In this document: piece after piece, positions 1 to 64,000 of the stretch | How positions within the stretch are numbered: the first letter of the stretch is position 1 | Layout: every line of letters begins with the position of its first letter | Assembly: GCA_902613595.1 (NCBI GenBank) | Contig: CACMHY010000001.1 | Span: forward strand, 186,001-250,000 | Direction: 5' to 3' | Origin: an uncultured Bacteroidota bacterium | GTDB taxonomy: Bacteria > Bacteroidota > Bacteroidia > Flavobacteriales > Flavobacteriaceae | Length of the DNA: 64,000 bases | Translations under genes and position numbers: made by a program | Notes under the pieces: generated by a model | Told to the model about the DNA's origin: nothing | Seen by the model: only the letters and a program-made list of their open reading frames with translations | Database searches by the model: none

Positions 1-2
1 CT

Positions 3-1139
3 CTAGTTGAAGCGGGTATGACAAGACCTAAAAATGCAATTAATATAGCAATGAAAAATTTGCTTGATATCAGTGTAGGGTCAATTACTTACTGGTTAGT
101 TGGTTACTCATTAATGTATGGTGATACTTCTAACGGATATTTTTTCTGGGGTGGATTATTCCAAGGAGAAGGAGCAGATTTGTTTTTCCAAACTATGTTT
201 GCTGCCACAGCAGCAACAATTGTTTCTGGTGCTATAGCAGGTAGAACAAAGTTTGAAACTTATGCAATTTTTACCCTTGTAATGACTGCAATTATCTATC
301 CAATTTCAGGCGGATGGCAATGGCAAGGCTCAGGATGGTTAACTGAATTAGGTTTTATCGATTTTGCAGGTTCTTCAATTGTTCACGGTGTTGGTGGTTT
401 TGCTGCACTTGTTGGTGCCTATATGGTTGGTCCGAGAATTGGAAAATATGTCGATGGAAAAGTTATGCCTATCCCTGGTCACAATATGGTATCTGCCACT
501 CTAGGTGTATTTATACTTTGGCTTGGTTGGTACGGCTTTAATGGTGGTTCTCAATTAGCCTGGGGGGGTGACGATGCTACTGGTGCATCAACTGTTGTAC
601 TAGTTACAAATTTAGCTGCAGCTGCTGGAGCTATGGGTGGATTAATAACCACTTGGATTTATTTAGGTAAGCCTAATATCGCTCATACTCTTAATGGTGC
701 GCTTGCTGGATTAGTTAGTATTACAGCAGGTTGTGGTAACATGACCGCCGGTGGTGCTGTTATGGCAGGTCTTATTGGTGGTATTATAGTTGTTTTTTCT
801 ATTGAACTTATAGAGAAGAAACTAAAAGTTGATGATGCTATCGGTGCTGTGTCAGTACATGGTGTATGTGGTTTTTGGGGTACCATAGTAATTGGACTTT
901 GGGGTGTTGATGGAGCAGATGGCATTGGTTTATTCAATGGTGGCGGTGGAGCCCAGTTTGTTGCTCAACTCATCGGAGCTATAGCCTACATGGTATGGGC
1001 AATGGTAATGTCATTTATCGTATTTGCTGCACTTAAATACACGATAGGTCTTAGGGTTAGTGAAGAAGAAGAAGTCGGAGGACTTGATATGTCTGAGCAC
1101 GGTCAAATTGCTTATCCAGGTAAAAGAGTTCGAGAATAA
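3..1139 (+). CDS. amt: Ammonium transporter, Amt/MEP/Rh family (5' end outside window)
   Basis: Inner-membrane channel that takes up ammonium. The reading frame is open from base 3, and LVEAGM before the first internal ATG matches the family's segment at the end of an early transmembrane helix, so the gene starts upstream and only its last 378 or so residues are seen. Many hydrophobic helices follow. The two pore histidines can be placed in SSIVHGVGGF (about residue 120 of the visible part) and AVSVHGVCGFWG (about 280). The C-terminal tail GLDMSEHG is typical of Amt proteins that bind PII. A PII gene follows after a terminator, the usual amtB-glnK pairing. Which signal peptide or N-terminal domain it has cannot be seen. 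Confidence 0.95.
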   Translation, partial: LVEAGMTRPKNAINIAMKNLLDISVGSITYWLVGYSLMYGDTSNGYFFWGGLFQGEGADLFFQTMFAATAATIVSGAIAGRTKFETYAIFTLVMTAIIYPISGGWQWQGSGWLTELGFIDFAGSSIVHGVGGFAALVGAYMVGPRIGKYVDGKVMPIPGHNMVSATLGVFILWLGWYGFNGGSQLAWGGDDATGASTVVLVTNLAAAAGAMGGLITTWIYLGKPNIAHTLNGALAGLVSITAGCGNMTAGGAVMAGLIGGIIVVFSIELIEKKLKVDDAIGAVSVHGVCGFWGTIVIGLWGVDGADGIGLFNGGGGAQFVAQLIGAIAYMVWAMVMSFIVFAALKYTIGLRVSEEEEVGGLDMSEHGQIAYPGKRVRE

Positions 1140-1162
1140 AGTTTAGTTTAAATTTTATAATT

Positions 1163-1198
1163 AAAAACCTCTTAAACATTTGTTTAAGAGGTTTTTTT
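1163..1198 (+). terminator. Rho-independent terminator after amt
   Basis: An A-rich left arm, the stem CCTCTTAAACA paired with TGTTTAAGAGG, and a run of seven T. It sits 24 bases after the amt stop and before the PII gene, so the two genes are probably not transcribed only as one unit. Confidence 0.85.
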
Positions 1199-1243
1199 AT
1201 ATCATCTAGTTAAATTTTGTTTATTTGCTTTTAAATTAAACAA

Positions 1244-1582
1244 ATGAAAAAAATAGAGGCAATTATTAGAAAATCAAAATTCAATGATGTAAAGGAAGCT
1301 TTACATAGTGTTGAGGTGAATTTCTTCAGTTATTGGGATGTAACAGGAGTTGGAAATGAAAAAGAGGGACACGTATACAGAGGAATTAATTATAGTACAT
1401 CTGAGATTCAAAGGAGGTATTTATCTATTGTTGTGAATGACGAGTTTGTACAAACAACAATTGACGCAATTTTAAAATCAGCTGCAACAGAAAAAGTAGG
1501 TGACGGTAAAATTTTTATTACACCGGTTGAAGAGGCTTACCGGATAAGGACTGGTGAAAAAGGTAAGGCATCACTTGTATAG
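1244..1582 (+). CDS. Nitrogen regulatory protein PII
   Basis: Small trimeric sensor of 2-oxoglutarate, ATP and ADP that gates ammonium transporters. The 112 residues match the usual PII length. The N-terminus MKKIEAIIRKSKFNDVKEAL is the PII signature. The T-loop (about 35-55) contains GHVYRGINY, with Tyr50 aligning to the uridylylated Tyr51 of E. coli GlnB. The C-terminal signature GDGKIFITPVEEAYRIRTGEKG (about 86-107) carries nucleotide-binding residues. The T-loop differs from the proteobacterial form and has one residue fewer before the tyrosine. Adjacency to amt suggests a GlnK role. Whether it is uridylylated cannot be told, as no glnD is seen here. Confidence 0.93.
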   Translation: MKKIEAIIRKSKFNDVKEALHSVEVNFFSYWDVTGVGNEKEGHVYRGINYSTSEIQRRYLSIVVNDEFVQTTIDAILKSAATEKVGDGKIFITPVEEAYRIRTGEKGKASLV

Positions 1583-1608
1583 ATCTATTTATGTTTAAAA
1601 TTTAATTC

Positions 1609-3165
1609 ATGCGTTATCTTAAAATATTATTAATATTTTCTTTTTTTAACCTTATAGCACAATCTGAAAATAGCTTAGCTGAGGGCCCATTCAGTCAATT
1701 AATTATAAGAGGTGCAACACTAATTAATGGAAATGGGGCACCACCTATCGGACCAGTTGACATAGTTATTGAAAATGATAAAATTACCGATATAGAGGTA
1801 GTTGGATCTCCAGGCGTTGAAATAGACGAATCAAAAAGACCCAAGTTAAATCAAGGGGGAAAAGAAATAAATGCATTAGGGATGTACGTTCTTCCTGGAT
1901 TTATTGATATGCATGGTCATATTGGGGGTGAAGATCAAGGAGCAGACTGGGACTATGTATTTAAATTGTGGCTTGCCCATGGAATAACAACAATCAGAGA
2001 ACCAAGTGGTCGTGGAGTTAAATATGCTGTTGATTTAAAAAAGCGTAGTGCTAAAAATGAGATTATAGCACCAAGAATCTTTGCGTATACAAAATTTGGT
2101 CAAGGGTCAAAAAAATCTATTACTAACACTAATCTGGCTCGTGAATGGGTTCGGGAAAACGCAAAAAATGGAGCAGACGGTATTAAGTTTTTTGGAGCTG
2201 AGCCCGAAATAATGAAAGCTGCATTAAATGAAAATAAAAAATTAGGGTTAAGATCTGCCTGCCATCATGCGCAGCTTAGAGTAGCAAGATGGAATGCTCT
2301 AAACTCAGCTAGAGCTGGACTTACTTCAATGGAACATTGGTATGGCCTTCCGGAAGCATTATTTACTGATCGAACTATTCAAAATTATTCACCAGATTTT
2401 AACTACCAAAATGAGCAAGATCGTTTTGGGGAAGCTGGTAAATTATGGAAGCAGGCTGCTAAACCTTATTCAGATCATTGGAATAATGTCATGAATGAGA
2501 TGATTAGTCTTGATTTCACAATAGTTCCTACATTTAACATATATGAAGCTAGTCGAGACCTTCACAGGGCCAGGAGGGCAGAATGGCATGATGATTATAC
2601 ACTTCCCTCACTCTGGCGATTCTATCAACCAAGTAAAATCTCACATGGCTCTTATTGGCATTTTTGGGGTACAGAAGAAGAGGTTGCATGGAAAGAAAAT
2701 TACAGGTTATGGATGACTTTTATAAACGAATATAAAAATAGAGGTGGAAGGGTGTGTACTGGATCTGATTCTGGTTTTATTTTTCAATTATATGGTTTCG
2801 CATACATAAGGGAAATGGAGTTATTAAGAGAAGCTGGTTTTCATCCGCTAGAAGTGATAAGATCTGCAACTCTAAATGGAGCAGAAGCACTTGGTATTGA
2901 CCATTTAACTGGTTCAATAGAAATTGGTAAAAGTGCAGACCTAGTTATAATAGAAGAAAATCCTTTAAAAAATTTCAAAGTGCTATATGGTACAGGTGCT
3001 ATAAAATTAACAAATGAAAATAAGGTTGTCCGTGTTGGAGGAGTAAAAAATACTATAAGACAAGGTGTAATATATGATTCAAAAAAACTATTAAAAGAGG
3101 TAAAAAAAATGGTGGATGAAGCGAAAAAAAGTGAAGGTTTTATTTTAAAACAACCAGGTAAATAA
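1609..3165 (+). CDS. Secreted amidohydrolase family protein
   Basis: Metal-dependent hydrolase of the amidohydrolase superfamily (imidazolonepropionase/dihydroorotase-like fold), substrate unknown. Residues 1-24 are a signal peptide (hydrophobic LKILLIFSFFNLIA), so it is exported. The beta-sandwich N-terminus is followed by GFIDMHGHIGG, the HxH metal motif at about residue 100. Later candidate ligands are the lysine in ADGIKFFG, the histidines in SACHHAQ and SMEHWYG, and the aspartate in CTGSDSGF (about 387). The C-terminus has GSIEIGKSADLVIIEENPL, typical of the family. It starts 27 bases after the PII gene and ends 5 bases before purU. Dipeptidase or cyclic-imide hydrolase activity is possible, but nothing fixes it. 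Confidence 0.85.
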   Translation: MRYLKILLIFSFFNLIAQSENSLAEGPFSQLIIRGATLINGNGAPPIGPVDIVIENDKITDIEVVGSPGVEIDESKRPKLNQGGKEINALGMYVLPGFIDMHGHIGGEDQGADWDYVFKLWLAHGITTIREPSGRGVKYAVDLKKRSAKNEIIAPRIFAYTKFGQGSKKSITNTNLAREWVRENAKNGADGIKFFGAEPEIMKAALNENKKLGLRSACHHAQLRVARWNALNSARAGLTSMEHWYGLPEALFTDRTIQNYSPDFNYQNEQDRFGEAGKLWKQAAKPYSDHWNNVMNEMISLDFTIVPTFNIYEASRDLHRARRAEWHDDYTLPSLWRFYQPSKISHGSYWHFWGTEEEVAWKENYRLWMTFINEYKNRGGRVCTGSDSGFIFQLYGFAYIREMELLREAGFHPLEVIRSATLNGAEALGIDHLTGSIEIGKSADLVIIEENPLKNFKVLYGTGAIKLTNENKVVRVGGVKNTIRQGVIYDSKKLLKEVKKMVDEAKKSEGFILKQPGK

Positions 3166-3170
3166 ATATT

Positions 3171-4025
3171 TTGAAGCGACTAACATTACTTATGTATTGC
3201 CCAGACAAGAAGGGTATAATAGCTGACGTTACACAATACATTAATAGATTTAACGGTAATATTATTTATATTGATCAGTATGTAGACAGATTAGAGAAAG
3301 TGTTTTTTATGAGAGTTGTTGTAGAAAAAAACTTTAGTTCAAATTCATTTGATTCATTTAAAAATTCTTTCAATCAAGAACTAGGCATGCCTTACAAATT
3401 GAAATGCGATTTTTTCTTAGAAGATCAAATTCCTCAACTTGCAGTTTTTGTCTCTAAATATGAGCACTGTTTATATGATATTTTGTCACAATATCAGTCC
3501 GGTAAATTAACGTGTAAAATTCATTTTGTTTTAAGTAATCATGAAAAATTAAAAAATATTGCTGAACAGTTTAAAATCCCCTTTTATCATATACCTATAT
3601 TGAAGAAAAATACTGAAAAAGCGGAAGCTCAACAGCTTAAACTATTAAAAAAATATAAAATAGATTCTATTGTTTTAGCAAGATATATGCAAATTCTCTC
3701 ATCTAATTTCGTGAATATATACCCAAACCAAATAATAAATATTCATCATTCGTTCCTCCCCGCTTTTCCGGGTGCTAAACCCTATCACTCAGCATTCAAT
3801 AGAGGGGTAAAAATAATTGGTGCTACAAGTCATTACGTTACTGACGAACTAGACGGAGGGCCTATAATTGAACAAGATATAGTTCGTGTTTCCCATGAAA
3901 ATGAAGTTGATGACTTTATTGCTAAAGGTCGTGATCTTGAAAGAATTGTTCTTTTAAGAGCTTTAAAACAGCACTGCGATAGAAAAATCATGGTTTATAA
4001 TAATAAAACTATAGTTTTTAACTAG
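3171..4025 (+). CDS. purU: Formyltetrahydrofolate deformylase
   Basis: Hydrolyses 10-formyl-tetrahydrofolate to formate and tetrahydrofolate, supplying formate for purine synthesis and balancing one-carbon pools. An N-terminal ACT domain (1-80, LTLLMYCPDKKGIIADVTQYI) precedes a formyltransferase domain with the catalytic region INIHHSFLPAFPGAKPY (about residue 194) and LDGGPIIEQDI (about 226). The start is TTG at 3171. The next ATG would cut into the first ACT strand, so the TTG is preferred. Its 284 residues match the family. It begins 5 bases after the amidohydrolase stop and overlaps the 3' end of the convergent hydrolase gene by 8 bases. Confidence 0.93.
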   Translation: MKRLTLLMYCPDKKGIIADVTQYINRFNGNIIYIDQYVDRLEKVFFMRVVVEKNFSSNSFDSFKNSFNQELGMPYKLKCDFFLEDQIPQLAVFVSKYEHCLYDILSQYQSGKLTCKIHFVLSNHEKLKNIAEQFKIPFYHIPILKKNTEKAEAQQLKLLKKYKIDSIVLARYMQILSSNFVNIYPNQIINIHHSFLPAFPGAKPYHSAFNRGVKIIGATSHYVTDELDGGPIIEQDIVRVSHENEVDDFIAKGRDLERIVLLRALKQHCDRKIMVYNNKTIVFN

Positions 4026-4794
4026 TTTTCAAAAGGAAAGATAAAAGCTTGTCATTGAATATGTCTGGTTGATCAATATTTACAACGTGTCCAGATTTTG
4101 ATAGGGTTACAAGTTTGGAAGATTTATGATATTTTACTACTTTTTTTACGAAAGGTAAAAACATATAGTCTTGTTTTCCCATAATATAGAGTGTGGGAGT
4201 TTTAAACTTATAAGATCTTATTTTAGTAAGTAAAGGAAGTAGTTTGTTAGTCAATTTATACCATCTTATAAATTCGTTGTGAGAAATTTTTTTTGCTTCC
4301 ATAATAAATAATGCTCTAGATTTTCTATGGTTCTTGTAGGGCATAACTACATAAGCAAAAAAGGTATAAATCCACATAAAGGGAAGTATGCTTTGTGTTA
4401 ATTTACCTAATAGCATTAAAATTTTAGATTGAAAATTTAGATTTAATATAGCACCTCCTAAGCCTATTTTTTCAATCCGGTTTTCATGTGAAAAGAGCAT
4501 TTTTTGAATTAGAATGCTACCAAGAGAAATTCCAACAAAGTGTGATCTTTTTATTTTATTATGATCAAGAACTTCAACTAAATCGTTAACTATGTTCTCG
4601 AAAGTATATTCGGTACCTTCTGGTGAACCCACTGATTTTCCGTGCCCTCTCAAATCAACTAGTAATACATTAAAATAATTTTTAAAAAAATGAACCTGAT
4701 TACGCCATATTTTTGAGCTTCCACCTGCACCGTGGATAAATGTTATCCATTTTTTAGAATTATTAATTGATTGAAACTTAGAATAATACAACAT
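4018..4794 (-). CDS. Alpha/beta hydrolase
   Basis: Cytoplasmic alpha/beta-hydrolase-fold enzyme with unknown substrate. The oxyanion strand is FIHGAGGSSKIWRNQ (about 19-33), a VDLRGHGKS loop follows (about 46), and the nucleophile elbow is FVGISLGS (Ser about 95). The acid is probably in MGKQDYMF and the histidine in KSGHVVNIDQP near the C-terminus. The 258 residues are normal for the family. It is the last gene of a leftward run and abuts pyrF (start at 4794, pyrF stop at 4795), which indicates co-transcription. Esterase, thioesterase and lactonase are all possible. Confidence 0.85.
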   Translation of the reverse strand: MLYYSKFQSINNSKKWITFIHGAGGSSKIWRNQVHFFKNYFNVLLVDLRGHGKSVGSPEGTEYTFENIVNDLVEVLDHNKIKRSHFVGISLGSILIQKMLFSHENRIEKIGLGGAILNLNFQSKILMLLGKLTQSILPFMWIYTFFAYVVMPYKNHRKSRALFIMEAKKISHNEFIRWYKLTNKLLPLLTKIRSYKFKTPTLYIMGKQDYMFLPFVKKVVKYHKSSKLVTLSKSGHVVNIDQPDIFNDKLLSFLLKTS

Positions 4795-5622
4795 CTAAAT
4801 AATTTTAAATTGTTTTAAATATTCTGACATTTCTTTTTGCAAATTAATTGCTTTTTCAGCTGCTTTTGTACTAAAATCTGTTCCCGAAGAAGCATATATA
4901 ATTCCTCGAGAAGAATTAACTAGTAAACCACAATTAGAATTTATACCATTTTGAACAACTTCTTTTAAATTCCCTCCTTGAGCTCCAACTCCTGGAATTA
5001 GCAAAAAAGAGTCAGGAACAATCTTTCTGATAGCAATCAGATTCTCAGATTTAGTAGCTCCTACAACATACATTAATTTGTTTGAATTTTTAAATTTTGT
5101 ACTTAATCTCAACACTTTCTCATAAAGTGGAACCCCCTTATCTTCTGAAAATTGAAAATCTCTAGAGCCTTCGTTAGATGTTAAGGCTAACAAAACTGCG
5201 TATTTATCTTTATATGATAAAAAAGGTTCTATAGAATCTCGACCCATATAAGGGGAAATTGTAACAGCATCAACCCCAAAGTTTTCAAAAAATGCTTTTG
5301 CGTATCTACCAGCAGTATTTCCAATATCTCCGCGCTTTGCATCTGCAATTATAAAATGATTTGGGTAATTTTTATTTAAGTAATCTATAGTTTTTTCAAA
5401 AGCTTTCCATCCCTTGAGACCATAAGCCTCAAAAAAAGCTAGATTAGGTTTGTAAGCAACAGTAAAGCTGTGAGTAGCATCGATTATACCTTTTGAAAAT
5501 GAAAATATGGGATCCTTTTCATTAAGAAGATGCGGTGGTATCTTATTTAAATCAACATCTAATCCAACACAAAGAAATGATTCTTTTACTTTAATTTCTT
5601 GATAAAGAGAATCTATATTCAT
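4795..5622 (-). CDS. pyrF: Orotidine 5'-phosphate decarboxylase (group 2)
   Basis: Last step of UMP synthesis, decarboxylating OMP. The signature [23 protein letters not shown] (about 90-112) contains the catalytic Asp-Lys-x-x-Asp, and [13 protein letters not shown] near residue 215 is the phosphate-binding loop. The length (275 aa) and sequence fit the longer group 2 enzymes of Bacteroidota and actinobacteria, not the 230-residue E. coli type. The ATG overlaps the prfA stop as ATGA, suggesting translational coupling. Confidence 0.95.
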
Positions 5623-6695
5623 ATTACTTCACCCGCTTCCTTAAGCCTCTGAGTATTTTGAAATAATTGTAACTCATCAATCATCTTATTGATGTCTCCA
5701 TTTACAAAGTTTGGAAGATCGTAAAGTGTTAAACCAATTCTGTGGTCTGTTACTCTTCCTTGGGGGTAATTATAAGTTCTTATTTTGGCTGAACGATCTC
5801 CTGAGGAAACAAGTAAATTGCGTTTTTCAGAATCTGAAGCAAGTTTTTTTGAAAGTTCGAGTTCATATAATCTAGATCGCAGCACTTTAAGTGCTTTTTC
5901 CTTATTTTTATGTTGAGACTTTTGATCTTGACATTGGGCAACGATACCCGTGGGTTCATGAGTTAATCGGACTGCAGAATATGTTGTATTTACAGACTGA
6001 CCACCCGGCCCAGAGGAACAAAAATAATCTACTCTTACTTCATTCATATCAATTGATACATCGAATTCTTCTGCTTCGGGAAGAACCATAACAGTAGCAG
6101 CAGAAGTATGTACCCTTCCTTGAGTTTCAGTTTGTGGAACGCGTTGAACACGATGAACACCAGACTCATATTTTAAAATTCCATAAACATCTTCACCGGA
6201 TACCTCAAAAATAACTTCTTTGAAACCGCCTACAGTTCCTTCACTAGAATCCATATCTGATATGACCCAGTTTTTAGATTGGCAAAATTTAGTATACATT
6301 CTATACAGATCTCCAGCAAAAATGCTTGCTTCATCTCCACCTGTACCAGCTCTTATTTCAATAACAACATTTTTTGAATCGTCTGGATCTTTTGGAATAA
6401 GCATAAGTTTGATTTCTTCTTCTAGTTTTGGTAAATCAGTATTTATAGATTCAATTTCCAGCTTAGCCATCGCAATCATTTCAGAATCTTTCTCAACCTT
6501 TAACAAGGACTCAGCTTCTTTCAAGTTTGATAGAGATGTCTTATAAATCTTAATTTTTTCTACAAGTATTGAAAGCTCTTTATACTCTTTATTTAATTCG
6601 ATATAGCGTTTTTGATCAGAAATAATATCCGGTTGGACAATTAAGTCTGATACTTCATCAAAGCGTTGTTGAACAACTTGTAATTTTTCTAACAT
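5619..6695 (-). CDS. prfA: Peptide chain release factor 1
   Basis: Reads UAA and UAG stop codons and triggers release of the finished peptide. The GGQ motif is in [20 protein letters not shown] (about residue 230), the glutamine that is normally methylated by PrmC. The tripeptide codon-recognition motif PxT is PQT in [18 protein letters not shown] (about 184). The N-terminal helical domain and the length of 358 are normal. The AUG at 6695 gives a full-length N-terminus. It is first in the prfA-pyrF-hydrolase run. Confidence 0.96.
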
Positions 6696-6738
6696 TGTAT
6701 TACAAATTTACAAATTGTAAAAGTATTTCTAAACGTTA

Positions 6739-7290
6739 TCAAGTGTCTAGCTCAATATTGTATTTGATCTCAAGTAGATCCTCCATTTTAATGGATAAAA
6801 AGGAAGGTAAATCTATATTAAAATCCGTTGGTGTCAAATTAAATTCTCCAAAAATTATCCACTTGGAATCTTGATTTTTATAAGATGCTGAAAATGTTTT
6901 TTTAATTTGCTTTCCATGAAAATCAAAAATTCCATTAATTATTAAATTTTCATTTTCAATCTTGATTGATTCAGAATAAAATTTAATTTCTGGATATTTG
7001 AGCGCTTCCAAAACTTCAAGAGCGTGAGCATCTCTTCCTGAATTTTGACTATCAAAATCTCTAACATATAAAAGAATTGCTAGTTTTTGTAAACTCTTAT
7101 TTTTAGAATCTAAAACAGCTAGACCATTAACTTTGTTATTTGTTCCTTCCCATGAGTGCAGCAAATGATCTCCTAGATACTTGATGTAAGATTCATTTGT
7201 ATTTACCCTCAGTTGATTGCTTTGACAATATGAAAGTTTTGAAAAACTTGATAAAATTATTATTAACGAAAAAATTAAATTGTATTTCAT
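6739..7290 (-). CDS. Secreted YceI-family protein
   Basis: Periplasmic lipocalin-like protein of the YceI family, which binds isoprenoid-type lipids. A signal peptide covers residues 1-22 (ending SYCQS). The domain begins YIKYLGDHLLHSWEGTNNKVNG and continues through RDFDSQNSGRDAHALEVLEALKYPEIKFYS, matching the conserved F-T-H-x-W and D-L-L-x-S-x-D-F-F-D-x-x-x-Y-P-x pattern of YceI in altered form, with IKIENENLIINGIFDFHG as the mid-strand. It lies one base from the b561-like membrane protein, and such pairs are known for YceI. The ligand is unknown. Confidence 0.8.
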   Translation of the reverse strand: MKYNLIFSLIIILSSFSKLSYCQSNQLRVNTNESYIKYLGDHLLHSWEGTNNKVNGLAVLDSKNKSLQKLAILLYVRDFDSQNSGRDAHALEVLEALKYPEIKFYSESIKIENENLIINGIFDFHGKQIKKTFSASYKNQDSKWIIFGEFNLTPTDFNIDLPSFLSIKMEDLLEIKYNIELDT

Positions 7291-7291
7291 T

Positions 7292-7921
7292 TCAATTAAA
7301 TTTAAAAACTAATACTGCGGCAGCAAAACTTCCCACTGCTGTGTATGCTGATATCTTATGGATTTGTTGATTTCTTTTTTTAAAAATATTGGTTGCCAAC
7401 ATGGCCGAAAAATGGACAGATGCAAGATATTTGTGAGCTTTTATTGAACTCAAACCTTTACTTTTTTTATTAATTAAAGGAGGGGGTGCAAATAAAGATA
7501 ACCCAGCACCAGTAAAATAACTAATTGATGTTAAATTACCTACAGTTTTATGTGTGTTGTATAGGCCTCTTTCCCAATTATTATAAAGTTTACCTCCCAG
7601 AAAACCCTGGGTTACCATTCCAGCTAAAGTCAAATAACCAATAATTTGGTGAATTTTTAGCATTGATCTTCTAAGTTTTAATTCTTTTTCCCTTTGCTCA
7701 ACATTTAGTGGAAAAATACCAAATTTTCTAAGTAAACCTTTATTTCCCCAAAGTGCTCTTTGCGTAAAAATCATCCTTTTAGGTATTAGTGACTCATCTT
7801 TTACTGTTTCTTGTCTTAGAGAATTAAATAAATCTTCACCTTGACTAAAAGATACTTTAGACCACAATAAAAGACTAGTCAATAAAAATTTTGCCCTAGA
7901 ATTAGTATTGAATAGTTCCAT
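7292..7921 (-). CDS. Membrane protein, cytochrome b561-like
   Basis: Unnamed integral membrane protein. After a signal-like N-terminus (about 9-27) and a soluble stretch, four hydrophobic segments follow (about 90-108, 125-145, 165-180, 188-206). Histidines sit at the helix ends: MLKIHQIIG, NTHKTVG, IKAHKYLASVH and IHKISAY. This pattern resembles di-heme b561-type proteins, so electron transfer is a reasonable guess but not shown. It overlaps the purM 3' end by 20 bases and is followed at once by the YceI gene, a pairing that fits a quinone/cytochrome partner for YceI. Confidence 0.6.
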   Translation of the reverse strand: MELFNTNSRAKFLLTSLLLWSKVSFSQGEDLFNSLRQETVKDESLIPKRMIFTQRALWGNKGLLRKFGIFPLNVEQREKELKLRRSMLKIHQIIGYLTLAGMVTQGFLGGKLYNNWERGLYNTHKTVGNLTSISYFTGAGLSLFAPPPLINKKSKGLSSIKAHKYLASVHFSAMLATNIFKKRNQQIHKISAYTAVGSFAAAVLVFKFN

Positions 7922-9068
7922 AGATGGTATCTAGTGTTAGTTTTTTATTTTTTGAGGATTCTACATGTCCAATTATTTGCGCATCAATAGAAAACATTTT
8001 TGATATATTTATAACATCCTCTGCAATTGAAGGGTCTACATACAATTCCATTCGATGGCCCATATTAAAAACCTGGTACATTTCTTTAGGTGATGCGCCT
8101 GACTCTTTTTGAATCAAATCAAAGATTATTGGTGGATTAAACAACTTGTCTTTAATAATATGTAGATTGTCTATAAAATGTAAAATTTTTGTTTGACCGC
8201 CACCTGTACAATGTATCATACCATATATTGACGATCTTGAAACTCTTTCAAAGATTTTTTGAATAACAGGCGCGTAAGTTCTTGTAGGTGATAACACAAG
8301 ACTTCCAATGTTAAGTTTTGATCCTTCAATTTTTTCAGTAAGTAACCGTGAGCCTGAATAAACTAATTTTTCAGGTACTTTTGGATCATAGCTTTCAGGA
8401 TATTTTTTTGCTAATATTTTAGTAAAAATATCATGTCTTGCCGAAGTAAGACCATTGCTTCCTATTCCAGAATTGTATTTAGTTTCATAAGTTGACTGAC
8501 CAAATGATGAGAGTCCTACTATTAAACATCCGGGTTTAATATTTGAATTATCAATAATTTCATGCCTAGAAATTCTTGAAGCCACTGTGGAGTCAACAAT
8601 TATCGTTCTTACTAAGTCTCCAACATCTGCGGTTTCACCACCTGTTGTAAAAATTGTTATTCCAAAATTTCTTAGATCACTTACTAACTCTTCAGTGCCA
8701 TTAATAATTTCAGAAATAACTTCACTTGGTATTAGGTTTTTATTTCTTCCAATTGTAGAGGACAGCATTATATTTTTTGTCACTCCAACACAAAGTAGAT
8801 CATCAATATTCATAATTAAAGCGTCTTGAGCAATACCCTTCCAGACTGAAATATCACCTGTTTCTTTCCAGTATAAGTATGCTAAAGAAGACTTAGTGCC
8901 CGCTCCATCTGCATGCATAACAAGAGCATGATCTTCACTAGAGGTTAGAATGTCGGGTATGATTTTACAAAATGCTCTAGGATAGAGCCCCCTATTAACA
9001 TTTCTAATCGCGTTATGCACGTCTTCTTTTTGGGACGAAACACCTCTTTGCATGTAACGCTTTGACAT
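7902..9068 (-). CDS. purM: Phosphoribosylformylglycinamidine cyclo-ligase (AIR synthetase)
   Basis: Fifth step of purine synthesis: closes formylglycinamidine ribotide to aminoimidazole ribotide with ATP. The N-terminal motif HADGAGTKSSLAYLYW (about 53-68), ALIMNIDDLLCVG (about 84) and GGETADVGDLVRT (about 144) are the ATP and substrate loops. MIHCTGGGQTKIL (about 285) starts the second half. At 388 residues it is longer than the E. coli enzyme (345) but usual for Bacteroidota. It starts at ATG 9068, with a -7-type element 13 bases upstream. Confidence 0.92.
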   Translation of the reverse strand: MSKRYMQRGVSSQKEDVHNAIRNVNRGLYPRAFCKIIPDILTSSEDHALVMHADGAGTKSSLAYLYWKETGDISVWKGIAQDALIMNIDDLLCVGVTKNIMLSSTIGRNKNLIPSEVISEIINGTEELVSDLRNFGITIFTTGGETADVGDLVRTIIVDSTVASRISRHEIIDNSNIKPGCLIVGLSSFGQSTYETKYNSGIGSNGLTSARHDIFTKILAKKYPESYDPKVPEKLVYSGSRLLTEKIEGSKLNIGSLVLSPTRTYAPVIQKIFERVSRSSIYGMIHCTGGGQTKILHFIDNLHIIKDKLFNPPIIFDLIQKESGASPKEMYQVFNMGHRMELYVDPSIAEDVINISKMFSIDAQIIGHVESSKNKKLTLDTIYGTIQY

Positions 9069-9403
9069 AGAAATTTTTTACAAAAGTAAGTTTTGTTTAG
9101 AAATTTATAAAACTAAGTTCGATTTTTATTATATCAATTTGAAACGAGAATATTTAAAATTTGTCAATTTTAAAAACCAATTATAATATTTTCAGGTTGC
9201 CTTTACAATTCTACTAGATTGGTCCATATACTTATTATTGTTTTTATATTTTTTTCTGTGTTTTCTTAATAAGACTGATAATTATTAAATTTTTTGATAT
9301 AAAAAATGGTGGGTTAATAAAAATTAGACATTGTTAACTTCTTTATATAATAATTTTTATCGAGCTAAAAAGAATAAGTTATTTTAGGTTAAAATTTAAA
9401 ATT
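9069..9403. other. Intergenic region between purM and glnA
   Basis: 335 bases, very AT-rich, between divergently transcribed purM and glnA. Besides a -7-like box for purM (9081-9088), no ORF, hairpin of note, or sigma-54 GG-N10-GC element was found. The length suggests that glnA control sequences lie here, but none could be recognised. Confidence 0.5.
9081..9088 (-). promoter_or_regulatory. Possible -7 element of purM promoter
   Basis: On the minus strand this reads TACTTTTG, an exact TAnnTTTG match. Initiation would fall about 6 bases before the purM ATG, giving a very short leader. No TTTG is seen at the -33 distance, so support is partial. Confidence 0.35.
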
Positions 9404-10405
9404 ATGAGCAAAACAAAATTAGAATATATCTGGTTAGACGGATATCTGCCGACAGCTAATCTTAGAAGTAAAACAAAAGTAGTTGAAAACTTCGGTGGTA
9501 AACTTAAAGATTGTCCTATGTGGTCATTTGACGGTAGTTCAACACGACAAGCTGAAGGAGGTTCATCTGATTGCCTACTTAAGCCAGTTGCTTGCTACCC
9601 TGATCCAGTAAGAAAAAACGCATTTCTTGTTATGACAGAAGTTCTAAATGCAGACGGAAGTCCACATGAATCGAATGGGAGAGCCACAATAGACGATGAT
9701 GATAATGATTTTTGGTTCGGTTTTGAACAAGAATATTTCTTATGGGATCCTGAAACAAATTTGCCACTAGGATTTCCAAAAGATCAAACACCACAGGGGC
9801 AATTTTATTGTTCTGTAGGTGGAAAAAACGCTTTTGGAAGAGATATTATGGATGAGCATTTAGATATTTGTCTTGAAGCAGGAATAAACGTTGAGGGAAC
9901 TAATGCTGAAGTAGCTGCAGGCCAATGGGAATTTCAAACATTTGCTAAAGGAGCAAAACAAGCTGGAGACGAGATGTGGGTTGCTAGATACTTATTAGAA
10001 AGAACAGCTGAGAACTACGGACTGGCAATAGAATATCACCCTAAGCCTCTTGGAGATACGGATTGGAACGGTTCAGGAATGCATGCGAATTTTTCGAACA
10101 ATACTCTAAGAACATGTGGATCTAAAGAGACTTATGATAAAATTTGTGAAGCTTTCAGACCTGTTGTTAAGGAACATATTGATGTATACGGTGCATTTAA
10201 CGACCAGCGTTTAACTGGAGAGCATGAAACACAATCAATTGATCAATTTAGTTATGGCGTCTCTGACCGAGGAGCATCAATTCGAATACCTATAATGACT
10301 GTTGAAAATGGATGGAAAGGATGGCTAGAAGACAGAAGACCAGCCTCAAATGGTGATCCATATAAAATCGCAGCTCGTATTATAAAAACTGTGAAGTCTG
10401 CTTAA
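9404..10405 (+). CDS. Glutamine synthetase, type II (beta-grasp, short form)
   Basis: Makes glutamine from glutamate, ammonia and ATP. The sequence starts LEYIWLDGYLPTANLRSKTKV and contains WSFDGSSTRQAEGGSSDCLLKP (about 40-61), FGFEQEYFL (about 105, metal-binding glutamates), TNAEVAAGQWEFQ (about 166), WNGSGMHANF (about 224) and the flexible loop RLTGEHETQSIDQF (about 266). This is the eukaryote-like GSII family, found in many flavobacteria, not the 470-residue GSI that is adenylylated, and 333 residues is the GSII size. With amt and PII 8 kb away it suggests a nitrogen region. Confidence 0.93.
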   Translation: MSKTKLEYIWLDGYLPTANLRSKTKVVENFGGKLKDCPMWSFDGSSTRQAEGGSSDCLLKPVACYPDPVRKNAFLVMTEVLNADGSPHESNGRATIDDDDNDFWFGFEQEYFLWDPETNLPLGFPKDQTPQGQFYCSVGGKNAFGRDIMDEHLDICLEAGINVEGTNAEVAAGQWEFQTFAKGAKQAGDEMWVARYLLERTAENYGLAIEYHPKPLGDTDWNGSGMHANFSNNTLRTCGSKETYDKICEAFRPVVKEHIDVYGAFNDQRLTGEHETQSIDQFSYGVSDRGASIRIPIMTVENGWKGWLEDRRPASNGDPYKIAARIIKTVKSA

Positions 10406-10439
10406 AAAAAAGCCCTCTGTTAACAGAGGGTTTTTTTTT
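10404..10439. terminator. Bidirectional terminator between glnA and the antiporter
   Basis: The perfect palindrome CCCTCTGTTAACAGAGGG (10413-10430) has a run of A on its left and nine T on its right, so it can end transcription from both convergent genes. The T run overlaps the last codon region of the minus-strand antiporter. Confidence 0.88.
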
Positions 10440-11373
10440 AAAACAATCTACTTATAAAAAAAATATAAAATATTATTAGTATAATACCCTCTGACCTACC
10501 GAACCTCATTCTGTTTGGGAAAAATACCAGTGGTAAAATCAAAAATGCTAAAGATACCATCCAAACTAGATCGCTATTGATCAATCCTTTGTCTGATATA
10601 TATATAGGTGATAATATACTTGTTATACCAATAACACCAATCATATCAAAAATATTTGAACCAATAAGATTCCCAACCGAAATATTATGCTCCTTATTTA
10701 TTATTGCAATAATAGATGTCGATAACTCTGGAATACTTGTACCAAAAGCAATTATTGAAACACTAACTATTCTTTCACTTACACCAAGTTTAGTTGCTAA
10801 ACTTACAGCCCCTTTAATTAGTACTTCTGATCCAAGCCATAATAAAAAACCTCCTATAACAATTAAATAAAATATTTTAACATAACTAGTGGTTTTATCA
10901 TCATCAAAAAACTCATCTTGAGTTATTCTACTTTTTTGATAGAAAACCAGAAAAATCAAGTAGGCCATAAGAAATATTATAAAAACTACACCTTCAATTC
11001 TAGATAGATTATCATTAGTTTTTATTAAAAAATAAAACAACAAGGTGACAACAATCATAATTGGCCAATCGTATTTATAAAATACTTTTTCAATTTTTAT
11101 TGGAGTAATAATTGCGACTATACCTAAAACTAGAGCTAGGTTGGCAACATTCGAGCCTACGATATTTCCAAGAGCTAAATCAGGAAATCCTTTAAATGCA
11201 GATTGAACACTTACAACTAATTCAGGTGCGGAAGTAGCAAAAGAAACTATAGTTAATCCAACAATAAACCTAGGTATTTGTAATTTTATTGATGCTGACA
11301 ATGATCCATTAAAAAGAAACTCTCCCCCCTTAATGAGAAAGAATAGTCCTAAAATAATTGCCAAGAATTCCAT
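10438..11373 (-). CDS. Calcium/sodium antiporter (CaCA family, YrbG-like)
   Basis: Inner-membrane cation exchanger that expels calcium or related ions using sodium. About ten hydrophobic helices in two inverted halves carry the alpha repeats: VSFATSAPELVVSVQS...GNIVGSNVANLALVLG (about 45-95) and IAFGTSIPELSTSIIA...GNLIGSNIFDMIGVIG (about 212-255). The acidic residues in APELV and IPELS are the ion ligands. ATG at 11373 gives MEFLAIILGLFF, a natural start. A TTG five codons upstream is possible but less likely. Length is 311 residues. Confidence 0.92.
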   Translation of the reverse strand: MEFLAIILGLFFLIKGGEFLFNGSLSASIKLQIPRFIVGLTIVSFATSAPELVVSVQSAFKGFPDLALGNIVGSNVANLALVLGIVAIITPIKIEKVFYKYDWPIMIVVTLLFYFLIKTNDNLSRIEGVVFIIFLMAYLIFLVFYQKSRITQDEFFDDDKTTSYVKIFYLIVIGGFLLWLGSEVLIKGAVSLATKLGVSERIVSVSIIAFGTSIPELSTSIIAIINKEHNISVGNLIGSNIFDMIGVIGITSILSPIYISDKGLINSDLVWMVSLAFLILPLVFFPNRMRFGRSEGIILIIFYIFFISRLF

Positions 11374-11441
11374 ATAAAACCGGTGCAATTTACATTTAAG
11401 TTTTTGAACTTTTTATTTTTTTTGTTAAAAAGGAAATTATA

Positions 11442-11639
11442 ATTCTAAAATCGTTTAGGAATATTTTTGTAAATCATACTTATCCTTATGTAGTTCCTAA
11501 GTATACACACCAGAAAGTAGAGGTTGAAGATGATACACCATTGTTTTCAGATATACAGATTGTAACTACTACTAATGAAAGAGAAAGGTTAGAAAAGGTC
11601 AGAGCATATGAAGAAAAACATAATGTAAAGATTTTATAA
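11442..11639 (+). CDS. Small ORF lacking a canonical start codon, upstream of bor-like gene
   Basis: A 65-codon reading frame ending at TAA 11637 that looks coding: it reads ILKSFRNIFVNHTYPYVVPK, then a charged centre and LFSDIQIVTTTNERERLEKV, ending NVKIL. The frame is open back to a stop at 11397, but contains no ATG or GTG and no usable TTG before the conserved-looking part. The best start is ATT at 11442, which has AAGGAA 7 bases upstream, unusual here because most genes in the window show no Shine-Dalgarno. It may be a true gene with a non-standard start, or one that lost its start by mutation. Function unknown; it lies 32 bases before the lipoprotein gene. Confidence 0.45.
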   Translation: MLKSFRNIFVNHTYPYVVPKYTHQKVEVEDDTPLFSDIQIVTTTNERERLEKVRAYEEKHNVKIL

Positions 11640-11671
11640 TTTTATTTATTTTGTAATAAAAAACTAATCAA

Positions 11672-11953
11672 ATGAAAAAAATAGTTTTCTTATTGTTAAT
11701 CCTATTAACTTTTTCTTCTTGTTATGTTCATAAAAATATTGTTGGTGATGGAGCTCAAAAAGGTATTGTAGAAACCGCAAAGCAACATAATTTTGTTTAT
11801 GGTTTGATATCAGGTAAAACACCAGATACTCAAGAAATGGCCAGAGGTGAAGATAATTATGAAGTTAAAACCGTTCATTCTTTTGTTGATGGACTAGTCA
11901 GTGCTCTTACAGGAGGACTTTATAATCCAACAACAGTTGAAGTCATAAGATAA
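11672..11953 (+). CDS. Bor-family lipoprotein
   Basis: Short outer-membrane-type lipoprotein of 93 residues. The leader MKKIVFLLLILLTFSSC has a lipobox at Cys17. The mature part has the two-block pattern of Bor/Iss proteins: KQHNFVYGLISG (about 36-47) and then VKTVHSFVDGLVSALTGGLYNPTTVEV (about 66-91). Bor of phage lambda contributes to serum survival, but in free-living Bacteroidota the role is unknown. The small ORF at 11442 lies just upstream in the same direction and is probably co-transcribed. Confidence 0.75.
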   Translation: MKKIVFLLLILLTFSSCYVHKNIVGDGAQKGIVETAKQHNFVYGLISGKTPDTQEMARGEDNYEVKTVHSFVDGLVSALTGGLYNPTTVEVIR

Positions 11954-11989
11954 TTAAAATTTAGAATATATCTACTAGGTGTTTTTCTT

Positions 11990-12021
11990 CCTAAACTTAA
12001 TGAAGAAGATATGCCTATGAT
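11990..12021 (+). repeat. 32-bp direct repeat, copy 1
   Basis: This copy matches 13244-13275 at 31 of 32 bases. It lies just beyond the 3' end of the serine hydrolase gene, and copy 2 lies just before its 5' end. On the plus strand both copies read PKLNEEDMPM in one frame. Confidence 0.85.
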
Positions 12022-12036
12022 TTAGTAGTACATAAA

Positions 12037-13200
12037 TTAATTTGTAGTGGAGTAAACTTCTTTTCTAAACCTTTTTTGAATCCCGAAATCAAATTCCCTA
12101 GCTCTACTCATAAATAATCCATACAGTTTCTTTTCAGGGTCTATCCAAAAATGAGTATTATGATAACCCGACCACCCATAAATTCCTTTAGTTGCCCCTA
12201 TTCCATCTATATCTGGGTTTTCAAGAACAAAAAGCGAGAATCCATAATAGAAACCTAACTGATCATATCCTGCATCATCTTCTTCGGGATAACCTTCAGA
12301 ATGTTTTTTTGTCATTAAATCTATACTGCTCTGCTTTATTATTCGTTTACCATTGAAAACACCACCATTCACAAGCATTCTACAAAATTTAGAATAGTCA
12401 GTGAAAGTAGAAACTAGACCTTCTCCACCAAAATACGCCTTGTTATTTTCATTATAAGTTAGTTCATTTAAAAGATAAGTAAACCCTTTTAAGTTACCCG
12501 AGTTAATAAAAAGAGGTTGAAATTTTGTTTGTTCTTCTTTTGTTAAATAAAATTTTGTTTGATTCATTCCCAAAGGGTCAAATATTGTTTTCTTTAAATA
12601 ATGATAAAAATCCATCCCTGAAGCAACCTCAACAATTCTACCTAAAACAGCTTGATTTATCCCATATAGATATTTTGTTCCAGGCTCAAATTCTAAAGTA
12701 ACCTTTGAAACATCATCCGCAAAGGTTTTAAGATCTTCATATTTAACAGAACTTGTTAAACCTCTTATATTTTCAAATTCATCATAATATTTTAATCCAG
12801 ATCTATGGGTCATTAAGTGATAAACTGTCATTTCATTATTGCATTTGTAACTTCCACTTGGGCTTTTGCAGGTTAATGATTCAAAGCTTGGAATATACTT
12901 ACTAACAGGGTCATCTAATTTGATTTTCCCCCGCTCAATTAAAGTCATCACAGATACAATAGTAATAGGCTTTGACATAGACCAAACAGGAAATATAGTT
13001 TCGCCATCAATATTTTTATCCCCTGGTTTATTTGAATTTTCTATATGATGATAAATCATATTCCCATCCTTATAAACCATAGCAACATTACTCCCTGTTT
13101 TTTCTTCTTGAATTAGTTTTTTTTGAAAACTTTTAATGTTTTCGAATTGAGAAAAAGAGACCATTTGGACCGATAAAAAAAAGACTAAAAAATTTTTCAT
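12037..13200 (-). CDS. Secreted serine hydrolase, class C beta-lactamase family
   Basis: Penicillin-binding-protein-like esterase or peptidase. A signal peptide MKNFLVFFLSVQMVSFSQ (1-18) sends it to the periplasm. The catalytic S-x-x-K is WSMSKPIT (Ser about 81). YLYGINQ (about 182) is the Y-x-N-type motif, and GWSGYHNTHFWIDPEKK near the C-terminus replaces the K-T-G strand, as in many family VIII-like esterases. The ATG at 13200 is chosen over a TTG twelve codons upstream because it gives a clean leader. It is flanked by a 32-bp direct repeat. Substrate unknown. Confidence 0.88.
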   Translation of the reverse strand: MKNFLVFFLSVQMVSFSQFENIKSFQKKLIQEEKTGSNVAMVYKDGNMIYHHIENSNKPGDKNIDGETIFPVWSMSKPITIVSVMTLIERGKIKLDDPVSKYIPSFESLTCKSPSGSYKCNNEMTVYHLMTHRSGLKYYDEFENIRGLTSSVKYEDLKTFADDVSKVTLEFEPGTKYLYGINQAVLGRIVEVASGMDFYHYLKKTIFDPLGMNQTKFYLTKEEQTKFQPLFINSGNLKGFTYLLNELTYNENNKAYFGGEGLVSTFTDYSKFCRMLVNGGVFNGKRIIKQSSIDLMTKKHSEGYPEEDDAGYDQLGFYYGFSLFVLENPDIDGIGATKGIYGWSGYHNTHFWIDPEKKLYGLFMSRAREFDFGIQKRFRKEVYSTTN

Positions 13201-13243
13201 TTCAATTGATTTACGATTAATGGCAATAATATACAAATTAGTC

Positions 13244-13275
13244 CCTAAACTTAATGAAGAGGATATGCCTATGAT
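13244..13275 (+). repeat. 32-bp direct repeat, copy 2
   Basis: Second copy of the repeat at 11990-12021, with one A-to-G change. It lies between the serine hydrolase start and the tRNA-Arg promoter region. Confidence 0.85.
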
Positions 13276-13298
13276 ACAAAATCAAATCAAAAAGAGTA

Positions 13299-13313
13299 TT
13301 ATATTTGCCCTCA
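13299..13313 (+). promoter_or_regulatory. Probable stable-RNA promoter upstream of tRNA-Arg
   Basis: The 15 bases TTATATTTGCCCTCA contain the -7 element TATATTTG (13300-13307) and a GC-rich discriminator. The same 15 bases precede the tRNA-Pro pair at 34701-34715. Here no clear -33 TTTG is present and the mature tRNA starts about 97 bases after the expected start site, so a long 5' leader would have to be removed. Confidence 0.5.
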
Positions 13314-13410
13314 AATGATACAGAAAATACTTATAATGGTAACAGCAATGGTAACAAATTTAATTAACAGGTTTACTAAAGGCCTTGTAAGTATTGTAAA
13401 TACAACTAAT

Positions 13411-13484
13411 GGCCTCGTAGCATAACTGAATAGTGCACTTGATTACGGCTCAAGAGGTTGCAGGTTTGAATCCTGCCGAGGTCA
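13411..13484 (+). tRNA. tRNA-Arg (ACG)
   Basis: A full cloverleaf can be folded: acceptor GGCCTCG with CGAGGTC (one G-U), D stem GCAT/GTGC, anticodon stem CTTGA/TCAAG around loop TTACGGC (anticodon ACG), variable AGGTT, T stem GCAGG/CCTGC. Discriminator A; CCA is not encoded. The D loop has A where G19 is usual and the T loop has T where C56 is usual, so the tertiary pair would be A-U in place of G-C. A34 would be modified to inosine. Confidence 0.93.
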
Positions 13485-13498
13485 CTTTCTTAATAATA

Positions 13499-13518
13499 GG
13501 GATGTATTTATGCATCCC
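13499..13518 (+). terminator. Hairpin after tRNA-Arg
   Basis: GGGATGTA and TGCATCCC pair around TTTA, 15 bases after the tRNA. No T-run follows at once, so it may be a weak terminator or a 3' processing structure. Confidence 0.4.
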
Positions 13519-13653
13519 ATTAAAATATTTTGGTTTGATGTCAAATATTTTTTTCATTAATTATTGCTTATATCAATGTTTGTTTTTTTTTAAAAAAATT
13601 TTTTATCTATTAATTTGCTATAATATCCATTTTATTATATATCTCTTTCTTAT

Positions 13654-14130
13654 TTGAAACCTAAAATAATCACTTTGAAAAAACCCATTTTTTTACTCAT
13701 TTTTTTAAGTTTACTTGGATGTACAAAAGATAATTTAATTGAAGATCCTATTCTTGGCAAATGGCAATTTAGAATCACAACAACAATAAATGATCAGTTC
13801 TGGTATGCATCGATAATTTTCACATTTAATAACGATGGGACCGGAACAGCACTTTTCAGTGAAGGTGAAATATCTGAAGCTCAAGGAGATGAAGGATCAT
13901 ATAACGACCCTTGTTACTTACGCTCTGAAACTGGCTTTAACTGGTCAAACCTTTCCACAGATCTTTTAGCACCTCAACAGACATATCAATTTATTAATAA
14001 CTACATAACGTGTTCTTCAGTAGACATCTCGGAAAGATCTATTGAATCTAGAACTAATGTTGAGATAATCAGATTCAACTCTGATTTTACTGAGTTTATT
14101 AAAGACGGCGACGTATACGTAAAAATGTGA
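13654..14130 (+). CDS. Lipocalin-like lipoprotein, function unknown
   Basis: Exported lipoprotein of 151-158 residues. No ATG is available. TTG at 13654 gives MKPKIITLKKPIFLLIFLSLLGC, and TTG at 13675 gives the shorter leader MKKPIFLLIFLSLLGC, which is more typical. The lipobox is LLGC. The mature part starts TKDNLIEDPILGKWQF, the G-x-W motif that begins lipocalin-like domains of Bacteroidota, and is rich in beta strands with two cysteines (NDPCYL and ITCSS) that could bond. No partner gene is evident. The role is unknown. Confidence 0.7.
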   Translation: MKPKIITLKKPIFLLIFLSLLGCTKDNLIEDPILGKWQFRITTTINDQFWYASIIFTFNNDGTGTALFSEGEISEAQGDEGSYNDPCYLRSETGFNWSNLSTDLLAPQQTYQFINNYITCSSVDISERSIESRTNVEIIRFNSDFTEFIKDGDVYVKM

Positions 14131-14220
14131 CTTTAGAAATTTTACAAAGCAAAGCCTCACTAGACTTTGACTTCATAATTTTGTATATTAAACTTTTATA
14201 AATTTTTTAGCTATATTAAA

Positions 14221-14532
14221 ATGAATCTCAAATCTCTTGCTAGCAAAGAGTTAATGCCTGGTTTTCATGGAAAAATGGTCCACGGTGTTCAATTAACATG
14301 GGCATTTTGGACAGTTAAAAAAGGAGCCATAGTTCCTGAACACCATCATCCACACGAACAAATAATGTATGTTCAAAAGGGGGAATTTGAATTTACACTT
14401 AACGGTGTAACAAAAGTACATAGTCCTGGAGATATTGTTCATATTCCTTCAAATTGTAAACACTCCGGTAAAGCATTAACTTCTTGCCTTTTAATGGATG
14501 TTTTTAGCCCTACCAGAAATGAATATAAGTAG
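14221..14532 (+). CDS. Cupin-domain protein
   Basis: Single-domain cupin of 103 residues, a small beta-barrel that usually binds a metal. Motif 1 is PEHHHPHEQIMYVQKGEFEF (about 40-59), with three histidines and a glutamate, and motif 2 is HSPGDIVHIPSNCKHSG (about 69-85). Both motifs are intact, so metal binding is likely. It precedes the SDR gene by 3 bases and the two are surely co-transcribed, so it may be an isomerase or sensor acting on the same small molecule. Substrate unknown. Confidence 0.85.
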   Translation: MNLKSLASKELMPGFHGKMVHGVQLTWAFWTVKKGAIVPEHHHPHEQIMYVQKGEFEFTLNGVTKVHSPGDIVHIPSNCKHSGKALTSCLLMDVFSPTRNEYK

Positions 14533-14535
14533 CCT

Positions 14536-15321
14536 ATGGAAATTGATTTGACAGGAAAATTCGCATTGATTGGTGGAAGTACTAGTGGTATAGGCAAGGC
14601 TATTGCTACTAGACTTGCAGAATCAGGGGCTAGTATTTGTTTAATGGCCAGAAATAAATCAAAACTAGAAAAAGTCGTTAATGAGTTAGATAAATCTAAA
14701 AACCAAAAACATAAATTTTTAGAAGTTGATTTTTCAAATTACAGTATTTTCTCAAAAAAAATAAAATCTTTTTTTGAAACAAATCATATTGATATTCTAG
14801 TCAATAATACTCAAGGACCGGCAGCAGGAGGTGCTTTGGAAAAGTCTATTGATGATTATCAATCGGCCTTTGATCTTCTTTTTAAATGTGCAGTTAAAAC
14901 TAGCCTATTAGCTTTATCAAGTATGAAGGATAAAAAATGGGGAAGGATTATTAATGTAGCTTCAATTTCTGTAAAAGAACCTCTAAACTATCTTGTACTT
15001 TCTAATAGTCTGCGTTCTGCTCTAGTAACTTGGTCTAAAACTCTTTCAGTTGACATTGCAAAATTTAATATTACTATAAACAATGTACTAACTGGTTATT
15101 TTAACACTGAAAGATTAAAGCAATTAAACTCCAAAAAAGCTGAAAAATTAGGAATAAAAATCTCAAAAATTGAGGATACAATTAAAGAAACGATTCCTAT
15201 GAAGCGTTTTGGTAAACCAGAGGAATACGCAAATTTGGTTTGTTTTTTAGCCTCAGATAAGTCAGATTACATTACAGGAACAAATATTCCCATTGATGGT
15301 GGATATATGAAATCATTGTAA
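14536..15321 (+). CDS. SDR-family protein lacking the usual catalytic Tyr/Lys
   Basis: Short-chain dehydrogenase/reductase fold, 261 residues. The nucleotide-binding loop GGSTSGIGKAIA (about 13-24) and NNTQGP (about 90) are present. After the serine strand IINVASISVKEP, the place of Y-x-x-x-K is taken by NYLVLSNSLRSAL, which matches a known divergent subgroup of FabG-like proteins that lacks the perfect catalytic tetrad. The C-terminus KRFGKPEEYANLVCFLASDKSDYITGTNIPIDGGY is standard SDR. Activity may therefore be changed or absent. It is coupled to the cupin gene upstream. Confidence 0.88.
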   Translation: MEIDLTGKFALIGGSTSGIGKAIATRLAESGASICLMARNKSKLEKVVNELDKSKNQKHKFLEVDFSNYSIFSKKIKSFFETNHIDILVNNTQGPAAGGALEKSIDDYQSAFDLLFKCAVKTSLLALSSMKDKKWGRIINVASISVKEPLNYLVLSNSLRSALVTWSKTLSVDIAKFNITINNVLTGYFNTERLKQLNSKKAEKLGIKISKIEDTIKETIPMKRFGKPEEYANLVCFLASDKSDYITGTNIPIDGGYMKSL

Positions 15322-15396
15322 GTAGATTTTTTTTAGTTAGGAATCAATTAAAAAAAACCTTAATTTAAATAATTCAAATCTATAAGCTTTTTATTT

Positions 15397-15903
15397 ATGA
15401 AAAAAATAACATTTTTACTAGCAATTGTTGTGGCATTTGCTTCATGTGATCAAAAGGCTGGAAGTTCAGCTCCAGACACAAGTGCTCTTTACGCAAAGAA
15501 CCTTGCTACTGCTCAAAAGTTTTTTGAGCTTTTTAAAACTGAAGATATGGAGGCCCAAAAACCTCTTATATGTCCAGGAATTACCCATTATCCACCTTTT
15601 CATGGTGCAAGTCCAGTCAAATATGATGGGTTTATTGCCAATACCAAAGCTTGGATGGATAATTTTGATGATATTACATATGAAGCCAACGTATGGCTAC
15701 CAGGGACTGATTCTTTGGGAGTTTTAAATGGCAGTGTTAGGACCTACGGAGTTTGGACTGCAAAAAACACGATGACCGGTAATGTTATTAAAACAAATGC
15801 CTACCACTCATTTGATTTTAACGGAAAAGGACAAATTCACATAGCACAAGATTACTTTGATGCATCGGGAGTTATGGCTGCTGCGATGAAAAAAGCAGAG
15901 TAG
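15397..15903 (+). CDS. SnoaL/NTF2-like lipoprotein
   Basis: Lipoprotein of 168 residues with leader MKKITFLLAIVVAFASC. The mature part begins with a helix AKNLATAQKFFELFKTEDMEAQKPLI, followed by strands with GITHYPPFHGASPVKYDGFIANTKAWMDNFDDITYEANVWLPG and a final beta sheet ending in HIAQDYFDASGV. This is the nuclear-transport-factor-2/SnoaL cone fold, used for small-molecule binding or isomerisation. It stands alone between the SDR and a terminator. Ligand unknown. Confidence 0.8.
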   Translation: MKKITFLLAIVVAFASCDQKAGSSAPDTSALYAKNLATAQKFFELFKTEDMEAQKPLICPGITHYPPFHGASPVKYDGFIANTKAWMDNFDDITYEANVWLPGTDSLGVLNGSVRTYGVWTAKNTMTGNVIKTNAYHSFDFNGKGQIHIAQDYFDASGVMAAAMKKAE

Positions 15904-15922
15904 CTTCTTAATTAATAATTTT

Positions 15923-15952
15923 AAAAAACCCCTTATTTATAAGGGGTTTTTT
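15923..15952 (+). terminator. Rho-independent terminator after the SnoaL-like gene
   Basis: The stem ACCCCTTAT/ATAAGGGGT with A-run on the left and T-run on the right. Because both runs are present it could also serve the minus-strand eda gene that ends at 16005. Confidence 0.88.
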
Positions 15953-16004
15953 GTTTGTGATTAAATAGCCTTCAAAAAATTAATTTTGAAACTGAATTTA
16001 ATGA

Positions 16005-16670
16005 CTACTTTATTTTTTTAATAAATTGAAGAGTGTCGAAAACATTTTTCTCTAGTTTTTTAAAGTCTTCATTCATTAATATTTCCTTTGATATTAATTT
16101 GGAGCCTAATCCGACACAATCGGCACCAGCCTTAAACCATCCCAAAAGATTGGACTGCTCAATTGAAACTCCTCCTGTCGGCATGATAGAGCTCCATGGC
16201 TGTGGGGCTTTGACGGATTTAATAAAATCTGGGCCATATATATTACCAGGAAAAAGTTTTACAAATTCACATCCCATTTCTTCAGCCTTGGCAATTTCAG
16301 AAAGTGAGCCACAACCAGGAACCCAAAGAACCTTTCTTCGATTACATACAATCGCAATATCTTCTCTTAAAACAGGGGTTACTACAAAGTTAGCTCCTAG
16401 AAGCATATACTGAGAAGCTGCTGCTGAATCAGTAACAGAGCCTATTCCAACAATCATTCCTGGTAATTCTTTGGAAGCAAATTTTATCAATTCAGAAAAA
16501 ACCTTTATCGCAAAATCACCTCTATTTGTAAATTCTATTAAACGAGCACCACCATTGTAACAAGCTTGCAGAATATTTTTTGCAACTTGAAAATCAGAAT
16601 GATAAAACAAGGGAACCATCCTTGATTCCATCATTTTGTTAATTACTTGTATTCTTGAATATTGTGCCAT
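16005..16670 (-). CDS. eda: KDPG / 4-hydroxy-2-oxoglutarate aldolase
   Basis: Cleaves 2-keto-3-deoxy-6-phosphogluconate to pyruvate and glyceraldehyde-3-phosphate. It is a class I TIM-barrel aldolase: the Schiff-base lysine is in CEFVKLFPGNIYGPDF (about 135-150), the glutamate is in ARLIEFTNRG (about 38-47), and SSIMPTGGVS (about 160) binds phosphate. The length of 221 is normal. It is last in the leftward sugar operon, 9 bases after the KDG kinase gene. Together these make the lower arm of the Entner-Doudoroff route or uronate use. Confidence 0.93.
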   Translation of the reverse strand: MAQYSRIQVINKMMESRMVPLFYHSDFQVAKNILQACYNGGARLIEFTNRGDFAIKVFSELIKFASKELPGMIVGIGSVTDSAAASQYMLLGANFVVTPVLREDIAIVCNRRKVLWVPGCGSLSEIAKAEEMGCEFVKLFPGNIYGPDFIKSVKAPQPWSSIMPTGGVSIEQSNLLGWFKAGADCVGLGSKLISKEILMNEDFKKLEKNVFDTLQFIKKIK

Positions 16671-16679
16671 AATTATAAA

Positions 16680-17726
16680 TTATCTTGAAACCCTACCAGA
16701 CGCATCTCCACTTATTAATTTTTCAATTTCTTGTATCGAAACTAAATTAAAATCTCCTTTAATTGTGTGTTTTAAGCAGGATGCTGCTGATGCGTAATCT
16801 ATAGCTTTTTGATTATCATCAGGATAACTAATAAACCCGTAAATTAAAGCTCCCATGAAAGAATCTCCTCCCCCCACTCTATCAACTATATGGGTTATTT
16901 CATATTCTCTGCTTTTAAACAAAGACTTACCATCATATAATATACCTGACCACTTATTATGAGATGCCGATATTGAACCGCGTAAAGTTGTTATAATCTT
17001 TTTTGCTCGTGGAAATTTGTCTTGCATTTGTTGACATACTGAAATAAATTTATCAGCATTTACTTTATCTCCCTCTTTAACAACATTTAATCCTTCAGGC
17101 TTTATTCCAAAATGCATCTCAGAATCCTCTTCGTTGCCTAAAATTATATCGCAATAGCTAACAAGCTCTGTCATTATTTTTTCTCTTTCTTTTGTATAAT
17201 TCCATAATTTTGATCTGTAATTTAAATCAACAGAAGTTGTTATTCCCATTTTATCTGCAGTTTCTAACGCTTCCAAACAAACTTCCGCAGCATTTTTTGA
17301 TATTGCAGGAGTAATTCCAGTCCAATGAAACCATTGAGCTTCTTCAAAAACTGATTCCCAATCAATCATCCCCTTTTGAATATTATGCATTGAAGAGTGT
17401 GCCCTGTCATAAATTACTTTACTTGATCTGTTCACCGCTCCAGTCTCTAAAAAATAAATTCCTAATCTCTCACCACCACGAATGATGAATTTAGTCCCAA
17501 CATTATGCTTTCTTATTTCCATAAGAGCACAGTCACCAATTTCATTATTAGGAAGTCTAGTTACAAACTCTACTGGTATCCCATAATTAGCAAGTGATAC
17601 TGCAACGTTGGATTCGCCACCTCCAAACACCGCGTCAAAACTGTTCGCTTGAGAAAACCTAAGAAACCCTGGTGGAGACAGGCGCAACATAATTTCACCA
17701 AAGGTTACAACTTTTTTCATTATCAT
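16680..17726 (-). CDS. kdgK: 2-keto-3-deoxygluconate kinase (PfkB family)
   Basis: Phosphorylates 2-keto-3-deoxygluconate to KDPG, the substrate of the aldolase next to it. The N-terminus TFGEIMLRLSPPGFLRFSQANSFDAVFGGGESNVAVSLANYG (about 8-50) is typical for KDG kinases. The C-terminal PfkB signature is DRVGGGDSFMGALIYG (about 288), with the catalytic aspartate in GGDSF. The start may be at 17726 or two codons later at 17720. Assignment to KDG over other PfkB sugars rests on both the sequence and the adjacent aldolase. Confidence 0.9.
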   Translation of the reverse strand: MIMKKVVTFGEIMLRLSPPGFLRFSQANSFDAVFGGGESNVAVSLANYGIPVEFVTRLPNNEIGDCALMEIRKHNVGTKFIIRGGERLGIYFLETGAVNRSSKVIYDRAHSSMHNIQKGMIDWESVFEEAQWFHWTGITPAISKNAAEVCLEALETADKMGITTSVDLNYRSKLWNYTKEREKIMTELVSYCDIILGNEEDSEMHFGIKPEGLNVVKEGDKVNADKFISVCQQMQDKFPRAKKIITTLRGSISASHNKWSGILYDGKSLFKSREYEITHIVDRVGGGDSFMGALIYGFISYPDDNQKAIDYASAASCLKHTIKGDFNLVSIQEIEKLISGDASGRVSR

Positions 17727-17773
17727 AATTAATTATCAAAATAATCTAAAAATTTTAATATTAAGCCTTGTTC

Positions 17774-19462
17774 TTAAATATTTCCTTTTTTAATTTCTTT
17801 AATCGCATAATTGGAAGCTCTCGCAGTAATTGCCATAAAAGTTAATGAAGGATTTTGAGTAGAAGTAGAAGTCATACATGAGCCGTCGGTAACAAAAACA
17901 TTTTTACACAAATGCATCTGATTCCATGCATTTAATAAGGATGTTTTGGGATCTTTACCCATTCTTACTCCACCCATCTCGTGAATATCGTTACCTGGAC
18001 GACGTTTGTTGTCATTAATTTTAATATCAACAAAACCGGCTTTCATATACATTTCTGTAAATTGCTCATAGAAATCTTTGATCATCTTTTCATCATTATC
18101 ATCATAATCTACATTAATGTTAAGAAGTGGAACCCCCCAAGCGTCTTTTTTATCTATATCGAGACTTACGTGATTAGAAATTTTAGGGATAGTTTCTCCC
18201 ATCATATGGGATCCTACATTCCATACCCCTGTTTCCTTAGTATTTAAAAGTTGTCTTTTTAATTCATCTCCTATGCCCTCTCTAATTGTTTCTCTTACTG
18301 GAGAAGCTTGAAAACCAGCCGCGTAACCCCTTAAAAAATCTGTTTCTTGCTTAAGAACATTTCTAAATCTTGGAACATAATGTGTTGTTGGTTTTGCTCC
18401 TTCAACTGTATAATTTGGAAAACCTTCATATTTAGCACTTATAGTAGCTCTGTAATTGTGAAAAGCAATATATTTTCCGAGTAATCCATTATCATTCCCC
18501 AAACCATTTGGAAATCGATCTGACATTGAATTCAACAAAATTAAATTTGTGTTTAAGGTTGATGCATTTAAAAATATAACACTAGCATAATAATCCTGAG
18601 TTTTTTTTGTAATTGAATCAATTACTCTCACTCCAGTTGCTTTTTGCTTATTATTATCGTAAAGTATTGAGTGAACCACTGAGTGTGGTCTTAAGGTGAG
18701 ATTTCCTGTTTTTAAAGCCCAAGGAATTAATGTAGAATTAGCATTAAAATAACCTCCAAGTGTACAACCTCTCTGACATACATTTCGGCTAGCACACAAA
18801 CCACGTCCTTGTTTCACAAAGATTGGTTTAGATTCAGTTAAATGAGCGCAACGCCCATAAATTACGTGGCGGTCCTTATAAAACTTTTTCATCTGCTGAC
18901 TAAAATACTCCTCTACTATATTTGACTCCCAGGGTTTCAAAAATTCACCATCTGGTAAGATATCTAAACCATCTTTATTCCCACTAACACCTACAAAACG
19001 TTCGACATAAGAATACCAATCATCTAGGTCTTTATAGCGTATTGGCCAGTCAACAGCAAAACCATCACGAGCAGGACCCTCAAAATCGTATGGACTCCAA
19101 CGCTGAACTTGCCTAGCCCACATGATTGATTTACCTCCTACTTGATAACCACGGATCCAATCAAAAGGTTTTATTTGATTATAAGGGTGATCTTTATCTT
19201 TTACAAAAAAATGTTTTGAATCTTCTCTGAATGCGTAACAGCTGCTAGCTACGGGATTCTCTTCGATTTCTTTGGCAGTTAATCTACCTCGGTGTTTAAA
19301 TTCCCAAGGTTGAAGGTTTGAAGTGGGATAGTCCGATATATGTTCAATATTTCGGCCCCTTTCCAAAAGTAAGGTCTTAAATCCTTTTTCAGTAAATTCC
19401 TTAGCAGCCCAGCCCCCAGTCATCCCAGCTCCAATAACTATAGTGTCAAATGTATTTTTCAA
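17774..19462 (-). CDS. GMC-family sugar dehydrogenase, large subunit with Cys cluster
   Basis: FAD-dependent oxidoreductase of the glucose-methanol-choline family, 562 residues. The ADP-binding loop IVIGAGMTGGWAAKEF (8-23) and the C-terminal HEMGGVRMGKDP and VTDGSCMTSTSTQNPSLTFMAITARA are characteristic. Cys223, Cys229 and Cys233 (GLCASRNVCQRGC) have the spacing of the three ligands of the 3Fe-4S centre in bacterial FAD glucose dehydrogenase. The start is TTG. The gene pairs with a subunit-3 protein 9 bases upstream. It may oxidise a sugar, glycoside or gluconate. No cytochrome c subunit is in the operon. Confidence 0.9.
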   Translation of the reverse strand: MKNTFDTIVIGAGMTGGWAAKEFTEKGFKTLLLERGRNIEHISDYPTSNLQPWEFKHRGRLTAKEIEENPVASSCYAFREDSKHFFVKDKDHPYNQIKPFDWIRGYQVGGKSIMWARQVQRWSPYDFEGPARDGFAVDWPIRYKDLDDWYSYVERFVGVSGNKDGLDILPDGEFLKPWESNIVEEYFSQQMKKFYKDRHVIYGRCAHLTESKPIFVKQGRGLCASRNVCQRGCTLGGYFNANSTLIPWALKTGNLTLRPHSVVHSILYDNNKQKATGVRVIDSITKKTQDYYASVIFLNASTLNTNLILLNSMSDRFPNGLGNDNGLLGKYIAFHNYRATISAKYEGFPNYTVEGAKPTTHYVPRFRNVLKQETDFLRGYAAGFQASPVRETIREGIGDELKRQLLNTKETGVWNVGSHMMGETIPKISNHVSLDIDKKDAWGVPLLNINVDYDDNDEKMIKDFYEQFTEMYMKAGFVDIKINDNKRRPGNDIHEMGGVRMGKDPKTSLLNAWNQMHLCKNVFVTDGSCMTSTSTQNPSLTFMAITARASNYAIKEIKKGNI

Positions 19463-19471
19463 AGTAAAATT

Positions 19472-19984
19472 TTAAACCTGAACTTTACCATTATAGCGAC
19501 CTGGCATAAATTCGAAATTCAAATAGTTTTTCATATAATTTTCAGAAGTTTCAAAATGTAATATAGAAAACTCTTTCATAAAGTCGAGAAATATCTTTAT
19601 CTCAGTTTTATTATTTTCAAAACCTTCCAAAATGAATTCTTGTTTTTGATTTATTTGTAACATTTCAAATCTTTCATTTCTTTCTGAAAAAAGTGACAAT
19701 TGGAAAAATTCAAATCCTTCTTCAAAGAGTTTTCTTTCCTTTTTTACTAAACAATCATTAGCCATTGTCATTATAAAACGTAGCCGGTTTTCGGGGGTGG
19801 GAAAGCTCTTTATATCACTGGGTAAAATAAACTCACTAATTGAAGCTAAAAGACCAAATTGCTTTTTTGTAAAACTAGTGAAATTAGAATAAGCCATTTC
19901 AGGTTCAAAATCACATTCATAAGGAAGAATGAAAGTGCTTCCTGTTATTATAGCAATATTTTTTAAAGCTATTCTTCTGAGCAT
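19472..19984 (-). CDS. Gluconate 2-dehydrogenase subunit 3 family protein
   Basis: Small gamma-type subunit of 170 residues that normally folds with and exports the GMC large subunit. The leader MLRRIALKNIAIITGSTFILP has a pair of arginines and a hydrophobic stretch, similar to a Tat signal, through which the folded flavoprotein would travel. FTKKQFGLLASISEFILPSDI (about 37-57) is the conserved N-terminal helix of the family. It sits directly before the large-subunit gene, the normal order. Confidence 0.85.
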   Translation of the reverse strand: MLRRIALKNIAIITGSTFILPYECDFEPEMAYSNFTSFTKKQFGLLASISEFILPSDIKSFPTPENRLRFIMTMANDCLVKKERKLFEEGFEFFQLSLFSERNERFEMLQINQKQEFILEGFENNKTEIKIFLDFMKEFSILHFETSENYMKNYLNFEFMPGRYNGKVQV

Positions 19985-20004
19985 TTTTAGAATGAAATTA
20001 AAAT

Positions 20005-21348
20005 TTAGAAATCTCTGTAATTACCAGAAAGATATTGATTGGCTTCTTCCTCTTGGAATTTAGCTTTTTCATTGTCCCAATGCAATGTTTTATTTGGAAA
20101 ACGACCAGCTATCACTCCTAATAGAATAGTTTCTGTTAATCGAGAGGAATATGAAAAAGGGGCTGAGACTTTATCTTCTCCTAGACATGCATCTACAAAT
20201 TGGTGATAATGTTTTGGTGCATCTCTTTCATAATCATTTTTATTATTGCCTAAAGAGTCATTAGGATCATATTTACTAATATCTATTTCCTTGTACTCAT
20301 TATCTACTATAAGACGTGGACGTTCCATAAAATGAGGTAATAGTAATCTACCTTTTTCTCCAATAAACATTGCACCTTGGAGAGGAAGTTTATCACGTTT
20401 AGGCAGTTTCAATTCTTTATTGCTGGTGGGAGCTCCTGGACCATCAGACCAAATCCATTTTAATGTGTTGGCCGTGAAAGGAGTTGCTGGAAATGTATAT
20501 TCAACACTGTTATTTACTGGAAAGCCGTAGCCATTTGGTTTTCTGCATTTATTTTTAATTGTTAATGGTACATCTAAAGCTAATGCATTATATGGTGTAT
20601 CAAAAATATGAACTCCCATATCTCCGAGTGTACCACATCCATAATCCACAAGCTTACGCCAGTTTGCAGGATGATAATACTTATCTTTGTAAGGACGGTC
20701 TGGAGAAGTTCCAAGCCACAGATTCCAATCCAAGTTTTTTGGGATTTCATCGTTTCCTGACGGTTCAGGACCATCATATCCCCAATTTTTAGGTGACCAA
20801 GCCCTAACTGTGTGAACTTTCCCAATAATTCCTGCCTGTATTAAAACAGTAGCTAACTTGTAGTCATAAAATGAATGAACCTGGATTCCCATTTGAGTTA
20901 CTAATTTTTTTTCTTCAGCGATTTTTCTCATTGCCCTTGCCTCAGAAACAAAATGCGTCAAGGGTTTCTGACAATAAACAGGCTTATTCATCTCCATTGC
21001 TAGGATTGAGGCTGGTGCATGGGTATGATCAGGTGTCGAAACAACTACAGCATCAATATTTTCCGACATTTCTTTAAGCATGATCCTGTAATCCTTAAAC
21101 GACTTAGCACCTGGATATTTTTTTTGAGCCTCATCAAGACTATTTTCGTCTACATCACAAAGTGCTACTACATTAACTGACTTATGTGAGGCTATTGACT
21201 CAAGATCTGATGCTCCCATTCCTCCAACACCTATATGTGCTGTTCTAAGAGAATTTTTTTTAGATGAAATTGATGCTAAAAGTGGCGAGGGAATTATGGT
21301 TGTAGATGCCAAAGCAACAGATGTTTTAAGAAAATCTCTTTTTTTCAT
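20005..21348 (-). CDS. Gfo/Idh/MocA oxidoreductase with export signal
   Basis: NAD(P)-dependent sugar oxidoreductase family. The leader MKKRDFLKTSVALASTTIIPSPLLAS resembles a Tat signal. The Rossmann motif is TAHIGVGGMGASDLESIA (about 35-52), followed by VALCDVDE, VVVSTPDHTHAPASILAM and the E-K-P-like motif VYCQKPLTHFVSEAR, where the lysine is catalytic. GCGTLGDMGVHIFD lies in the second domain. The 447 residues fit the long secreted Gfo/Idh/MocA proteins of Bacteroidota, some of which act on glycosides through 3-keto intermediates. It lies between DUF1080 and the GMC pair. Confidence 0.88.
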   Translation of the reverse strand: MKKRDFLKTSVALASTTIIPSPLLASISSKKNSLRTAHIGVGGMGASDLESIASHKSVNVVALCDVDENSLDEAQKKYPGAKSFKDYRIMLKEMSENIDAVVVSTPDHTHAPASILAMEMNKPVYCQKPLTHFVSEARAMRKIAEEKKLVTQMGIQVHSFYDYKLATVLIQAGIIGKVHTVRAWSPKNWGYDGPEPSGNDEIPKNLDWNLWLGTSPDRPYKDKYYHPANWRKLVDYGCGTLGDMGVHIFDTPYNALALDVPLTIKNKCRKPNGYGFPVNNSVEYTFPATPFTANTLKWIWSDGPGAPTSNKELKLPKRDKLPLQGAMFIGEKGRLLLPHFMERPRLIVDNEYKEIDISKYDPNDSLGNNKNDYERDAPKHYHQFVDACLGEDKVSAPFSYSSRLTETILLGVIAGRFPNKTLHWDNEKAKFQEEEANQYLSGNYRDF

Positions 21349-21365
21349 GTGGTTGAAAGTTTAAA

Positions 21366-22133
21366 TTACAATTTTTTGATTTTTACGTTTTTAAACCACA
21401 GATCACTACCATGGTCTTGGAATCCAATATATCCAGACTTAAATTTACCATAATCTGGCATATTATCCCATTTTCCTGAATTTTTCTTTTTGTACCAATC
21501 ATCTGACCAAGGGACAAATGATAAGACTTTTTTACCATTCAGCCAATGCTCAACCAAATTATCAGTAAATATAATTCTTGATGTATTCCATTGACCTGGT
21601 GAATTTAAAATTTTCATTTCGGATGCAGCAACATGCATCGCGTAGTCAGAAGCTGTTTGTTGTAATGGATGTAATTCTGAAGGATTTTCAAATCCAACTC
21701 TTTCGTTGTCGGCTTTTAAATCGTGAATTGAAGCGTAATTTTCATCATCTATTAACTGGTATTCGGGTGCTACCTCTGGGATTCCTTCATAACCTTCACG
21801 GATATGATAAAAAATTCCACTATTACCGCCAACAGGTATTTTCCACTCAACATATAATTCAAAGTTGTCGAACATTTCACCTCCAAAAATGATGTCCCTG
21901 CTGCCTTTATAATCATAGTCTTGTTCTAATATTTGCTCTGTATTGAATGTTAAAACACTGTCTATGACTCTCCAGCCCGGAGGCATCATTTTTCCATTAT
22001 ACGCTCTCCATTGATCGATTGAGGGCTTTTCAATTAGATTTATCCACTCAGATTTTCCAATGTTTTTTGTTTTGCAACTTAAAAAAATTGACCCAACAAA
22101 AATTACACTTAAATAAAAAATATATCTATACAT
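21366..22133 (-). CDS. DUF1080 (3-keto-disaccharide hydrolase-like) lipoprotein
   Basis: Secreted protein of 255 residues with the concanavalin-like fold of DUF1080. The leader ends in IFLSC, a lipobox at Cys20. The domain starts EWINLIEKPSIDQWRAYNG and includes FELYVEWKIPVGGNSGIFYHIREGYE (about 111-136), EYQLIDDE and QWNTSRIIFTDNLVEHWLNGKKVLSF, all typical. Characterised relatives hydrolyse 3-keto-disaccharides or bind sugars. It is first in the operon with an oxidoreductase and a GMC dehydrogenase, which supports a role on oxidised sugars. Confidence 0.88.
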   Translation of the reverse strand: MYRYIFYLSVIFVGSIFLSCKTKNIGKSEWINLIEKPSIDQWRAYNGKMMPPGWRVIDSVLTFNTEQILEQDYDYKGSRDIIFGGEMFDNFELYVEWKIPVGGNSGIFYHIREGYEGIPEVAPEYQLIDDENYASIHDLKADNERVGFENPSELHPLQQTASDYAMHVAASEMKILNSPGQWNTSRIIFTDNLVEHWLNGKKVLSFVPWSDDWYKKKNSGKWDNMPDYGKFKSGYIGFQDHGSDLWFKNVKIKKL

Positions 22134-22216
22134 TTTTGAAAATTAAATTATCTTCTAACTTAATGAATCAATTGCAAAAAACAAGTCTTTCTAGTTTCTA
22201 AAATAGGGAAAAATAT

Positions 22217-22224
22217 TATATTTG
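22217..22224 (+). promoter_or_regulatory. -7 element of the OmpA-family gene promoter
   Basis: TATATTTG, an exact TAnnTTTG match, 19 bases before the ATG at 22244. A partial -33 (TTTC at 22195-22198) lies 18 bases upstream. Confidence 0.5.
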
Positions 22225-22243
22225 TTTATTAAACAACAATTGA

Positions 22244-23575
22244 ATGAAATCAGTAAAATACTTTGCAATACTTTTAATCATGTCATTTGGACTTAATGCT
22301 CAAACGAGCGAAAATCCATGGGCAATATCAGTTGGAGCAGACCTGATTAACCTACAGGGTGATAACGTAGAGTCTGGTATAAACTTTGGTGCACCAGCTC
22401 TTAGCTTGTCAAGATATATTTCCTCTGGGTTTTCCATAGGTGCTAGATATGGACTGGGAAAGGCGAGTCCACAGGATAATGTAAATTTAGATTATTCTTA
22501 TTTAGATGGCTTTGTTAGATTTAATCTGACTGAAGAAAATGTTGTTCCTTACTTATTTGGTGGTTACGGACTAAGTCGTTTTGCTGATGGCCAAGATAAA
22601 GAAGGAATTTTCCCTTCATTAGAAAGTGGTAGAACTACTTTTGGTGGAATTGGTATAGACATCCCTATTAGTGATCAAGTCAATATTAATGTAAGTACGT
22701 CCTACAGAGGTACTTCGGAAACCAACGGATCCTACAACCACTTGCAACACATTATTGGTTTAAGCTACAACTTTGGTGCTGGCGATGCTGATGGCGACGG
22801 AGTATCAGACAAAAAAGATGAATGCCCTGACGTACCTGGCCTAAAAGAATTTAATGGGTGTCCTGACACTGATGGCGATGGAATTCCTGACACTAAAGAT
22901 AAATGTCCTGAAGAAGCAGGTGTTGAAGAACTACAGGGTTGTCCTGACTCTGATGGAGACGGTGTTGCTGACAAGGACGATAAGTGTCCAAATGTTGCTG
23001 GAACAATTGAAATGAACGGTTGTCCTGATTCTGATGGCGATGGTGTAGCTGACAATCTAGATAAATGTCCTGATGAGAAAGGCGACCCAGATAATGAAGG
23101 TTGCCCTCTAATTGACAGTGATGGTGACGGTATTGCAGATAAAGACGATAAATGCCCACAAGTTACTGGTAATGTTGACAATAACGGTTGCCCTTACGAG
23201 CCTTCAGATTTACTTGCATTTATTAGTAGTGATAAAAGTAGAATATTGTTTAAAGCTGATAGTAGTAAATTAGATGCTAATGACCTTACTATTATAGATA
23301 CATTAAAATCACTTTTAGAAAAATATCCTTATACTACGGTTACAATTGAAGGTCATGCTTCAAGCGATGGAAGTGAAGCTTACAACCAAAAACTTTCAGA
23401 GAGAAGAGCAGCTGCAGTTAAAAAATCACTTGTAGATAAAGGTATAAGTGAAGAAAGGTTAAGCACAGTAGGCTATGGAGAAACCAAACCAATAGAACCA
23501 AATAACACTTCTAAAGGTCGAGCAAGAAACAGAAGAGTACAGCTTAACAGAAGTGCTCAGATTAAGGTGAATTAA
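22244..23575 (+). CDS. OmpA-family outer membrane protein with TSP3 repeats
   Basis: Outer-membrane protein that links the membrane to peptidoglycan. A signal peptide (1-19, ending LNAQ) leads to an eight-strand-type beta barrel (about 25-178). It is followed by five calcium-binding thrombospondin type 3 repeats (181-317), each D-x-D-G-D-G-x-x-D-x-x-D-x-C-P. The OmpA C-terminal domain (about 325-435) has the peptidoglycan motif TIEGHASSDGSEAYNQKLSERRA and GRARNRRV. The order is as in flavobacterial major OmpA proteins. It has its own promoter and terminator. Confidence 0.95.
   Translation: MKSVKYFAILLIMSFGLNAQTSENPWAISVGADLINLQGDNVESGINFGAPALSLSRYISSGFSIGARYGLGKASPQDNVNLDYSYLDGFVRFNLTEENVVPYLFGGYGLSRFADGQDKEGIFPSLESGRTTFGGIGIDIPISDQVNINVSTSYRGTSETNGSYNHLQHIIGLSYNFGAGDADGDGVSDKKDECPDVPGLKEFNGCPDTDGDGIPDTKDKCPEEAGVEELQGCPDSDGDGVADKDDKCPNVAGTIEMNGCPDSDGDGVADNLDKCPDEKGDPDNEGCPLIDSDGDGIADKDDKCPQVTGNVDNNGCPYEPSDLLAFISSDKSRILFKADSSKLDANDLTIIDTLKSLLEKYPYTTVTIEGHASSDGSEAYNQKLSERRAAAVKKSLVDKGISEERLSTVGYGETKPIEPNNTSKGRARNRRVQLNRSAQIKVN
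22784..23194 (+). repeat. Tandem TSP3 repeats inside the OmpA-family gene
   Basis: Five imperfect tandem units encoding D-x-D-G-D-G-x-x-D-x-x-D-x-C-P plus spacer and an N-G-C-P ending. The repetition produces long antisense open frames that are not genes. Confidence 0.85.
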
Positions 23576-23593
23576 AATATTGTAAACCACTTG

Positions 23594-23627
23594 TAAAAAA
23601 ACCTCATCTTACTGATGAGGTTTTTTT
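23594..23627 (+). terminator. Rho-independent terminator after the OmpA-family gene
   Basis: The stem AACCTCATC/GATGAGGTT with loop TTACT, an A-run on the left and seven T on the right, 19 bases after the stop. Confidence 0.88.
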
Positions 23628-23709
23628 ACATCTAATTTTGAAATAACTTAATTAAATTTTATAATTTTTATTACATATTAGTTTAATGCCTTTAAACATA
23701 TTTGATTTA

Positions 23710-25191
23710 ATGAAAAAAACAGCAACTCTTTTTTTCTTTCTCCTCTTGTTTTTTGCAAATGGTCAAAGAAGAAATATCCCCGTTGACACAATTGTAGTTA
23801 CAAATCATACCACCACAATTAAAAATCAAGTTATAAAGTATCAAGCACAAGCTGGAACACAGCCTGTATGGGATACTATAGGAAGACCCATTGCTACCTT
23901 ATTCTATACCTATTACAAAAGAATTGACGTTAAAAATTACAATAAAAGGCCATTGATTTTCTCATTCAATGGCGGTCCTGGCTCAGGTTCTGTTTGGATG
24001 CATATCGCATATACTGGTCCTAAAATATTAAAAATTAATGGTGAAGGATACCCAATACAACCCTACGGCTATAAAAATAATCCTTACTCAATTTTGGATG
24101 TTGCAGATATTGTTTTTATAAACCCTGTCAATACAGCGTATTCAAGGATTTTGGAAATAGATGGAAAAAAAGCTGACAGAGAACAATTTTTTGGAATTAA
24201 TGAAGATATTGGATACCTAGCTGAGTGGCTTAACACTTTTGTAACAAGAAAAGAACGTTGGGAGTCTCCAAAATATCTTATTGGTGAAAGCTATGGTGGG
24301 ACAAGAGTAATGGGGTTGTCTGCTGAACTTCAAGAAAAACAATGGATGTATCTGAATGGAGTTATTATGGTTTCTCCAGCTGACTATAAGGTAATAAGAG
24401 TAGGTGGCCCCGTTTCTTCTGCATTGAATTTACCGTATTTTTCCGCAACGGCATGGTTCCATAAAAAACTAGATTTTAAATTACAACAAAAGGATTTGAC
24501 TGATCTGTTGCCTGAAATTGAAAAATTTACCATAGATAAGTTAATACCAGCTATAGCTAAGGGAGGATTTATATCAGATAATGAACGTCAAGAAATTGCT
24601 TCAAAAATGTCTTTTTATTCTGGACTTAGTCAGGAATCAATTTTGTCAAATAATTTAGATGTTCCTGATCATTTTTTCTGGAAAGATTTACTAAGAGATC
24701 AAGGAAAAACAATTGGCAGATTAGACTCTAGATATCTAGGTATTGATCGCAAAGATGCAGGAATAAAACCTGATTATAATGCAGAACTAACCTCGTGGCT
24801 TCATTCTTTTACCCCTGCTATTAATCATTACATTAGAAAAGATTTAAAGTTTAAAACAGATATCAAATATAATATGTTCGGCCCCGTACACCCATGGAAC
24901 AACGATAATGATAATACTAGGGAAGATCTAAGAAGAGCAATGGCAGAGAATCCTTATTTGAATGTATTAATTCAATCAGGTTATTACGATGGAGCTACCA
25001 CCTACTTTAATGCTAAATATACAATGTGGCAAGTTGATCCGAGTGGTAAATTGAAAAATAGATTTAAATTCAAGGGTTATAGAAGTGGACATATGATGTA
25101 TCTAAGGAATGAAGACCTCAAAAATGCTAATGAAGATTTAAGAAATTTTATTTTAAATACACAAACTAACGGTCTCCCAGCAAAGTATTGA
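23710..25191 (+). CDS. Secreted S10-family serine carboxypeptidase
   Basis: Periplasmic peptidase with alpha/beta hydrolase fold. ATG at 23710 gives a clean signal peptide MKKTATLFFFLLLFFANGQ. An ATG eight codons upstream is also in frame. The oxyanion motif is FNGGPGSGSVWMH (about 83), the nucleophile elbow LIGESYGGTR (about 196), the aspartate is in GYYDGATTYFNAKY (about 432) and the histidine in YRSGHMMYL (about 463). These match carboxypeptidases of clan SC that need a free C-terminus. It ends two bases before the convergent isomerase gene. Confidence 0.92.
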   Translation: MKKTATLFFFLLLFFANGQRRNIPVDTIVVTNHTTTIKNQVIKYQAQAGTQPVWDTIGRPIATLFYTYYKRIDVKNYNKRPLIFSFNGGPGSGSVWMHIAYTGPKILKINGEGYPIQPYGYKNNPYSILDVADIVFINPVNTAYSRILEIDGKKADREQFFGINEDIGYLAEWLNTFVTRKERWESPKYLIGESYGGTRVMGLSAELQEKQWMYLNGVIMVSPADYKVIRVGGPVSSALNLPYFSATAWFHKKLDFKLQQKDLTDLLPEIEKFTIDKLIPAIAKGGFISDNERQEIASKMSFYSGLSQESILSNNLDVPDHFFWKDLLRDQGKTIGRLDSRYLGIDRKDAGIKPDYNAELTSWLHSFTPAINHYIRKDLKFKTDIKYNMFGPVHPWNNDNDNTREDLRRAMAENPYLNVLIQSGYYDGATTYFNAKYTMWQVDPSGKLKNRFKFKGYRSGHMMYLRNEDLKNANEDLRNFILNTQTNGLPAKY

Positions 25192-25192
25192 A

Positions 25193-26098
25193 TTAAACGT
25201 CACAAGTTATTACAGCTTCTATAAGAGATTTCATTCCAAAATCAGTTTTATCTAGAGGAATAAATTCTTGGGCTACATAACCATTAAATCCAGTTTCCTT
25301 AATCGCCTCCATAATTGCAGGATAAAAAAGCTCCTGTGTTTCATCTATTTCATTTCTTCCCGGTACACCTGCAGTATGAAAATGTCCAAAATATTTATAA
25401 TTTTTCCGAATAGTATCTATTATATCTCCCTCCATAACCTGCATGTGAAAAATATCATACAGTAATTTAAAATTTTCTGAATCTATCGATTTACAAAGTT
25501 TAATACCCCATTTTGTATTGTCACACAAATAATCTGGATGACTAATTTTTGAATTTAATAGCTCCATTTGTAATACTACCCCATAATCTTCAGCTATTTT
25601 AACTATTTGCTTTAAGCCATTAATACAATTTTTTAAGCCCTCATCATCGCTCATTCCTCTTCTATTCCCGCTAAAACAGATTAAGTTGGTCCATCCTGCT
25701 TCAGAGACTTGTTTTATGTGACGTTTATAGTTACTTATTAGATCTTTATGAAATCTTTTGTCACACCAACCGTTAGTCAAACTTCTTGTAGACTTTCCTT
25801 CTAAATCGCCATAGCACATTGTTGATATTAAATCATACTCTTTTAATGTGTCCCATCCTTCTTTCCCAATAAGATCGATTCCGACAAGACCAATTTTTTT
25901 GGATTCTTCCGCTAACTTTTTAAGAGGAACATCAGAGTAACACCACTGACAGACTGATTGTTTAATATTACCCTTCAATGATTTACTTTTTTTCAAATAA
26001 TTTGTATTTTGAATTTTTGGGATTGTAATGGCTGTTGTTCCCATAGCTATTTTTTTTATTGCATTTCTACGATTAAGTTTTGTATTTTTTCCTAACAT
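25193..26098 (-). CDS. Sugar phosphate isomerase/epimerase-type TIM barrel, exported
   Basis: 301-residue xylose-isomerase-like TIM barrel (AP endonuclease 2 family), close to hydroxypyruvate isomerase. The leader NRRNAIKKIAMGTTAITIP has twin arginines and resembles a Tat signal. VLQMELLNSKISHPDYLCD (about 179-197) and FKLLYDIFHMQVMEGDI (about 213) hold the metal-binding Glu, Asp and His, and GHFHTAGVPGRNEIDE and GYVAQEF complete the site. Members of this family in Gfo/DUF1080 clusters act on keto-sugars. It is last in a cluster with GalE and another Gfo/Idh/MocA protein, consistent with that role. Confidence 0.85.
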   Translation of the reverse strand: MLGKNTKLNRRNAIKKIAMGTTAITIPKIQNTNYLKKSKSLKGNIKQSVCQWCYSDVPLKKLAEESKKIGLVGIDLIGKEGWDTLKEYDLISTMCYGDLEGKSTRSLTNGWCDKRFHKDLISNYKRHIKQVSEAGWTNLICFSGNRRGMSDDEGLKNCINGLKQIVKIAEDYGVVLQMELLNSKISHPDYLCDNTKWGIKLCKSIDSENFKLLYDIFHMQVMEGDIIDTIRKNYKYFGHFHTAGVPGRNEIDETQELFYPAIMEAIKETGFNGYVAQEFIPLDKTDFGMKSLIEAVITCDV

Positions 26099-26142
26099 CT
26101 TAATAATTTTTATTAAAATTGATTCTACAATTTAAAAAGTTT

Positions 26143-27162
26143 TTAAGACTTTTTTGCTATTTCCTTTTCCCAATTCCATGCAGATCTTAATCCATCTTCC
26201 AAATTAAATTTTGCCTTCCATCCCATTTTACTATTAATTTTTTTTACATCTGCAAAGGCAATTGGAACGTCACCCTCTCTTGGACCAACAAATTTGTGAG
26301 GAACATTTTCGCCTGTAACTTTTTCAAAGGCATTTATTACATCTAATACACTAGAGCCTTTTCCAGTACCAACATTAAATATCTCATACATTTTTTTATT
26401 CTTAGCAGATATTAGATAATTTATACTTTTAATATGAGCCTCAGCAAGATCCATAATATGAATATAGTCACGGACACATGTACCATCTTCTGTTTCATAA
26501 TCAGATCCATATATCTTTAAAAAAGGGTGTTTACCAATGACAGTTTGAGTTAAATATGGGATTAAATTTTGAGGAGTTCCTAAAGGAAATTCTCCTATAT
26601 TTCCACTTGGATGTGCTCCAATGGGATTGAAATATCTGAGAATGATTGTTTTGAATTTACAATAGGCATTAAAACAATCTTTTAATATTTGTTCTCCCAT
26701 CAATTTCGTATTACCGTAGGGAGATTTTGGATTACTAGTTAAAGCATCTTCATTAATGGGAAAGGACTTGGCATCCCCATAAACTGTACATGAAGAACTG
26801 TAAATAAAAGGAATGTCTTTTTTAATTGAAAAATCTAAAATATTTAGAAGTCCTGTAATGTTATTATTGTAATACAATAAAGGTTTTTTTGAACTTTCAT
26901 TAACAGCTTTATGTGCAGCGAAATGGATGATTCCTTGAATATTAGAATGTTCTTTAAAAAAGACGTCAGTTTCAGATTTATTTTTCAAATCTAAATTCTT
27001 GAATAAAGGCTTTCTCTCAGTTATTTTTTTTATTCCGTCAAGAACTTCCAATCTTGAGTTGTCGAGGTTGTCAATACATAATACCTCGACGTTTCGCTCT
27101 AAAAGTAAAACCATTACATGTGACCCAATATATCCTAAACCACCTGTTACAAGTATTTTCAA
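26143..27162 (-). CDS. galE: UDP-glucose 4-epimerase
   Basis: Interconverts UDP-glucose and UDP-galactose. The Rossmann motif ILVTGGLGYIGSH (3-15) needs the TTG start at 27162, since no ATG is close. YSSSCTVYGDAKSFPINED (about 121-139) carries the Ser/Thr, and SPYGNTKLMGEQIL (about 147-160) is the catalytic Y-x-x-x-K. The NAD-bound extended SDR form is complete at 339 residues. It is placed between the Gfo/Idh/MocA gene (10 bases upstream) and the isomerase gene, unusual company for a UDP-sugar enzyme and possibly only a shared transcript. Confidence 0.93.
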   Translation of the reverse strand: MKILVTGGLGYIGSHVMVLLLERNVEVLCIDNLDNSRLEVLDGIKKITERKPLFKNLDLKNKSETDVFFKEHSNIQGIIHFAAHKAVNESSKKPLLYYNNNITGLLNILDFSIKKDIPFIYSSSCTVYGDAKSFPINEDALTSNPKSPYGNTKLMGEQILKDCFNAYCKFKTIILRYFNPIGAHPSGNIGEFPLGTPQNLIPYLTQTVIGKHPFLKIYGSDYETEDGTCVRDYIHIMDLAEAHIKSINYLISAKNKKMYEIFNVGTGKGSSVLDVINAFEKVTGENVPHKFVGPREGDVPIAFADVKKINSKMGWKAKFNLEDGLRSAWNWEKEIAKKS

Positions 27163-27172
27163 ATTAAATTAA

Positions 27173-28636
27173 TTAGCTTATTTTCCAGCCTTTTCTATAA
27201 ACCCTTCTAACAAACTGGTTTGCTTCTTCAAAGTTTGTGATTTTCATATTATCACCATCCCAAAGTAATTTTTTTCTACCTATATAGTTTGGAACAGGGT
27301 TACCATATTCTTTCCTTTTAGATATGCCCTCAATCATATAACTCCTAATAGCTATGTTACCCATTAAAACTGTTTCTGTCATGGGCCCAGAGTAATCGAA
27401 ACTTGAAGTCAATTCTCTATGTTTTTTACTATCAAATCCCTCTTTACATGCATCAACCCATTTTCTTTGATGACTAAATTCAGAGACATTTAAATCTTTT
27501 TTCATATCACCTTTAATTACTGGTTCTCCTTTAAGATAAAGTCTTGGATTATACCCGTAATCATTACAAGTAATCACACCTTTTTCTCCAATTATCATTA
27601 CACCTCCATCATCAATTGGCACATCGGCAGGTAAAAGCTCGGGGTGAAATGGTTTTATCCCACCATCCATCCACGTCATCTGAATATCGGTGTCATTTTT
27701 TTCGGTAGCACCAAAAATGAGTGAAACCGCAGCAGATGGAGGGCAACCCTCTGGTGTATAAGCACTTTGATACATACCTGTGAGGATTTTTCCAATGCTA
27801 CATTCAACTGACTTTGGATATTTTAAAGCTAATGCTTTGAAGGGAACATCTATTAAATGACAGCCCATGTCACCTAGTGCACCCGTGCCGTAATCCCACC
27901 ATCCCCTCCAATTAAAGGGATGCATCTCCGGTATATATTCAGTATTCTTTGCAGGTCCAAGCCATAAATCCCAATTTAAGCCTTTTGGTTTTAGAGATTT
28001 GTTTGCTTTTGGCATAGGATTCCCTGATGGCCAAATTGGTCTATCAGTCCAAACATCAACTTTAGATATAGATCCAATTTTCTTTTGGTTAATCCACTCT
28101 TGTATTTTTATTTGATCAGGATTAGAGGCTCCTTGATTTCCCATTTGAGTAACAACTTTATACTCACGGGCTAATTCAGTTAAAAGGCGTGCTTCATAGA
28201 CATTATGTGTTAATGGTTTTTGGACATATACATGAATACCTCTTTTTATAGCATTTACCGCCGCAGGTGCATGTGTATGATCAGGAGTGGAAATTGTTAC
28301 TGCATCAATATTTTTTTCCTTATCCAACATTTCCCTAAAATCCTCATATTTTCTAGCTTTCGGATATTTTCTTACTGTTTCTAGCGCACTACCTTTTAAG
28401 TCTACATCACATAGAGCAACTACTTTTTCTTTACCATTTGATTCAGAATTTGAGATATCACTAGCACCTTTTCCTCCAGAACCAATCGCAGCCAAAGCAA
28501 GTTTGTCACTTGGAGCCGTGAATCCATTTCCCCCTAAAACGTGCCTAGGAACTATAAATATAGAGCTGGCAGCAACTCCTTTTTTAATAAATTTTCTTCT
28601 TTTGATTTTCTTTAAGAGAGTTTTTTTTCCATTCAT
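27173..28636 (-). CDS. Gfo/Idh/MocA oxidoreductase with Tat-type leader
   Basis: Second long secreted Gfo/Idh/MocA protein, 487 residues. ATG at 28636 is preferred to a TTG three codons upstream. The leader KKIKRRKFIKKGVAASSIFIVP has RRKFIK, close to the Tat consensus S-R-R-x-F-L-K. ALAAIGSGGKGASDI is the nucleotide-binding loop and HVYVQKPLTHNVYEAR the catalytic lysine motif. GTGALGDMGCHLIDVP follows. It differs from the copy at 20005 by longer loops, so the pair is not a recent duplication. First gene of a three-gene sugar cluster. Confidence 0.88.
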   Translation of the reverse strand: MNGKKTLLKKIKRRKFIKKGVAASSIFIVPRHVLGGNGFTAPSDKLALAAIGSGGKGASDISNSESNGKEKVVALCDVDLKGSALETVRKYPKARKYEDFREMLDKEKNIDAVTISTPDHTHAPAAVNAIKRGIHVYVQKPLTHNVYEARLLTELAREYKVVTQMGNQGASNPDQIKIQEWINQKKIGSISKVDVWTDRPIWPSGNPMPKANKSLKPKGLNWDLWLGPAKNTEYIPEMHPFNWRGWWDYGTGALGDMGCHLIDVPFKALALKYPKSVECSIGKILTGMYQSAYTPEGCPPSAAVSLIFGATEKNDTDIQMTWMDGGIKPFHPELLPADVPIDDGGVMIIGEKGVITCNDYGYNPRLYLKGEPVIKGDMKKDLNVSEFSHQRKWVDACKEGFDSKKHRELTSSFDYSGPMTETVLMGNIAIRSYMIEGISKRKEYGNPVPNYIGRKKLLWDGDNMKITNFEEANQFVRRVYRKGWKIS

Positions 28637-28658
28637 ACCTGTCAAATTTATTCCAAAT

Positions 28659-28692
28659 CAAATTTACAAAAAATATTAGGCTAATTAACAAA
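28659..28692 (-). promoter_or_regulatory. Possible promoter of the second sugar cluster
   Basis: On the minus strand TAAATTTG (28666-28659) matches the -7 element and TTTG (28692-28689) lies 22 bases upstream, slightly longer than the usual 19-21. Confidence 0.35.
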
Positions 28693-28694
28693 TT

Positions 28695-29234
28695 TCAAGG
28701 AACCAAATAAGTGCCTTTCCATTTATCTTCTGCGCTAAAAAAAGCTCTAATGTGATTCGGTCTTTTAAGCTTTAGATACTCCAAATTGATTGTCTGAAAA
28801 ATTATCTTTCTAAAATAATCATTTGAATAGTCATAATTCACTTCATCTGGGGATTTAATTTTGGTACCTGGCTTTAAAACTGATGTATAATCTTTTTTGC
28901 TCGGATCTGGTAATGCTTTAAAATCGTTTTTTAAATCTATGATTTTAATCATTTTAACGTTAAGTATTAATTGAATAAGTCTTGATGAATCGTAAAATAA
29001 AAATTTACCATTCTGATTTAATTTTAATTCTTCGACTTTTTTTGATCGTGCATCAGTAAATATTGAAAGTTGGAATTTATTAGCATTGAATTCTCTTAGA
29101 ACTACAGTTCTTAAGTTTGGAGTATCGTTTTCAGATATTGATGCTAATGTGAAATATCGAAAGGGGTGTTTTTTATGATTTAGGGCACCATTTAATTGTT
29201 TCTTACAGTCTAATAATATATTTTCTAGGGTCAT
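28695..29234 (-). CDS. Pyridoxamine 5'-phosphate oxidase-like FMN protein
   Basis: Flavin-binding split-barrel protein of 179 residues. The N-terminal part HPFRYFTLASISENDTPNLRTVVLREF (about 23-49) and FTDARSKKVEELKLNQNGKFLFYDSS are the FMN-binding strands. It matches the Alr4036-like pyridoxamine-phosphate-oxidase family, not PdxH itself, since the PdxH C-terminal substrate segment is absent. Substrate unknown. Its ATG overlaps the stop of the DUF3089 gene by four bases (ATGA), so the two are coupled. Confidence 0.8.
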   Translation of the reverse strand: MTLENILLDCKKQLNGALNHKKHPFRYFTLASISENDTPNLRTVVLREFNANKFQLSIFTDARSKKVEELKLNQNGKFLFYDSSRLIQLILNVKMIKIIDLKNDFKALPDPSKKDYTSVLKPGTKIKSPDEVNYDYSNDYFRKIIFQTINLEYLKLKRPNHIRAFFSAEDKWKGTYLVP

Positions 29235-30238
29235 TTTTGATTATTTACTAGCCAGTTTTGTGTTCTTAAAACTGCATTTTCTTCTATATCTTTCCAAAAA
29301 AGATTTATGTCTGCAAAGTGATAGTCTTTTATAAATGAAAGTAGGAAACGATTTTTAACTTTTGGTAAAGAAGACCATAAAATTCCGTCTATTTCTTTTG
29401 TATACAAGCTTTTGGGATATATTTTTTTATTTTTTCCTAACACTCCTAAATGGGAATTTATTGAGGACTCAAGGTTTTGATCCCATGTAATTGGATTGGA
29501 AACCACTCCCCCTTTATACCACTCATTGTACTTTGGAGGTAAATGATTTATCTTATAAGTATTCCAACTAATAAAGCCACCAAATGATTCTGGACTATTT
29601 AATTCATTAATATTTTTAAACTCTTTTGGTGTGACTCTGGCTCCAATCAAATATGCAGCTATTAGTTTTTTTTGCAATGGCTTTCCATCAAAAAACTCCT
29701 TTATAATTCTTTTAGCATGCAGGGTTCCTTGGCTGTGAGATGCAATAATTATTGGTCTTGAATCATTATATTTTTTTAGAAAATGTAAAAATGCATTTTT
29801 CACATCCTTATATGCAACATTACCAGCCTCTCTGCCTTGGATTGCGTAGGGCTCTAAAAAAATTCTGTAATGTGCTTGTCTGTAAAATGGAACATAAAGG
29901 TTTGCCGCTTTAACCCAAGCTGATGCTTGGTATGTCACTGCTTTTTCTATGACATCTCTTCTTATTTCCTGATCAAATATATTAGCATTCCAACATCTAT
30001 TTTTTTTATTTGAAAATAATGTAGGGTAGACATAAAAAACATCAGCCGGTTTTTTTTCTGGTATTCCAACTACCCCTTCTAGTGATTTATTCCAAAGAGT
30101 AGGTAAAACAGCCCAGCTTTCCTTTTTAGAGTAATCAGGGGCTGGAGGTAGATCTTTTTGACTAAACTCAACAGTTTTGTAGTTCATTTTACAAGAAGAT
30201 ACTAATACTAGCAAAAAAAATAAGGTAGCTTTTTTCAA
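29231..30238 (-). CDS. DUF3089 alpha/beta-hydrolase-like lipoprotein
   Basis: Lipoprotein of 335 residues with leader MKKATLFFLLVLVSSC. It matches DUF3089: FYVYPTLFSNKK (about 67), then a helical region PFYRQAHYRIF, and the nucleophile elbow PIIIASHSQGTLHAKRII (Ser about 156), which indicates an alpha/beta-hydrolase fold and probable esterase activity. TTG is the start codon. It is coupled to the FMN protein gene downstream. Substrate unknown. Confidence 0.82.
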   Translation of the reverse strand: MKKATLFFLLVLVSSCKMNYKTVEFSQKDLPPAPDYSKKESWAVLPTLWNKSLEGVVGIPEKKPADVFYVYPTLFSNKKNRCWNANIFDQEIRRDVIEKAVTYQASAWVKAANLYVPFYRQAHYRIFLEPYAIQGREAGNVAYKDVKNAFLHFLKKYNDSRPIIIASHSQGTLHAKRIIKEFFDGKPLQKKLIAAYLIGARVTPKEFKNINELNSPESFGGFISWNTYKINHLPPKYNEWYKGGVVSNPITWDQNLESSINSHLGVLGKNKKIYPKSLYTKEIDGILWSSLPKVKNRFLLSFIKDYHFADINLFWKDIEENAVLRTQNWLVNNQK

Positions 30239-30280
30239 TTATTAGTTATTTAAATTCAGCTAATAAATTGAGACTCTTAG

Positions 30281-30991
30281 TTATTTCAATATAACTTTTC
30301 TAATTGATGGATTAAATGGATTTTCAATAAGCTCTCCATAAGAATTTAATAGTTCAAGTTTTATAGTAATTTCCCCTTTCGGTAAACCCTCAATTATGTA
30401 TGGAGCCCATTCATCAACTAAAAATTCAGTATCCTGGATAGTAACTCTTACTTTATTACCTTTTGCAGAAATGCTTGTGTTAACTAAATAGAAATCTAAG
30501 AGCAGCTTCTCTGTATCAGAACCTGTGTAAGTCCCTTTAGGTCTGCTGTAAAATAAATACTGTTTTTCTAAGTCAATTTTTTTACCGTCTCCGATTTGAG
30601 TAAAAATGTAAGCATTTGGATTTTTCACTGACTCATGGTGAGATCTTGACAAAAATGCTAAGACTACATTATTACCACCTTCTAATTTTTTTTGAAAGTT
30701 CTTTGAATAATGCGCCGAATATGGCTGATTATTTACTATTAAATGAATATGTTGTCCTTTGGCAGAATTTGCAAGTTTATATTTAAAATCATTTTGTGTT
30801 TGAATACCAAGCTCATAATTTTCTACCTCAAAGGAAAATTCATTTTTCTCATTTTCATTAAAATCATTTAATCTAAGTTTTGCTTGATTATATGTTGGAG
30901 AGCCTGTAAGTTTGGTTAGCGAGATTCCTTTGCTATTATTGCAGGAGACTAGAGCAAACAATACTATAATTATTAGGATATTTTTTTTCAT
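30281..30991 (-). CDS. Lipoprotein of unknown function
   Basis: Lipoprotein of 236 residues with leader MKKNILIIIVLFALVSC. Mostly beta-strand, with GQHIHLIVNNQPYSAHYS (about 79-96) and VVLAFLSRSHHESVKNPNAY (about 108-127), both rich in histidine and probably a conserved core. The C-terminal half looks like an Ig-type sandwich ending in NPFNPSIRKVILK. I do not recognise a named family. It stands upstream of DUF3089 in the same direction with a 42-base gap and may be in the same transcript. Confidence 0.7.
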   Translation of the reverse strand: MKKNILIIIVLFALVSCNNSKGISLTKLTGSPTYNQAKLRLNDFNENEKNEFSFEVENYELGIQTQNDFKYKLANSAKGQHIHLIVNNQPYSAHYSKNFQKKLEGGNNVVLAFLSRSHHESVKNPNAYIFTQIGDGKKIDLEKQYLFYSRPKGTYTGSDTEKLLLDFYLVNTSISAKGNKVRVTIQDTEFLVDEWAPYIIEGLPKGEITIKLELLNSYGELIENPFNPSIRKVILK

Positions 30992-31102
30992 TTGTATACT
31001 ATTTTAACAATTTTTAATAAGGGTATAATTTATTGCTAATTAATGAAAATTATTTGTGTGTTACTAAAAATTGAATAAAAGTCTGCAATCTATAATTTGA
31101 AA

Positions 31103-31900
31103 TTAGAAATTCCATTGACGAGTTACATCTAATTTTTCTTCAGCATCAAGGACATGCTTTGGTATAACTTTCAAAAATGATGGGTGTTGCTCAATTGCAT
31201 ACTCTATTTGTTCCTTTATATTCTCCAAACTATCATTTTCATAATCTATATCAAGCGGATTCTTAATTATCATTGACTGTAAAATTCCTCTTTTTTTAAT
31301 CATTAAACCTTTTTTATCAAACGATCTTCTAAATCCGTCTATCACTATAGGAATAACAATTGGTTTAAAATGTTTAATTAGATGAGCAGTTCCCTTCCTT
31401 ACTGGCTTAAATGGTTTTGTAGTTCCTTGGGGAAATGTAATAACCCACCCATCGTCCAATGCAACGCCTATATTAGATATATCACTCATTTTAACTTGTC
31501 TATTAATCTCAACACCATTCTCACGCCAAGTTCTCTCGATTGAAACTGAACCGGCATATGCAAGAATTCTTGGTAAAATTCCTGCTTTCATAGTCTCCCT
31601 AGCTGCGACGTAATATATATTTAGTTTTGGTTTCCATAAATACCCAACATTTTTTATGCTATCTATTCTTCCACTTAGACTTGCATTAAATACATGAAGC
31701 ATAGCTACTACATCCGCAAAATAGGTTTGATGATTTGAAATAAAGAGTACATTTTTATCAGGTAGATTTTTTACAATATCTGATCCTTCAATTTTTAATT
31801 TATTAAATCCCCTGTAGCGACGATGGGTAATAAAGCCCATATATCTAATCAACCATTTCTTTAATATCAAGTAATGACCAAAAGGATTTTTTTTAAACAT
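31103..31900 (-). CDS. 1-acyl-glycerol-3-phosphate acyltransferase-like protein
   Basis: PlsC-fold membrane-associated acyltransferase of 265 residues. Motif I is ISNHQTYFADVVAML (about 53-67), where five residues separate His from Asp in place of the usual four. Motif III is FPQGTTKPF (about 154) in place of F-P-E-G-T-R. Motif II/IV FKPIVIPIVIDGFRR is normal. These variations suggest a family branch with different acyl acceptor, such as an aminolipid or ornithine lipid. The start at 31900 is 12 bases from a -7-element transcription start. Confidence 0.85.
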   Translation of the reverse strand: MFKKNPFGHYLILKKWLIRYMGFITHRRYRGFNKLKIEGSDIVKNLPDKNVLFISNHQTYFADVVAMLHVFNASLSGRIDSIKNVGYLWKPKLNIYYVAARETMKAGILPRILAYAGSVSIERTWRENGVEINRQVKMSDISNIGVALDDGWVITFPQGTTKPFKPVRKGTAHLIKHFKPIVIPIVIDGFRRSFDKKGLMIKKRGILQSMIIKNPLDIDYENDSLENIKEQIEYAIEQHPSFLKVIPKHVLDAEEKLDVTRQWNF

Positions 31901-31919
31901 GCAAGTATATACTGGTGAT

Positions 31920-31927
31920 CAAATATA
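31920..31927 (-). promoter_or_regulatory. -7 element of the acyltransferase promoter
   Basis: TATATTTG on the minus strand, 19 bases before the acyltransferase ATG. It lies just past the end of the interrupted Nudix frame. No -33 TTTG. Confidence 0.45.
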
Positions 31928-31930
31928 GAA

Positions 31931-32557
31931 TTAATTAATGCTATTAGAAGCTAAAAAAAACTTAAATTCACTCAGAATCATTGCACTTGCCCCCCAAATT
32001 AAATACTTTTTAAACTCAAAGCATGGGACCTCTCTACCTTTCATCAGTCCACACAAAAGATTAGTATATTTTATTTTTAAATTAAAGATTTCTGAAATAG
32101 GGAGTTCAATAATTTTAGCTACTTAATTCAATTCTGGATAAAATCGTGGAGTGAAATTCACATATGTTAAAAATGGAAATACTATAAAATTACTTGGCGG
32201 TATATATAGTGGGGTAAATTTTGTCAAATTCTTTTTTGAAATCAGTTTAACTCCCAATTCTTCATAGAATTCTCTCAAAGCAGTATGTCGTAAGTTTTTA
32301 TCCTGATTATCTAATTTACCCCCAGGATAACTGATTTCTCCTGAATGAAAACTGATATAATCTGATCTCTTAATTAAAACAACATGCATCTTGTCATTTT
32401 TTGGATAACAAAAAATTAATACAGAAGCTTTTTTTGGATTATTTTTAATGATAATTATTTTTCGACTAACAGGAGATAACATGAATTGTGCTTTTTTACC
32501 AGGTAAGTTAGAGTCACCTGTTTTTGAAAAAAATTTGTTGAAATTTTTATAATTCAT
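31931..32557 (-). pseudogene. CoA pyrophosphatase-type Nudix hydrolase with in-frame stop
   Basis: Hydrolase family that cleaves CoA to 4'-phosphopantetheine and 3',5'-ADP. Start ATG at 32557 gives MNYKNFNKFFSKTGDSNLPG, the usual N-terminus. The signature VLIKRSDYISFHSGEISYPGGKL and Nudix box ending REFYEELGV (about 95-103) are intact. After residue 144 (PELN) a TAA at 32123-32125 stops translation. The same frame continues without a break for 63 more codons: VAKIIELPISEIFN...VPCFEF...YLIWGASAMILSEF, the expected C-terminal domain. One base (GAA to TAA) explains it. The frame would give 208 residues, the family length. Confidence 0.85.
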
Positions 32558-33302
32558 GAAGAAAATAAAAACACTCATATATATATTCACTTTTCAATTG
32601 ACAATGACTAATTGTAATTTCAACAACAATGACAAAAACTCCTCTGCAATGGGCATAAAAAAAACCCAGAAAGATTCGAAAAAAAAAATTTCAGATAAAA
32701 CAAACATTATTAAAGAAATTGACAAAGTAGATTCAATTGACCATGAAAAAAAAATAATACTAGATGATAAAAATGCTATACCATTTTTTTTTAATTACGG
32801 CAAGGAAAATCTGGAAGATAAAGTCCGTATTTCAACACGATTTGGAAATATTGATTTACAACTTTTTAATAATACACCATACCACCGCGCAAACTTTATT
32901 TATTTAACAAAAATGAAATACTTTAATAAAACAACCTTTCATAGAGTTGTTCCTGATTTTATAATTCAAGGTGGAAACTCTGATAGATATGAAACAGCTA
33001 AAAAAAGAAGTCATATAGGGAAATATCTTCTTCCACCTGATACCAAGAAGGGGTATAAGCATCATAGAGGTGTAATTTCCATGCCAAGTAGTGAAATCGA
33101 AAACCCCCACAAACTTGCCTCACCTTATGAATTTTTCATCGTTCAGAAAAGTCCAGGTGCTTATCACCTAGATGGAAATTACACTGTGTTTGGAAAAGTT
33201 ATAAAAGGAATGGATGTTGTTGACAAAATTAACAAGCAAAAAACAGATAATAGAGAAACTCCTTTGACAAATGTTTTCATGGAAGTTTCAATTCTAAAGT
33301 AA
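32556..33302 (+). CDS. Cyclophilin-type prolyl isomerase, exported
   Basis: Speeds up prolyl bond rotation in periplasmic proteins. The leader MKKIKTLIYIFTFQLTMTNC may be a lipoprotein signal with a weak lipobox (MTNC), followed by a lysine-rich linker to about residue 85. The cyclophilin domain follows: VRISTRFGNIDLQLFNNTPYHRANFIYL (about 92) and FHRVVPDFIIQGG (about 129-141) with the catalytic arginine. HLDGNYTVFGKVIKGMDVVDKI is close to the C-terminus. The start codon overlaps that of the divergent Nudix gene. Confidence 0.9.
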   Translation: MKKIKTLIYIFTFQLTMTNCNFNNNDKNSSAMGIKKTQKDSKKKISDKTNIIKEIDKVDSIDHEKKIILDDKNAIPFFFNYGKENLEDKVRISTRFGNIDLQLFNNTPYHRANFIYLTKMKYFNKTTFHRVVPDFIIQGGNSDRYETAKKRSHIGKYLLPPDTKKGYKHHRGVISMPSSEIENPHKLASPYEFFIVQKSPGAYHLDGNYTVFGKVIKGMDVVDKINKQKTDNRETPLTNVFMEVSILK

Positions 33303-33399
33303 ATATTCTACACCAGATAAAGTAGAAACTCAATTTGGACATAAAATTTATTCCCAATTATAAGAATTTCTTATTAGATTTACACAAATAATAGTTTTT

Positions 33400-34326
33400 A
33401 TGACTTTAACACAATTGGAGTACACTCTTGCAGTAGCTGAAGTTGGTAATTTTACTTTAGCAGCAGAAAAATGCTTTGTCACACAACCAACACTTAGTAT
33501 GCAAGTTCAAAAACTTGAGGATGAACTGGGTGTAAAATTATTTAACAGAAATACTAAACCGATAGGTTTAACTCCTATTGGATCTAAAATTCTGACTCAA
33601 GCTAAAACAATAGTTGAAGAGTCGAAGCGTATGGACGATATCGTCTCAATGGAAAAAGGAGAGGTTAAGGGAGAATTTAAACTTGGTATTATTCCAACTG
33701 TGATGCCAACATTATTGCCAATGTTTTTAAATAACTTTATTAAAAAGTACCCAAAAGTTAACTTAAAAATAGAAGATCTAAATACATCTTCAATAGAGGA
33801 AAAACTACTAGGTGGCAGATTGGACGCAGGAATTGCTGCAACACCACTTGAAAATACCAAATTAATAGAAAAACCTTTATACTATGAACCCTTTGTTGGT
33901 TATATTCCAAAATCACATCCATTATCGAAATTAGAATATATTGAACCTGCAGATATAGAAGAATTAGAAATACTTGTTTTAGAAGACGGCCATTGTTTTA
34001 GGAATCACGTTCTAAAATTGTGTAAAACAACTTCTATTTCAAAATCATTTGATTTAAAAAGTGGAAGTTTTGAAACTTTAGTGAACTTAGTTAATGAGGG
34101 TCCTTGGATAACAATTTTGCCATACTTGCAAACCCTTAATTTGTCATCAATCGATAAAGCCAATTTAAGGTACTTCAAAAACCCTGAACCCGCAAGGGAG
34201 ATTAGTATTGTCTATAATAAAAGCCAATTAAAGCTACCTATTATCGATGCCCTTTCAAACCAAATTGAAGGTATAATTAGGGGGGCAATTAAATTTGATA
34301 ACATTCAATTAATTGCACCAAAATAA
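33400..34326 (+). CDS. oxyR: Hydrogen peroxide sensor, LysR-type regulator
   Basis: Transcription factor that turns on catalase and peroxidase genes when oxidised. The N-terminal winged helix-turn-helix is MTLTQLEYTLAVAEVGNFTLAAEKCFVTQPTLSMQVQKLEDELGVKLFNR (1-50). The regulatory domain has two cysteines nine residues apart in DGHCFRNHVLKLC (about 199-209), the disulfide pair that defines OxyR. Length is 308. No target gene is next to it. It ends 4 bases from a convergent small gene. Confidence 0.93.
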   Translation: MTLTQLEYTLAVAEVGNFTLAAEKCFVTQPTLSMQVQKLEDELGVKLFNRNTKPIGLTPIGSKILTQAKTIVEESKRMDDIVSMEKGEVKGEFKLGIIPTVMPTLLPMFLNNFIKKYPKVNLKIEDLNTSSIEEKLLGGRLDAGIAATPLENTKLIEKPLYYEPFVGYIPKSHPLSKLEYIEPADIEELEILVLEDGHCFRNHVLKLCKTTSISKSFDLKSGSFETLVNLVNEGPWITILPYLQTLNLSSIDKANLRYFKNPEPAREISIVYNKSQLKLPIIDALSNQIEGIIRGAIKFDNIQLIAPK

Positions 34327-34330
34327 TTTT

Positions 34331-34516
34331 TCAGTTTGATATAACTATTTGAAGGTCTTGCCTATCAGAAACAAATTCGTTTACCCACATACGAAGCACA
34401 TGTTGTTCATTTGGTGTTAGAAAGTTTAAAGCCTTTTCTAGCTCTTTTTTGAAAAGTGTTACATCAAAGCTAACTTTTTTTAATATCTGTATATAATAAT
34501 CTAAATTCTTCGACAT
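34331..34516 (-). CDS. Small conserved-looking protein (61 aa)
   Basis: Cytoplasmic helical protein with no signal or membrane segment: MSKNLDYYIQILKKVSFDVTL, then FKKELEKALNFLTPNEQHVLRMWV. The pattern Y-x-x-x-L-x-K-V-S-F-D and L-x-x-x-E-x-x-x-L-x-x-W fits a short unnamed family that I recall from many Bacteroidota, but I do not know a function. It has an ATG start and good codon use and ends 4 bases from oxyR, convergent. Confidence 0.65.
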   Translation of the reverse strand: MSKNLDYYIQILKKVSFDVTLFKKELEKALNFLTPNEQHVLRMWVNEFVSDRQDLQIVISN

Positions 34517-34678
34517 ATTTCAATTTCATTAAGATTACACAATTTATAGAGATTTATAAATTTTTAATGTTGTAGAAATGTTAAAAAATAATAAGAGATA
34601 TATTTTTAATACTGAATGTTAATAAATTATGATACTTAAACAACTTTTAATTATCTGACCAGAGGATTAAAATTTAGG

Positions 34679-34709
34679 TTTGATGTAACTTTATTAAATG
34701 TTATATTTG
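34679..34709 (+). promoter_or_regulatory. Promoter of the tRNA-Pro pair
   Basis: The -33 element TTTG (34679-34682), a 19-base spacer and the -7 element TATATTTG (34702-34709) form a full Bacteroidota promoter. Transcription would start a few bases before the first tRNA. The GC-rich GCCCTCA that follows is the kind of discriminator seen at growth-controlled stable-RNA promoters. Confidence 0.7.
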
Positions 34710-34718
34710 CCCTCATTT

Positions 34719-34793
34719 CGGGGTGTAGCGTAGCCCGGTCATCGCGCCTGCTTTGGGAGCAGGAGGTCGCAGGTTCGAATCCTGCCACCCCGA
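34719..34793 (+). tRNA. tRNA-Pro (TGG)
   Basis: Acceptor CGGGGTG/CACCCCG, D arm GCG...CGC, anticodon stem CCTGC/GCAGG with loop TTTGGGA (anticodon TGG), T stem GCAGG/CCTGC with loop TTCGAAT. Discriminator A; no encoded CCA. Confidence 0.96.
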
Positions 34794-34811
34794 CAATAAC
34801 TCTGTCTGTTT

Positions 34812-34885
34812 CGGGATGTGGCGCAGCCTGGTAGCGCACACGCATGGGGTGCGTGGGGTCGCAGGTTCAAATCCTGTCATCCCGA
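34812..34885 (+). tRNA. tRNA-Pro (GGG)
   Basis: Acceptor CGGGATG/CATCCCG, D stem GCGC/GCGC with loop AGCCTGGTA, anticodon stem CACGC/GCGTG with loop ATGGGGT (anticodon GGG), T-arm GCAGG/CCTGT with loop TTCAAAT. The last T-stem pair is G-U. It lies 18 bases after tRNA-Pro(TGG), in one transcript. Confidence 0.93.
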
Positions 34886-34900
34886 CTAATGTTAATTTTT

Positions 34901-34908
34901 TAGATTTG
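34901..34908 (+). promoter_or_regulatory. Possible -7 element for the PQQ-dehydrogenase operon
   Basis: TAGATTTG matches TAnnTTTG; the start would give a leader of about 57 bases before the ATG at 34972. No -33 TTTG is seen, and read-through from the tRNA genes is also possible. Confidence 0.35.
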
Positions 34909-34971
34909 TATTAAATTATTAAAGTAAAAATTTAATATGTAAAATATTTTTAGATTGAAAAACAGACAATT

Positions 34972-36105
34972 ATGAGCAAAAGTATCTTAAAATTTTTCAT
35001 TGTAACGCTTTACATTCAAACAGCTTGTTCACAAGAAAATATGCCACCGATTCTTGGGCAAGAAAAAAATTACTCCTATGAAGTGATTGTTGACGATATT
35101 TCTGTCCCATGGGGGATGGCTTTTATTAACTCAGATGAGTTCTTGGTAACTGAGCAATCAGGTATTCTTTATCATGTTCAAAATCGAGTAAAAAACGAAA
35201 TTAAGGGTCTTCCAGATGTATATTTTAGAGGTCAAGGTGGTCTTTTAGATATTGCACTCCACCCAAATTTTGATACTAATAAAACTATATTTTTCACTCA
35301 AGGGGTAAACACTGAAAATGATAACAAAGGTGGGAACACGTCGCTATACTCAGGTGTAATTGACGGTTTTAAATTAACAAATGTAAAATTACTTTATAAA
35401 GCAACTCCTAATACCAAAACATCACAACATTGGGGATCTCGAATAGTATTTGACAGAGAAGGCCATATTTATTTTGGTATAGGAGATCGGGGAGAAAGAG
35501 ACATAAATCCCCAAGATATAACAAGAGATGCTGGTAAAATTTATCGATTAAATCTAGATGGTACAATTCCAATTGATAATCCCTTTGTTGGATTAAAAAA
35601 TGTTAAGGATGCCATTTTCTCTTTCGGTCACAGAAATCCGCAAGGAATGACAGTTCACCCAAAAACTGGCCAAATTTGGGAACATGAACATGGACCACGT
35701 GGTGGTGATGAAATTAATATTATAAAAGGGGGATTAAATTATGGATGGCCAAAAATTACATATGGAAAAGACTATCTTACTTACGTTGGTAGTAATCCTT
35801 TAGAAAAAACGACGAGTCTTCCAGGTATGGAACAACCTTTTTATTATTGGGTCCCATCAATAGCTCCAAGTGGTATGGCATTTTGCACTTCTGATGTATA
35901 TGGTGATTGGAAAGATGATCTATTTGTAGGATCATTAAAATTCGAATATTTAGAGCGTTTAGTTATCGAAGAAGACAAAGTTGTCAAAAGAGAAAAAATT
36001 CTAGATGGAATTGGTAGAGTAAGAAATGTTGTTGAAGGACCAGACGGATATCTATACCTAGGTATCGAGGGGACAGGAATAGTTAAAGTTTTACCTGCAA
36101 AATGA
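34972..36105 (+). CDS. PQQ-dependent aldose sugar dehydrogenase
   Basis: Periplasmic six-bladed beta-propeller enzyme of the soluble glucose dehydrogenase (YliI/Asd) family, which oxidises aldoses with PQQ. A leader MSKSILKFFIVTLYIQTAC ends with a possible lipobox. EVIVDDISVPWGMAFINSDEFLVTEQSG (about 36-63), GGLLDIALHPNF (about 88), HWGSRIVFDREGHIYFGIGDRGERD (about 144-168), FSFGHRNPQGMTVHP (about 213) and WEHEHGPRGGDEINII (about 232) are the catalytic His, calcium and PQQ sites. The gene overlaps the cytochrome c gene by 4 bases. Confidence 0.9.
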   Translation: MSKSILKFFIVTLYIQTACSQENMPPILGQEKNYSYEVIVDDISVPWGMAFINSDEFLVTEQSGILYHVQNRVKNEIKGLPDVYFRGQGGLLDIALHPNFDTNKTIFFTQGVNTENDNKGGNTSLYSGVIDGFKLTNVKLLYKATPNTKTSQHWGSRIVFDREGHIYFGIGDRGERDINPQDITRDAGKIYRLNLDGTIPIDNPFVGLKNVKDAIFSFGHRNPQGMTVHPKTGQIWEHEHGPRGGDEINIIKGGLNYGWPKITYGKDYLTYVGSNPLEKTTSLPGMEQPFYYWVPSIAPSGMAFCTSDVYGDWKDDLFVGSLKFEYLERLVIEEDKVVKREKILDGIGRVRNVVEGPDGYLYLGIEGTGIVKVLPAK

Positions 36106-36515
36106 AACCTTTTTTTTTATTCTATTTAACTTTTTGTTTTATTGGAATTTTAAACTTAAATGCGCAAAAAAATAAATCTGAAAGCATAAAAAATGGAATT
36201 AAATTGTACAGAGATTTTTGTTACAGATGTCACGGTTTTAATGGAGAAGGTCAAACTGATTTGATCCCCCCATTAAAATCTTCGGATTATTTATTGAATA
36301 ATATTGACCTTTCAATAGCTGGATTAAAATATGGTTTAAAGGGTAAAATATTTGTTAATGGTAAGTTATATGATAGTTATATGGCATACCAAGGACTTGA
36401 CAATGATGAGATTGCTGATATAATGAATTACATATTGAATGAGTGGGGTAATAGTTCAGAGGAATTTGTTACCCCCGAGAGGGTAAGCAAAGTCGAAAAA
36501 TCCATCATCAAATGA
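36102..36515 (+). CDS. Monoheme cytochrome c
   Basis: Periplasmic class I cytochrome c of 137 residues. A signal peptide (1-21, ending LNAQ) precedes the heme motif FCYRCHGFNGEGQTDLIPPL (Cys about 38 and 41, His 42). MAYQGLDNDEIADIMNYILNEW (about 93-114) supplies the methionine ligand and terminal helix. It begins within the stop codon of the PQQ-dehydrogenase gene (ATGA), so it is very likely the electron acceptor of that enzyme. Confidence 0.9.
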   Translation: MKPFFLFYLTFCFIGILNLNAQKNKSESIKNGIKLYRDFCYRCHGFNGEGQTDLIPPLKSSDYLLNNIDLSIAGLKYGLKGKIFVNGKLYDSYMAYQGLDNDEIADIMNYILNEWGNSSEEFVTPERVSKVEKSIIK

Positions 36516-36826
36516 ATAAAAGTAATTTTAATTGGTTTAAGTTTAATTCACCCAGAAGCTCTTATTATATCTATGGAGGGATATTGATTGGCTTTACAAT
36601 ATGGATGGTTTTTATTGATTCACATTCGTTGGTAATTCACAGAGAACTCAACAAAGAGATTAAAAAACTTGAAAGTGAGAAAAAAGGACTTGAAACAATA
36701 ATTGAAAATGACAGAAAAATTGTGAAGCAATTAAAAAACATAGACAGTCTAGAAAGTTTTGCGAGAGAAAATTATGGTCACAAAAAAGAAAACGAAACAA
36801 TTTTCATTATTGAAACCGAGGATTAA
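36512..36826 (+). CDS. FtsB/DivIC-like septum protein
   Basis: Small bitopic cell-division protein of 104 residues. One membrane helix at about 19-36 (YYIYGGILIGFTIWMVFI) is followed by a coiled coil (about 45-76, RELNKEIKKLESEKKGLETII) and the conserved tail SLESFARENYGHKKENETIFII (about 80-101). That layout matches FtsB/DivIC proteins that join FtsL and FtsQ at the septum. It overlaps the cytochrome c gene by 4 bases although the two have no known functional link. Confidence 0.85.
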   Translation: MNKSNFNWFKFNSPRSSYYIYGGILIGFTIWMVFIDSHSLVIHRELNKEIKKLESEKKGLETIIENDRKIVKQLKNIDSLESFARENYGHKKENETIFIIETED

Positions 36827-36940
36827 AATAAGCCTAAAAATATTGTTGCAAATCTTTATAAATAATTCTGAAATCATATCAAAAGAATCTTTCTTGAGGG
36901 ATTAAATTATTGTATTTTTAAAAAATGTTTTTCTTTATTT

Positions 36941-37735
36941 ATGGGTAAAATCATCGCTATAGCAAACCAAAAGGGTGGGGTTGGCAAAACAACTACCGCC
37001 GTAAATCTTGCAGCTGCTTTAGGTGTTTTAGAAAAAAAAATATTATTAATTGACGCGGATCCTCAAGCAAACGCCACCTCTGGCTTAGGCATAAATTTTG
37101 ACAGCAAAAAAAACGGCACTTATCAACTACTGGATAACAGTGCTTCTGCTTCTGAAAGTATAATTAAAACAAAAAGTATAAATGTTGATTTAATTCCTTC
37201 TCATATAGACTTAGTAGCTTCAGAAATTGAATTGGTTGATAAAGATGATAGAGAATATATGCTAAAAAAAAACCTTAAAGATGTTCAAGATATTTATGAT
37301 TTCATTTTAATTGATTGTGCCCCTTCATTGGGTTTAATCACACTAAACGCTCTTGTTGCAGCACAAGCTGTGATGATTCCAATTCAGTGTGAATATTTCG
37401 CTCTTGAGGGATTAGGAAAATTGTTAAACACAATCAAAAGTGTACAAAAAATTCATAACAAAGAATTAGATATTGAGGGCCTCCTATTAACTATGTACGA
37501 TATACGTTTAAGGTTATCAAATCAAGTTGTTGAAGAGGTTAAAAAACACTTTGGTAAAATGGTTTTTAAAACGATTATTCAAAGAAATATAAAGCTAAGT
37601 GAAGCACCAAGTTTTGGAGAAGATATCATAAAATATGATGTCTCAAGCAGGGGAGCTAAGAGTTATTTATCATTAGGAAATGAAATAATTAAAAGAAATA
37701 AACAATGGGAAAATCAAATAGAAAGCAAGCTTTAG
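36941..37735 (+). CDS. parA: Chromosome-partitioning ATPase ParA/Soj
   Basis: ATPase that segregates the chromosome origin together with ParB. The deviant Walker A motif NQKGGVGKTTTAVNLAAAL (8-26), the Walker B DFILIDCAPSLGLIT (about 120-134) and the switch motif LLIDADPQANATSGLG (about 34-50) are complete. The length of 264 is the chromosomal, not the plasmid, form since no N-terminal DNA-binding domain is present. It overlaps parB by 31 bases. A parS site was not found in this window. Confidence 0.95.
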   Translation: MGKIIAIANQKGGVGKTTTAVNLAAALGVLEKKILLIDADPQANATSGLGINFDSKKNGTYQLLDNSASASESIIKTKSINVDLIPSHIDLVASEIELVDKDDREYMLKKNLKDVQDIYDFILIDCAPSLGLITLNALVAAQAVMIPIQCEYFALEGLGKLLNTIKSVQKIHNKELDIEGLLLTMYDIRLRLSNQVVEEVKKHFGKMVFKTIIQRNIKLSEAPSFGEDIIKYDVSSRGAKSYLSLGNEIIKRNKQWENQIESKL

Positions 37736-38595
37736 GAAGAGGGCTTTCAGCATTGTTAAATGATCCAAAAGATTTAGCAAAATCAATTTCAGAAAAAAAA
37801 GAAAGTAATATCATAGGTAGTATAATTAATTTACCTGTATCTAAAATAAAAACAAACCCTTTACAACCTAGGACAAATTTTAATGAAGAATCATTAAGGG
37901 AACTAAGTTTATCAATTAGAGAACTTGGAATAATCCAACCCGTAACAGTTAGAAAAATGAAAGAGGGCTATTACCAGCTAGTTTCAGGAGAACGAAGACT
38001 GAAGGCATCAAAAATTGCTGGTATAGACGAAATCCCCGCCTATATTCGTTTAGCAAATGATTCAGAGTTATTGGAAATGGCTCTAGTTGAAAACATTCAA
38101 AGAGAAGACCTTGATCCAATTGAAATTGCACTATCCTATCAAAGACTTTTAGTAGAAATTAATTTGACCCAAGACCAACTTAGTGAGAGGATAGGTAAAA
38201 AAAGGTCTACAATAGCAAATTATATTCGCTTGTTAAAATTAGATCCCATTATTCAGACGGGTATCAGAGATAAATTTGTTTCCATGGGGCATGGACGTGC
38301 ACTTATAAATATTCAAGATTTAAATATTCAGGTTGAATTATACAAAAAAATTATTAAAAAAAGACTTTCTGTTCGCCAAGTAGAAAAATTGGTTAAGGAA
38401 ATTAAAAGTCCGAAAACTAAATCATATAATTACACATCACCATTTTTAAATCAGACAGCAGTTGAACTAAAGGAAATTTTTAAAACCTCAGTATCATTAA
38501 TTTCAAATAATAAAGGTAAAGGATACTTAAAAATTGTTTTTGATTCACAAGAAAGACTACAGGATATTTTAAACAAAATTAAAGGTGAAAGTTAA
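37705..38595 (+). CDS. parB: Chromosome-partitioning protein ParB
   Basis: CTP-dependent DNA clamp that loads at parS. N-terminal ALGRGLSALLND (8-19), the CTPase motif region LPVSKIKTNPLQPRTNFNEESL and GYYQLVSGERRLKASKIAG (about 88-106, containing GERR), and LVENIQREDLDPIEIALSYQRL (about 133-154). The helix-turn-helix is LSERIGKKRSTIANYIRLLKL (about 161-181). The C-terminal dimer domain (about 255-296) is present. The start overlaps the parA end; the stop overlaps the next gene by 11 bases. Confidence 0.95.
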   Translation: MGKSNRKQALGRGLSALLNDPKDLAKSISEKKESNIIGSIINLPVSKIKTNPLQPRTNFNEESLRELSLSIRELGIIQPVTVRKMKEGYYQLVSGERRLKASKIAGIDEIPAYIRLANDSELLEMALVENIQREDLDPIEIALSYQRLLVEINLTQDQLSERIGKKRSTIANYIRLLKLDPIIQTGIRDKFVSMGHGRALINIQDLNIQVELYKKIIKKRLSVRQVEKLVKEIKSPKTKSYNYTSPFLNQTAVELKEIFKTSVSLISNNKGKGYLKIVFDSQERLQDILNKIKGES

Positions 38596-39169
38596 AGAAA
38601 TAAATTTTTTTGTCTTTTTGTTACTTTGTAATTTAAATTTTTCTCAAAAAATTCAACCTGATATTTTAATTAAAGATAGCATCTCTAGTAAGTTAAATTA
38701 CTCTTTAAGAATAAAACGTTTAATAGATGATCCAACAACCCCTTCAAAAGCTGCATTTTATTCCGCAGTAATACCAGGACTAGGTCAAGCTTATTTGGGA
38801 AAAGCTTGGAAAATACCAATAATTTATGCTGCAATTGGGGCGTCTCTTTATTACTTTGATGTTAACAATAAAGAGATGAATGAATATAGAAATGCATACA
38901 AAAGAAGATTAAATGGCTTCTATGATGACAGATTTCTTGAACTTGCTAGGCCAATTACTACAGAACAACTTCTCCTTGGCATGGAGTTTCATAAAAACTA
39001 TAGAGATATAGCAATAGTTTTAGCTGCTCTTTCTTATATGCTTAATATATTGGAAGCAAATGTAAGTGCACATCTACTTCAATTTAATGTGAGTGAAGAC
39101 CTCTCAGTAAAACCAAATTTGATAATAGATGAAGAAATTAGGGGTTTTCGTTTAGCATTAAAATTTTAA
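38585..39169 (+). CDS. DUF5683 membrane protein
   Basis: Exported or membrane protein of 194 residues that starts with GTG at 38585 and overlaps parB by 11 bases. The N-terminus KVKEINFFVFLLLCNLNFS is a signal peptide. The DUF5683 core is SKAAFYSAVIPGLGQAYLGKAWKIPIIYAAIGASLYYFDVNNKEMNEYRNAYKRRL (about 55-110), with another hydrophobic helix near IAIVLAALSYMLNILEA (about 142). This gene is regularly found between parB and dapB in Bacteroidota. Its function is unknown. Confidence 0.85.
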   Translation: MKVKEINFFVFLLLCNLNFSQKIQPDILIKDSISSKLNYSLRIKRLIDDPTTPSKAAFYSAVIPGLGQAYLGKAWKIPIIYAAIGASLYYFDVNNKEMNEYRNAYKRRLNGFYDDRFLELARPITTEQLLLGMEFHKNYRDIAIVLAALSYMLNILEANVSAHLLQFNVSEDLSVKPNLIIDEEIRGFRLALKF

Positions 39170-39172
39170 ACT

Positions 39173-39874
39173 ATGAACATAGCTCTATTAGGATATGGAA
39201 GAATGGGCAAAATGATTGACTCATATGCCAAAAAAAGAAAACACAAAATCGCTTTTATTCTTGATAAAGATTATCAAAAGGGTTCATTAAGTCAAGCAGA
39301 AATAGCCATAAATTTTAGCGTCCCAGAAGCAGCTGTTTCAAATATTAAGCTCGCCTTAAAAAATAAAATTCCTGTTGTTTGTGGAACAACTGGTTGGCTT
39401 GATAAAATGACTGAAATACAAAAAGTTTGTCTTGAAAATGATAGTGCCTTTTTACATGCCTCAAACTTTAGTATAGGTGTAAATATTTTCTTTAAGGTGA
39501 ATAAATATTTAACAAAACTAATGCACAAACATGGTTCTAATTATAAAGCTTCAATTAATGAAATTCACCATACTAAAAAATTAGATTCACCAAGTGGAAC
39601 TGCAATAAGATTAGCTGAAGATATTATTAGAAATTCAGAATACAGAAAATGGAAGTTGGGAAAACAAAATAATGACTGTTTACAAATAGAATCTTCTAGA
39701 AATGGAGATAATCCTGGAACTCACTCAGTCAACTATCTATCAAAAGTTGATGAAATATCAATTAAACACGAGGCATTTAAAAGAGATGGATTTGCATTAG
39801 GAGCAATTATTGCAGCTGAGTGGTTAATTGATAAAAAAGGTATTTTCAGTATGGACGATGTCTTAAAAATTTAA
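39173..39874 (+). CDS. dapB: 4-hydroxy-tetrahydrodipicolinate reductase
   Basis: Second step of the diaminopimelate and lysine branch, needed for peptidoglycan. The N-terminus MNIALLGYGRMGKMID binds NAD(P)H, VVCGTTGWLDKM (about 68-79) and ASNFSIGVNIFFKV (about 98-111) are family motifs, and EIHHTKKLDSPSGTAIRLAEDI (about 129-150) is the catalytic and substrate region with the histidine pair and SGTA. At 233 residues it is somewhat shorter than the E. coli enzyme, as usual in Bacteroidota. Confidence 0.95.
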   Translation: MNIALLGYGRMGKMIDSYAKKRKHKIAFILDKDYQKGSLSQAEIAINFSVPEAAVSNIKLALKNKIPVVCGTTGWLDKMTEIQKVCLENDSAFLHASNFSIGVNIFFKVNKYLTKLMHKHGSNYKASINEIHHTKKLDSPSGTAIRLAEDIIRNSEYRKWKLGKQNNDCLQIESSRNGDNPGTHSVNYLSKVDEISIKHEAFKRDGFALGAIIAAEWLIDKKGIFSMDDVLKI

Positions 39875-39907
39875 TATTTCTATGAATGGAATTGGATCTA
39901 TCACTAT

Positions 39908-39915
39908 TATATTTG
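39908..39915 (+). promoter_or_regulatory. -7 element before lepB
   Basis: TATATTTG, 13 bases before the lepB ATG, so the leader would be very short. No convincing -33 element. Confidence 0.45.
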
Positions 39916-39928
39916 AAAAAAAATCGAT

Positions 39929-41632
39929 ATGACGCTACTTCAATGGGTTTTGTTCTTTTTTCTTATACAAGTTGTCCATTTTTTAGGTACCTGGAAACTT
40001 TATAGGGCTGCGGGTTTTAATTTTTGGCAAGCTTTAATACCTGTATACAACGCCTATGTATTGATGCAAATAATCAGACGCCCAAAATGGTGGGTTTTAC
40101 TTTTATTTGTTCCTACAATAAACCTAATTATATTCCCGGTAATCTGGGTTGAAACTCTTCGAAGTTTTGGATGGAATTCAACAAAAAATACTATGTTGGT
40201 AATCGTATCTGCAGGATTATACATTTATGCATTAAATTACAGCGATAATCCAAAATATATTCCAAATAGAAGTTTGAAACCAAAAACAAGTTTTGGAGAA
40301 ACAATTAGCTCAATATTATTCGCTATTGTTGCAGCCACCATTGTTCACAACTATGTCATTCAACCATATATTATACCAACGGGATCATTGGAAAAGTCTT
40401 TACTTATAGGAGACTTTCTTTTTGTTAGCAAGTTCCACTATGGTGCAAGAGTTCCAATGACTGCTATTTCTCTACCAATGGTTCACGATACTATCCCCTT
40501 ATTGAAAACACGCTCCTATCTTAAAAAACCACAACTACCCTACCTAAGATTACCTGGTGTCAAAAAAATTAAACGTAACGAAATTGTGGTATTTAGCTGG
40601 CCTGCTGATACAGTACGTCAATTCTTTGTTAAGGAGAAAAGGGTTGATAAACCAATAGACAAAAAATCTAATTATGTCAAGCGTTGTGTTGGAGTTCCAG
40701 GAGATACTTTAGAAATTTTAAATGGATTTGTATATACAAATGGATCAAAAAATATTTTACCGGATAGAGCAAAAGTCCAGTATACTCATTATGCTTACAG
40801 CCAAAAAGGAGTCTCATCAAGAAAATTGAGCTCAAAAGGTTATTCGGATTATACCCGTACCTACAAAATTGAAAATATCAGCGAAAATACATACAAGCAA
40901 ATATTACCATATATAATTGGAAGGAAGGGTAATACTATAGAAGATTTCAGAGTAATAACTGGAAGCAAAGGTCTACCAACTAAATTAATTTATAAAACTG
41001 GGCTTAAGGTTAGCGAAATACTCGAATTAAAAAAAGAAATTACCCTGACTTTAAGGGAAGCTGAAAATTTAAGAAAAGTTCAAGGAATAGACAGTGTAGT
41101 CAGAAAAATAAACCAAGTAAAAGTTCCTAATGAAGCATTTTTTCCAAATAAAGTCCCATTTGATTGGAATGAAGATAATTTTGGACCAATTGTAGTTCCT
41201 CAAATAGGAATGACTGTTGATTTAAATCAAAAAAACCTTTCCATATACAAAAAAATTATAGGTGAATATGAGGGTAACACACTTGAATTGAATCAACAAG
41301 GTGTAAAAATAAATGGAGAATACTCATCCAAATACACATTTAAAAAAGACTATTATTGGATGATGGGAGATAATAGACATAAATCTGAAGATAGCCGTTT
41401 TTGGGGATTTGTGCCAGATGACCATATAGTAGGAAAACCAGTTTTCATTTGGTTTAGCATTAAAGGTATAAATGAGGGTATTAAAAATTGGAAAGTTCGA
41501 TGGGATAGGGTCTTTACGACAGTAAATGGACCTGGAAAAAGAGTTTCTTATTTTCCCTACTTCATTGGTTTTATAATCATATGGCAAGGAATAGCTTTTT
41601 ATCGAAAAAGGAAAAATAATAAAATAGCATGA
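39929..41632 (+). CDS. lepB: Signal peptidase I, long form with N-terminal membrane domain
   Basis: Cleaves signal peptides of exported proteins. The 567 residues are far more than the 324 of E. coli. The first 115 residues hold three or four hydrophobic segments (LLQWVLFFFLIQVVHFL, WWVLLLFVPTINLIIFPVIW, and others), an extra domain. The S26 core starts at about 128: the catalytic serine is in IIPTGSLEKSLLIGDFLFVSKFHYG, the lysine in YVKRCVGVPGDTLEIL (about 250), and box E is MMGDNRHKSEDSRFWGFVPDDHIVGKP (about 478-504). About 180 residues are inserted between boxes D and E. Confidence 0.93.
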   Translation: MTLLQWVLFFFLIQVVHFLGTWKLYRAAGFNFWQALIPVYNAYVLMQIIRRPKWWVLLLFVPTINLIIFPVIWVETLRSFGWNSTKNTMLVIVSAGLYIYALNYSDNPKYIPNRSLKPKTSFGETISSILFAIVAATIVHNYVIQPYIIPTGSLEKSLLIGDFLFVSKFHYGARVPMTAISLPMVHDTIPLLKTRSYLKKPQLPYLRLPGVKKIKRNEIVVFSWPADTVRQFFVKEKRVDKPIDKKSNYVKRCVGVPGDTLEILNGFVYTNGSKNILPDRAKVQYTHYAYSQKGVSSRKLSSKGYSDYTRTYKIENISENTYKQILPYIIGRKGNTIEDFRVITGSKGLPTKLIYKTGLKVSEILELKKEITLTLREAENLRKVQGIDSVVRKINQVKVPNEAFFPNKVPFDWNEDNFGPIVVPQIGMTVDLNQKNLSIYKKIIGEYEGNTLELNQQGVKINGEYSSKYTFKKDYYWMMGDNRHKSEDSRFWGFVPDDHIVGKPVFIWFSIKGINEGIKNWKVRWDRVFTTVNGPGKRVSYFPYFIGFIIIWQGIAFYRKRKNNKIA

Positions 41633-42246
41633 AAATCGCTTTATGCCCAACTTACCTCCCAAATATAGAAAACTTCTCCTGGATGATAAGTCAGAAAAAA
41701 GTTCATTTTTATGGAGGGTTAAATTATCAAAAGCAAAGCTTGAGAAATAGAGCTGAAATTTATGGTGCAAATGGTAAGCTAAAACTGACTATTCCCATTA
41801 AACATTTACATGGAGGATTTCGAAAATTAGATAAGGATGTATGTATTGCCTATGATATAGATTGGCAAAAAAAGCATTGGAAGTCAATATGCTCTGCTTA
41901 CAGGTCATCTCCATATTTTGAATATTTTGAATCAGAGCTTTATCCATTTTTTCAAAAAAAAGAAATTACACTCTTTCTTTTAAATATTAGATTAATTGAA
42001 AAGTTGATGTTATTGATTGATCACTCTTTTGATTACGAAATCATAAAGCCTAAAACAAAACAAATTGAAAAACTTAATTCATTAATTTCATCTAAAAAAG
42101 AGGTCAAAAGTGAGTTTAAAGAATATGTCCAAGTTTTTGGAAATAAATTTGGCTTTTTACCAAACCTAAGCATTTTGGATCTTTTGTTTAATTTAGGTCC
42201 AGAAACTAAGACCTATTTAAATAGTATTAAACTTGACTTGAATTAA
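41629..42246 (+). CDS. WbqC-family protein
   Basis: Protein of 205 residues of the WbqC family, which occurs in polysaccharide loci and is thought to transfer or process sugar groups. MKIALCPTYLPNIENFSWMISQKKVHFYGGLNYQKQSLRNRAEIYGANGKLKLTIPIKH (1-59) shows the characteristic Y-x-x-x-Q/F-x-x-N-R-x-x-I motif. It overlaps lepB by 4 bases (ATGA) and meets the EEP gene tail-to-tail. Precise activity unknown. Confidence 0.85.
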   Translation: MKIALCPTYLPNIENFSWMISQKKVHFYGGLNYQKQSLRNRAEIYGANGKLKLTIPIKHLHGGFRKLDKDVCIAYDIDWQKKHWKSICSAYRSSPYFEYFESELYPFFQKKEITLFLLNIRLIEKLMLLIDHSFDYEIIKPKTKQIEKLNSLISSKKEVKSEFKEYVQVFGNKFGFLPNLSILDLLFNLGPETKTYLNSIKLDLN

Positions 42247-43250
42247 GGCCACTTTAATGTAGCTGAAATTGGTTTATGATCTGACAGACTAATATCATAA
42301 ACATTGAAATCAATTACTTTAATTTTCTTAGAGGTAAAAATATAGTCAATTCTAATGGGCAAGTACTGAAATTTATATGTTGCCCCAAAACCACTCCCCT
42401 TTTCAGTAAATGCATCATAACGGTTGTTAGTTAAATAAGTATAATTTTTTGAAAAAGCATTATTATTTAAATCCGTGCATATAATTTCAGGATAATCATT
42501 TGATATTAATATATCTTTAAATTTAACAGCTTGCTGTTTTTGAAGATCAAAAACATGTTTTATTTTCTCAACTGATTTTTTATATTTTTTTGAGAAAAGT
42601 AAGTTTTCATTTCGATCAAATCTTAATGATTCAAAATGAATATTATATAAGCGAAATGTATCTCTTTTCCAAATCAAATCACTCTGCATACCACCATTTG
42701 AAGATTTTGCGAATGATATTGCTTTTGAGTTCAACAATGGATATTTTGAAATTATAGATGAGCCAATGTGTCCATCAACAACATAAGGTTTAAAGACCTT
42801 GAAAGGATAGTCTTCAAATTCAGGAGATAAATCTTCTGCAAACTCTTGAAAACATATAACATCAGGTGAGACCTGTTTTATGAATGCAGCAATCGAACCA
42901 GGAATATTTTCTTTATCTAACCATCTGAAGCGATTAAATGAACGAATATTAAAGCTCATAATATCAAGCCCTTTCGAAGTTATGACAGCATCAGATTTAA
43001 ATTGATAAACTAATTTCCACGAATCAAATCCAAATACAAGGTAAAGAAGAAACAGAATTGCAGGCCATTTCAGTTGAGATAGCCAATAGATAAAGAAAAT
43101 AGCATTAACAATAATGAGGAAAGGAGTAATTAAAGTAATTATTGGCAACTCTAAGTTAAAGCTAGAACTATTAACGCCAAGGAATAATAAAATTAAGAAC
43201 ATAAGATTTATAGAAAGTCCTGTGTTGAATAGTATTTTACTCCCATTCAT
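42243..43250 (-). CDS. Endonuclease/exonuclease/phosphatase-family membrane protein
   Basis: Protein of 335 residues. Residues 1-90 contain three hydrophobic helices, and the EEP catalytic domain follows: GLDIMSFNIRSFNR (about 92), VICFQEFAED (about 125, with the metal glutamate), SNGGMQSDLIWKR, PEIICTDLNNNAFS (about 255), and the terminal SDHKPISATLKW with the catalytic His. The substrate could be lipid, phosphoinositide or DNA; the periplasm-facing position is an inference. It is the last gene of a leftward run after mutL and two rhomboids. Confidence 0.88.
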   Translation of the reverse strand: MNGSKILFNTGLSINLMFLILLFLGVNSSSFNLELPIITLITPFLIIVNAIFFIYWLSQLKWPAILFLLYLVFGFDSWKLVYQFKSDAVITSKGLDIMSFNIRSFNRFRWLDKENIPGSIAAFIKQVSPDVICFQEFAEDLSPEFEDYPFKVFKPYVVDGHIGSSIISKYPLLNSKAISFAKSSNGGMQSDLIWKRDTFRLYNIHFESLRFDRNENLLFSKKYKKSVEKIKHVFDLQKQQAVKFKDILISNDYPEIICTDLNNNAFSKNYTYLTNNRYDAFTEKGSGFGATYKFQYLPIRIDYIFTSKKIKVIDFNVYDISLSDHKPISATLKWP

Positions 43251-43260
43251 AAATTTATAT

Positions 43261-44136
43261 TTATTTCTTACCTATCCTAAACAGAAAGTCCTTTTCCTCA
43301 TTTGAGAGACTCTCATAACCTGACACGCTGATTTTATCTAATATTTCATCAATTCTTCTTTGGTGATCTCTCACCATATTACTTTTTTTGTTCTGTATAT
43401 CTGACGTGTCTTTACTTTTGTAAACTGTTTTTATTTTTGATTTTCTTATAAATAATTGAGATATTTTCTCAACCAAATTATCTAAGGGTAAATCTATATC
43501 TAATCCTTTTTGAAGGCGTTGAGCATAAAAAAAACCAAAAAAGGCACCTCCTAGATGAGCAATATGCCCCCCAGAGTTTCCGTAAGGAATTTGAATTACA
43601 TCAAGTAGAACAAAAGCAATACCGAGATAACGTAACTTTATATTAAATAAAATTAGCTTTATTTCTAAACTGGGGGAGTACGTAGACATAAATATAAATA
43701 CTGACATAACTCCTGCAGAAGCCCCTACCATATAAGGATTAGCATCTTGAAATACAGGAAAAAAGTTGTAACTTAGAATGAATGTTAGGCCACCTATAAT
43801 AATTCCCAAAAAATATAGTTTTAAGAATATTTTAGAATTAAACAGATTTAATAATAAGCGCGAAGAGAAGTAAAGTAAATACATATTCCAAAAAAGATGG
43901 AAAAAACCTGAGTGCAAAAAACCATATGTCAAAATTGTCCATGGTTTAAAAACTAAATCTTGAAATGAGGATGAAAGCTCAAAAAGCCCAACAAAAAAAT
44001 TCTCGGATAAACTAAACAAAAAAAGTATAGTTTTAAAAAATAAAGGGAATACAAAACAGATAATATTTATAAAGATAATTTTTTCTGCAATATCAAGTTG
44101 CTGAATTCTATATTGTATATGATCTTTTAGCTTCAT
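43261..44136 (-). CDS. Rhomboid-family intramembrane serine protease, copy 2
   Basis: Membrane protease of 291 residues. Six helices are visible between residues 18 and 205. The helix-2 motif HSGFFHLFWNMYLLYF (about 75-90) is followed by the serine motif MVGASAGVMSVFIF (about 136-149) and the histidine in GHIAHLGGAFFGFFYAQRL (about 190-208). A cytoplasmic tail of about 80 residues with a charged coil follows. It overlaps the other rhomboid by 4 bases. Confidence 0.92.
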   Translation of the reverse strand: MKLKDHIQYRIQQLDIAEKIIFINIICFVFPLFFKTILFLFSLSENFFVGLFELSSSFQDLVFKPWTILTYGFLHSGFFHLFWNMYLLYFSSRLLLNLFNSKIFLKLYFLGIIIGGLTFILSYNFFPVFQDANPYMVGASAGVMSVFIFMSTYSPSLEIKLILFNIKLRYLGIAFVLLDVIQIPYGNSGGHIAHLGGAFFGFFYAQRLQKGLDIDLPLDNLVEKISQLFIRKSKIKTVYKSKDTSDIQNKKSNMVRDHQRRIDEILDKISVSGYESLSNEEKDFLFRIGKK

Positions 44137-44873
44137 AGATCCCAGCGATTGTTATCAAATTGATTCTTTTTCCAATACCACATCATAATAAGTCCGGTAA
44201 TAGCACCCCCAACATGTGCGAAATGAGCAATGGGTCCAATTGAATATGATGTAAACCCAAAAAATAAGTCACCAAGTATAAGAAGGGGTACAAGAAATTT
44301 AGCTTTAACAGGTATTGGTGGAAATAGCAACATTAGTTGTGCGTTTGGAAATAGAAATGCAAATGCAACTAAAACACCATATAAGGCTCCAGAGGCACCA
44401 ACCATAACTCCGTTAAAAGCTGAAAGAGCAGAAATCAAATTATCTCTACCAACACTATTTATGTAGGAAAAAGGTAAATCACCCGAACTAAAAAAACTTT
44501 CAATATCTATTTGAGTTAAACCTTCACCAATTAAAGTAGAGTAAACATTATTAATTTGGTAGTTGTAAAGAAGTAATTGCAGAGCGGCAGCCCCAAAACC
44601 AGTTGATAAATAAAAAAAAATAAATTTGCTTTTACCCCACATTTGCTCTATAGGAGTTCCAAACATATAAAGCCCAAACATATTGAAAAAAATATGTCCT
44701 AAATCCCCATGCATAAACATATGAGTAAGTGGTTGCCAATACTGAAATTTCTCATTTGAAGGGTAGTGAAGTGCAAATAAATCGTAAATTAAATCGCCGA
44801 GGGAAATTGAAGCTATAAAAAAAATTATGTTTATTATTAAAAGGTGCTTTACAGTCTCGGTAATACTTCTCAT
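44133..44873 (-). CDS. Rhomboid-family intramembrane serine protease, copy 1
   Basis: Membrane protease of 246 residues. HMFMHGDLGHIFFNMFGLYMFG (about 50-71), the serine motif VMVGASGALYGVLVAFAF (about 156-173) and IAHFAHVGGAITGLIMMWYW (about 215-234) carry the catalytic Asn, Ser and His. It starts directly after mutL (abutting stop and start) and ends in an ATGA overlap with copy 2. No tail extension. Confidence 0.93.
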   Translation of the reverse strand: MRSITETVKHLLIINIIFFIASISLGDLIYDLFALHYPSNEKFQYWQPLTHMFMHGDLGHIFFNMFGLYMFGTPIEQMWGKSKFIFFYLSTGFGAAALQLLLYNYQINNVYSTLIGEGLTQIDIESFFSSGDLPFSYINSVGRDNLISALSAFNGVMVGASGALYGVLVAFAFLFPNAQLMLLFPPIPVKAKFLVPLLILGDLFFGFTSYSIGPIAHFAHVGGAITGLIMMWYWKKNQFDNNRWDL

Positions 44874-46673
44874 CTAATTGAGTTTTTGATCCAATTCGCT
44901 CTTTTCTAAGGTAATAAAAATAGGCTTATTAAAGGGAGAAATTGTTGTCTCCTTACACCCAAAGAAGTCATCTAGAAGTGATTGCAATTCTTCGGACTCA
45001 AGATGTTTTCCTTTTTTTATTGATAATTGTTTAGATAGCAGTTTTGCGATTTTATCAGCTTGACTAAAATAGTCCTCTGTTATTTTTTTGTAATCGCTAG
45101 AAAGTATATAATCTATTAATTCCTCGATTTTTGATTGAGGGAAATATTGAGGGCAGCTCAAGATTAATAATACGGATTGTTTTTTTTGCTTTATTTCAAA
45201 ACCCAAAGATTTAATCACATCTTTTATTTCAGAGTATTCATTTTTTTGCTCAGGATTTAATTTAATTTCTAATGGATATAGCAATTTTTGGGTTACACTC
45301 TTTTTTGATGTCATTGATGACAAAAATCTTTCATACAGTACTCTCTGATGAGCTCTACATTGGTCAATGATAATCATACTAGTTTTAAGTGGACATACAA
45401 TATATTTCGAAAATAACTGGAAAACTCTATTATTTTTCGTGACATCAAAAAGCTCTTCACTGCCATAACTATTATAATTATTTTTCAAATTATAATCTAG
45501 TTTAACATTCGATGGAATATCGTTCCAGGATTGATCTTTTTGTTTTTTTGAATAAATAGATGAATTAGTAAATGGGTTAAAATTTGAATTAACTTCAATG
45601 GTAGGAAAAGTTGGTTTTTTTTGATTAAAAGAATAAGGTATGTCAAAAGATTTGTCTTTATCGAAATCTAAAGCTGGAATGACTTGAAATATTCCTAAAC
45701 TATGCTTAACTGCTGCTCTCAAAATAGAATAAATACTTTGATCCTGTTCAAATTTAATTTCAGTTTTTGTTGGATGTATATTTATGTCGATAGACTTGGG
45801 GTCGACTGTCAAATACAAAAAATAACCAGGATTATATCCTGTTCTTAATAAACCCTCGAATGCACTGCACACAGCATGATGCAAAAAAGGACTCTTTATG
45901 AATCGGTTGTTAACAAAAAAAAACTGGTGGCCCCTTGTTTTTTTTGAAAATTCAGGTTTCACAATAAACCCTTCAAGCTTGACAAGTGTTGTAGTTTCTG
46001 TTATTGGTATAAGATGGTTTTCCCATTTTGATCCAAAGACAGAACAAATTCTTTTTTTTGATTTATTGACCGAAAGATCAAATAACTCATTCCCATTATT
46101 ATAAAACAAAAAATTTATCTCTGGGTGAGCTAGTGATATTCTATTAAATTCATCTACAATATGTCTAAATTCAACTGTATCGGAACGCAAAAAATTTCTT
46201 CTTGCAGGTACATTGTAAAATAAGTTTTTGATAGAAATAGATGTTCCCTTAGGTTGAGTTGAAAACTTTTGTTCAGTAACTTTACCTGCCTCCATTTTCA
46301 TAAATTGAGAAACTTCATCTTTAAATGTGCGAGTATGAGTCTCTATGCTTGATATAGCTGCAATTGAAGCAAGAGCTTCTCCTCTAAATCCCTTAGTTTT
46401 TAAATTATACAAATCATCTGTTCCCTTTATTTTTGATGTAGCATGACGCTGAAAAGCCAAACTCAAATCATCTCTATTAATACCCGAGCCATCATCAACA
46501 ACTTGAATAAGGGTTTTTCCTCCGTCTTTAATTATAAGTTGAATATTTTTTGAATTTGCATCAACCGAATTTTCTAAAAGTTCTTTTACTACGGAAGAAG
46601 GACGTTGAATGACTTCACCAGCAGCGATTTGGTTTGATATATGATCAGGTAATAATTTTATTCTTGTAGTCAT
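44874..46673 (-). CDS. mutL: DNA mismatch repair protein MutL
   Basis: Links MutS to the downstream repair steps. N-terminal GHKL ATPase: AAGEVIQRPSSVVKELLENSVDA (about 16-38), VDDGSGINRDDL (about 58) and TKGFRGEALASIAAIS (about 91-106). The C-terminal domain begins near 410. The endonuclease metal motif, D-Q-H-A-x-x-E-x-x-x-x-E in nuclease-type MutL, appears here as DQCRAHQRVLYE (about 437-448): the histidine is replaced by cysteine and the first glutamate by glutamine. Length 599 is normal. It overlaps the small gene upstream by 4 bases. Confidence 0.95.
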   Translation of the reverse strand: MTTRIKLLPDHISNQIAAGEVIQRPSSVVKELLENSVDANSKNIQLIIKDGGKTLIQVVDDGSGINRDDLSLAFQRHATSKIKGTDDLYNLKTKGFRGEALASIAAISSIETHTRTFKDEVSQFMKMEAGKVTEQKFSTQPKGTSISIKNLFYNVPARRNFLRSDTVEFRHIVDEFNRISLAHPEINFLFYNNGNELFDLSVNKSKKRICSVFGSKWENHLIPITETTTLVKLEGFIVKPEFSKKTRGHQFFFVNNRFIKSPFLHHAVCSAFEGLLRTGYNPGYFLYLTVDPKSIDINIHPTKTEIKFEQDQSIYSILRAAVKHSLGIFQVIPALDFDKDKSFDIPYSFNQKKPTFPTIEVNSNFNPFTNSSIYSKKQKDQSWNDIPSNVKLDYNLKNNYNSYGSEELFDVTKNNRVFQLFSKYIVCPLKTSMIIIDQCRAHQRVLYERFLSSMTSKKSVTQKLLYPLEIKLNPEQKNEYSEIKDVIKSLGFEIKQKKQSVLLILSCPQYFPQSKIEELIDYILSSDYKKITEDYFSQADKIAKLLSKQLSIKKGKHLESEELQSLLDDFFGCKETTISPFNKPIFITLEKSELDQKLN

Positions 46674-46969
46674 GAATTGGACCTTGTAAAAATACTTAAA
46701 TCAAAATCTAAAATATAAAGGACTAATAAAGTTAATAATACAATTATTATAATTAATCGCATGGAGAAATGTCTGTTTTTGTAAACACGCATTTCCAAGC
46801 GTTTATTTTTCCATTGTTGGCCAAAATCGTTCCTATTATATGTTTCACGATATTTTAAGAATTTTGAATCAAAATGATAAACATTATTAAGTTCTTTTCC
46901 TTTAAAGTATCTTGGTGTATAATTATATCTTTTGTTCTTGCGAAGTTTAAATAAGTTTGATTTGAACAT
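46670..46969 (-). CDS. Small single-span membrane protein between ribH and mutL
   Basis: 99-residue basic protein. Residues 1-70 are hydrophilic and rich in Lys, Arg, Tyr and Asn; one membrane helix (about 71-92, LIIIIVLLTLLVLYILDFDL) is near the C-terminus, so it is probably tail-anchored. It overlaps mutL by 4 bases, and I recall genes of this size at the same place in other flavobacteria, which suggests a real gene. Function unknown. Confidence 0.7.
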   Translation of the reverse strand: MFKSNLFKLRKNKRYNYTPRYFKGKELNNVYHFDSKFLKYRETYNRNDFGQQWKNKRLEMRVYKNRHFSMRLIIIIVLLTLLVLYILDFDLSIFTRSNS

Positions 46970-47016
46970 TTTAAATTAAAGGTATATGGGAAGTTTCACA
47001 TTTTTTTTTGATATGA

Positions 47017-47511
47017 TTATTTTAATTTTGGATTTGGGACTAATTCTGCCATTTTGAGGGCAGTTATTGCAGCTTCAACGCCTTTATTTCCATATTTACC
47101 TCCACTTCTTGCTTTTGCTTGATCAATATTATAATCTGTTAAAACGCAAAAAATCACAGGTACGTCAGATTTTACATTGAGATCCTTTATTCCATGTGTA
47201 ACTGCTTGACAAATATATTCAAAGTGTTTTGTTTGACCCTGAATAATACTGCCAATCGCAATGACCGCATTTGGATTATTTTTCTGTGCTTTTTTGGATC
47301 CATAAATAAGCTCAAAACTACCAGGGACACTCCAAATCAATATATTTTCTTCTTTTACACCTGCCTTGAGTAATGTCTTTATGGCAGCTGAGGATAGAGA
47401 GTAAGTAATAGTCTTATTCCATTCAGACACAACAAGATGAAATTTGAAATTCTCCCCATTTGGTAATGTATGAGGATCATACTCAAAACTCTTCTTGTTT
47501 ACAGAAGCCAT
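47017..47511 (-). CDS. ribH: 6,7-dimethyl-8-ribityllumazine synthase
   Basis: Penultimate step of riboflavin synthesis, forming the large capsid-like assembly. VVSEWNKTITYSLSSAAIKTLLKAGV (about 27-52), WSVPGSFELIYGSKKA (about 59-74), AIGSIIQGQTKHFEYICQAVTHGIKDL (about 85-111) with the catalytic histidine in TKHFEY, and CVLTDYNIDQAKARSG (about 121-136) are complete. Length 164 is normal. The gene is 2 bases from the TPR gene upstream. Confidence 0.95.
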   Translation of the reverse strand: MASVNKKSFEYDPHTLPNGENFKFHLVVSEWNKTITYSLSSAAIKTLLKAGVKEENILIWSVPGSFELIYGSKKAQKNNPNAVIAIGSIIQGQTKHFEYICQAVTHGIKDLNVKSDVPVIFCVLTDYNIDQAKARSGGKYGNKGVEAAITALKMAELVPNPKLK

Positions 47512-47513
47512 AT

Positions 47514-48284
47514 TTACTGCAATAAAGTTTTTAGCTTTGCAATCTGTACATCAACATAATTAGCCTCTTCTGATTCTGGGAACTCTTTCTTAATACGCAT
47601 TAAATAAGAAAGTGATTTGGTAATTTTATCTAACTCAACACCAATCATTGCCGCTTTAAATAAATATTTAGGTGTACTATACAAATTGTTGTTAATTTTT
47701 GCTGCTTCTAAATAATATTGATATGCTTCTTCAGGTTGATTAATTTGTGAGAAAGCGTCTCCAATAGCCCCTTTGGATAAAGAGCTTAGAAGGACATCAT
47801 CCGATGAAAATTCATCAAGATAAATAATAGCATTTTTATATTCTTTCAAATTTAAATATGCCATTCCTGCACTATACCTAGCTAGTTTAGCAGCTGGTGT
47901 ACCTTTATATTTTTTTATTATATCTAAGAATCCAAATTTTCCATCTCCACCATTTAAAGATTTTTTAAATAGAGAATCTGATTCATTGTAATTATTAATT
48001 GCAAGGTCGAAATAATATTGTGCTTGGTTTAATTCACTTATAGCTTCTTTAGCTTTTGGTCTATAAACCATATTTTGATAACCTAGATAACTAAGTGCAC
48101 AAACTGCAATTGTGCCTATTAAAATTAAAATTATATTTTGATATTTAACAACCCAATCCTCAGTCTTATTAGCAGTAATATCGAGGCTGTCAAATACCTC
48201 AGCTGTCTTACTTTCATTAATTTCATCAGAACCAATTTTTTTACTTAATGATTTTTTCGCTCCTCTTTTTTTGTAAGTTGCCAT
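47514..48284 (-). CDS. Membrane-anchored TPR protein (YfgM-like)
   Basis: 256-residue protein with a basic N-terminal tail, one membrane helix (about 50-68, NIILILIGTIAVCALSYLGYQN) and a C-terminal helical-repeat domain outside the membrane. Repeats such as KLARYSAGMAYLNLKEYKNAIIYLDEF (about 134-160) and KGAIGDAFSQINQPEEAYQYYLEAAKI are TPR units. The form matches YfgM-like ancillary proteins of the Sec/BAM pathways. It opens the run TPR-ribH-small protein-mutL-rhomboids. Confidence 0.82.
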   Translation of the reverse strand: MATYKKRGAKKSLSKKIGSDEINESKTAEVFDSLDITANKTEDWVVKYQNIILILIGTIAVCALSYLGYQNMVYRPKAKEAISELNQAQYYFDLAINNYNESDSLFKKSLNGGDGKFGFLDIIKKYKGTPAAKLARYSAGMAYLNLKEYKNAIIYLDEFSSDDVLLSSLSKGAIGDAFSQINQPEEAYQYYLEAAKINNNLYSTPKYLFKAAMIGVELDKITKSLSYLMRIKKEFPESEEANYVDVQIAKLKTLLQ

Positions 48285-48302
48285 TTAAATATATTATATC
48301 TA

Positions 48303-48331
48303 CAAAATTAATCTTTTTATTGTAAATCAAA
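48303..48331 (-). promoter_or_regulatory. Probable promoter of the TPR-ribH-mutL run
   Basis: On the minus strand TTTG (48331-48328), a 17-base spacer and TAATTTTG (48310-48303) resemble the -33/-7 pair. The leader would be about 12 bases. The spacer is a little short. Confidence 0.4.
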
Positions 48332-48369
48332 ACGGATCAATAGCTTGAACTTGTTATTTTTATAGAGTT

Positions 48370-49449
48370 ATGCATTTAAAACAATTAACACTTACACAGT
48401 ATAAAAACTTTAGTTCTGCTTCGTTTGATTTTAATCCTAATATTAATTGTTTCGTAGGCGAAAACGGTGTTGGAAAATCTAATATACTTGATGCAATTTA
48501 TCATTTATCATTTTGTAAAAGTTATTTCAACCCTATTTCGGTTCAGAATATCCAAATTGGAACCGATTTTTTTATGATTAAGGGTATTTATGAAAAAAAT
48601 TTACGTGAGGAAAAAATAATTTGTTCATTTAAAAAGGGACAGAAAAAAATTATCAAAAGAAATGGAAATGTTTACAAAAAAATATCTGAGCATATCGGTA
48701 TGATTCCAACTGTTATTATTTCACCAGCAGATCGTGATATTATAATTGATGGAAGCAATACAAGAAGAAAGTTCATTGATAGTGTTATAGGTCAAACAGA
48801 CTTAATTTTTTTAAACAACCTTTTGGAATACAACAAAATACTATCTCAGCGAAATTCATTACTTAAATATTTTGCATTGAATAAAGCATTTGATCAAAAT
48901 ACGCTTGAAATTTATAATAATCAGTTGGTTGAAAGAAGTCATCTGATATTTGAAAAAAGAAAAGCTTTCATGGATGATTTTGTTCCTACTTTTACTGAAA
49001 CATACAAAAAAATTAGTCAAAAAAATGAAAATGCAACATTGTCATACGAAAGTCAATTAAAATTTAAAAATCATTCCAAACTTCTCATTGATAGTATTGA
49101 AAAGGACCAGATTTTTCAATATACAACAACGGGTATTCATAAAGATGATATAGCTTTATCTCTGAATGGAAAACCTATAAAAAAATTTGGAAGTCAAGGG
49201 CAGCAAAAAACTTTTCTAATTGCACTAAAGTTAGCACAATTTAATTTTTTAGAAAATTTAAACGGGTTTAGTCCGCTTCTTCTTTTTGATGACGCATTTG
49301 ATAAATTAGATCAAAAAAGAGTTACTCAAATTCTATCTCTAGTTGACCAAAATTATTTTGGTCAAATATTTATAACTGATACTCACGAAGAAAGAATAAT
49401 TGAAGCTTTGAAAAACATAAAATCAACTTATGAAATATTCAGACTATAA
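48370..49449 (+). CDS. recF: DNA replication and repair protein RecF
   Basis: ATP-binding SMC-like protein that helps RecA load at gaps. LKQLTLTQYKNFSSASFDFNPNINCFVGENGVGKSNILDAIYHLSFCKSY (3-52) has the Walker A motif. The signature FGSQGQQKTFLIALKLAQF (about 275-293) and the Walker B LLLFDDAFDKLDQKR (about 303-317) are complete. Length 359 is normal. No dnaA or dnaN is next to it, unlike in many phyla. Confidence 0.96.
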   Translation: MHLKQLTLTQYKNFSSASFDFNPNINCFVGENGVGKSNILDAIYHLSFCKSYFNPISVQNIQIGTDFFMIKGIYEKNLREEKIICSFKKGQKKIIKRNGNVYKKISEHIGMIPTVIISPADRDIIIDGSNTRRKFIDSVIGQTDLIFLNNLLEYNKILSQRNSLLKYFALNKAFDQNTLEIYNNQLVERSHLIFEKRKAFMDDFVPTFTETYKKISQKNENATLSYESQLKFKNHSKLLIDSIEKDQIFQYTTTGIHKDDIALSLNGKPIKKFGSQGQQKTFLIALKLAQFNFLENLNGFSPLLLFDDAFDKLDQKRVTQILSLVDQNYFGQIFITDTHEERIIEALKNIKSTYEIFRL

Positions 49450-49450
49450 A

Positions 49451-49849
49451 ATGAAAGCAGTTATTCTATGTTTATTATTTATTTTTATTGTTAATTGTTC
49501 TATTAATGAAAGAATTCAAATAGAGAGGTTAAATGGATATTGGGAAATTGAATTTGTTTATCAGAATGGAGAGAAGTTTTTTCCAAAAGTATCTCAACCA
49601 ACTTTTGATCACTATCAAATTGAATATCCAAAAGGATTTTTAAATAAAGTAACTCTTGAATTAAATGGATCTTATAAAACTTCAAAAGACAAGACATTTT
49701 TTGAAATTGAAAAAAATCAAGAGAAATACTATATAAATTATAAATCTCGATGGGATGAATGGAAATTTAAAATAAATTTTTTGGATAGTTCGAAACTTAT
49801 TCTTGAAAACGCAAAGAGGACTTTTCACTATAAAAGACCAAAAAATTAA
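49451..49849 (+). CDS. Lipoprotein of unknown function
   Basis: 132-residue lipoprotein with leader MKAVILCLLFIFIVNC; ATG 49451 is chosen, one base after the recF stop, over an ATG inside recF that spoils the leader. The mature part has GYWEIEFVYQNGEKFFP and strands with aromatic residues up to FHYKRPKN, similar to small lipocalin-like proteins of Bacteroidota. No known domain. It lies between recF and the DUF721 gene. Confidence 0.75.
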   Translation: MKAVILCLLFIFIVNCSINERIQIERLNGYWEIEFVYQNGEKFFPKVSQPTFDHYQIEYPKGFLNKVTLELNGSYKTSKDKTFFEIEKNQEKYYINYKSRWDEWKFKINFLDSSKLILENAKRTFHYKRPKN

Positions 49850-49874
49850 TTATAGCGTAATTAAAAAAACCAGA

Positions 49875-50162
49875 ATGGATTTTCAGACTAACTCATTAAA
49901 AAACATTTTGAAACGTTTTGTTTCACAAAAGTCTTTACAAAAAGGCATGACCAATGTGAGAGTATGTAATGCTTGGAAAGAGGTCATGGGAGATAATATC
50001 GCAAAGTATACAACTCAGATTCGATTTTCTCGAAAAACTCTATTTATTGGAATTAAATCTGCAGCTTTAAGAACCGAATTAAGCTATCAGTCAGATATTA
50101 TAATAGAAAATCTGAACAAACATTTAAATGGAAAATATGTTAAAAAAATTATTTTGCGTTAA
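49875..50162 (+). CDS. DUF721 (DciA-like) protein
   Basis: 95-residue protein [21 protein letters not shown], with [44 protein letters not shown] (about 33-76), the KH-like core of DUF721. Its relative DciA helps load the replicative helicase in many bacteria. ATG 49875 gives the correct N-terminus; the upstream ATG at 49803 would add an unrelated tail from the lipoprotein gene. The position after recF also fits a link with replication or repair. Confidence 0.82.
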
Positions 50163-50575
50163 TAAATATCAAAACCCGAAAAATGAAAAGAAGTCTCTAA
50201 TTGAGCATTTTCTTCACTATCAGAGCCGTGTATTGCATTTTCACCTTTTGATTTACCATAAAGCCGTCTTATTGTACCCTCCGCGGCATCATCCGGATTT
50301 GTTGATCCAATTAAAGTTCTGAAGTCACTCACAGCATTTTCTTTTTCTAACACAGCTACTACAATTGGACTCCTACTAATAAATTTTACAAGATCGTCAT
50401 AAAATGATTGATCCTTATGAACTTTATAAAATTCCTCAGCGTTTTTTTTTGATAGATGAGTTAGTTTAAGAGCTTTAAATTTAAACCCGGCAGATGTTAT
50501 TTTTTCAATTATATTTCCAATAAAACCGTTCTCAACAGCATCTGGCTTAATCATCATAAATGTTACATTTTCCAT
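50159..50575 (-). CDS. ndk: Nucleoside diphosphate kinase
   Basis: Balances nucleoside triphosphate pools. [21 protein letters not shown] (5-25) is the conserved start, [22 protein letters not shown] (about 87-108) binds nucleotide, and the active histidine is in [15 protein letters not shown] (about 115). Length 138 is typical. It overlaps the end of the convergent DUF721 gene by 4 bases. Confidence 0.96.
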
Positions 50576-50693
50576 TTTTTTAGTAAAATTAATAAATTGG
50601 TTGCATCATCTGCTTGTAAAAGAATTTTATTTGCTTCGTAAAATAAGTTTCCTATTAAATTAAACAATTACTAAAGTATTATCTTTACCTTAA

Positions 50694-51704
50694 ATGGAAA
50701 ATAATTTTTTATCTGCTTTTAAGAGAATAATATCGACCCAAAAAAAAATTGTAATTATTCCTCACCGAAACCCAGATGGTGACGCACTTGGAAGTGCACT
50801 AGCCTTAAAACACTTTCTAGAAGCAAAAAAACATAAAGTCAACATTGTTTCTCCTAATGATTACCCAACCTTTCTAAAGTGGCTGCCAGGAGAGTCAGAT
50901 ATAATAAAATTTTCAAAAAAACCAAGCATTGCAAGGGATAAGATTAATAATGCAGAATTAATTTTTGGTTTGGATTTTAACTCCCTTTCAAGGATACAAG
51001 ATCTGAGTGAAATTGTAAAAAAAACTAACGTTGATAAAATCATGATAGATCACCATGAATCTCCTGAATTTTTTGCAAATCTTAATTATTCTGATCCAAG
51101 TATGAGTTCTACATGTGAGATGGTTTACAATATTATTAATGCATCAGATTCTAAATTACTGGATAAAAAAATTGCATGTTGTCTTTACACGGGCATCATG
51201 ACTGACACAGGCTCTTTTCGATATCCTTCTACAACTTCTAAGACCCACCAAGTTGTATCACATCTTTTAAGCCTTGGAGCAAATAGTAGTGAAATACATC
51301 AAAAAATATTTGATAGTTCTTCAATGAGTAGAATCAAATTATTAGGGATTTCTCTTTCTAATTTAGTAAAAATTCCTGATCTGCCAGTTGTTTATATTAC
51401 GCTTTCAAAGGAAGAATTGGTTTTATGTGACTTTAAAAAAGGGGATACTGAGGGATTCGTTAACTATGGGCTTAGTTTAAAAGGTGTAAATTTTTCATGT
51501 ATGATGATAGAAAACGAAAATGAAGGCAAAATAAAAATGTCATTCCGATCGCAGGGCAATTTTTCTGTTGACAATTTTGCAAGAAATTATTTTAATGGTG
51601 GTGGTCACCTCAACGCTGCCGGTGGGGTATCAACCGAATCCTTGGGTAAAACAATAATTCGTTTTAAAAATGCTTTGAAAAATCATATACCTGAGTTGAC
51701 ATAG
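50694..51704 (+). CDS. nrnA: DHH-family nanoRNase / pAp phosphatase
   Basis: Degrades short RNA oligomers and 3'-phosphoadenosine-5'-phosphate. VIIPHRNPDGDALGSALALKHFL (about 20-42) has the D-x-D motif, LIFGLDFNS a further Asp, IMIDHHESPEFFANL (about 116-130) the DHH motif, and GIMTDTGSFRYPSTT the next. The DHHA1 domain ends in YFNGGGHLNAAGG (about 303-315). It is followed by gldI, the order seen in other flavobacteria. Confidence 0.93.
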   Translation: MENNFLSAFKRIISTQKKIVIIPHRNPDGDALGSALALKHFLEAKKHKVNIVSPNDYPTFLKWLPGESDIIKFSKKPSIARDKINNAELIFGLDFNSLSRIQDLSEIVKKTNVDKIMIDHHESPEFFANLNYSDPSMSSTCEMVYNIINASDSKLLDKKIACCLYTGIMTDTGSFRYPSTTSKTHQVVSHLLSLGANSSEIHQKIFDSSSMSRIKLLGISLSNLVKIPDLPVVYITLSKEELVLCDFKKGDTEGFVNYGLSLKGVNFSCMMIENENEGKIKMSFRSQGNFSVDNFARNYFNGGGHLNAAGGVSTESLGKTIIRFKNALKNHIPELT

Positions 51705-51715
51705 CTAATTTATCT

Positions 51716-52234
51716 ATGAAGCAGAATTTATTTTATCTCTTAATCGTAATTTTTTGTTCCTGTTCAGAAAATAATATTCGCTATCCCCTTAATAAAGGAA
51801 AAAAAACTTTCTTAACTAACTCAGCAACTAGAAATAAAATACTTTTAGCTAGAGAGGAGTTAATGATTCGAAAATCTGCTGATAAAGACAGTCTGTTTAC
51901 CTTCTATAATTCAGAAAAAGGTTTTCTATATGCATATGTTAAAAAAGTTTCTGAAAATCAACCTCTTCCTCAAAAGGGAATAAAATTGCGTTTTACTTAT
52001 AAAATTGAAGATTTAAATAAAAAAATACTCTACACCAAAAATGAACTAGGAATTGTTGACTATATAGTTGACAAAGACAATATAATACCTGCTTTAAGAG
52101 AAGGAATTCGTATAATGAGACCAAATGAAATTGTAGTATTTCTTTTTCCTTCATACCTTTGTTATGGATATCAAGGTGATGGAAATAAGGTTGGGGTAAG
52201 TCAACCCCTACGATACACAATTGAAAGATTATAA
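51716..52234 (+). CDS. gldI: Gliding motility lipoprotein GldI, FKBP-type prolyl isomerase
   Basis: Periplasmic or outer-membrane lipoprotein that aids folding of gliding and type IX secretion proteins. The leader MKQNLFYLLIVIFCSC carries the lipobox. The FKBP domain (about 85-172) includes GIKLRFTYKIEDLNKKILYT, a hydrophobic IIPALREGIRIMRPNEIVVFLFPSYLCYGYQGDGNKVGVSQPLRYTIE. Its presence implies a gliding or T9SS-bearing flavobacterium, though gld genes other than this are not in the window. Confidence 0.88.
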   Translation: MKQNLFYLLIVIFCSCSENNIRYPLNKGKKTFLTNSATRNKILLAREELMIRKSADKDSLFTFYNSEKGFLYAYVKKVSENQPLPQKGIKLRFTYKIEDLNKKILYTKNELGIVDYIVDKDNIIPALREGIRIMRPNEIVVFLFPSYLCYGYQGDGNKVGVSQPLRYTIERL

Positions 52235-52251
52235 AATTATTTAGATAAATT

Positions 52252-53334
52252 ATGATTCGAAAACAAAATATTTTAACTCTTATAGTATTCTATTTGTTTA
52301 TAGGTTGTGCTGATAAAAATACTGCCCTAGATAATGGACTATATGCAGAATTAGATACAAACAAAGGTCATATAATTTTGAAATTAGCCATTGAAGAAGC
52401 TCCTATTACTGTTGCCAATTTTGTGTCTCTAAGTGAGGGTGATAATCCCAGAGTTAGTGAAGAATTTAAATCGAAAATGTTCTATAACGGATTAAAATTT
52501 CATAGGGTAATCAATGATTTTATGATACAAGGAGGAGATCCATTAGGAAATGGAACGGGAGGACCAGGCTATAAATTTGATGACGAGTTTAGTGAGTTGA
52601 CTCACAAAGGTCCAGGAATTCTGTCTATGGCAAATAGTGGACCAGGTACAAATGGAAGCCAATTTTTTATTACACATAAAGCAACTCCTTGGTTGGATGG
52701 CAGGCACACTGTTTTTGGAGAAGTTGTAGAGGGTCAAAAGATTGTTGATAGTATTGAACAAAATGACGTAATTAAAAGCATAAAAATAATTAGAAATGGA
52801 TATGAAGCGAAAAATTTTGATGCACCAAAAATTTTCGGAAATTATTTTGTAGAAAAGGAATTAGTAGCAAAAGAAAATGAAGAAAAAAAATCTAATGCCA
52901 CAAATAAAAATTATTTAAAATTTACTTCACTTAAAAAACAAGCGAAACAAACAAAATCAGGTTTAAAATATCTCATTACCTATAGAGGCAATGGAAGATC
53001 TGTTAAAATTACAAATAAAGCAAGATTAAACTACTCAGTATATTTCAAAGATGGATCTCTATTAGAAACAAGTATTGAAGAAGTAGCAAATTTCAATGGG
53101 GTCTTTAGCATGCAAAGAAAGAATTCTGGGAGATACGAACCTATATTAGCAAGTGTGGGGCAAAATGATCCTATGATTGAAGGCTTTAAGGAAGGTGTGC
53201 GATTACTAGAAGAAGGTGATAAAGCGACACTATTTTTACCTTACCAAATAGCTTATGGTGAAAATGGTGTACAGGGTATTCCACCAATGTCTGATTTAAT
53301 TTTTGAAGTTGAGATTAAATCTTTAGAAGATTAG
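52252..53334 (+). CDS. Double prolyl isomerase: cyclophilin plus FKBP
   Basis: Exported lipoprotein (leader ending FIGC) of 360 residues joining two unrelated prolyl isomerase domains. The cyclophilin part (about 25-180) has [55 protein letters not shown] and [27 protein letters not shown]. The FKBP part (about 240-360) has [39 protein letters not shown], and [51 protein letters not shown]. Both sites look functional. It follows gldI by 17 bases. Confidence 0.92.
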
Positions 53335-53339
53335 TTTTT

Positions 53340-54431
53340 TTGGAATTGGGTTTAAAGAATTTGAAGTCAAAAAAAATTCATTTAACTCTTCTTTGTTTAA
53401 TTCCTATTCAACTCTTTGTATTAAATTTTTTTAAAGATAACCCGGTATGGGTAGAAAAATATTACAGTGCTTATTTGTATCCTCTTATTTACAAAACGCA
53501 TTACTTTTTTTTCGAAAATTTTTCTTACCCAATAGGAGATTTGTTATACAGTATTGGTATAATATTTATTCCAATATTATTTTTAAACTTATTTAGAAAA
53601 AAATTGTCGATAGGTTTAATTTTTATAAATATTACCTCATTTTTTTCATTAGTCTTTTTAACTTTCAACCTTAACTGGGGATTAAATTATTATCGTTTAC
53701 CTCTTAGTAAAAAAATGAATTTAGATATAGAGTATAAAAAAAATGAATTAATAAATACATTCAATTATCTTATCCAATCAACAAATTTGTTGCACATAAA
53801 GCTAACAAAAGATAGAAATAAAATAGTAAAAGTTTCACATGAATCAGATCAAATTATAGAGATGATTTGTAAAGAGTTTCATTTCTTTCAAAAATTTGAG
53901 CAAAAAGTTTTTTTAAAAAAATCTCTATGGAGCAACTTATTAAATTATATGGGTTTTGCCGGCTACCTGAATCCTTTTACACTAGAATCAAATATCAATC
54001 TGAATATTCCAAAGCTAAATTTTATTGTTACAGCTGCCCATGAGATGGCACACCAAGTAGGATTTGCATCTGAAAGTGAGGCGAATTTTATTGCTTTTAT
54101 TACTTGTTTTAAAAATTCTGATCCCCACATTCGATATGCTGGACTAACATTTGCACTAAACTATTGTTATTCAAACCTATTAAAAATCGACCCCGTAAAA
54201 GCAAAAAAATATATGAAACTGTTAAACCCTGGGATAATAGAGAATTATAAGGAAATATCAATGTTTTGGAATCAATATAAGAATCCATTTGAACCAGTAA
54301 TAAAAAAAAGTTACGATTCATATTTAAAAGCAAATGGCCAATCAATGGGAATCGAGAGCTATGACGCAATGGTGGGATTAGTTATAGGGTATGTTAAAAA
54401 TAATAATCTGATTGAATACAAATTTGATTAA
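53340..54431 (+). CDS. DUF3810 membrane protein with HExxH motif
   Basis: 363-residue protein with TTG start. Three membrane helices in the first 110 residues are followed by a soluble domain with VTAAHEMAHQVGFASESEANFIAFI (about 230-254), an H-E-x-x-H zinc motif followed by a glutamate-bearing helix, so it is probably a membrane metallopeptidase. FAGYLNPFTLESNINLNIPKLNFI precedes it. DUF3810 genes are widespread in Bacteroidota. Target unknown. Five bases separate it from the prolyl isomerase gene. Confidence 0.85.
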   Translation: MELGLKNLKSKKIHLTLLCLIPIQLFVLNFFKDNPVWVEKYYSAYLYPLIYKTHYFFFENFSYPIGDLLYSIGIIFIPILFLNLFRKKLSIGLIFINITSFFSLVFLTFNLNWGLNYYRLPLSKKMNLDIEYKKNELINTFNYLIQSTNLLHIKLTKDRNKIVKVSHESDQIIEMICKEFHFFQKFEQKVFLKKSLWSNLLNYMGFAGYLNPFTLESNINLNIPKLNFIVTAAHEMAHQVGFASESEANFIAFITCFKNSDPHIRYAGLTFALNYCYSNLLKIDPVKAKKYMKLLNPGIIENYKEISMFWNQYKNPFEPVIKKSYDSYLKANGQSMGIESYDAMVGLVIGYVKNNNLIEYKFD

Positions 54432-54460
54432 TTTAAGGTGTGGAACTTTAAAATATTTTA

Positions 54461-55273
54461 GTGAAAGTTATAAAAAGTCCTAAAAATTTAGAACTAAAAA
54501 AAATGCTTCTTCTCTATAAAAAACCAAGAGAAAGAAAAAAACAGGGCTTATTTATTATTGAAGGTGAAAGAGAGATTATTAACGGATTAAAATCTAAATA
54601 TATACTTGAAAGAATTTTTTTAGAGGAAGGTATTGTCTTTAAAAATGTTAATATAAAAAGTGCAATCAATAATACACCAACTTCAGTTGTAGAAAAAAAA
54701 ACTTTTAAAAGAATAAGTATTAGATCAGGTGGAGAAAAAATCATAGCTATAGCAAGAAGTAAATCACATCAATTAAAAACTCTTAAGCTCTCTAGAAAAT
54801 CTTTAATAGTTGTTTTAGAAGAACCTGAAAAACCAGGAAACATAGGGGCATTGTACCGAACTGCAGCTGCAGCTAAAATTGATGCAATTATAATTTCTAA
54901 TCCAAAAACCGATTTCTACAACCCAAACAGCATACGTTCCAGCCTTGGAGATATATTTAAAATACCAACTGCAATTGAATCTAATGAAAATGTTGTATCA
55001 TTTTTAAAAAAAAGGGAGTTCAACATCTATACTACATTTATTAAAGTAGATTCAGTAAGATATGATAAATTCGATTATCAATTGCCATGTGCATTAGTAA
55101 TTGGATCAGAAAGTGAAGGCTTAAGCAATTTTTGGTCAAAAGTGGCTAATGAAAATTTGGTTATCCCAATGGCAAAAACATCCAATTCTTTAAATTTATC
55201 AGTTTCTGCGGGCATATTAATATATGAAGCTGTTCGAAAAAACAACAAACTTGATAAGAACACAATTGTTTAG
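54461..55273 (+). CDS. SpoU/TrmH-family RNA 2'-O-methyltransferase
   Basis: Methylates ribose of a tRNA or rRNA nucleotide using SAM. GTG start at 54461. The N-terminal substrate-binding domain (1-105) has KPRERKKQGLFIIEGEREI, and the trefoil-knot domain has LIVVLEEPEKPGNIGALYRTAAAAKIDAIIISNPKTDFYNPNSIRSSLGDIFKIP (about 114-168), CALVIGSESEGLS (about 210) and IPMAKTSNSLNLSVSAGILIYEAVR (about 234-258). All three SPOUT motifs are intact. Which nucleotide it modifies cannot be told from sequence. Confidence 0.92.
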   Translation: MKVIKSPKNLELKKMLLLYKKPRERKKQGLFIIEGEREIINGLKSKYILERIFLEEGIVFKNVNIKSAINNTPTSVVEKKTFKRISIRSGGEKIIAIARSKSHQLKTLKLSRKSLIVVLEEPEKPGNIGALYRTAAAAKIDAIIISNPKTDFYNPNSIRSSLGDIFKIPTAIESNENVVSFLKKREFNIYTTFIKVDSVRYDKFDYQLPCALVIGSESEGLSNFWSKVANENLVIPMAKTSNSLNLSVSAGILIYEAVRKNNKLDKNTIV

Positions 55274-55288
55274 TATCTTTCATATTAT

Positions 55289-57490
55289 ATGATTATAGAT
55301 TCAAAAGTAGAAAATAAAAAAATTGCTAATCAATATAAAGAGCTATTAAGAATTAGCTACCAAACTTTAGGTGATTCAGACAAGAAAATGATTAGGCTCG
55401 CATTTGACATGGCCGTAGAAGCTCACGGCGAACAAAGGAGAAAATCTGGTGAGGCTTATATTTTTCATCCCATTAGTGTTGCTAAAATAGTTGCTGAACA
55501 AATTGGCCTAGATGCTACCTCCATTTGTGCAGCATTATTACACGATGTAGCTGAGGACACAAAGTTAACTCTTAAAGATATTGAGCAATTACTAGGTGAG
55601 AATGTGGCTAAGATAGTTCACGGCTTAACAAAAATTTCAAATCTTAAAAAAGATAAAAATATATCTCTGCAAGCAGAGAATTTTAGAAAAATGTTACTAA
55701 CACTTAATGACGATGTTAGAGTTATAATTATTAAAATTGCCGACCGCTTGCATAACATGCAAACTATGGATGCTATGCCTGAATATAAACAAATAAAAAT
55801 AGCTTCAGAAACACTTTACATCTATGCTCCACTGGCTCATCGAATAGGGCTTTATAACGTTAAGAATGAATTAGAGGACCTGAGCTTAAAATATACTGAG
55901 CCAGAGAGATATCAGTCAATTAAAGAAAAAGTTGAAGAAACAAAAGAATTGCAAGACGAGTATATTAAATCCTTTACAAGGTTTTTAGGTAAGGAATTAA
56001 GAAAAGAAAGCCTCAAATTTGAAATAAAAGGGAGGAGTAAATCAATCTATTCAATTCACAGGAAGATGCTGACTCAAAACATTTCTTTTGAAAAAGTTTA
56101 TGACAAATTTGCCATAAGAATTATTTACAAATCAAATCAGAGTGACGAAAAGTTTTTAGCATGGAAAATTTATTCCATTATTACAGACAACTTCACCCCT
56201 AATCCTACTAGACTAAGAGATTGGATTTCGGCTCCAAAATCTACTGGCTACGAGGCCCTACATATTACTGTAATGGGACCCTCAAATAAATGGGTTGAAA
56301 TTCAAATAAGATCTGAGAGAATGAATGAAATTGCGGAAAAAGGATATGCTGCTCATTACAAATACAAACAAGGAAATCAAAAAGATATTGGTATAGAAAA
56401 CTGGCTAAATAGACTTCGAGAGGTTTTAGAAAATAATACAGGTAACGCTGTTGACTTTGTCCAAGATTTTAAGCTAAATCTTTATGCTGACGAAATTTTT
56501 GTATTTACTCCAAAAGGAGAGTTAAAGTCATTACCACAAGGTTCCACAGCATTAGATTTTGCCTTTTTTATTCATTCTGAGATTGGAAAAAAAACACGTG
56601 GTATTAGGGTGAATAATAGACTGGTTCCACTGAGTAAAATATTAAAGAGTGGCGATCAGATAGAAGTAATTACATCTGAAAATATCAAACCCACAATTAA
56701 TTGGTTAGATTTTGTTGTAACATCACGTGCGAGGTCAATTATTAAGTCCTCCATAAATGAAGAGAAAAAAATTAGGGCAATTGAAGGAAAGGAAATCCTT
56801 AGAAGAAAACTCAAATCACTAAAATTAAATCAAAGTGAAAAAACTATAAGCCAAATGTTAGAATATTTTAAATTTAAAAATGTTCAAGACCTTCACTACA
56901 GGGTAGCAATTGGTTCAGTTGACAATAAAGAGCTAAAAGAATTTGCAAAATCATACCAAAATAAATTATTAAATTTTTTTAAGAGGAGAGTAAAAAAGAA
57001 AGAAGATCCATCTGAAAAAGAAAATCAAAAATATAGTGAAAGATTCGATCAAATTATTTTCGGGAAACAAAAAGAAAAGCTCACCCATAGTATTGCCAAT
57101 TGTTGTAGTCCAATTCCTGGCGACCCTATTTTTGGATTTGTTACTTCAAATGAAGGAATAAAAGTACACCACAAGGAATGTCCAAATGCTTTAAGCTTAC
57201 AATCCAATTTTGCATATAGAGTAATATCTTCAAAATGGGTTGATTCAAGTTCTCAAGAATACAACGCTACATTAAAATTATCTGGAATTGACAGAAAAGG
57301 TATTGTTAACGAGGTTACAAAACTTATTTCTAATAATATGAGTGTTGATATTAGTAAAATAAATTTCGATAGTGAAGATTCCTATTTTACAGGAGTAATT
57401 CATGTAAGTGTTCCTAATAAAAACGTTTTAACAAAATTAGTTCAAAATTTATCCAAGGTTAATGGTATTGATGAAATTATTAGAGAATAA
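55289..57490 (+). CDS. Bifunctional (p)ppGpp synthetase/hydrolase
   Basis: Makes and degrades the stringent-response alarmone. HD hydrolase domain (about 45-195): [37 protein letters not shown] and [14 protein letters not shown]. Synthetase domain (about 240-390): [48 protein letters not shown] domain [30 protein letters not shown] (about 408-437), zinc-finger-type [16 protein letters not shown] with HHKECPN, and a C-terminal ACT. All hydrolase residues are present, so it is Rel/SpoT type, not RelA. Confidence 0.95.
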
Positions 57491-57501
57491 ACCTTTATAA
57501 C

Positions 57502-57509
57502 TATCTTTG
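57502..57509 (+). promoter_or_regulatory. Possible -7 element before the Fur-family gene
   Basis: TATCTTTG matches TAnnTTTG and ends 5 bases before the ATG, so a transcript from it would be almost leaderless. It lies in the 23-base gap after rel/spoT. No -33 TTTG. Confidence 0.3.
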
Positions 57510-57513
57510 CAGT

Positions 57514-60831
<3,318 letters not shown>

Positions 60832-60877
60832 TTTAGTCTTAAAACTTCTAAAAATCTACAATAAAAATAAGTGAAAA

Positions 60878-62062
60878 ATGAATTCGTTAAAAGAAGATTT
60901 TTTGAAATTTCAAGCGAAAACGAATCCCTATCCACTTTCTCTAGAGATTAAAAAAGCAAAAGGGTCTTATATTACAACAACTGATGGAAAAAAATATTTA
61001 GATTTCGTAGCCGGTGTATCAGCATGCAGTTTAGGGCATCTCCATCCCAAAGTAACAAGATCAATAAAAAATCAAATAAAAAAGTACATGCACGTTATGG
61101 TTTACGGTGAATTCGTTCAAGCTCCAGCTGTTAACTTGTGTAAAGAACTCTTAGAGCTTCTTCCAAAAAACCAAGAAACTGTTTATCTGACAAATTCAGG
61201 AACCGAAGCAATTGAGGGAGCTTTAAAATTAGCCAAAAAAGCTACTGGAAGAATCGAATTAATAGGTGCTTACAATAGTTATCATGGTAGTACCCACGGG
61301 TCCCTAAGTTTGTTAGGCTCAGAAAATCAAAAGAAAGGTTATGGCCCATTATTGCCCGAAACAAAGTTTATAAAATATAATGATAATAGTGAATTAGAAA
61401 AAATTACAAAAAAAACTGCTGCTGTTTTACTCGAAACTATTCAAGGTGGTGCTGGATTTATTGTACCAGACATTAATTATTTACAAAATGTAAAATCGAA
61501 GTGTGAATCAATGGGTGCATTACTAATATTAGATGAGATTCAGCCAGGTTTCGGAAGAACAGGACGTTTTTTTGGGTTTGAACATTTCAATGTTCAACCT
61601 GATATAGTTGTAATGGGAAAGGGAATGGGTGGTGGATTACCAATAGGAGCTTTTTCGTCTTCGTATAAGTTAATGAAATGTTTCCAAGATAAACCTAAAC
61701 TTGGTCACATTACAACTTTTGGAGGTAATCCAGTAATAGCATCAGCGGCACTTGCTACCCTCAGGGTATTAAGAGATTCAAAGTTAATGAGCCAGATTAA
61801 AACAAAAGAGACTCTTTTTAGAAATGAATTGAAACATCCAGAAATTATTGAATTGACAGGAATGGGTTTGATGTTAGCTGCTATCGTTAAAAATTCAGAG
61901 ATGGTTGACAAAATTATAGAAGCATGTCTTGAAAAGGGTGTCTTATTATTTAGATTACTTTGGAAAAAAAATGCTCTTAGGATATCACCACCATTAACGA
62001 TTAGCGAAAAGGAAATAAAAAAAGGATGCATGATTATTCGTGAAGTATTGAATACTTTGTAA
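60878..62062 (+). CDS. Class III aminotransferase (acetylornithine-type)
   Basis: PLP-dependent aminotransferase of fold type I, 394 residues. KYLDFVAGVSACSLGHLHPKV (about 38-58), VYLTNSGTEAIEGALKLAKKAT (about 102-123), AVLLETIQGGAGFIVP (about 181), LLILDEIQPGFGRTGRFF (about 214-231) and the Schiff-base lysine in PDIVVMGKGMGGGLPIGAF (about 240-258) are all there. The sequence resembles acetylornithine, succinylornithine and 4-aminobutyrate transaminases. The exact substrate cannot be fixed: no arginine genes are near. Confidence 0.9.
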   Translation: MNSLKEDFLKFQAKTNPYPLSLEIKKAKGSYITTTDGKKYLDFVAGVSACSLGHLHPKVTRSIKNQIKKYMHVMVYGEFVQAPAVNLCKELLELLPKNQETVYLTNSGTEAIEGALKLAKKATGRIELIGAYNSYHGSTHGSLSLLGSENQKKGYGPLLPETKFIKYNDNSELEKITKKTAAVLLETIQGGAGFIVPDINYLQNVKSKCESMGALLILDEIQPGFGRTGRFFGFEHFNVQPDIVVMGKGMGGGLPIGAFSSSYKLMKCFQDKPKLGHITTFGGNPVIASAALATLRVLRDSKLMSQIKTKETLFRNELKHPEIIELTGMGLMLAAIVKNSEMVDKIIEACLEKGVLLFRLLWKKNALRISPPLTISEKEIKKGCMIIREVLNTL

Positions 62063-62156
62063 TGTATTCTTGTGTTAATTAATTTGTTAAAAACAATATT
62101 CGTCTAAAATTTTATTCTAACCAGGAGTTTTTAAATTTAAATGTTGTTTTTAACGT

Positions 62157-63521
62157 ATGTATAATTACAATTCAGGGGAAACCAAATCGTGTGTTGAAAA
62201 GTTCAAGCGTATGCTAAAAACTAACATGAACTACTACTTTGACCCCCAAGAATTTGAAGAAATTATTGTTTATTATTTAAGTCACGGAGACAAACAGTTG
62301 GCAAAAAGAGCTCTTAGAATGGGCTTACAACAACACCCAAGTTTTCACGGATTACTTCTTTTACAAAGCGAAATACATATTTTAGATGAAAATTATGAAG
62401 TTGCTATAAAACTTTTGGAGTATATCGAGAAACTAAATCCATTTGATGAAGAAATTTCATTACAAAGGGCTAATATAGCCTCAAAAAAAGGGGATCATAT
62501 TAGCTCAATAAATTACTTACACAAAGCTTTAAAAATTTCAGATGATCCTGATGAAATTTGGAACCTACTGGGAATGGAACATTTGCTGGTTGAAAATTAT
62601 ATTGAAGCATCTTATTTTTTTAAAAACTGTTTGAGTAATAATCCTGACGACTATCCATCTCTTTACAATTTATTATACTGTTATGAGCAACTAAATATGA
62701 CAGAAGCTGCAATTAATTCTCTTAACGAAGTTTTAGAATCAGATCCCTATTGTGAAGTAGCATGGCATCAACTAGGTAAAGTTTACTTAAAATGTGGTAA
62801 AAGCAAGGAAGCATTATCAGCCTTCGAGTTTGCTATAATCAGTGATGATAGGTTCACAGGTGCATATATTGAAAAAGGAAAATTACTCGAATCGCTCGGA
62901 AGATTAAATGAAGCTATTTTGAATTATGAACTAGCCTTAAAAACAACCGAATCAAATGCATTTATTCATAATTCTATTGGAAGATGTCATGAAAATCTTG
63001 GAAATTTTGATGCTGCTGAAACATTTTATTTTGAATCTGTAGAATTAGAGCCTACAAATGAGAGGTGTTGGGAGTCATTAATTATTTTTCTAATCTCACG
63101 TAAGAAATTTGAAAAAGCGAGAGTTAATATTGAGAAGTCTTTGGAAATTAATGACGATTCTATTGAGTTATGGAAAAATAACGCAGAACTTTGCTTAAAG
63201 ATTAGGAAAAAAAATGATGCTTTTAAAGCATGCCAGAAACTCTTAAGTCTAGGATATTATGAATCCGAAATCATCTACAAAATTATTGATTTTTTAATTA
63301 AGAATAGAGACTGGAAAAAAGCTCATTCTATAGCTGAAAATGCTTATTCTTTTTGTCCGGACAACAAAGATTTAGCAATAAGGACTGCAGGTTGTTGCCT
63401 GAATTTGAATAAAATTGATGAAGGGCTATCAATACTTAATCTTCATAAATTAAATAATAAAGAAAAAAAATTATTCTTGTTCTTATTTCCTGGGCTAAAT
63501 AATTTAGTTGCGAAAACATAA
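62157..63521 (+). CDS. TPR-repeat protein
   Basis: Cytoplasmic repeat protein of 454 residues with no signal peptide. From about residue 40 onward it is a continuous array of 34-residue TPR units, for instance PDEIWNLLGMEHLLVENYIEASYFFKNCLSNNPDD and CEVAWHQLGKVYLKCGKSKEALSAFEFAIISDD. The N-terminus MYNYNSGETKSCVEKFKRML fits a flavobacterial family of the same size. It probably acts as a scaffold; partner unknown. Confidence 0.85.
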   Translation: MYNYNSGETKSCVEKFKRMLKTNMNYYFDPQEFEEIIVYYLSHGDKQLAKRALRMGLQQHPSFHGLLLLQSEIHILDENYEVAIKLLEYIEKLNPFDEEISLQRANIASKKGDHISSINYLHKALKISDDPDEIWNLLGMEHLLVENYIEASYFFKNCLSNNPDDYPSLYNLLYCYEQLNMTEAAINSLNEVLESDPYCEVAWHQLGKVYLKCGKSKEALSAFEFAIISDDRFTGAYIEKGKLLESLGRLNEAILNYELALKTTESNAFIHNSIGRCHENLGNFDAAETFYFESVELEPTNERCWESLIIFLISRKKFEKARVNIEKSLEINDDSIELWKNNAELCLKIRKKNDAFKACQKLLSLGYYESEIIYKIIDFLIKNRDWKKAHSIAENAYSFCPDNKDLAIRTAGCCLNLNKIDEGLSILNLHKLNNKEKKLFLFLFPGLNNLVAKT

Positions 63522-63577
63522 ATCAAAAAAAATTGTTTTAATTTAAAATTACTACTTTAATTTCTAAGAAAGTAATA

Positions 63578-64000
63578 ATGCGTTATTTGGTATTGTTTGT
63601 GAAAGGTTTATTGATGGGTGGAGCAGACTTAATTCCTGGTGTCTCTGGCGGCTCTGTAGCACTAATCACAGGTATCTATGAAGAACTACTGAAAACAATA
63701 AATTCAATTAGCTGGAAAACTTTTAGTAAAATAAAGACAAGTGGAATAAAATTTGTGTGGAACAAAATCAATGGTAACTTTTTGATAGCAGTTTTATCAG
63801 GTGTTATAACAAGTATAATTTTATTTTCTTGGGTATTAGAATGGCTTCTAAAAAATGAGACTATTGCGCTTTGGTCCTTTTTTTTTGGAATTTTATTAGC
63901 AAGTTTTATATTACTACTCAAAATTGAAATTCAAAAAAAAACATTTTCATTAATTTCACTTTTAATTGGAATCCTAATCTCATACCAAATATCAAAAATT
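63578..64000 (+). CDS. DUF368 membrane protein (3' end outside window)
   Basis: The first 141 codons of a polytopic membrane protein. MRYLVLFVKGLLMGGADLIPGVSGGSVALITGIYEELLKTI (1-41) is the DUF368 signature with P-G-V-S-G-G, and hydrophobic helices at about 70-95 and 105-125 follow. DUF368 proteins have been linked to undecaprenyl-phosphate or lipid translocation (PopT-type), so recycling of the carrier lipid is a reasonable proposal. The frame is open to the window edge. Confidence 0.88.
   Translation, partial: MRYLVLFVKGLLMGGADLIPGVSGGSVALITGIYEELLKTINSISWKTFSKIKTSGIKFVWNKINGNFLIAVLSGVITSIILFSWVLEWLLKNETIALWSFFFGILLASFILLLKIEIQKKTFSLISLLIGILISYQISKI

Follow-up and report, generated by a model that had tools for sequence, protein, structure and literature searches.

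A CoA-type Nudix gene interrupted by a single in-frame stop codon, very probably a young pseudogene, in a clade where the gene is broken by different lesions

A gene for a CoA-type Nudix hydrolase, located in a 64,000-nucleotide stretch of DNA from an uncultured member of the Flavobacteriaceae (the window), is interrupted by a single in-frame TAA; the same gene is broken by other lesions in three sister species that form one clade with it, the outgroups carry intact copies, and its dN/dS is raised. The gene is very probably a recently inactivated, CoA-pyrophosphatase-like gene (a young pseudogene), which came under relaxed constraint in this clade and was lost there by separate lesions. The proposed course of events is that the need for the enzyme would have relaxed in the ancestor of the four-species clade, and that separate lesions would then have disabled the gene: a nonsense change in the genome of the window (G000), a +1 insertion in G016, and larger deletions in G018 and G029. 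The copy in the window would represent an early stage of this loss. The window is part of contig C1 of G000, a draft genome of 24 contigs that is 85.3% complete, and the features discussed below are as follows (window coordinates).

31931–32557, minus strand: CoA-type Nudix gene, broken (from translation)
32123–32557, minus strand: proximal Nudix part, 144 codons plus the premature TAA, with the Nudix box inside
32123–32125, minus strand: premature TAA; all 27 full-length relatives of the genus have Glu here
31934–32122, minus strand: distal 63 open codons, predicted to supply strands and the final helix to this Nudix fold
31931–31933, minus strand: original terminal stop codon of the Nudix gene
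32132–32133, minus strand: site of one extra base in G016 (its own frameshift), 7 bases from the window's TAA in the alignment
32242–32520, minus strand: stretch of about 279 bases missing from the G029 remnant, whole Nudix box included (from blastn blocks)
31103–31900, minus strand: acyltransferase gene (PF01553), intact, downstream of the Nudix gene; synteny anchor and tree gene
32556–33302, plus strand: cyclophilin-type peptidyl-prolyl isomerase gene (PF00160), intact, divergent; its start codon overlaps that of the Nudix gene
32555–32558, no strand: CATG palindrome containing both start codons, common to 28 of 29 genus loci

The interrupted gene and its predicted product

Translated from the ATG at 32557, the gene consists of 144 codons, the TAA, 63 stop-free codons and a terminal TAA, just as the original prediction had it; the accompanying claim that TAA stands in place of GAA is borne out at the level of the residue, Glu, in the alignment of full-length relatives. 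The proximal part matches the Pfam NUDIX family (PF00293, E 6.7e-10) and contains the motif ..PGGK..REFYEELG.., which we take to be the Nudix box, and by tblastn the 63 codons after the stop align with the relatives' C-terminal part. The best NCBIfam match is the CoA pyrophosphatase PRK10707 (presumably E. coli NudL), to which the proximal part aligns at profile positions 25–105 of 192 with 44.4 bits, and the distal part weakly at positions 132–184 with 16.5 bits (E 0.0049). These scores, and the 70.9 bits of the intact relative L005, all miss the curated cut-off of 134 bits, so the gene is CoA-type by resemblance and not a NudL equivalog; the intact gene codes for a housekeeping enzyme with a putative role in CoA breakdown.

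An AlphaFold model of L005 (mean pLDDT 89.5) has, past the stop position, a strand at 152–157, a short helix, further strands and a last helix at 193–211, and all 50 of the PDB matches listed for this fold reach residue 203 of the model or beyond. Judged by this model, the lost piece is part of a single predicted Nudix fold and no separate domain; of the original description of the distal codons as the normal C-terminal domain, the match to the relatives' C-terminal part therefore stands and the separate domain does not. Because part of the fold is missing, the 144-residue product would be without Nudix activity. The best fold matches of L005 are NUDT7 (Z 18.8, 173 residues aligned, rmsd 2.7), NUDT11 (Z 17.7, 178, 3.9) and the Deinococcus CoA pyrophosphatase 1NQZ (Z 16.5, 150, 4.1).

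At 49 columns that are near-invariant among the 27 relatives, residues 74, 114 and 157 (G000 numbering) are altered in both G000 and its nearest species, G016. Confined to G000 are a Ser for Gly at 69, a Ser for Thr at 191 and, at 145, the stop; the one change confined to G016 (whose row was masked at 145, so that the X there is no substitution) is a Glu for Gly at 102, inside the Nudix box; each genome has thus altered an invariant glycine of its own. A search of G000 (85.3% complete) with the proximal part found no second copy of the gene, and two other NUDIX matches are present in the genome. The plasmid search returned 27 records, every one below 60% identity.

Lesions and their distribution in the genus

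The Nudix gene sits between a divergent cyclophilin gene and a same-strand acyltransferase gene, and loci were counted in the genus genomes that have the acyltransferase as anchor (32 of 38). Full-length Nudix genes, with no stop in the match, are found at 27 of these 32 loci; four are broken (G000, G016, G018 and G029), and one, in G005, runs into a contig end, with a stop-free distal part. Outside the broken four, 27 of 28 loci are accordingly full-length. In alignment with close relatives, named as a check in the original prediction, the window's stop is absent from all 27 full-length genes, and the three other broken copies are broken in other ways. In a midpoint-rooted tree of the acyltransferase, the four broken genomes cluster with a support of 100/100, and none of 500 label shuffles left them as clustered.

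Six genomes without the acyltransferase anchor stand outside all locus counts: G010, G014, G021 and G035, in which the Nudix gene region found no match; G015, with a 42-base match only; and G060. The last has, at the start of contig C12 (L128:1-1001), a Nudix piece and a cyclophilin gene on one strand, unlike the other placed loci; the piece is stop-free across reference residues 25–167, and the odd join is probably an assembly artefact. Two further observations concern single genomes: the acyltransferase match of G009 (C27:3900-4694) contains one TAA, and a contig end of G019 (C94:1-375) bears a partial Nudix match, the second in that genome (43% identity to the window's proximal part), for which a paralogue or a foreign contig are the options.

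The lesions differ among the four genomes. G016 shares 195 kb of collinear sequence with G000 (94.7% nucleotide identity). Read in the ancestral frame, its copy is free of the window's stop; it carries a +1 insertion 7 bases upstream of that site, and its protein likewise ends after 144 residues, at a TGA of its own. By a rough estimate, a spacing of 7 bases between the two lesions has a chance of about 3%. The fragments of G018 and G029 lie between intact cyclophilin and acyltransferase genes and have stops in all three forward frames of each; the limits of their deletions, taken from blastn block edges, are approximate. In G018 some 460 bases (~31971–32431) are replaced by about 104 unaligned bases, and in G029 46 distal codons remain open, with 43% identity. 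A one-base gap in the distal part is common to G018 and G029, which makes a single inactivation in their ancestor likely on alignment grounds and gives at least three inactivations in the clade. A hidden earlier inactivation in the ancestor of the clade, for example by a promoter change, may also have occurred.

The start codons of the Nudix and cyclophilin genes overlap in CATG, with the cyclophilin in frame and open, at 28 of the 29 genus loci that allowed both genes to be placed, the exception being G017 with AATG; the remnants of G018 and G029 retain CATG at this place. Because the starts overlap, the leader of each gene must fall within the coding region of the other, and we infer that neighbour leader DNA inside the Nudix remnant may slow the erosion of the dead gene's 5' end.

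Selection and the age of the loss

The comparison of G000 with G016 gives the Nudix ORF a dN/dS of 0.57, the highest of 183 ORFs, measured on the mechanical call of 155 codons, which includes 11 codons ahead of the ATG. Among the 167 ORFs of at least 120 aa the median is 0.11 and the 99th percentile 0.39; the proximal 142 codons of the Nudix gene alone give 0.45, which one other ORF among the 167 exceeds, and the distal 63 codons give 0.29 by counting. The second-highest value of the 183 (0.51) belongs to a 221-aa ORF beyond the window (205209–205874 on the window's scale; G000:C1 391209–391874), which is stop-free relative to G016.

A codon model fitted to 206 codon columns from 10 genomes, with the acyltransferase tree supplying the topology, gives an omega of 0.34 on the G000 and G016 tips against 0.078 elsewhere (p = 5e-5). 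The joint tip value was used, as separate omegas for the two genomes are not identifiable (that of G000 lies at a bound of 7.4, on a branch of 0.012). For the proximal part the omega on the two tips is 0.39 (p = 1e-4); for the distal part it is 0.24 against a background of 0.088 (p = 0.16, from 63 codons). On the stem of the pair omega is not raised, and the fitted length of this stem, 5 to 12, indicates saturation. A lesion set against intact orthologues (the TAA at a Glu codon, 27 of 32 loci full-length) and relaxed selection, two marks of a pseudogene, are both present.

An omega of 1 across the whole tip time of G000 and G016 is rejected (p = 0.005), and hence the gene was constrained during part of that time; a count-based neutrality test on the whole gene gives P 0.02 at kappa 1 and at least 0.07 from kappa 2 on, and so is compatible with neutrality once transition bias is allowed for. 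A loss part-way along the branch fits both results. With a two-rate mixture of background and neutral evolution, about 0.29 of the tip time is fitted as unconstrained. In non-coding DNA the two genomes differ by 108 indels in 13,271 aligned bases, a rate at which the 627 bases of the Nudix gene would be expected to hold 5.1; one was seen (P 0.037). The mixture fit and the low indel count both suggest that the losses came well after G000 and G016 parted. From the number of substitutions that separates the two genomes, one branch is expected to gain about 0.64 nonsense changes; a young loss with one lesion is therefore nothing unusual, and the original argument that a decayed gene normally has frameshifts too does not hold here.

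Alternative explanations and comparison with known systems

Of the three options that had been offered for the lone stop (a very recent loss, readthrough of the codon, an erroneous base), loss is the one supported. The break in G000 does look young, but it is not isolated, since three relatives carry broken copies too; readthrough is disfavoured. That the base is wrong, through an assembly or sequencing error, and the gene in G000 intact, is very unlikely, although G000 is an incomplete draft in 24 contigs. The error load was gauged on 183 ORFs from each genome (called mechanically, at least 80 aa, by greedy choice) over the 195 kb common to G000 and G016. A tblastn scan, which is blind to genes broken in both genomes and left the Nudix gene itself unflagged, flagged 6 of 183 ORFs in one direction and 8 of 183 in the other, all with stops confined to the outermost codons (first 20 or last 3) or with at most 22 residues missing at an end. 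Affine alignment counts 19 coding indels, 16 of them not a multiple of three: two pairs that compensate each other, the indel in the Nudix gene, and 11 that lie no more than about 53 bases from an ORF end. The megablast alignment, with 79 coding gaps (3 a multiple of three), disagrees with this count, a surplus attributed to greedy gap splitting, and the affine count was used. Besides the Nudix lesion, no other interior, one-sided, uncompensated break was found among the 183 ORFs from each side, which speaks against a general error load and suggests a low error rate. Further against a base error, the same gene is broken by other lesions in three sister species, and its dN/dS ranks first regardless of the stop.

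We also considered that the 144-residue protein may be a selected functional form on which G000 and G016 converged. The two lesions lie 7 bases apart and both proteins end at residue number 144, and the codon model rejects an omega of 1 across their entire tip time; the fragment could then have a selected role, perhaps in binding instead of hydrolysis, reached by independent truncation in two sister species. Against this, constraint on the proximal part does not exceed that on the distal one (dN/dS 0.45 and 0.29; omega 0.39 and 0.24), the missing part includes a strand and the last helix of the predicted fold, invariant glycines are altered, and the Nudix box is gone in G018 and G029. A selected short form, a binding protein included, is therefore very unlikely; the near-coincidence of the two lesions is the one odd point of the main reading and keeps its probability from vanishing.

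Ribosomal readthrough of the TAA, yielding a low level of full-length enzyme, is highly improbable. The distal frame is open and family-like, with a dN/dS of 0.29 by counting and an omega of 0.24 that does not differ significantly from background, and in-frame stops with dN/dS below 1 are reported to be widespread in bacteria (Belinky et al. 2021; PMC7918605). The stop itself is not conserved, being absent from the 27 full-length relatives and, in the ancestral frame, from G016, and readthrough would not cure the frameshift of this nearest relative. TAA also terminates 125 of the 183 ORFs called and is the commonest terminator, which makes general recoding unlikely. On these two grounds, a stop not common to relatives and the frequency of TAA as ORF terminator, readthrough and recoding were rejected.

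A split into two coupled cistrons with re-initiation, whose products would assemble, has next to no chance and was rejected: G016 has a TTG in the distal frame just upstream of its TGA, and the distal frame of G000 offers TTG (codon 23) and ATG (codon 27), but the start arrangement is not common to the two species because the matching TTG of G000 precedes the TAA (the first start-like codon after the TAA comes 22 codons on), and neither half is intact in G018 or G029.

The probable young pseudogene is a case of ordinary gene decay, and a small, clear one, in which a single clade displays successive stages in the loss of a housekeeping gene: a stop, a frameshift and two deletion remnants, with intact outgroups. 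The clade's lesions and the lack of a second copy in the incomplete G000 suggest that the clade does without a CoA-type Nudix hydrolase. More generally, where one genome has a lone in-frame stop, its sister species should be checked before readthrough is invoked. Compared with the in-frame stops for which Belinky et al. (2021; PMC7918605) propose readthrough, the Nudix gene is alike in having an in-frame stop and an open, family-like distal part, and unlike them in that the stop is unshared and that dN/dS ranks first of 183. Among enzymes, the relatives' intact copies resemble the CoA pyrophosphatase type of Nudix hydrolase (Deinococcus radiodurans 1NQZ/1NQY, human NUDT7, Arabidopsis NUDT11, E. 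coli NudL/PRK10707), their profile matches being 9nxm (Nudix hydrolase 11), NUDT7 and 1nqy; unlike all of these, the window copy is truncated. Young bacterial pseudogenes that arise from a nonsense change are a known general kind. The Nudix gene resembles them in its single stop, its open frame, its intact orthologues, its raised dN/dS and the further decay seen in relatives, and is unlike them in the repeated losses, by different lesions, within one small clade of a genus whose other loci are full-length in 27 of 28 cases.
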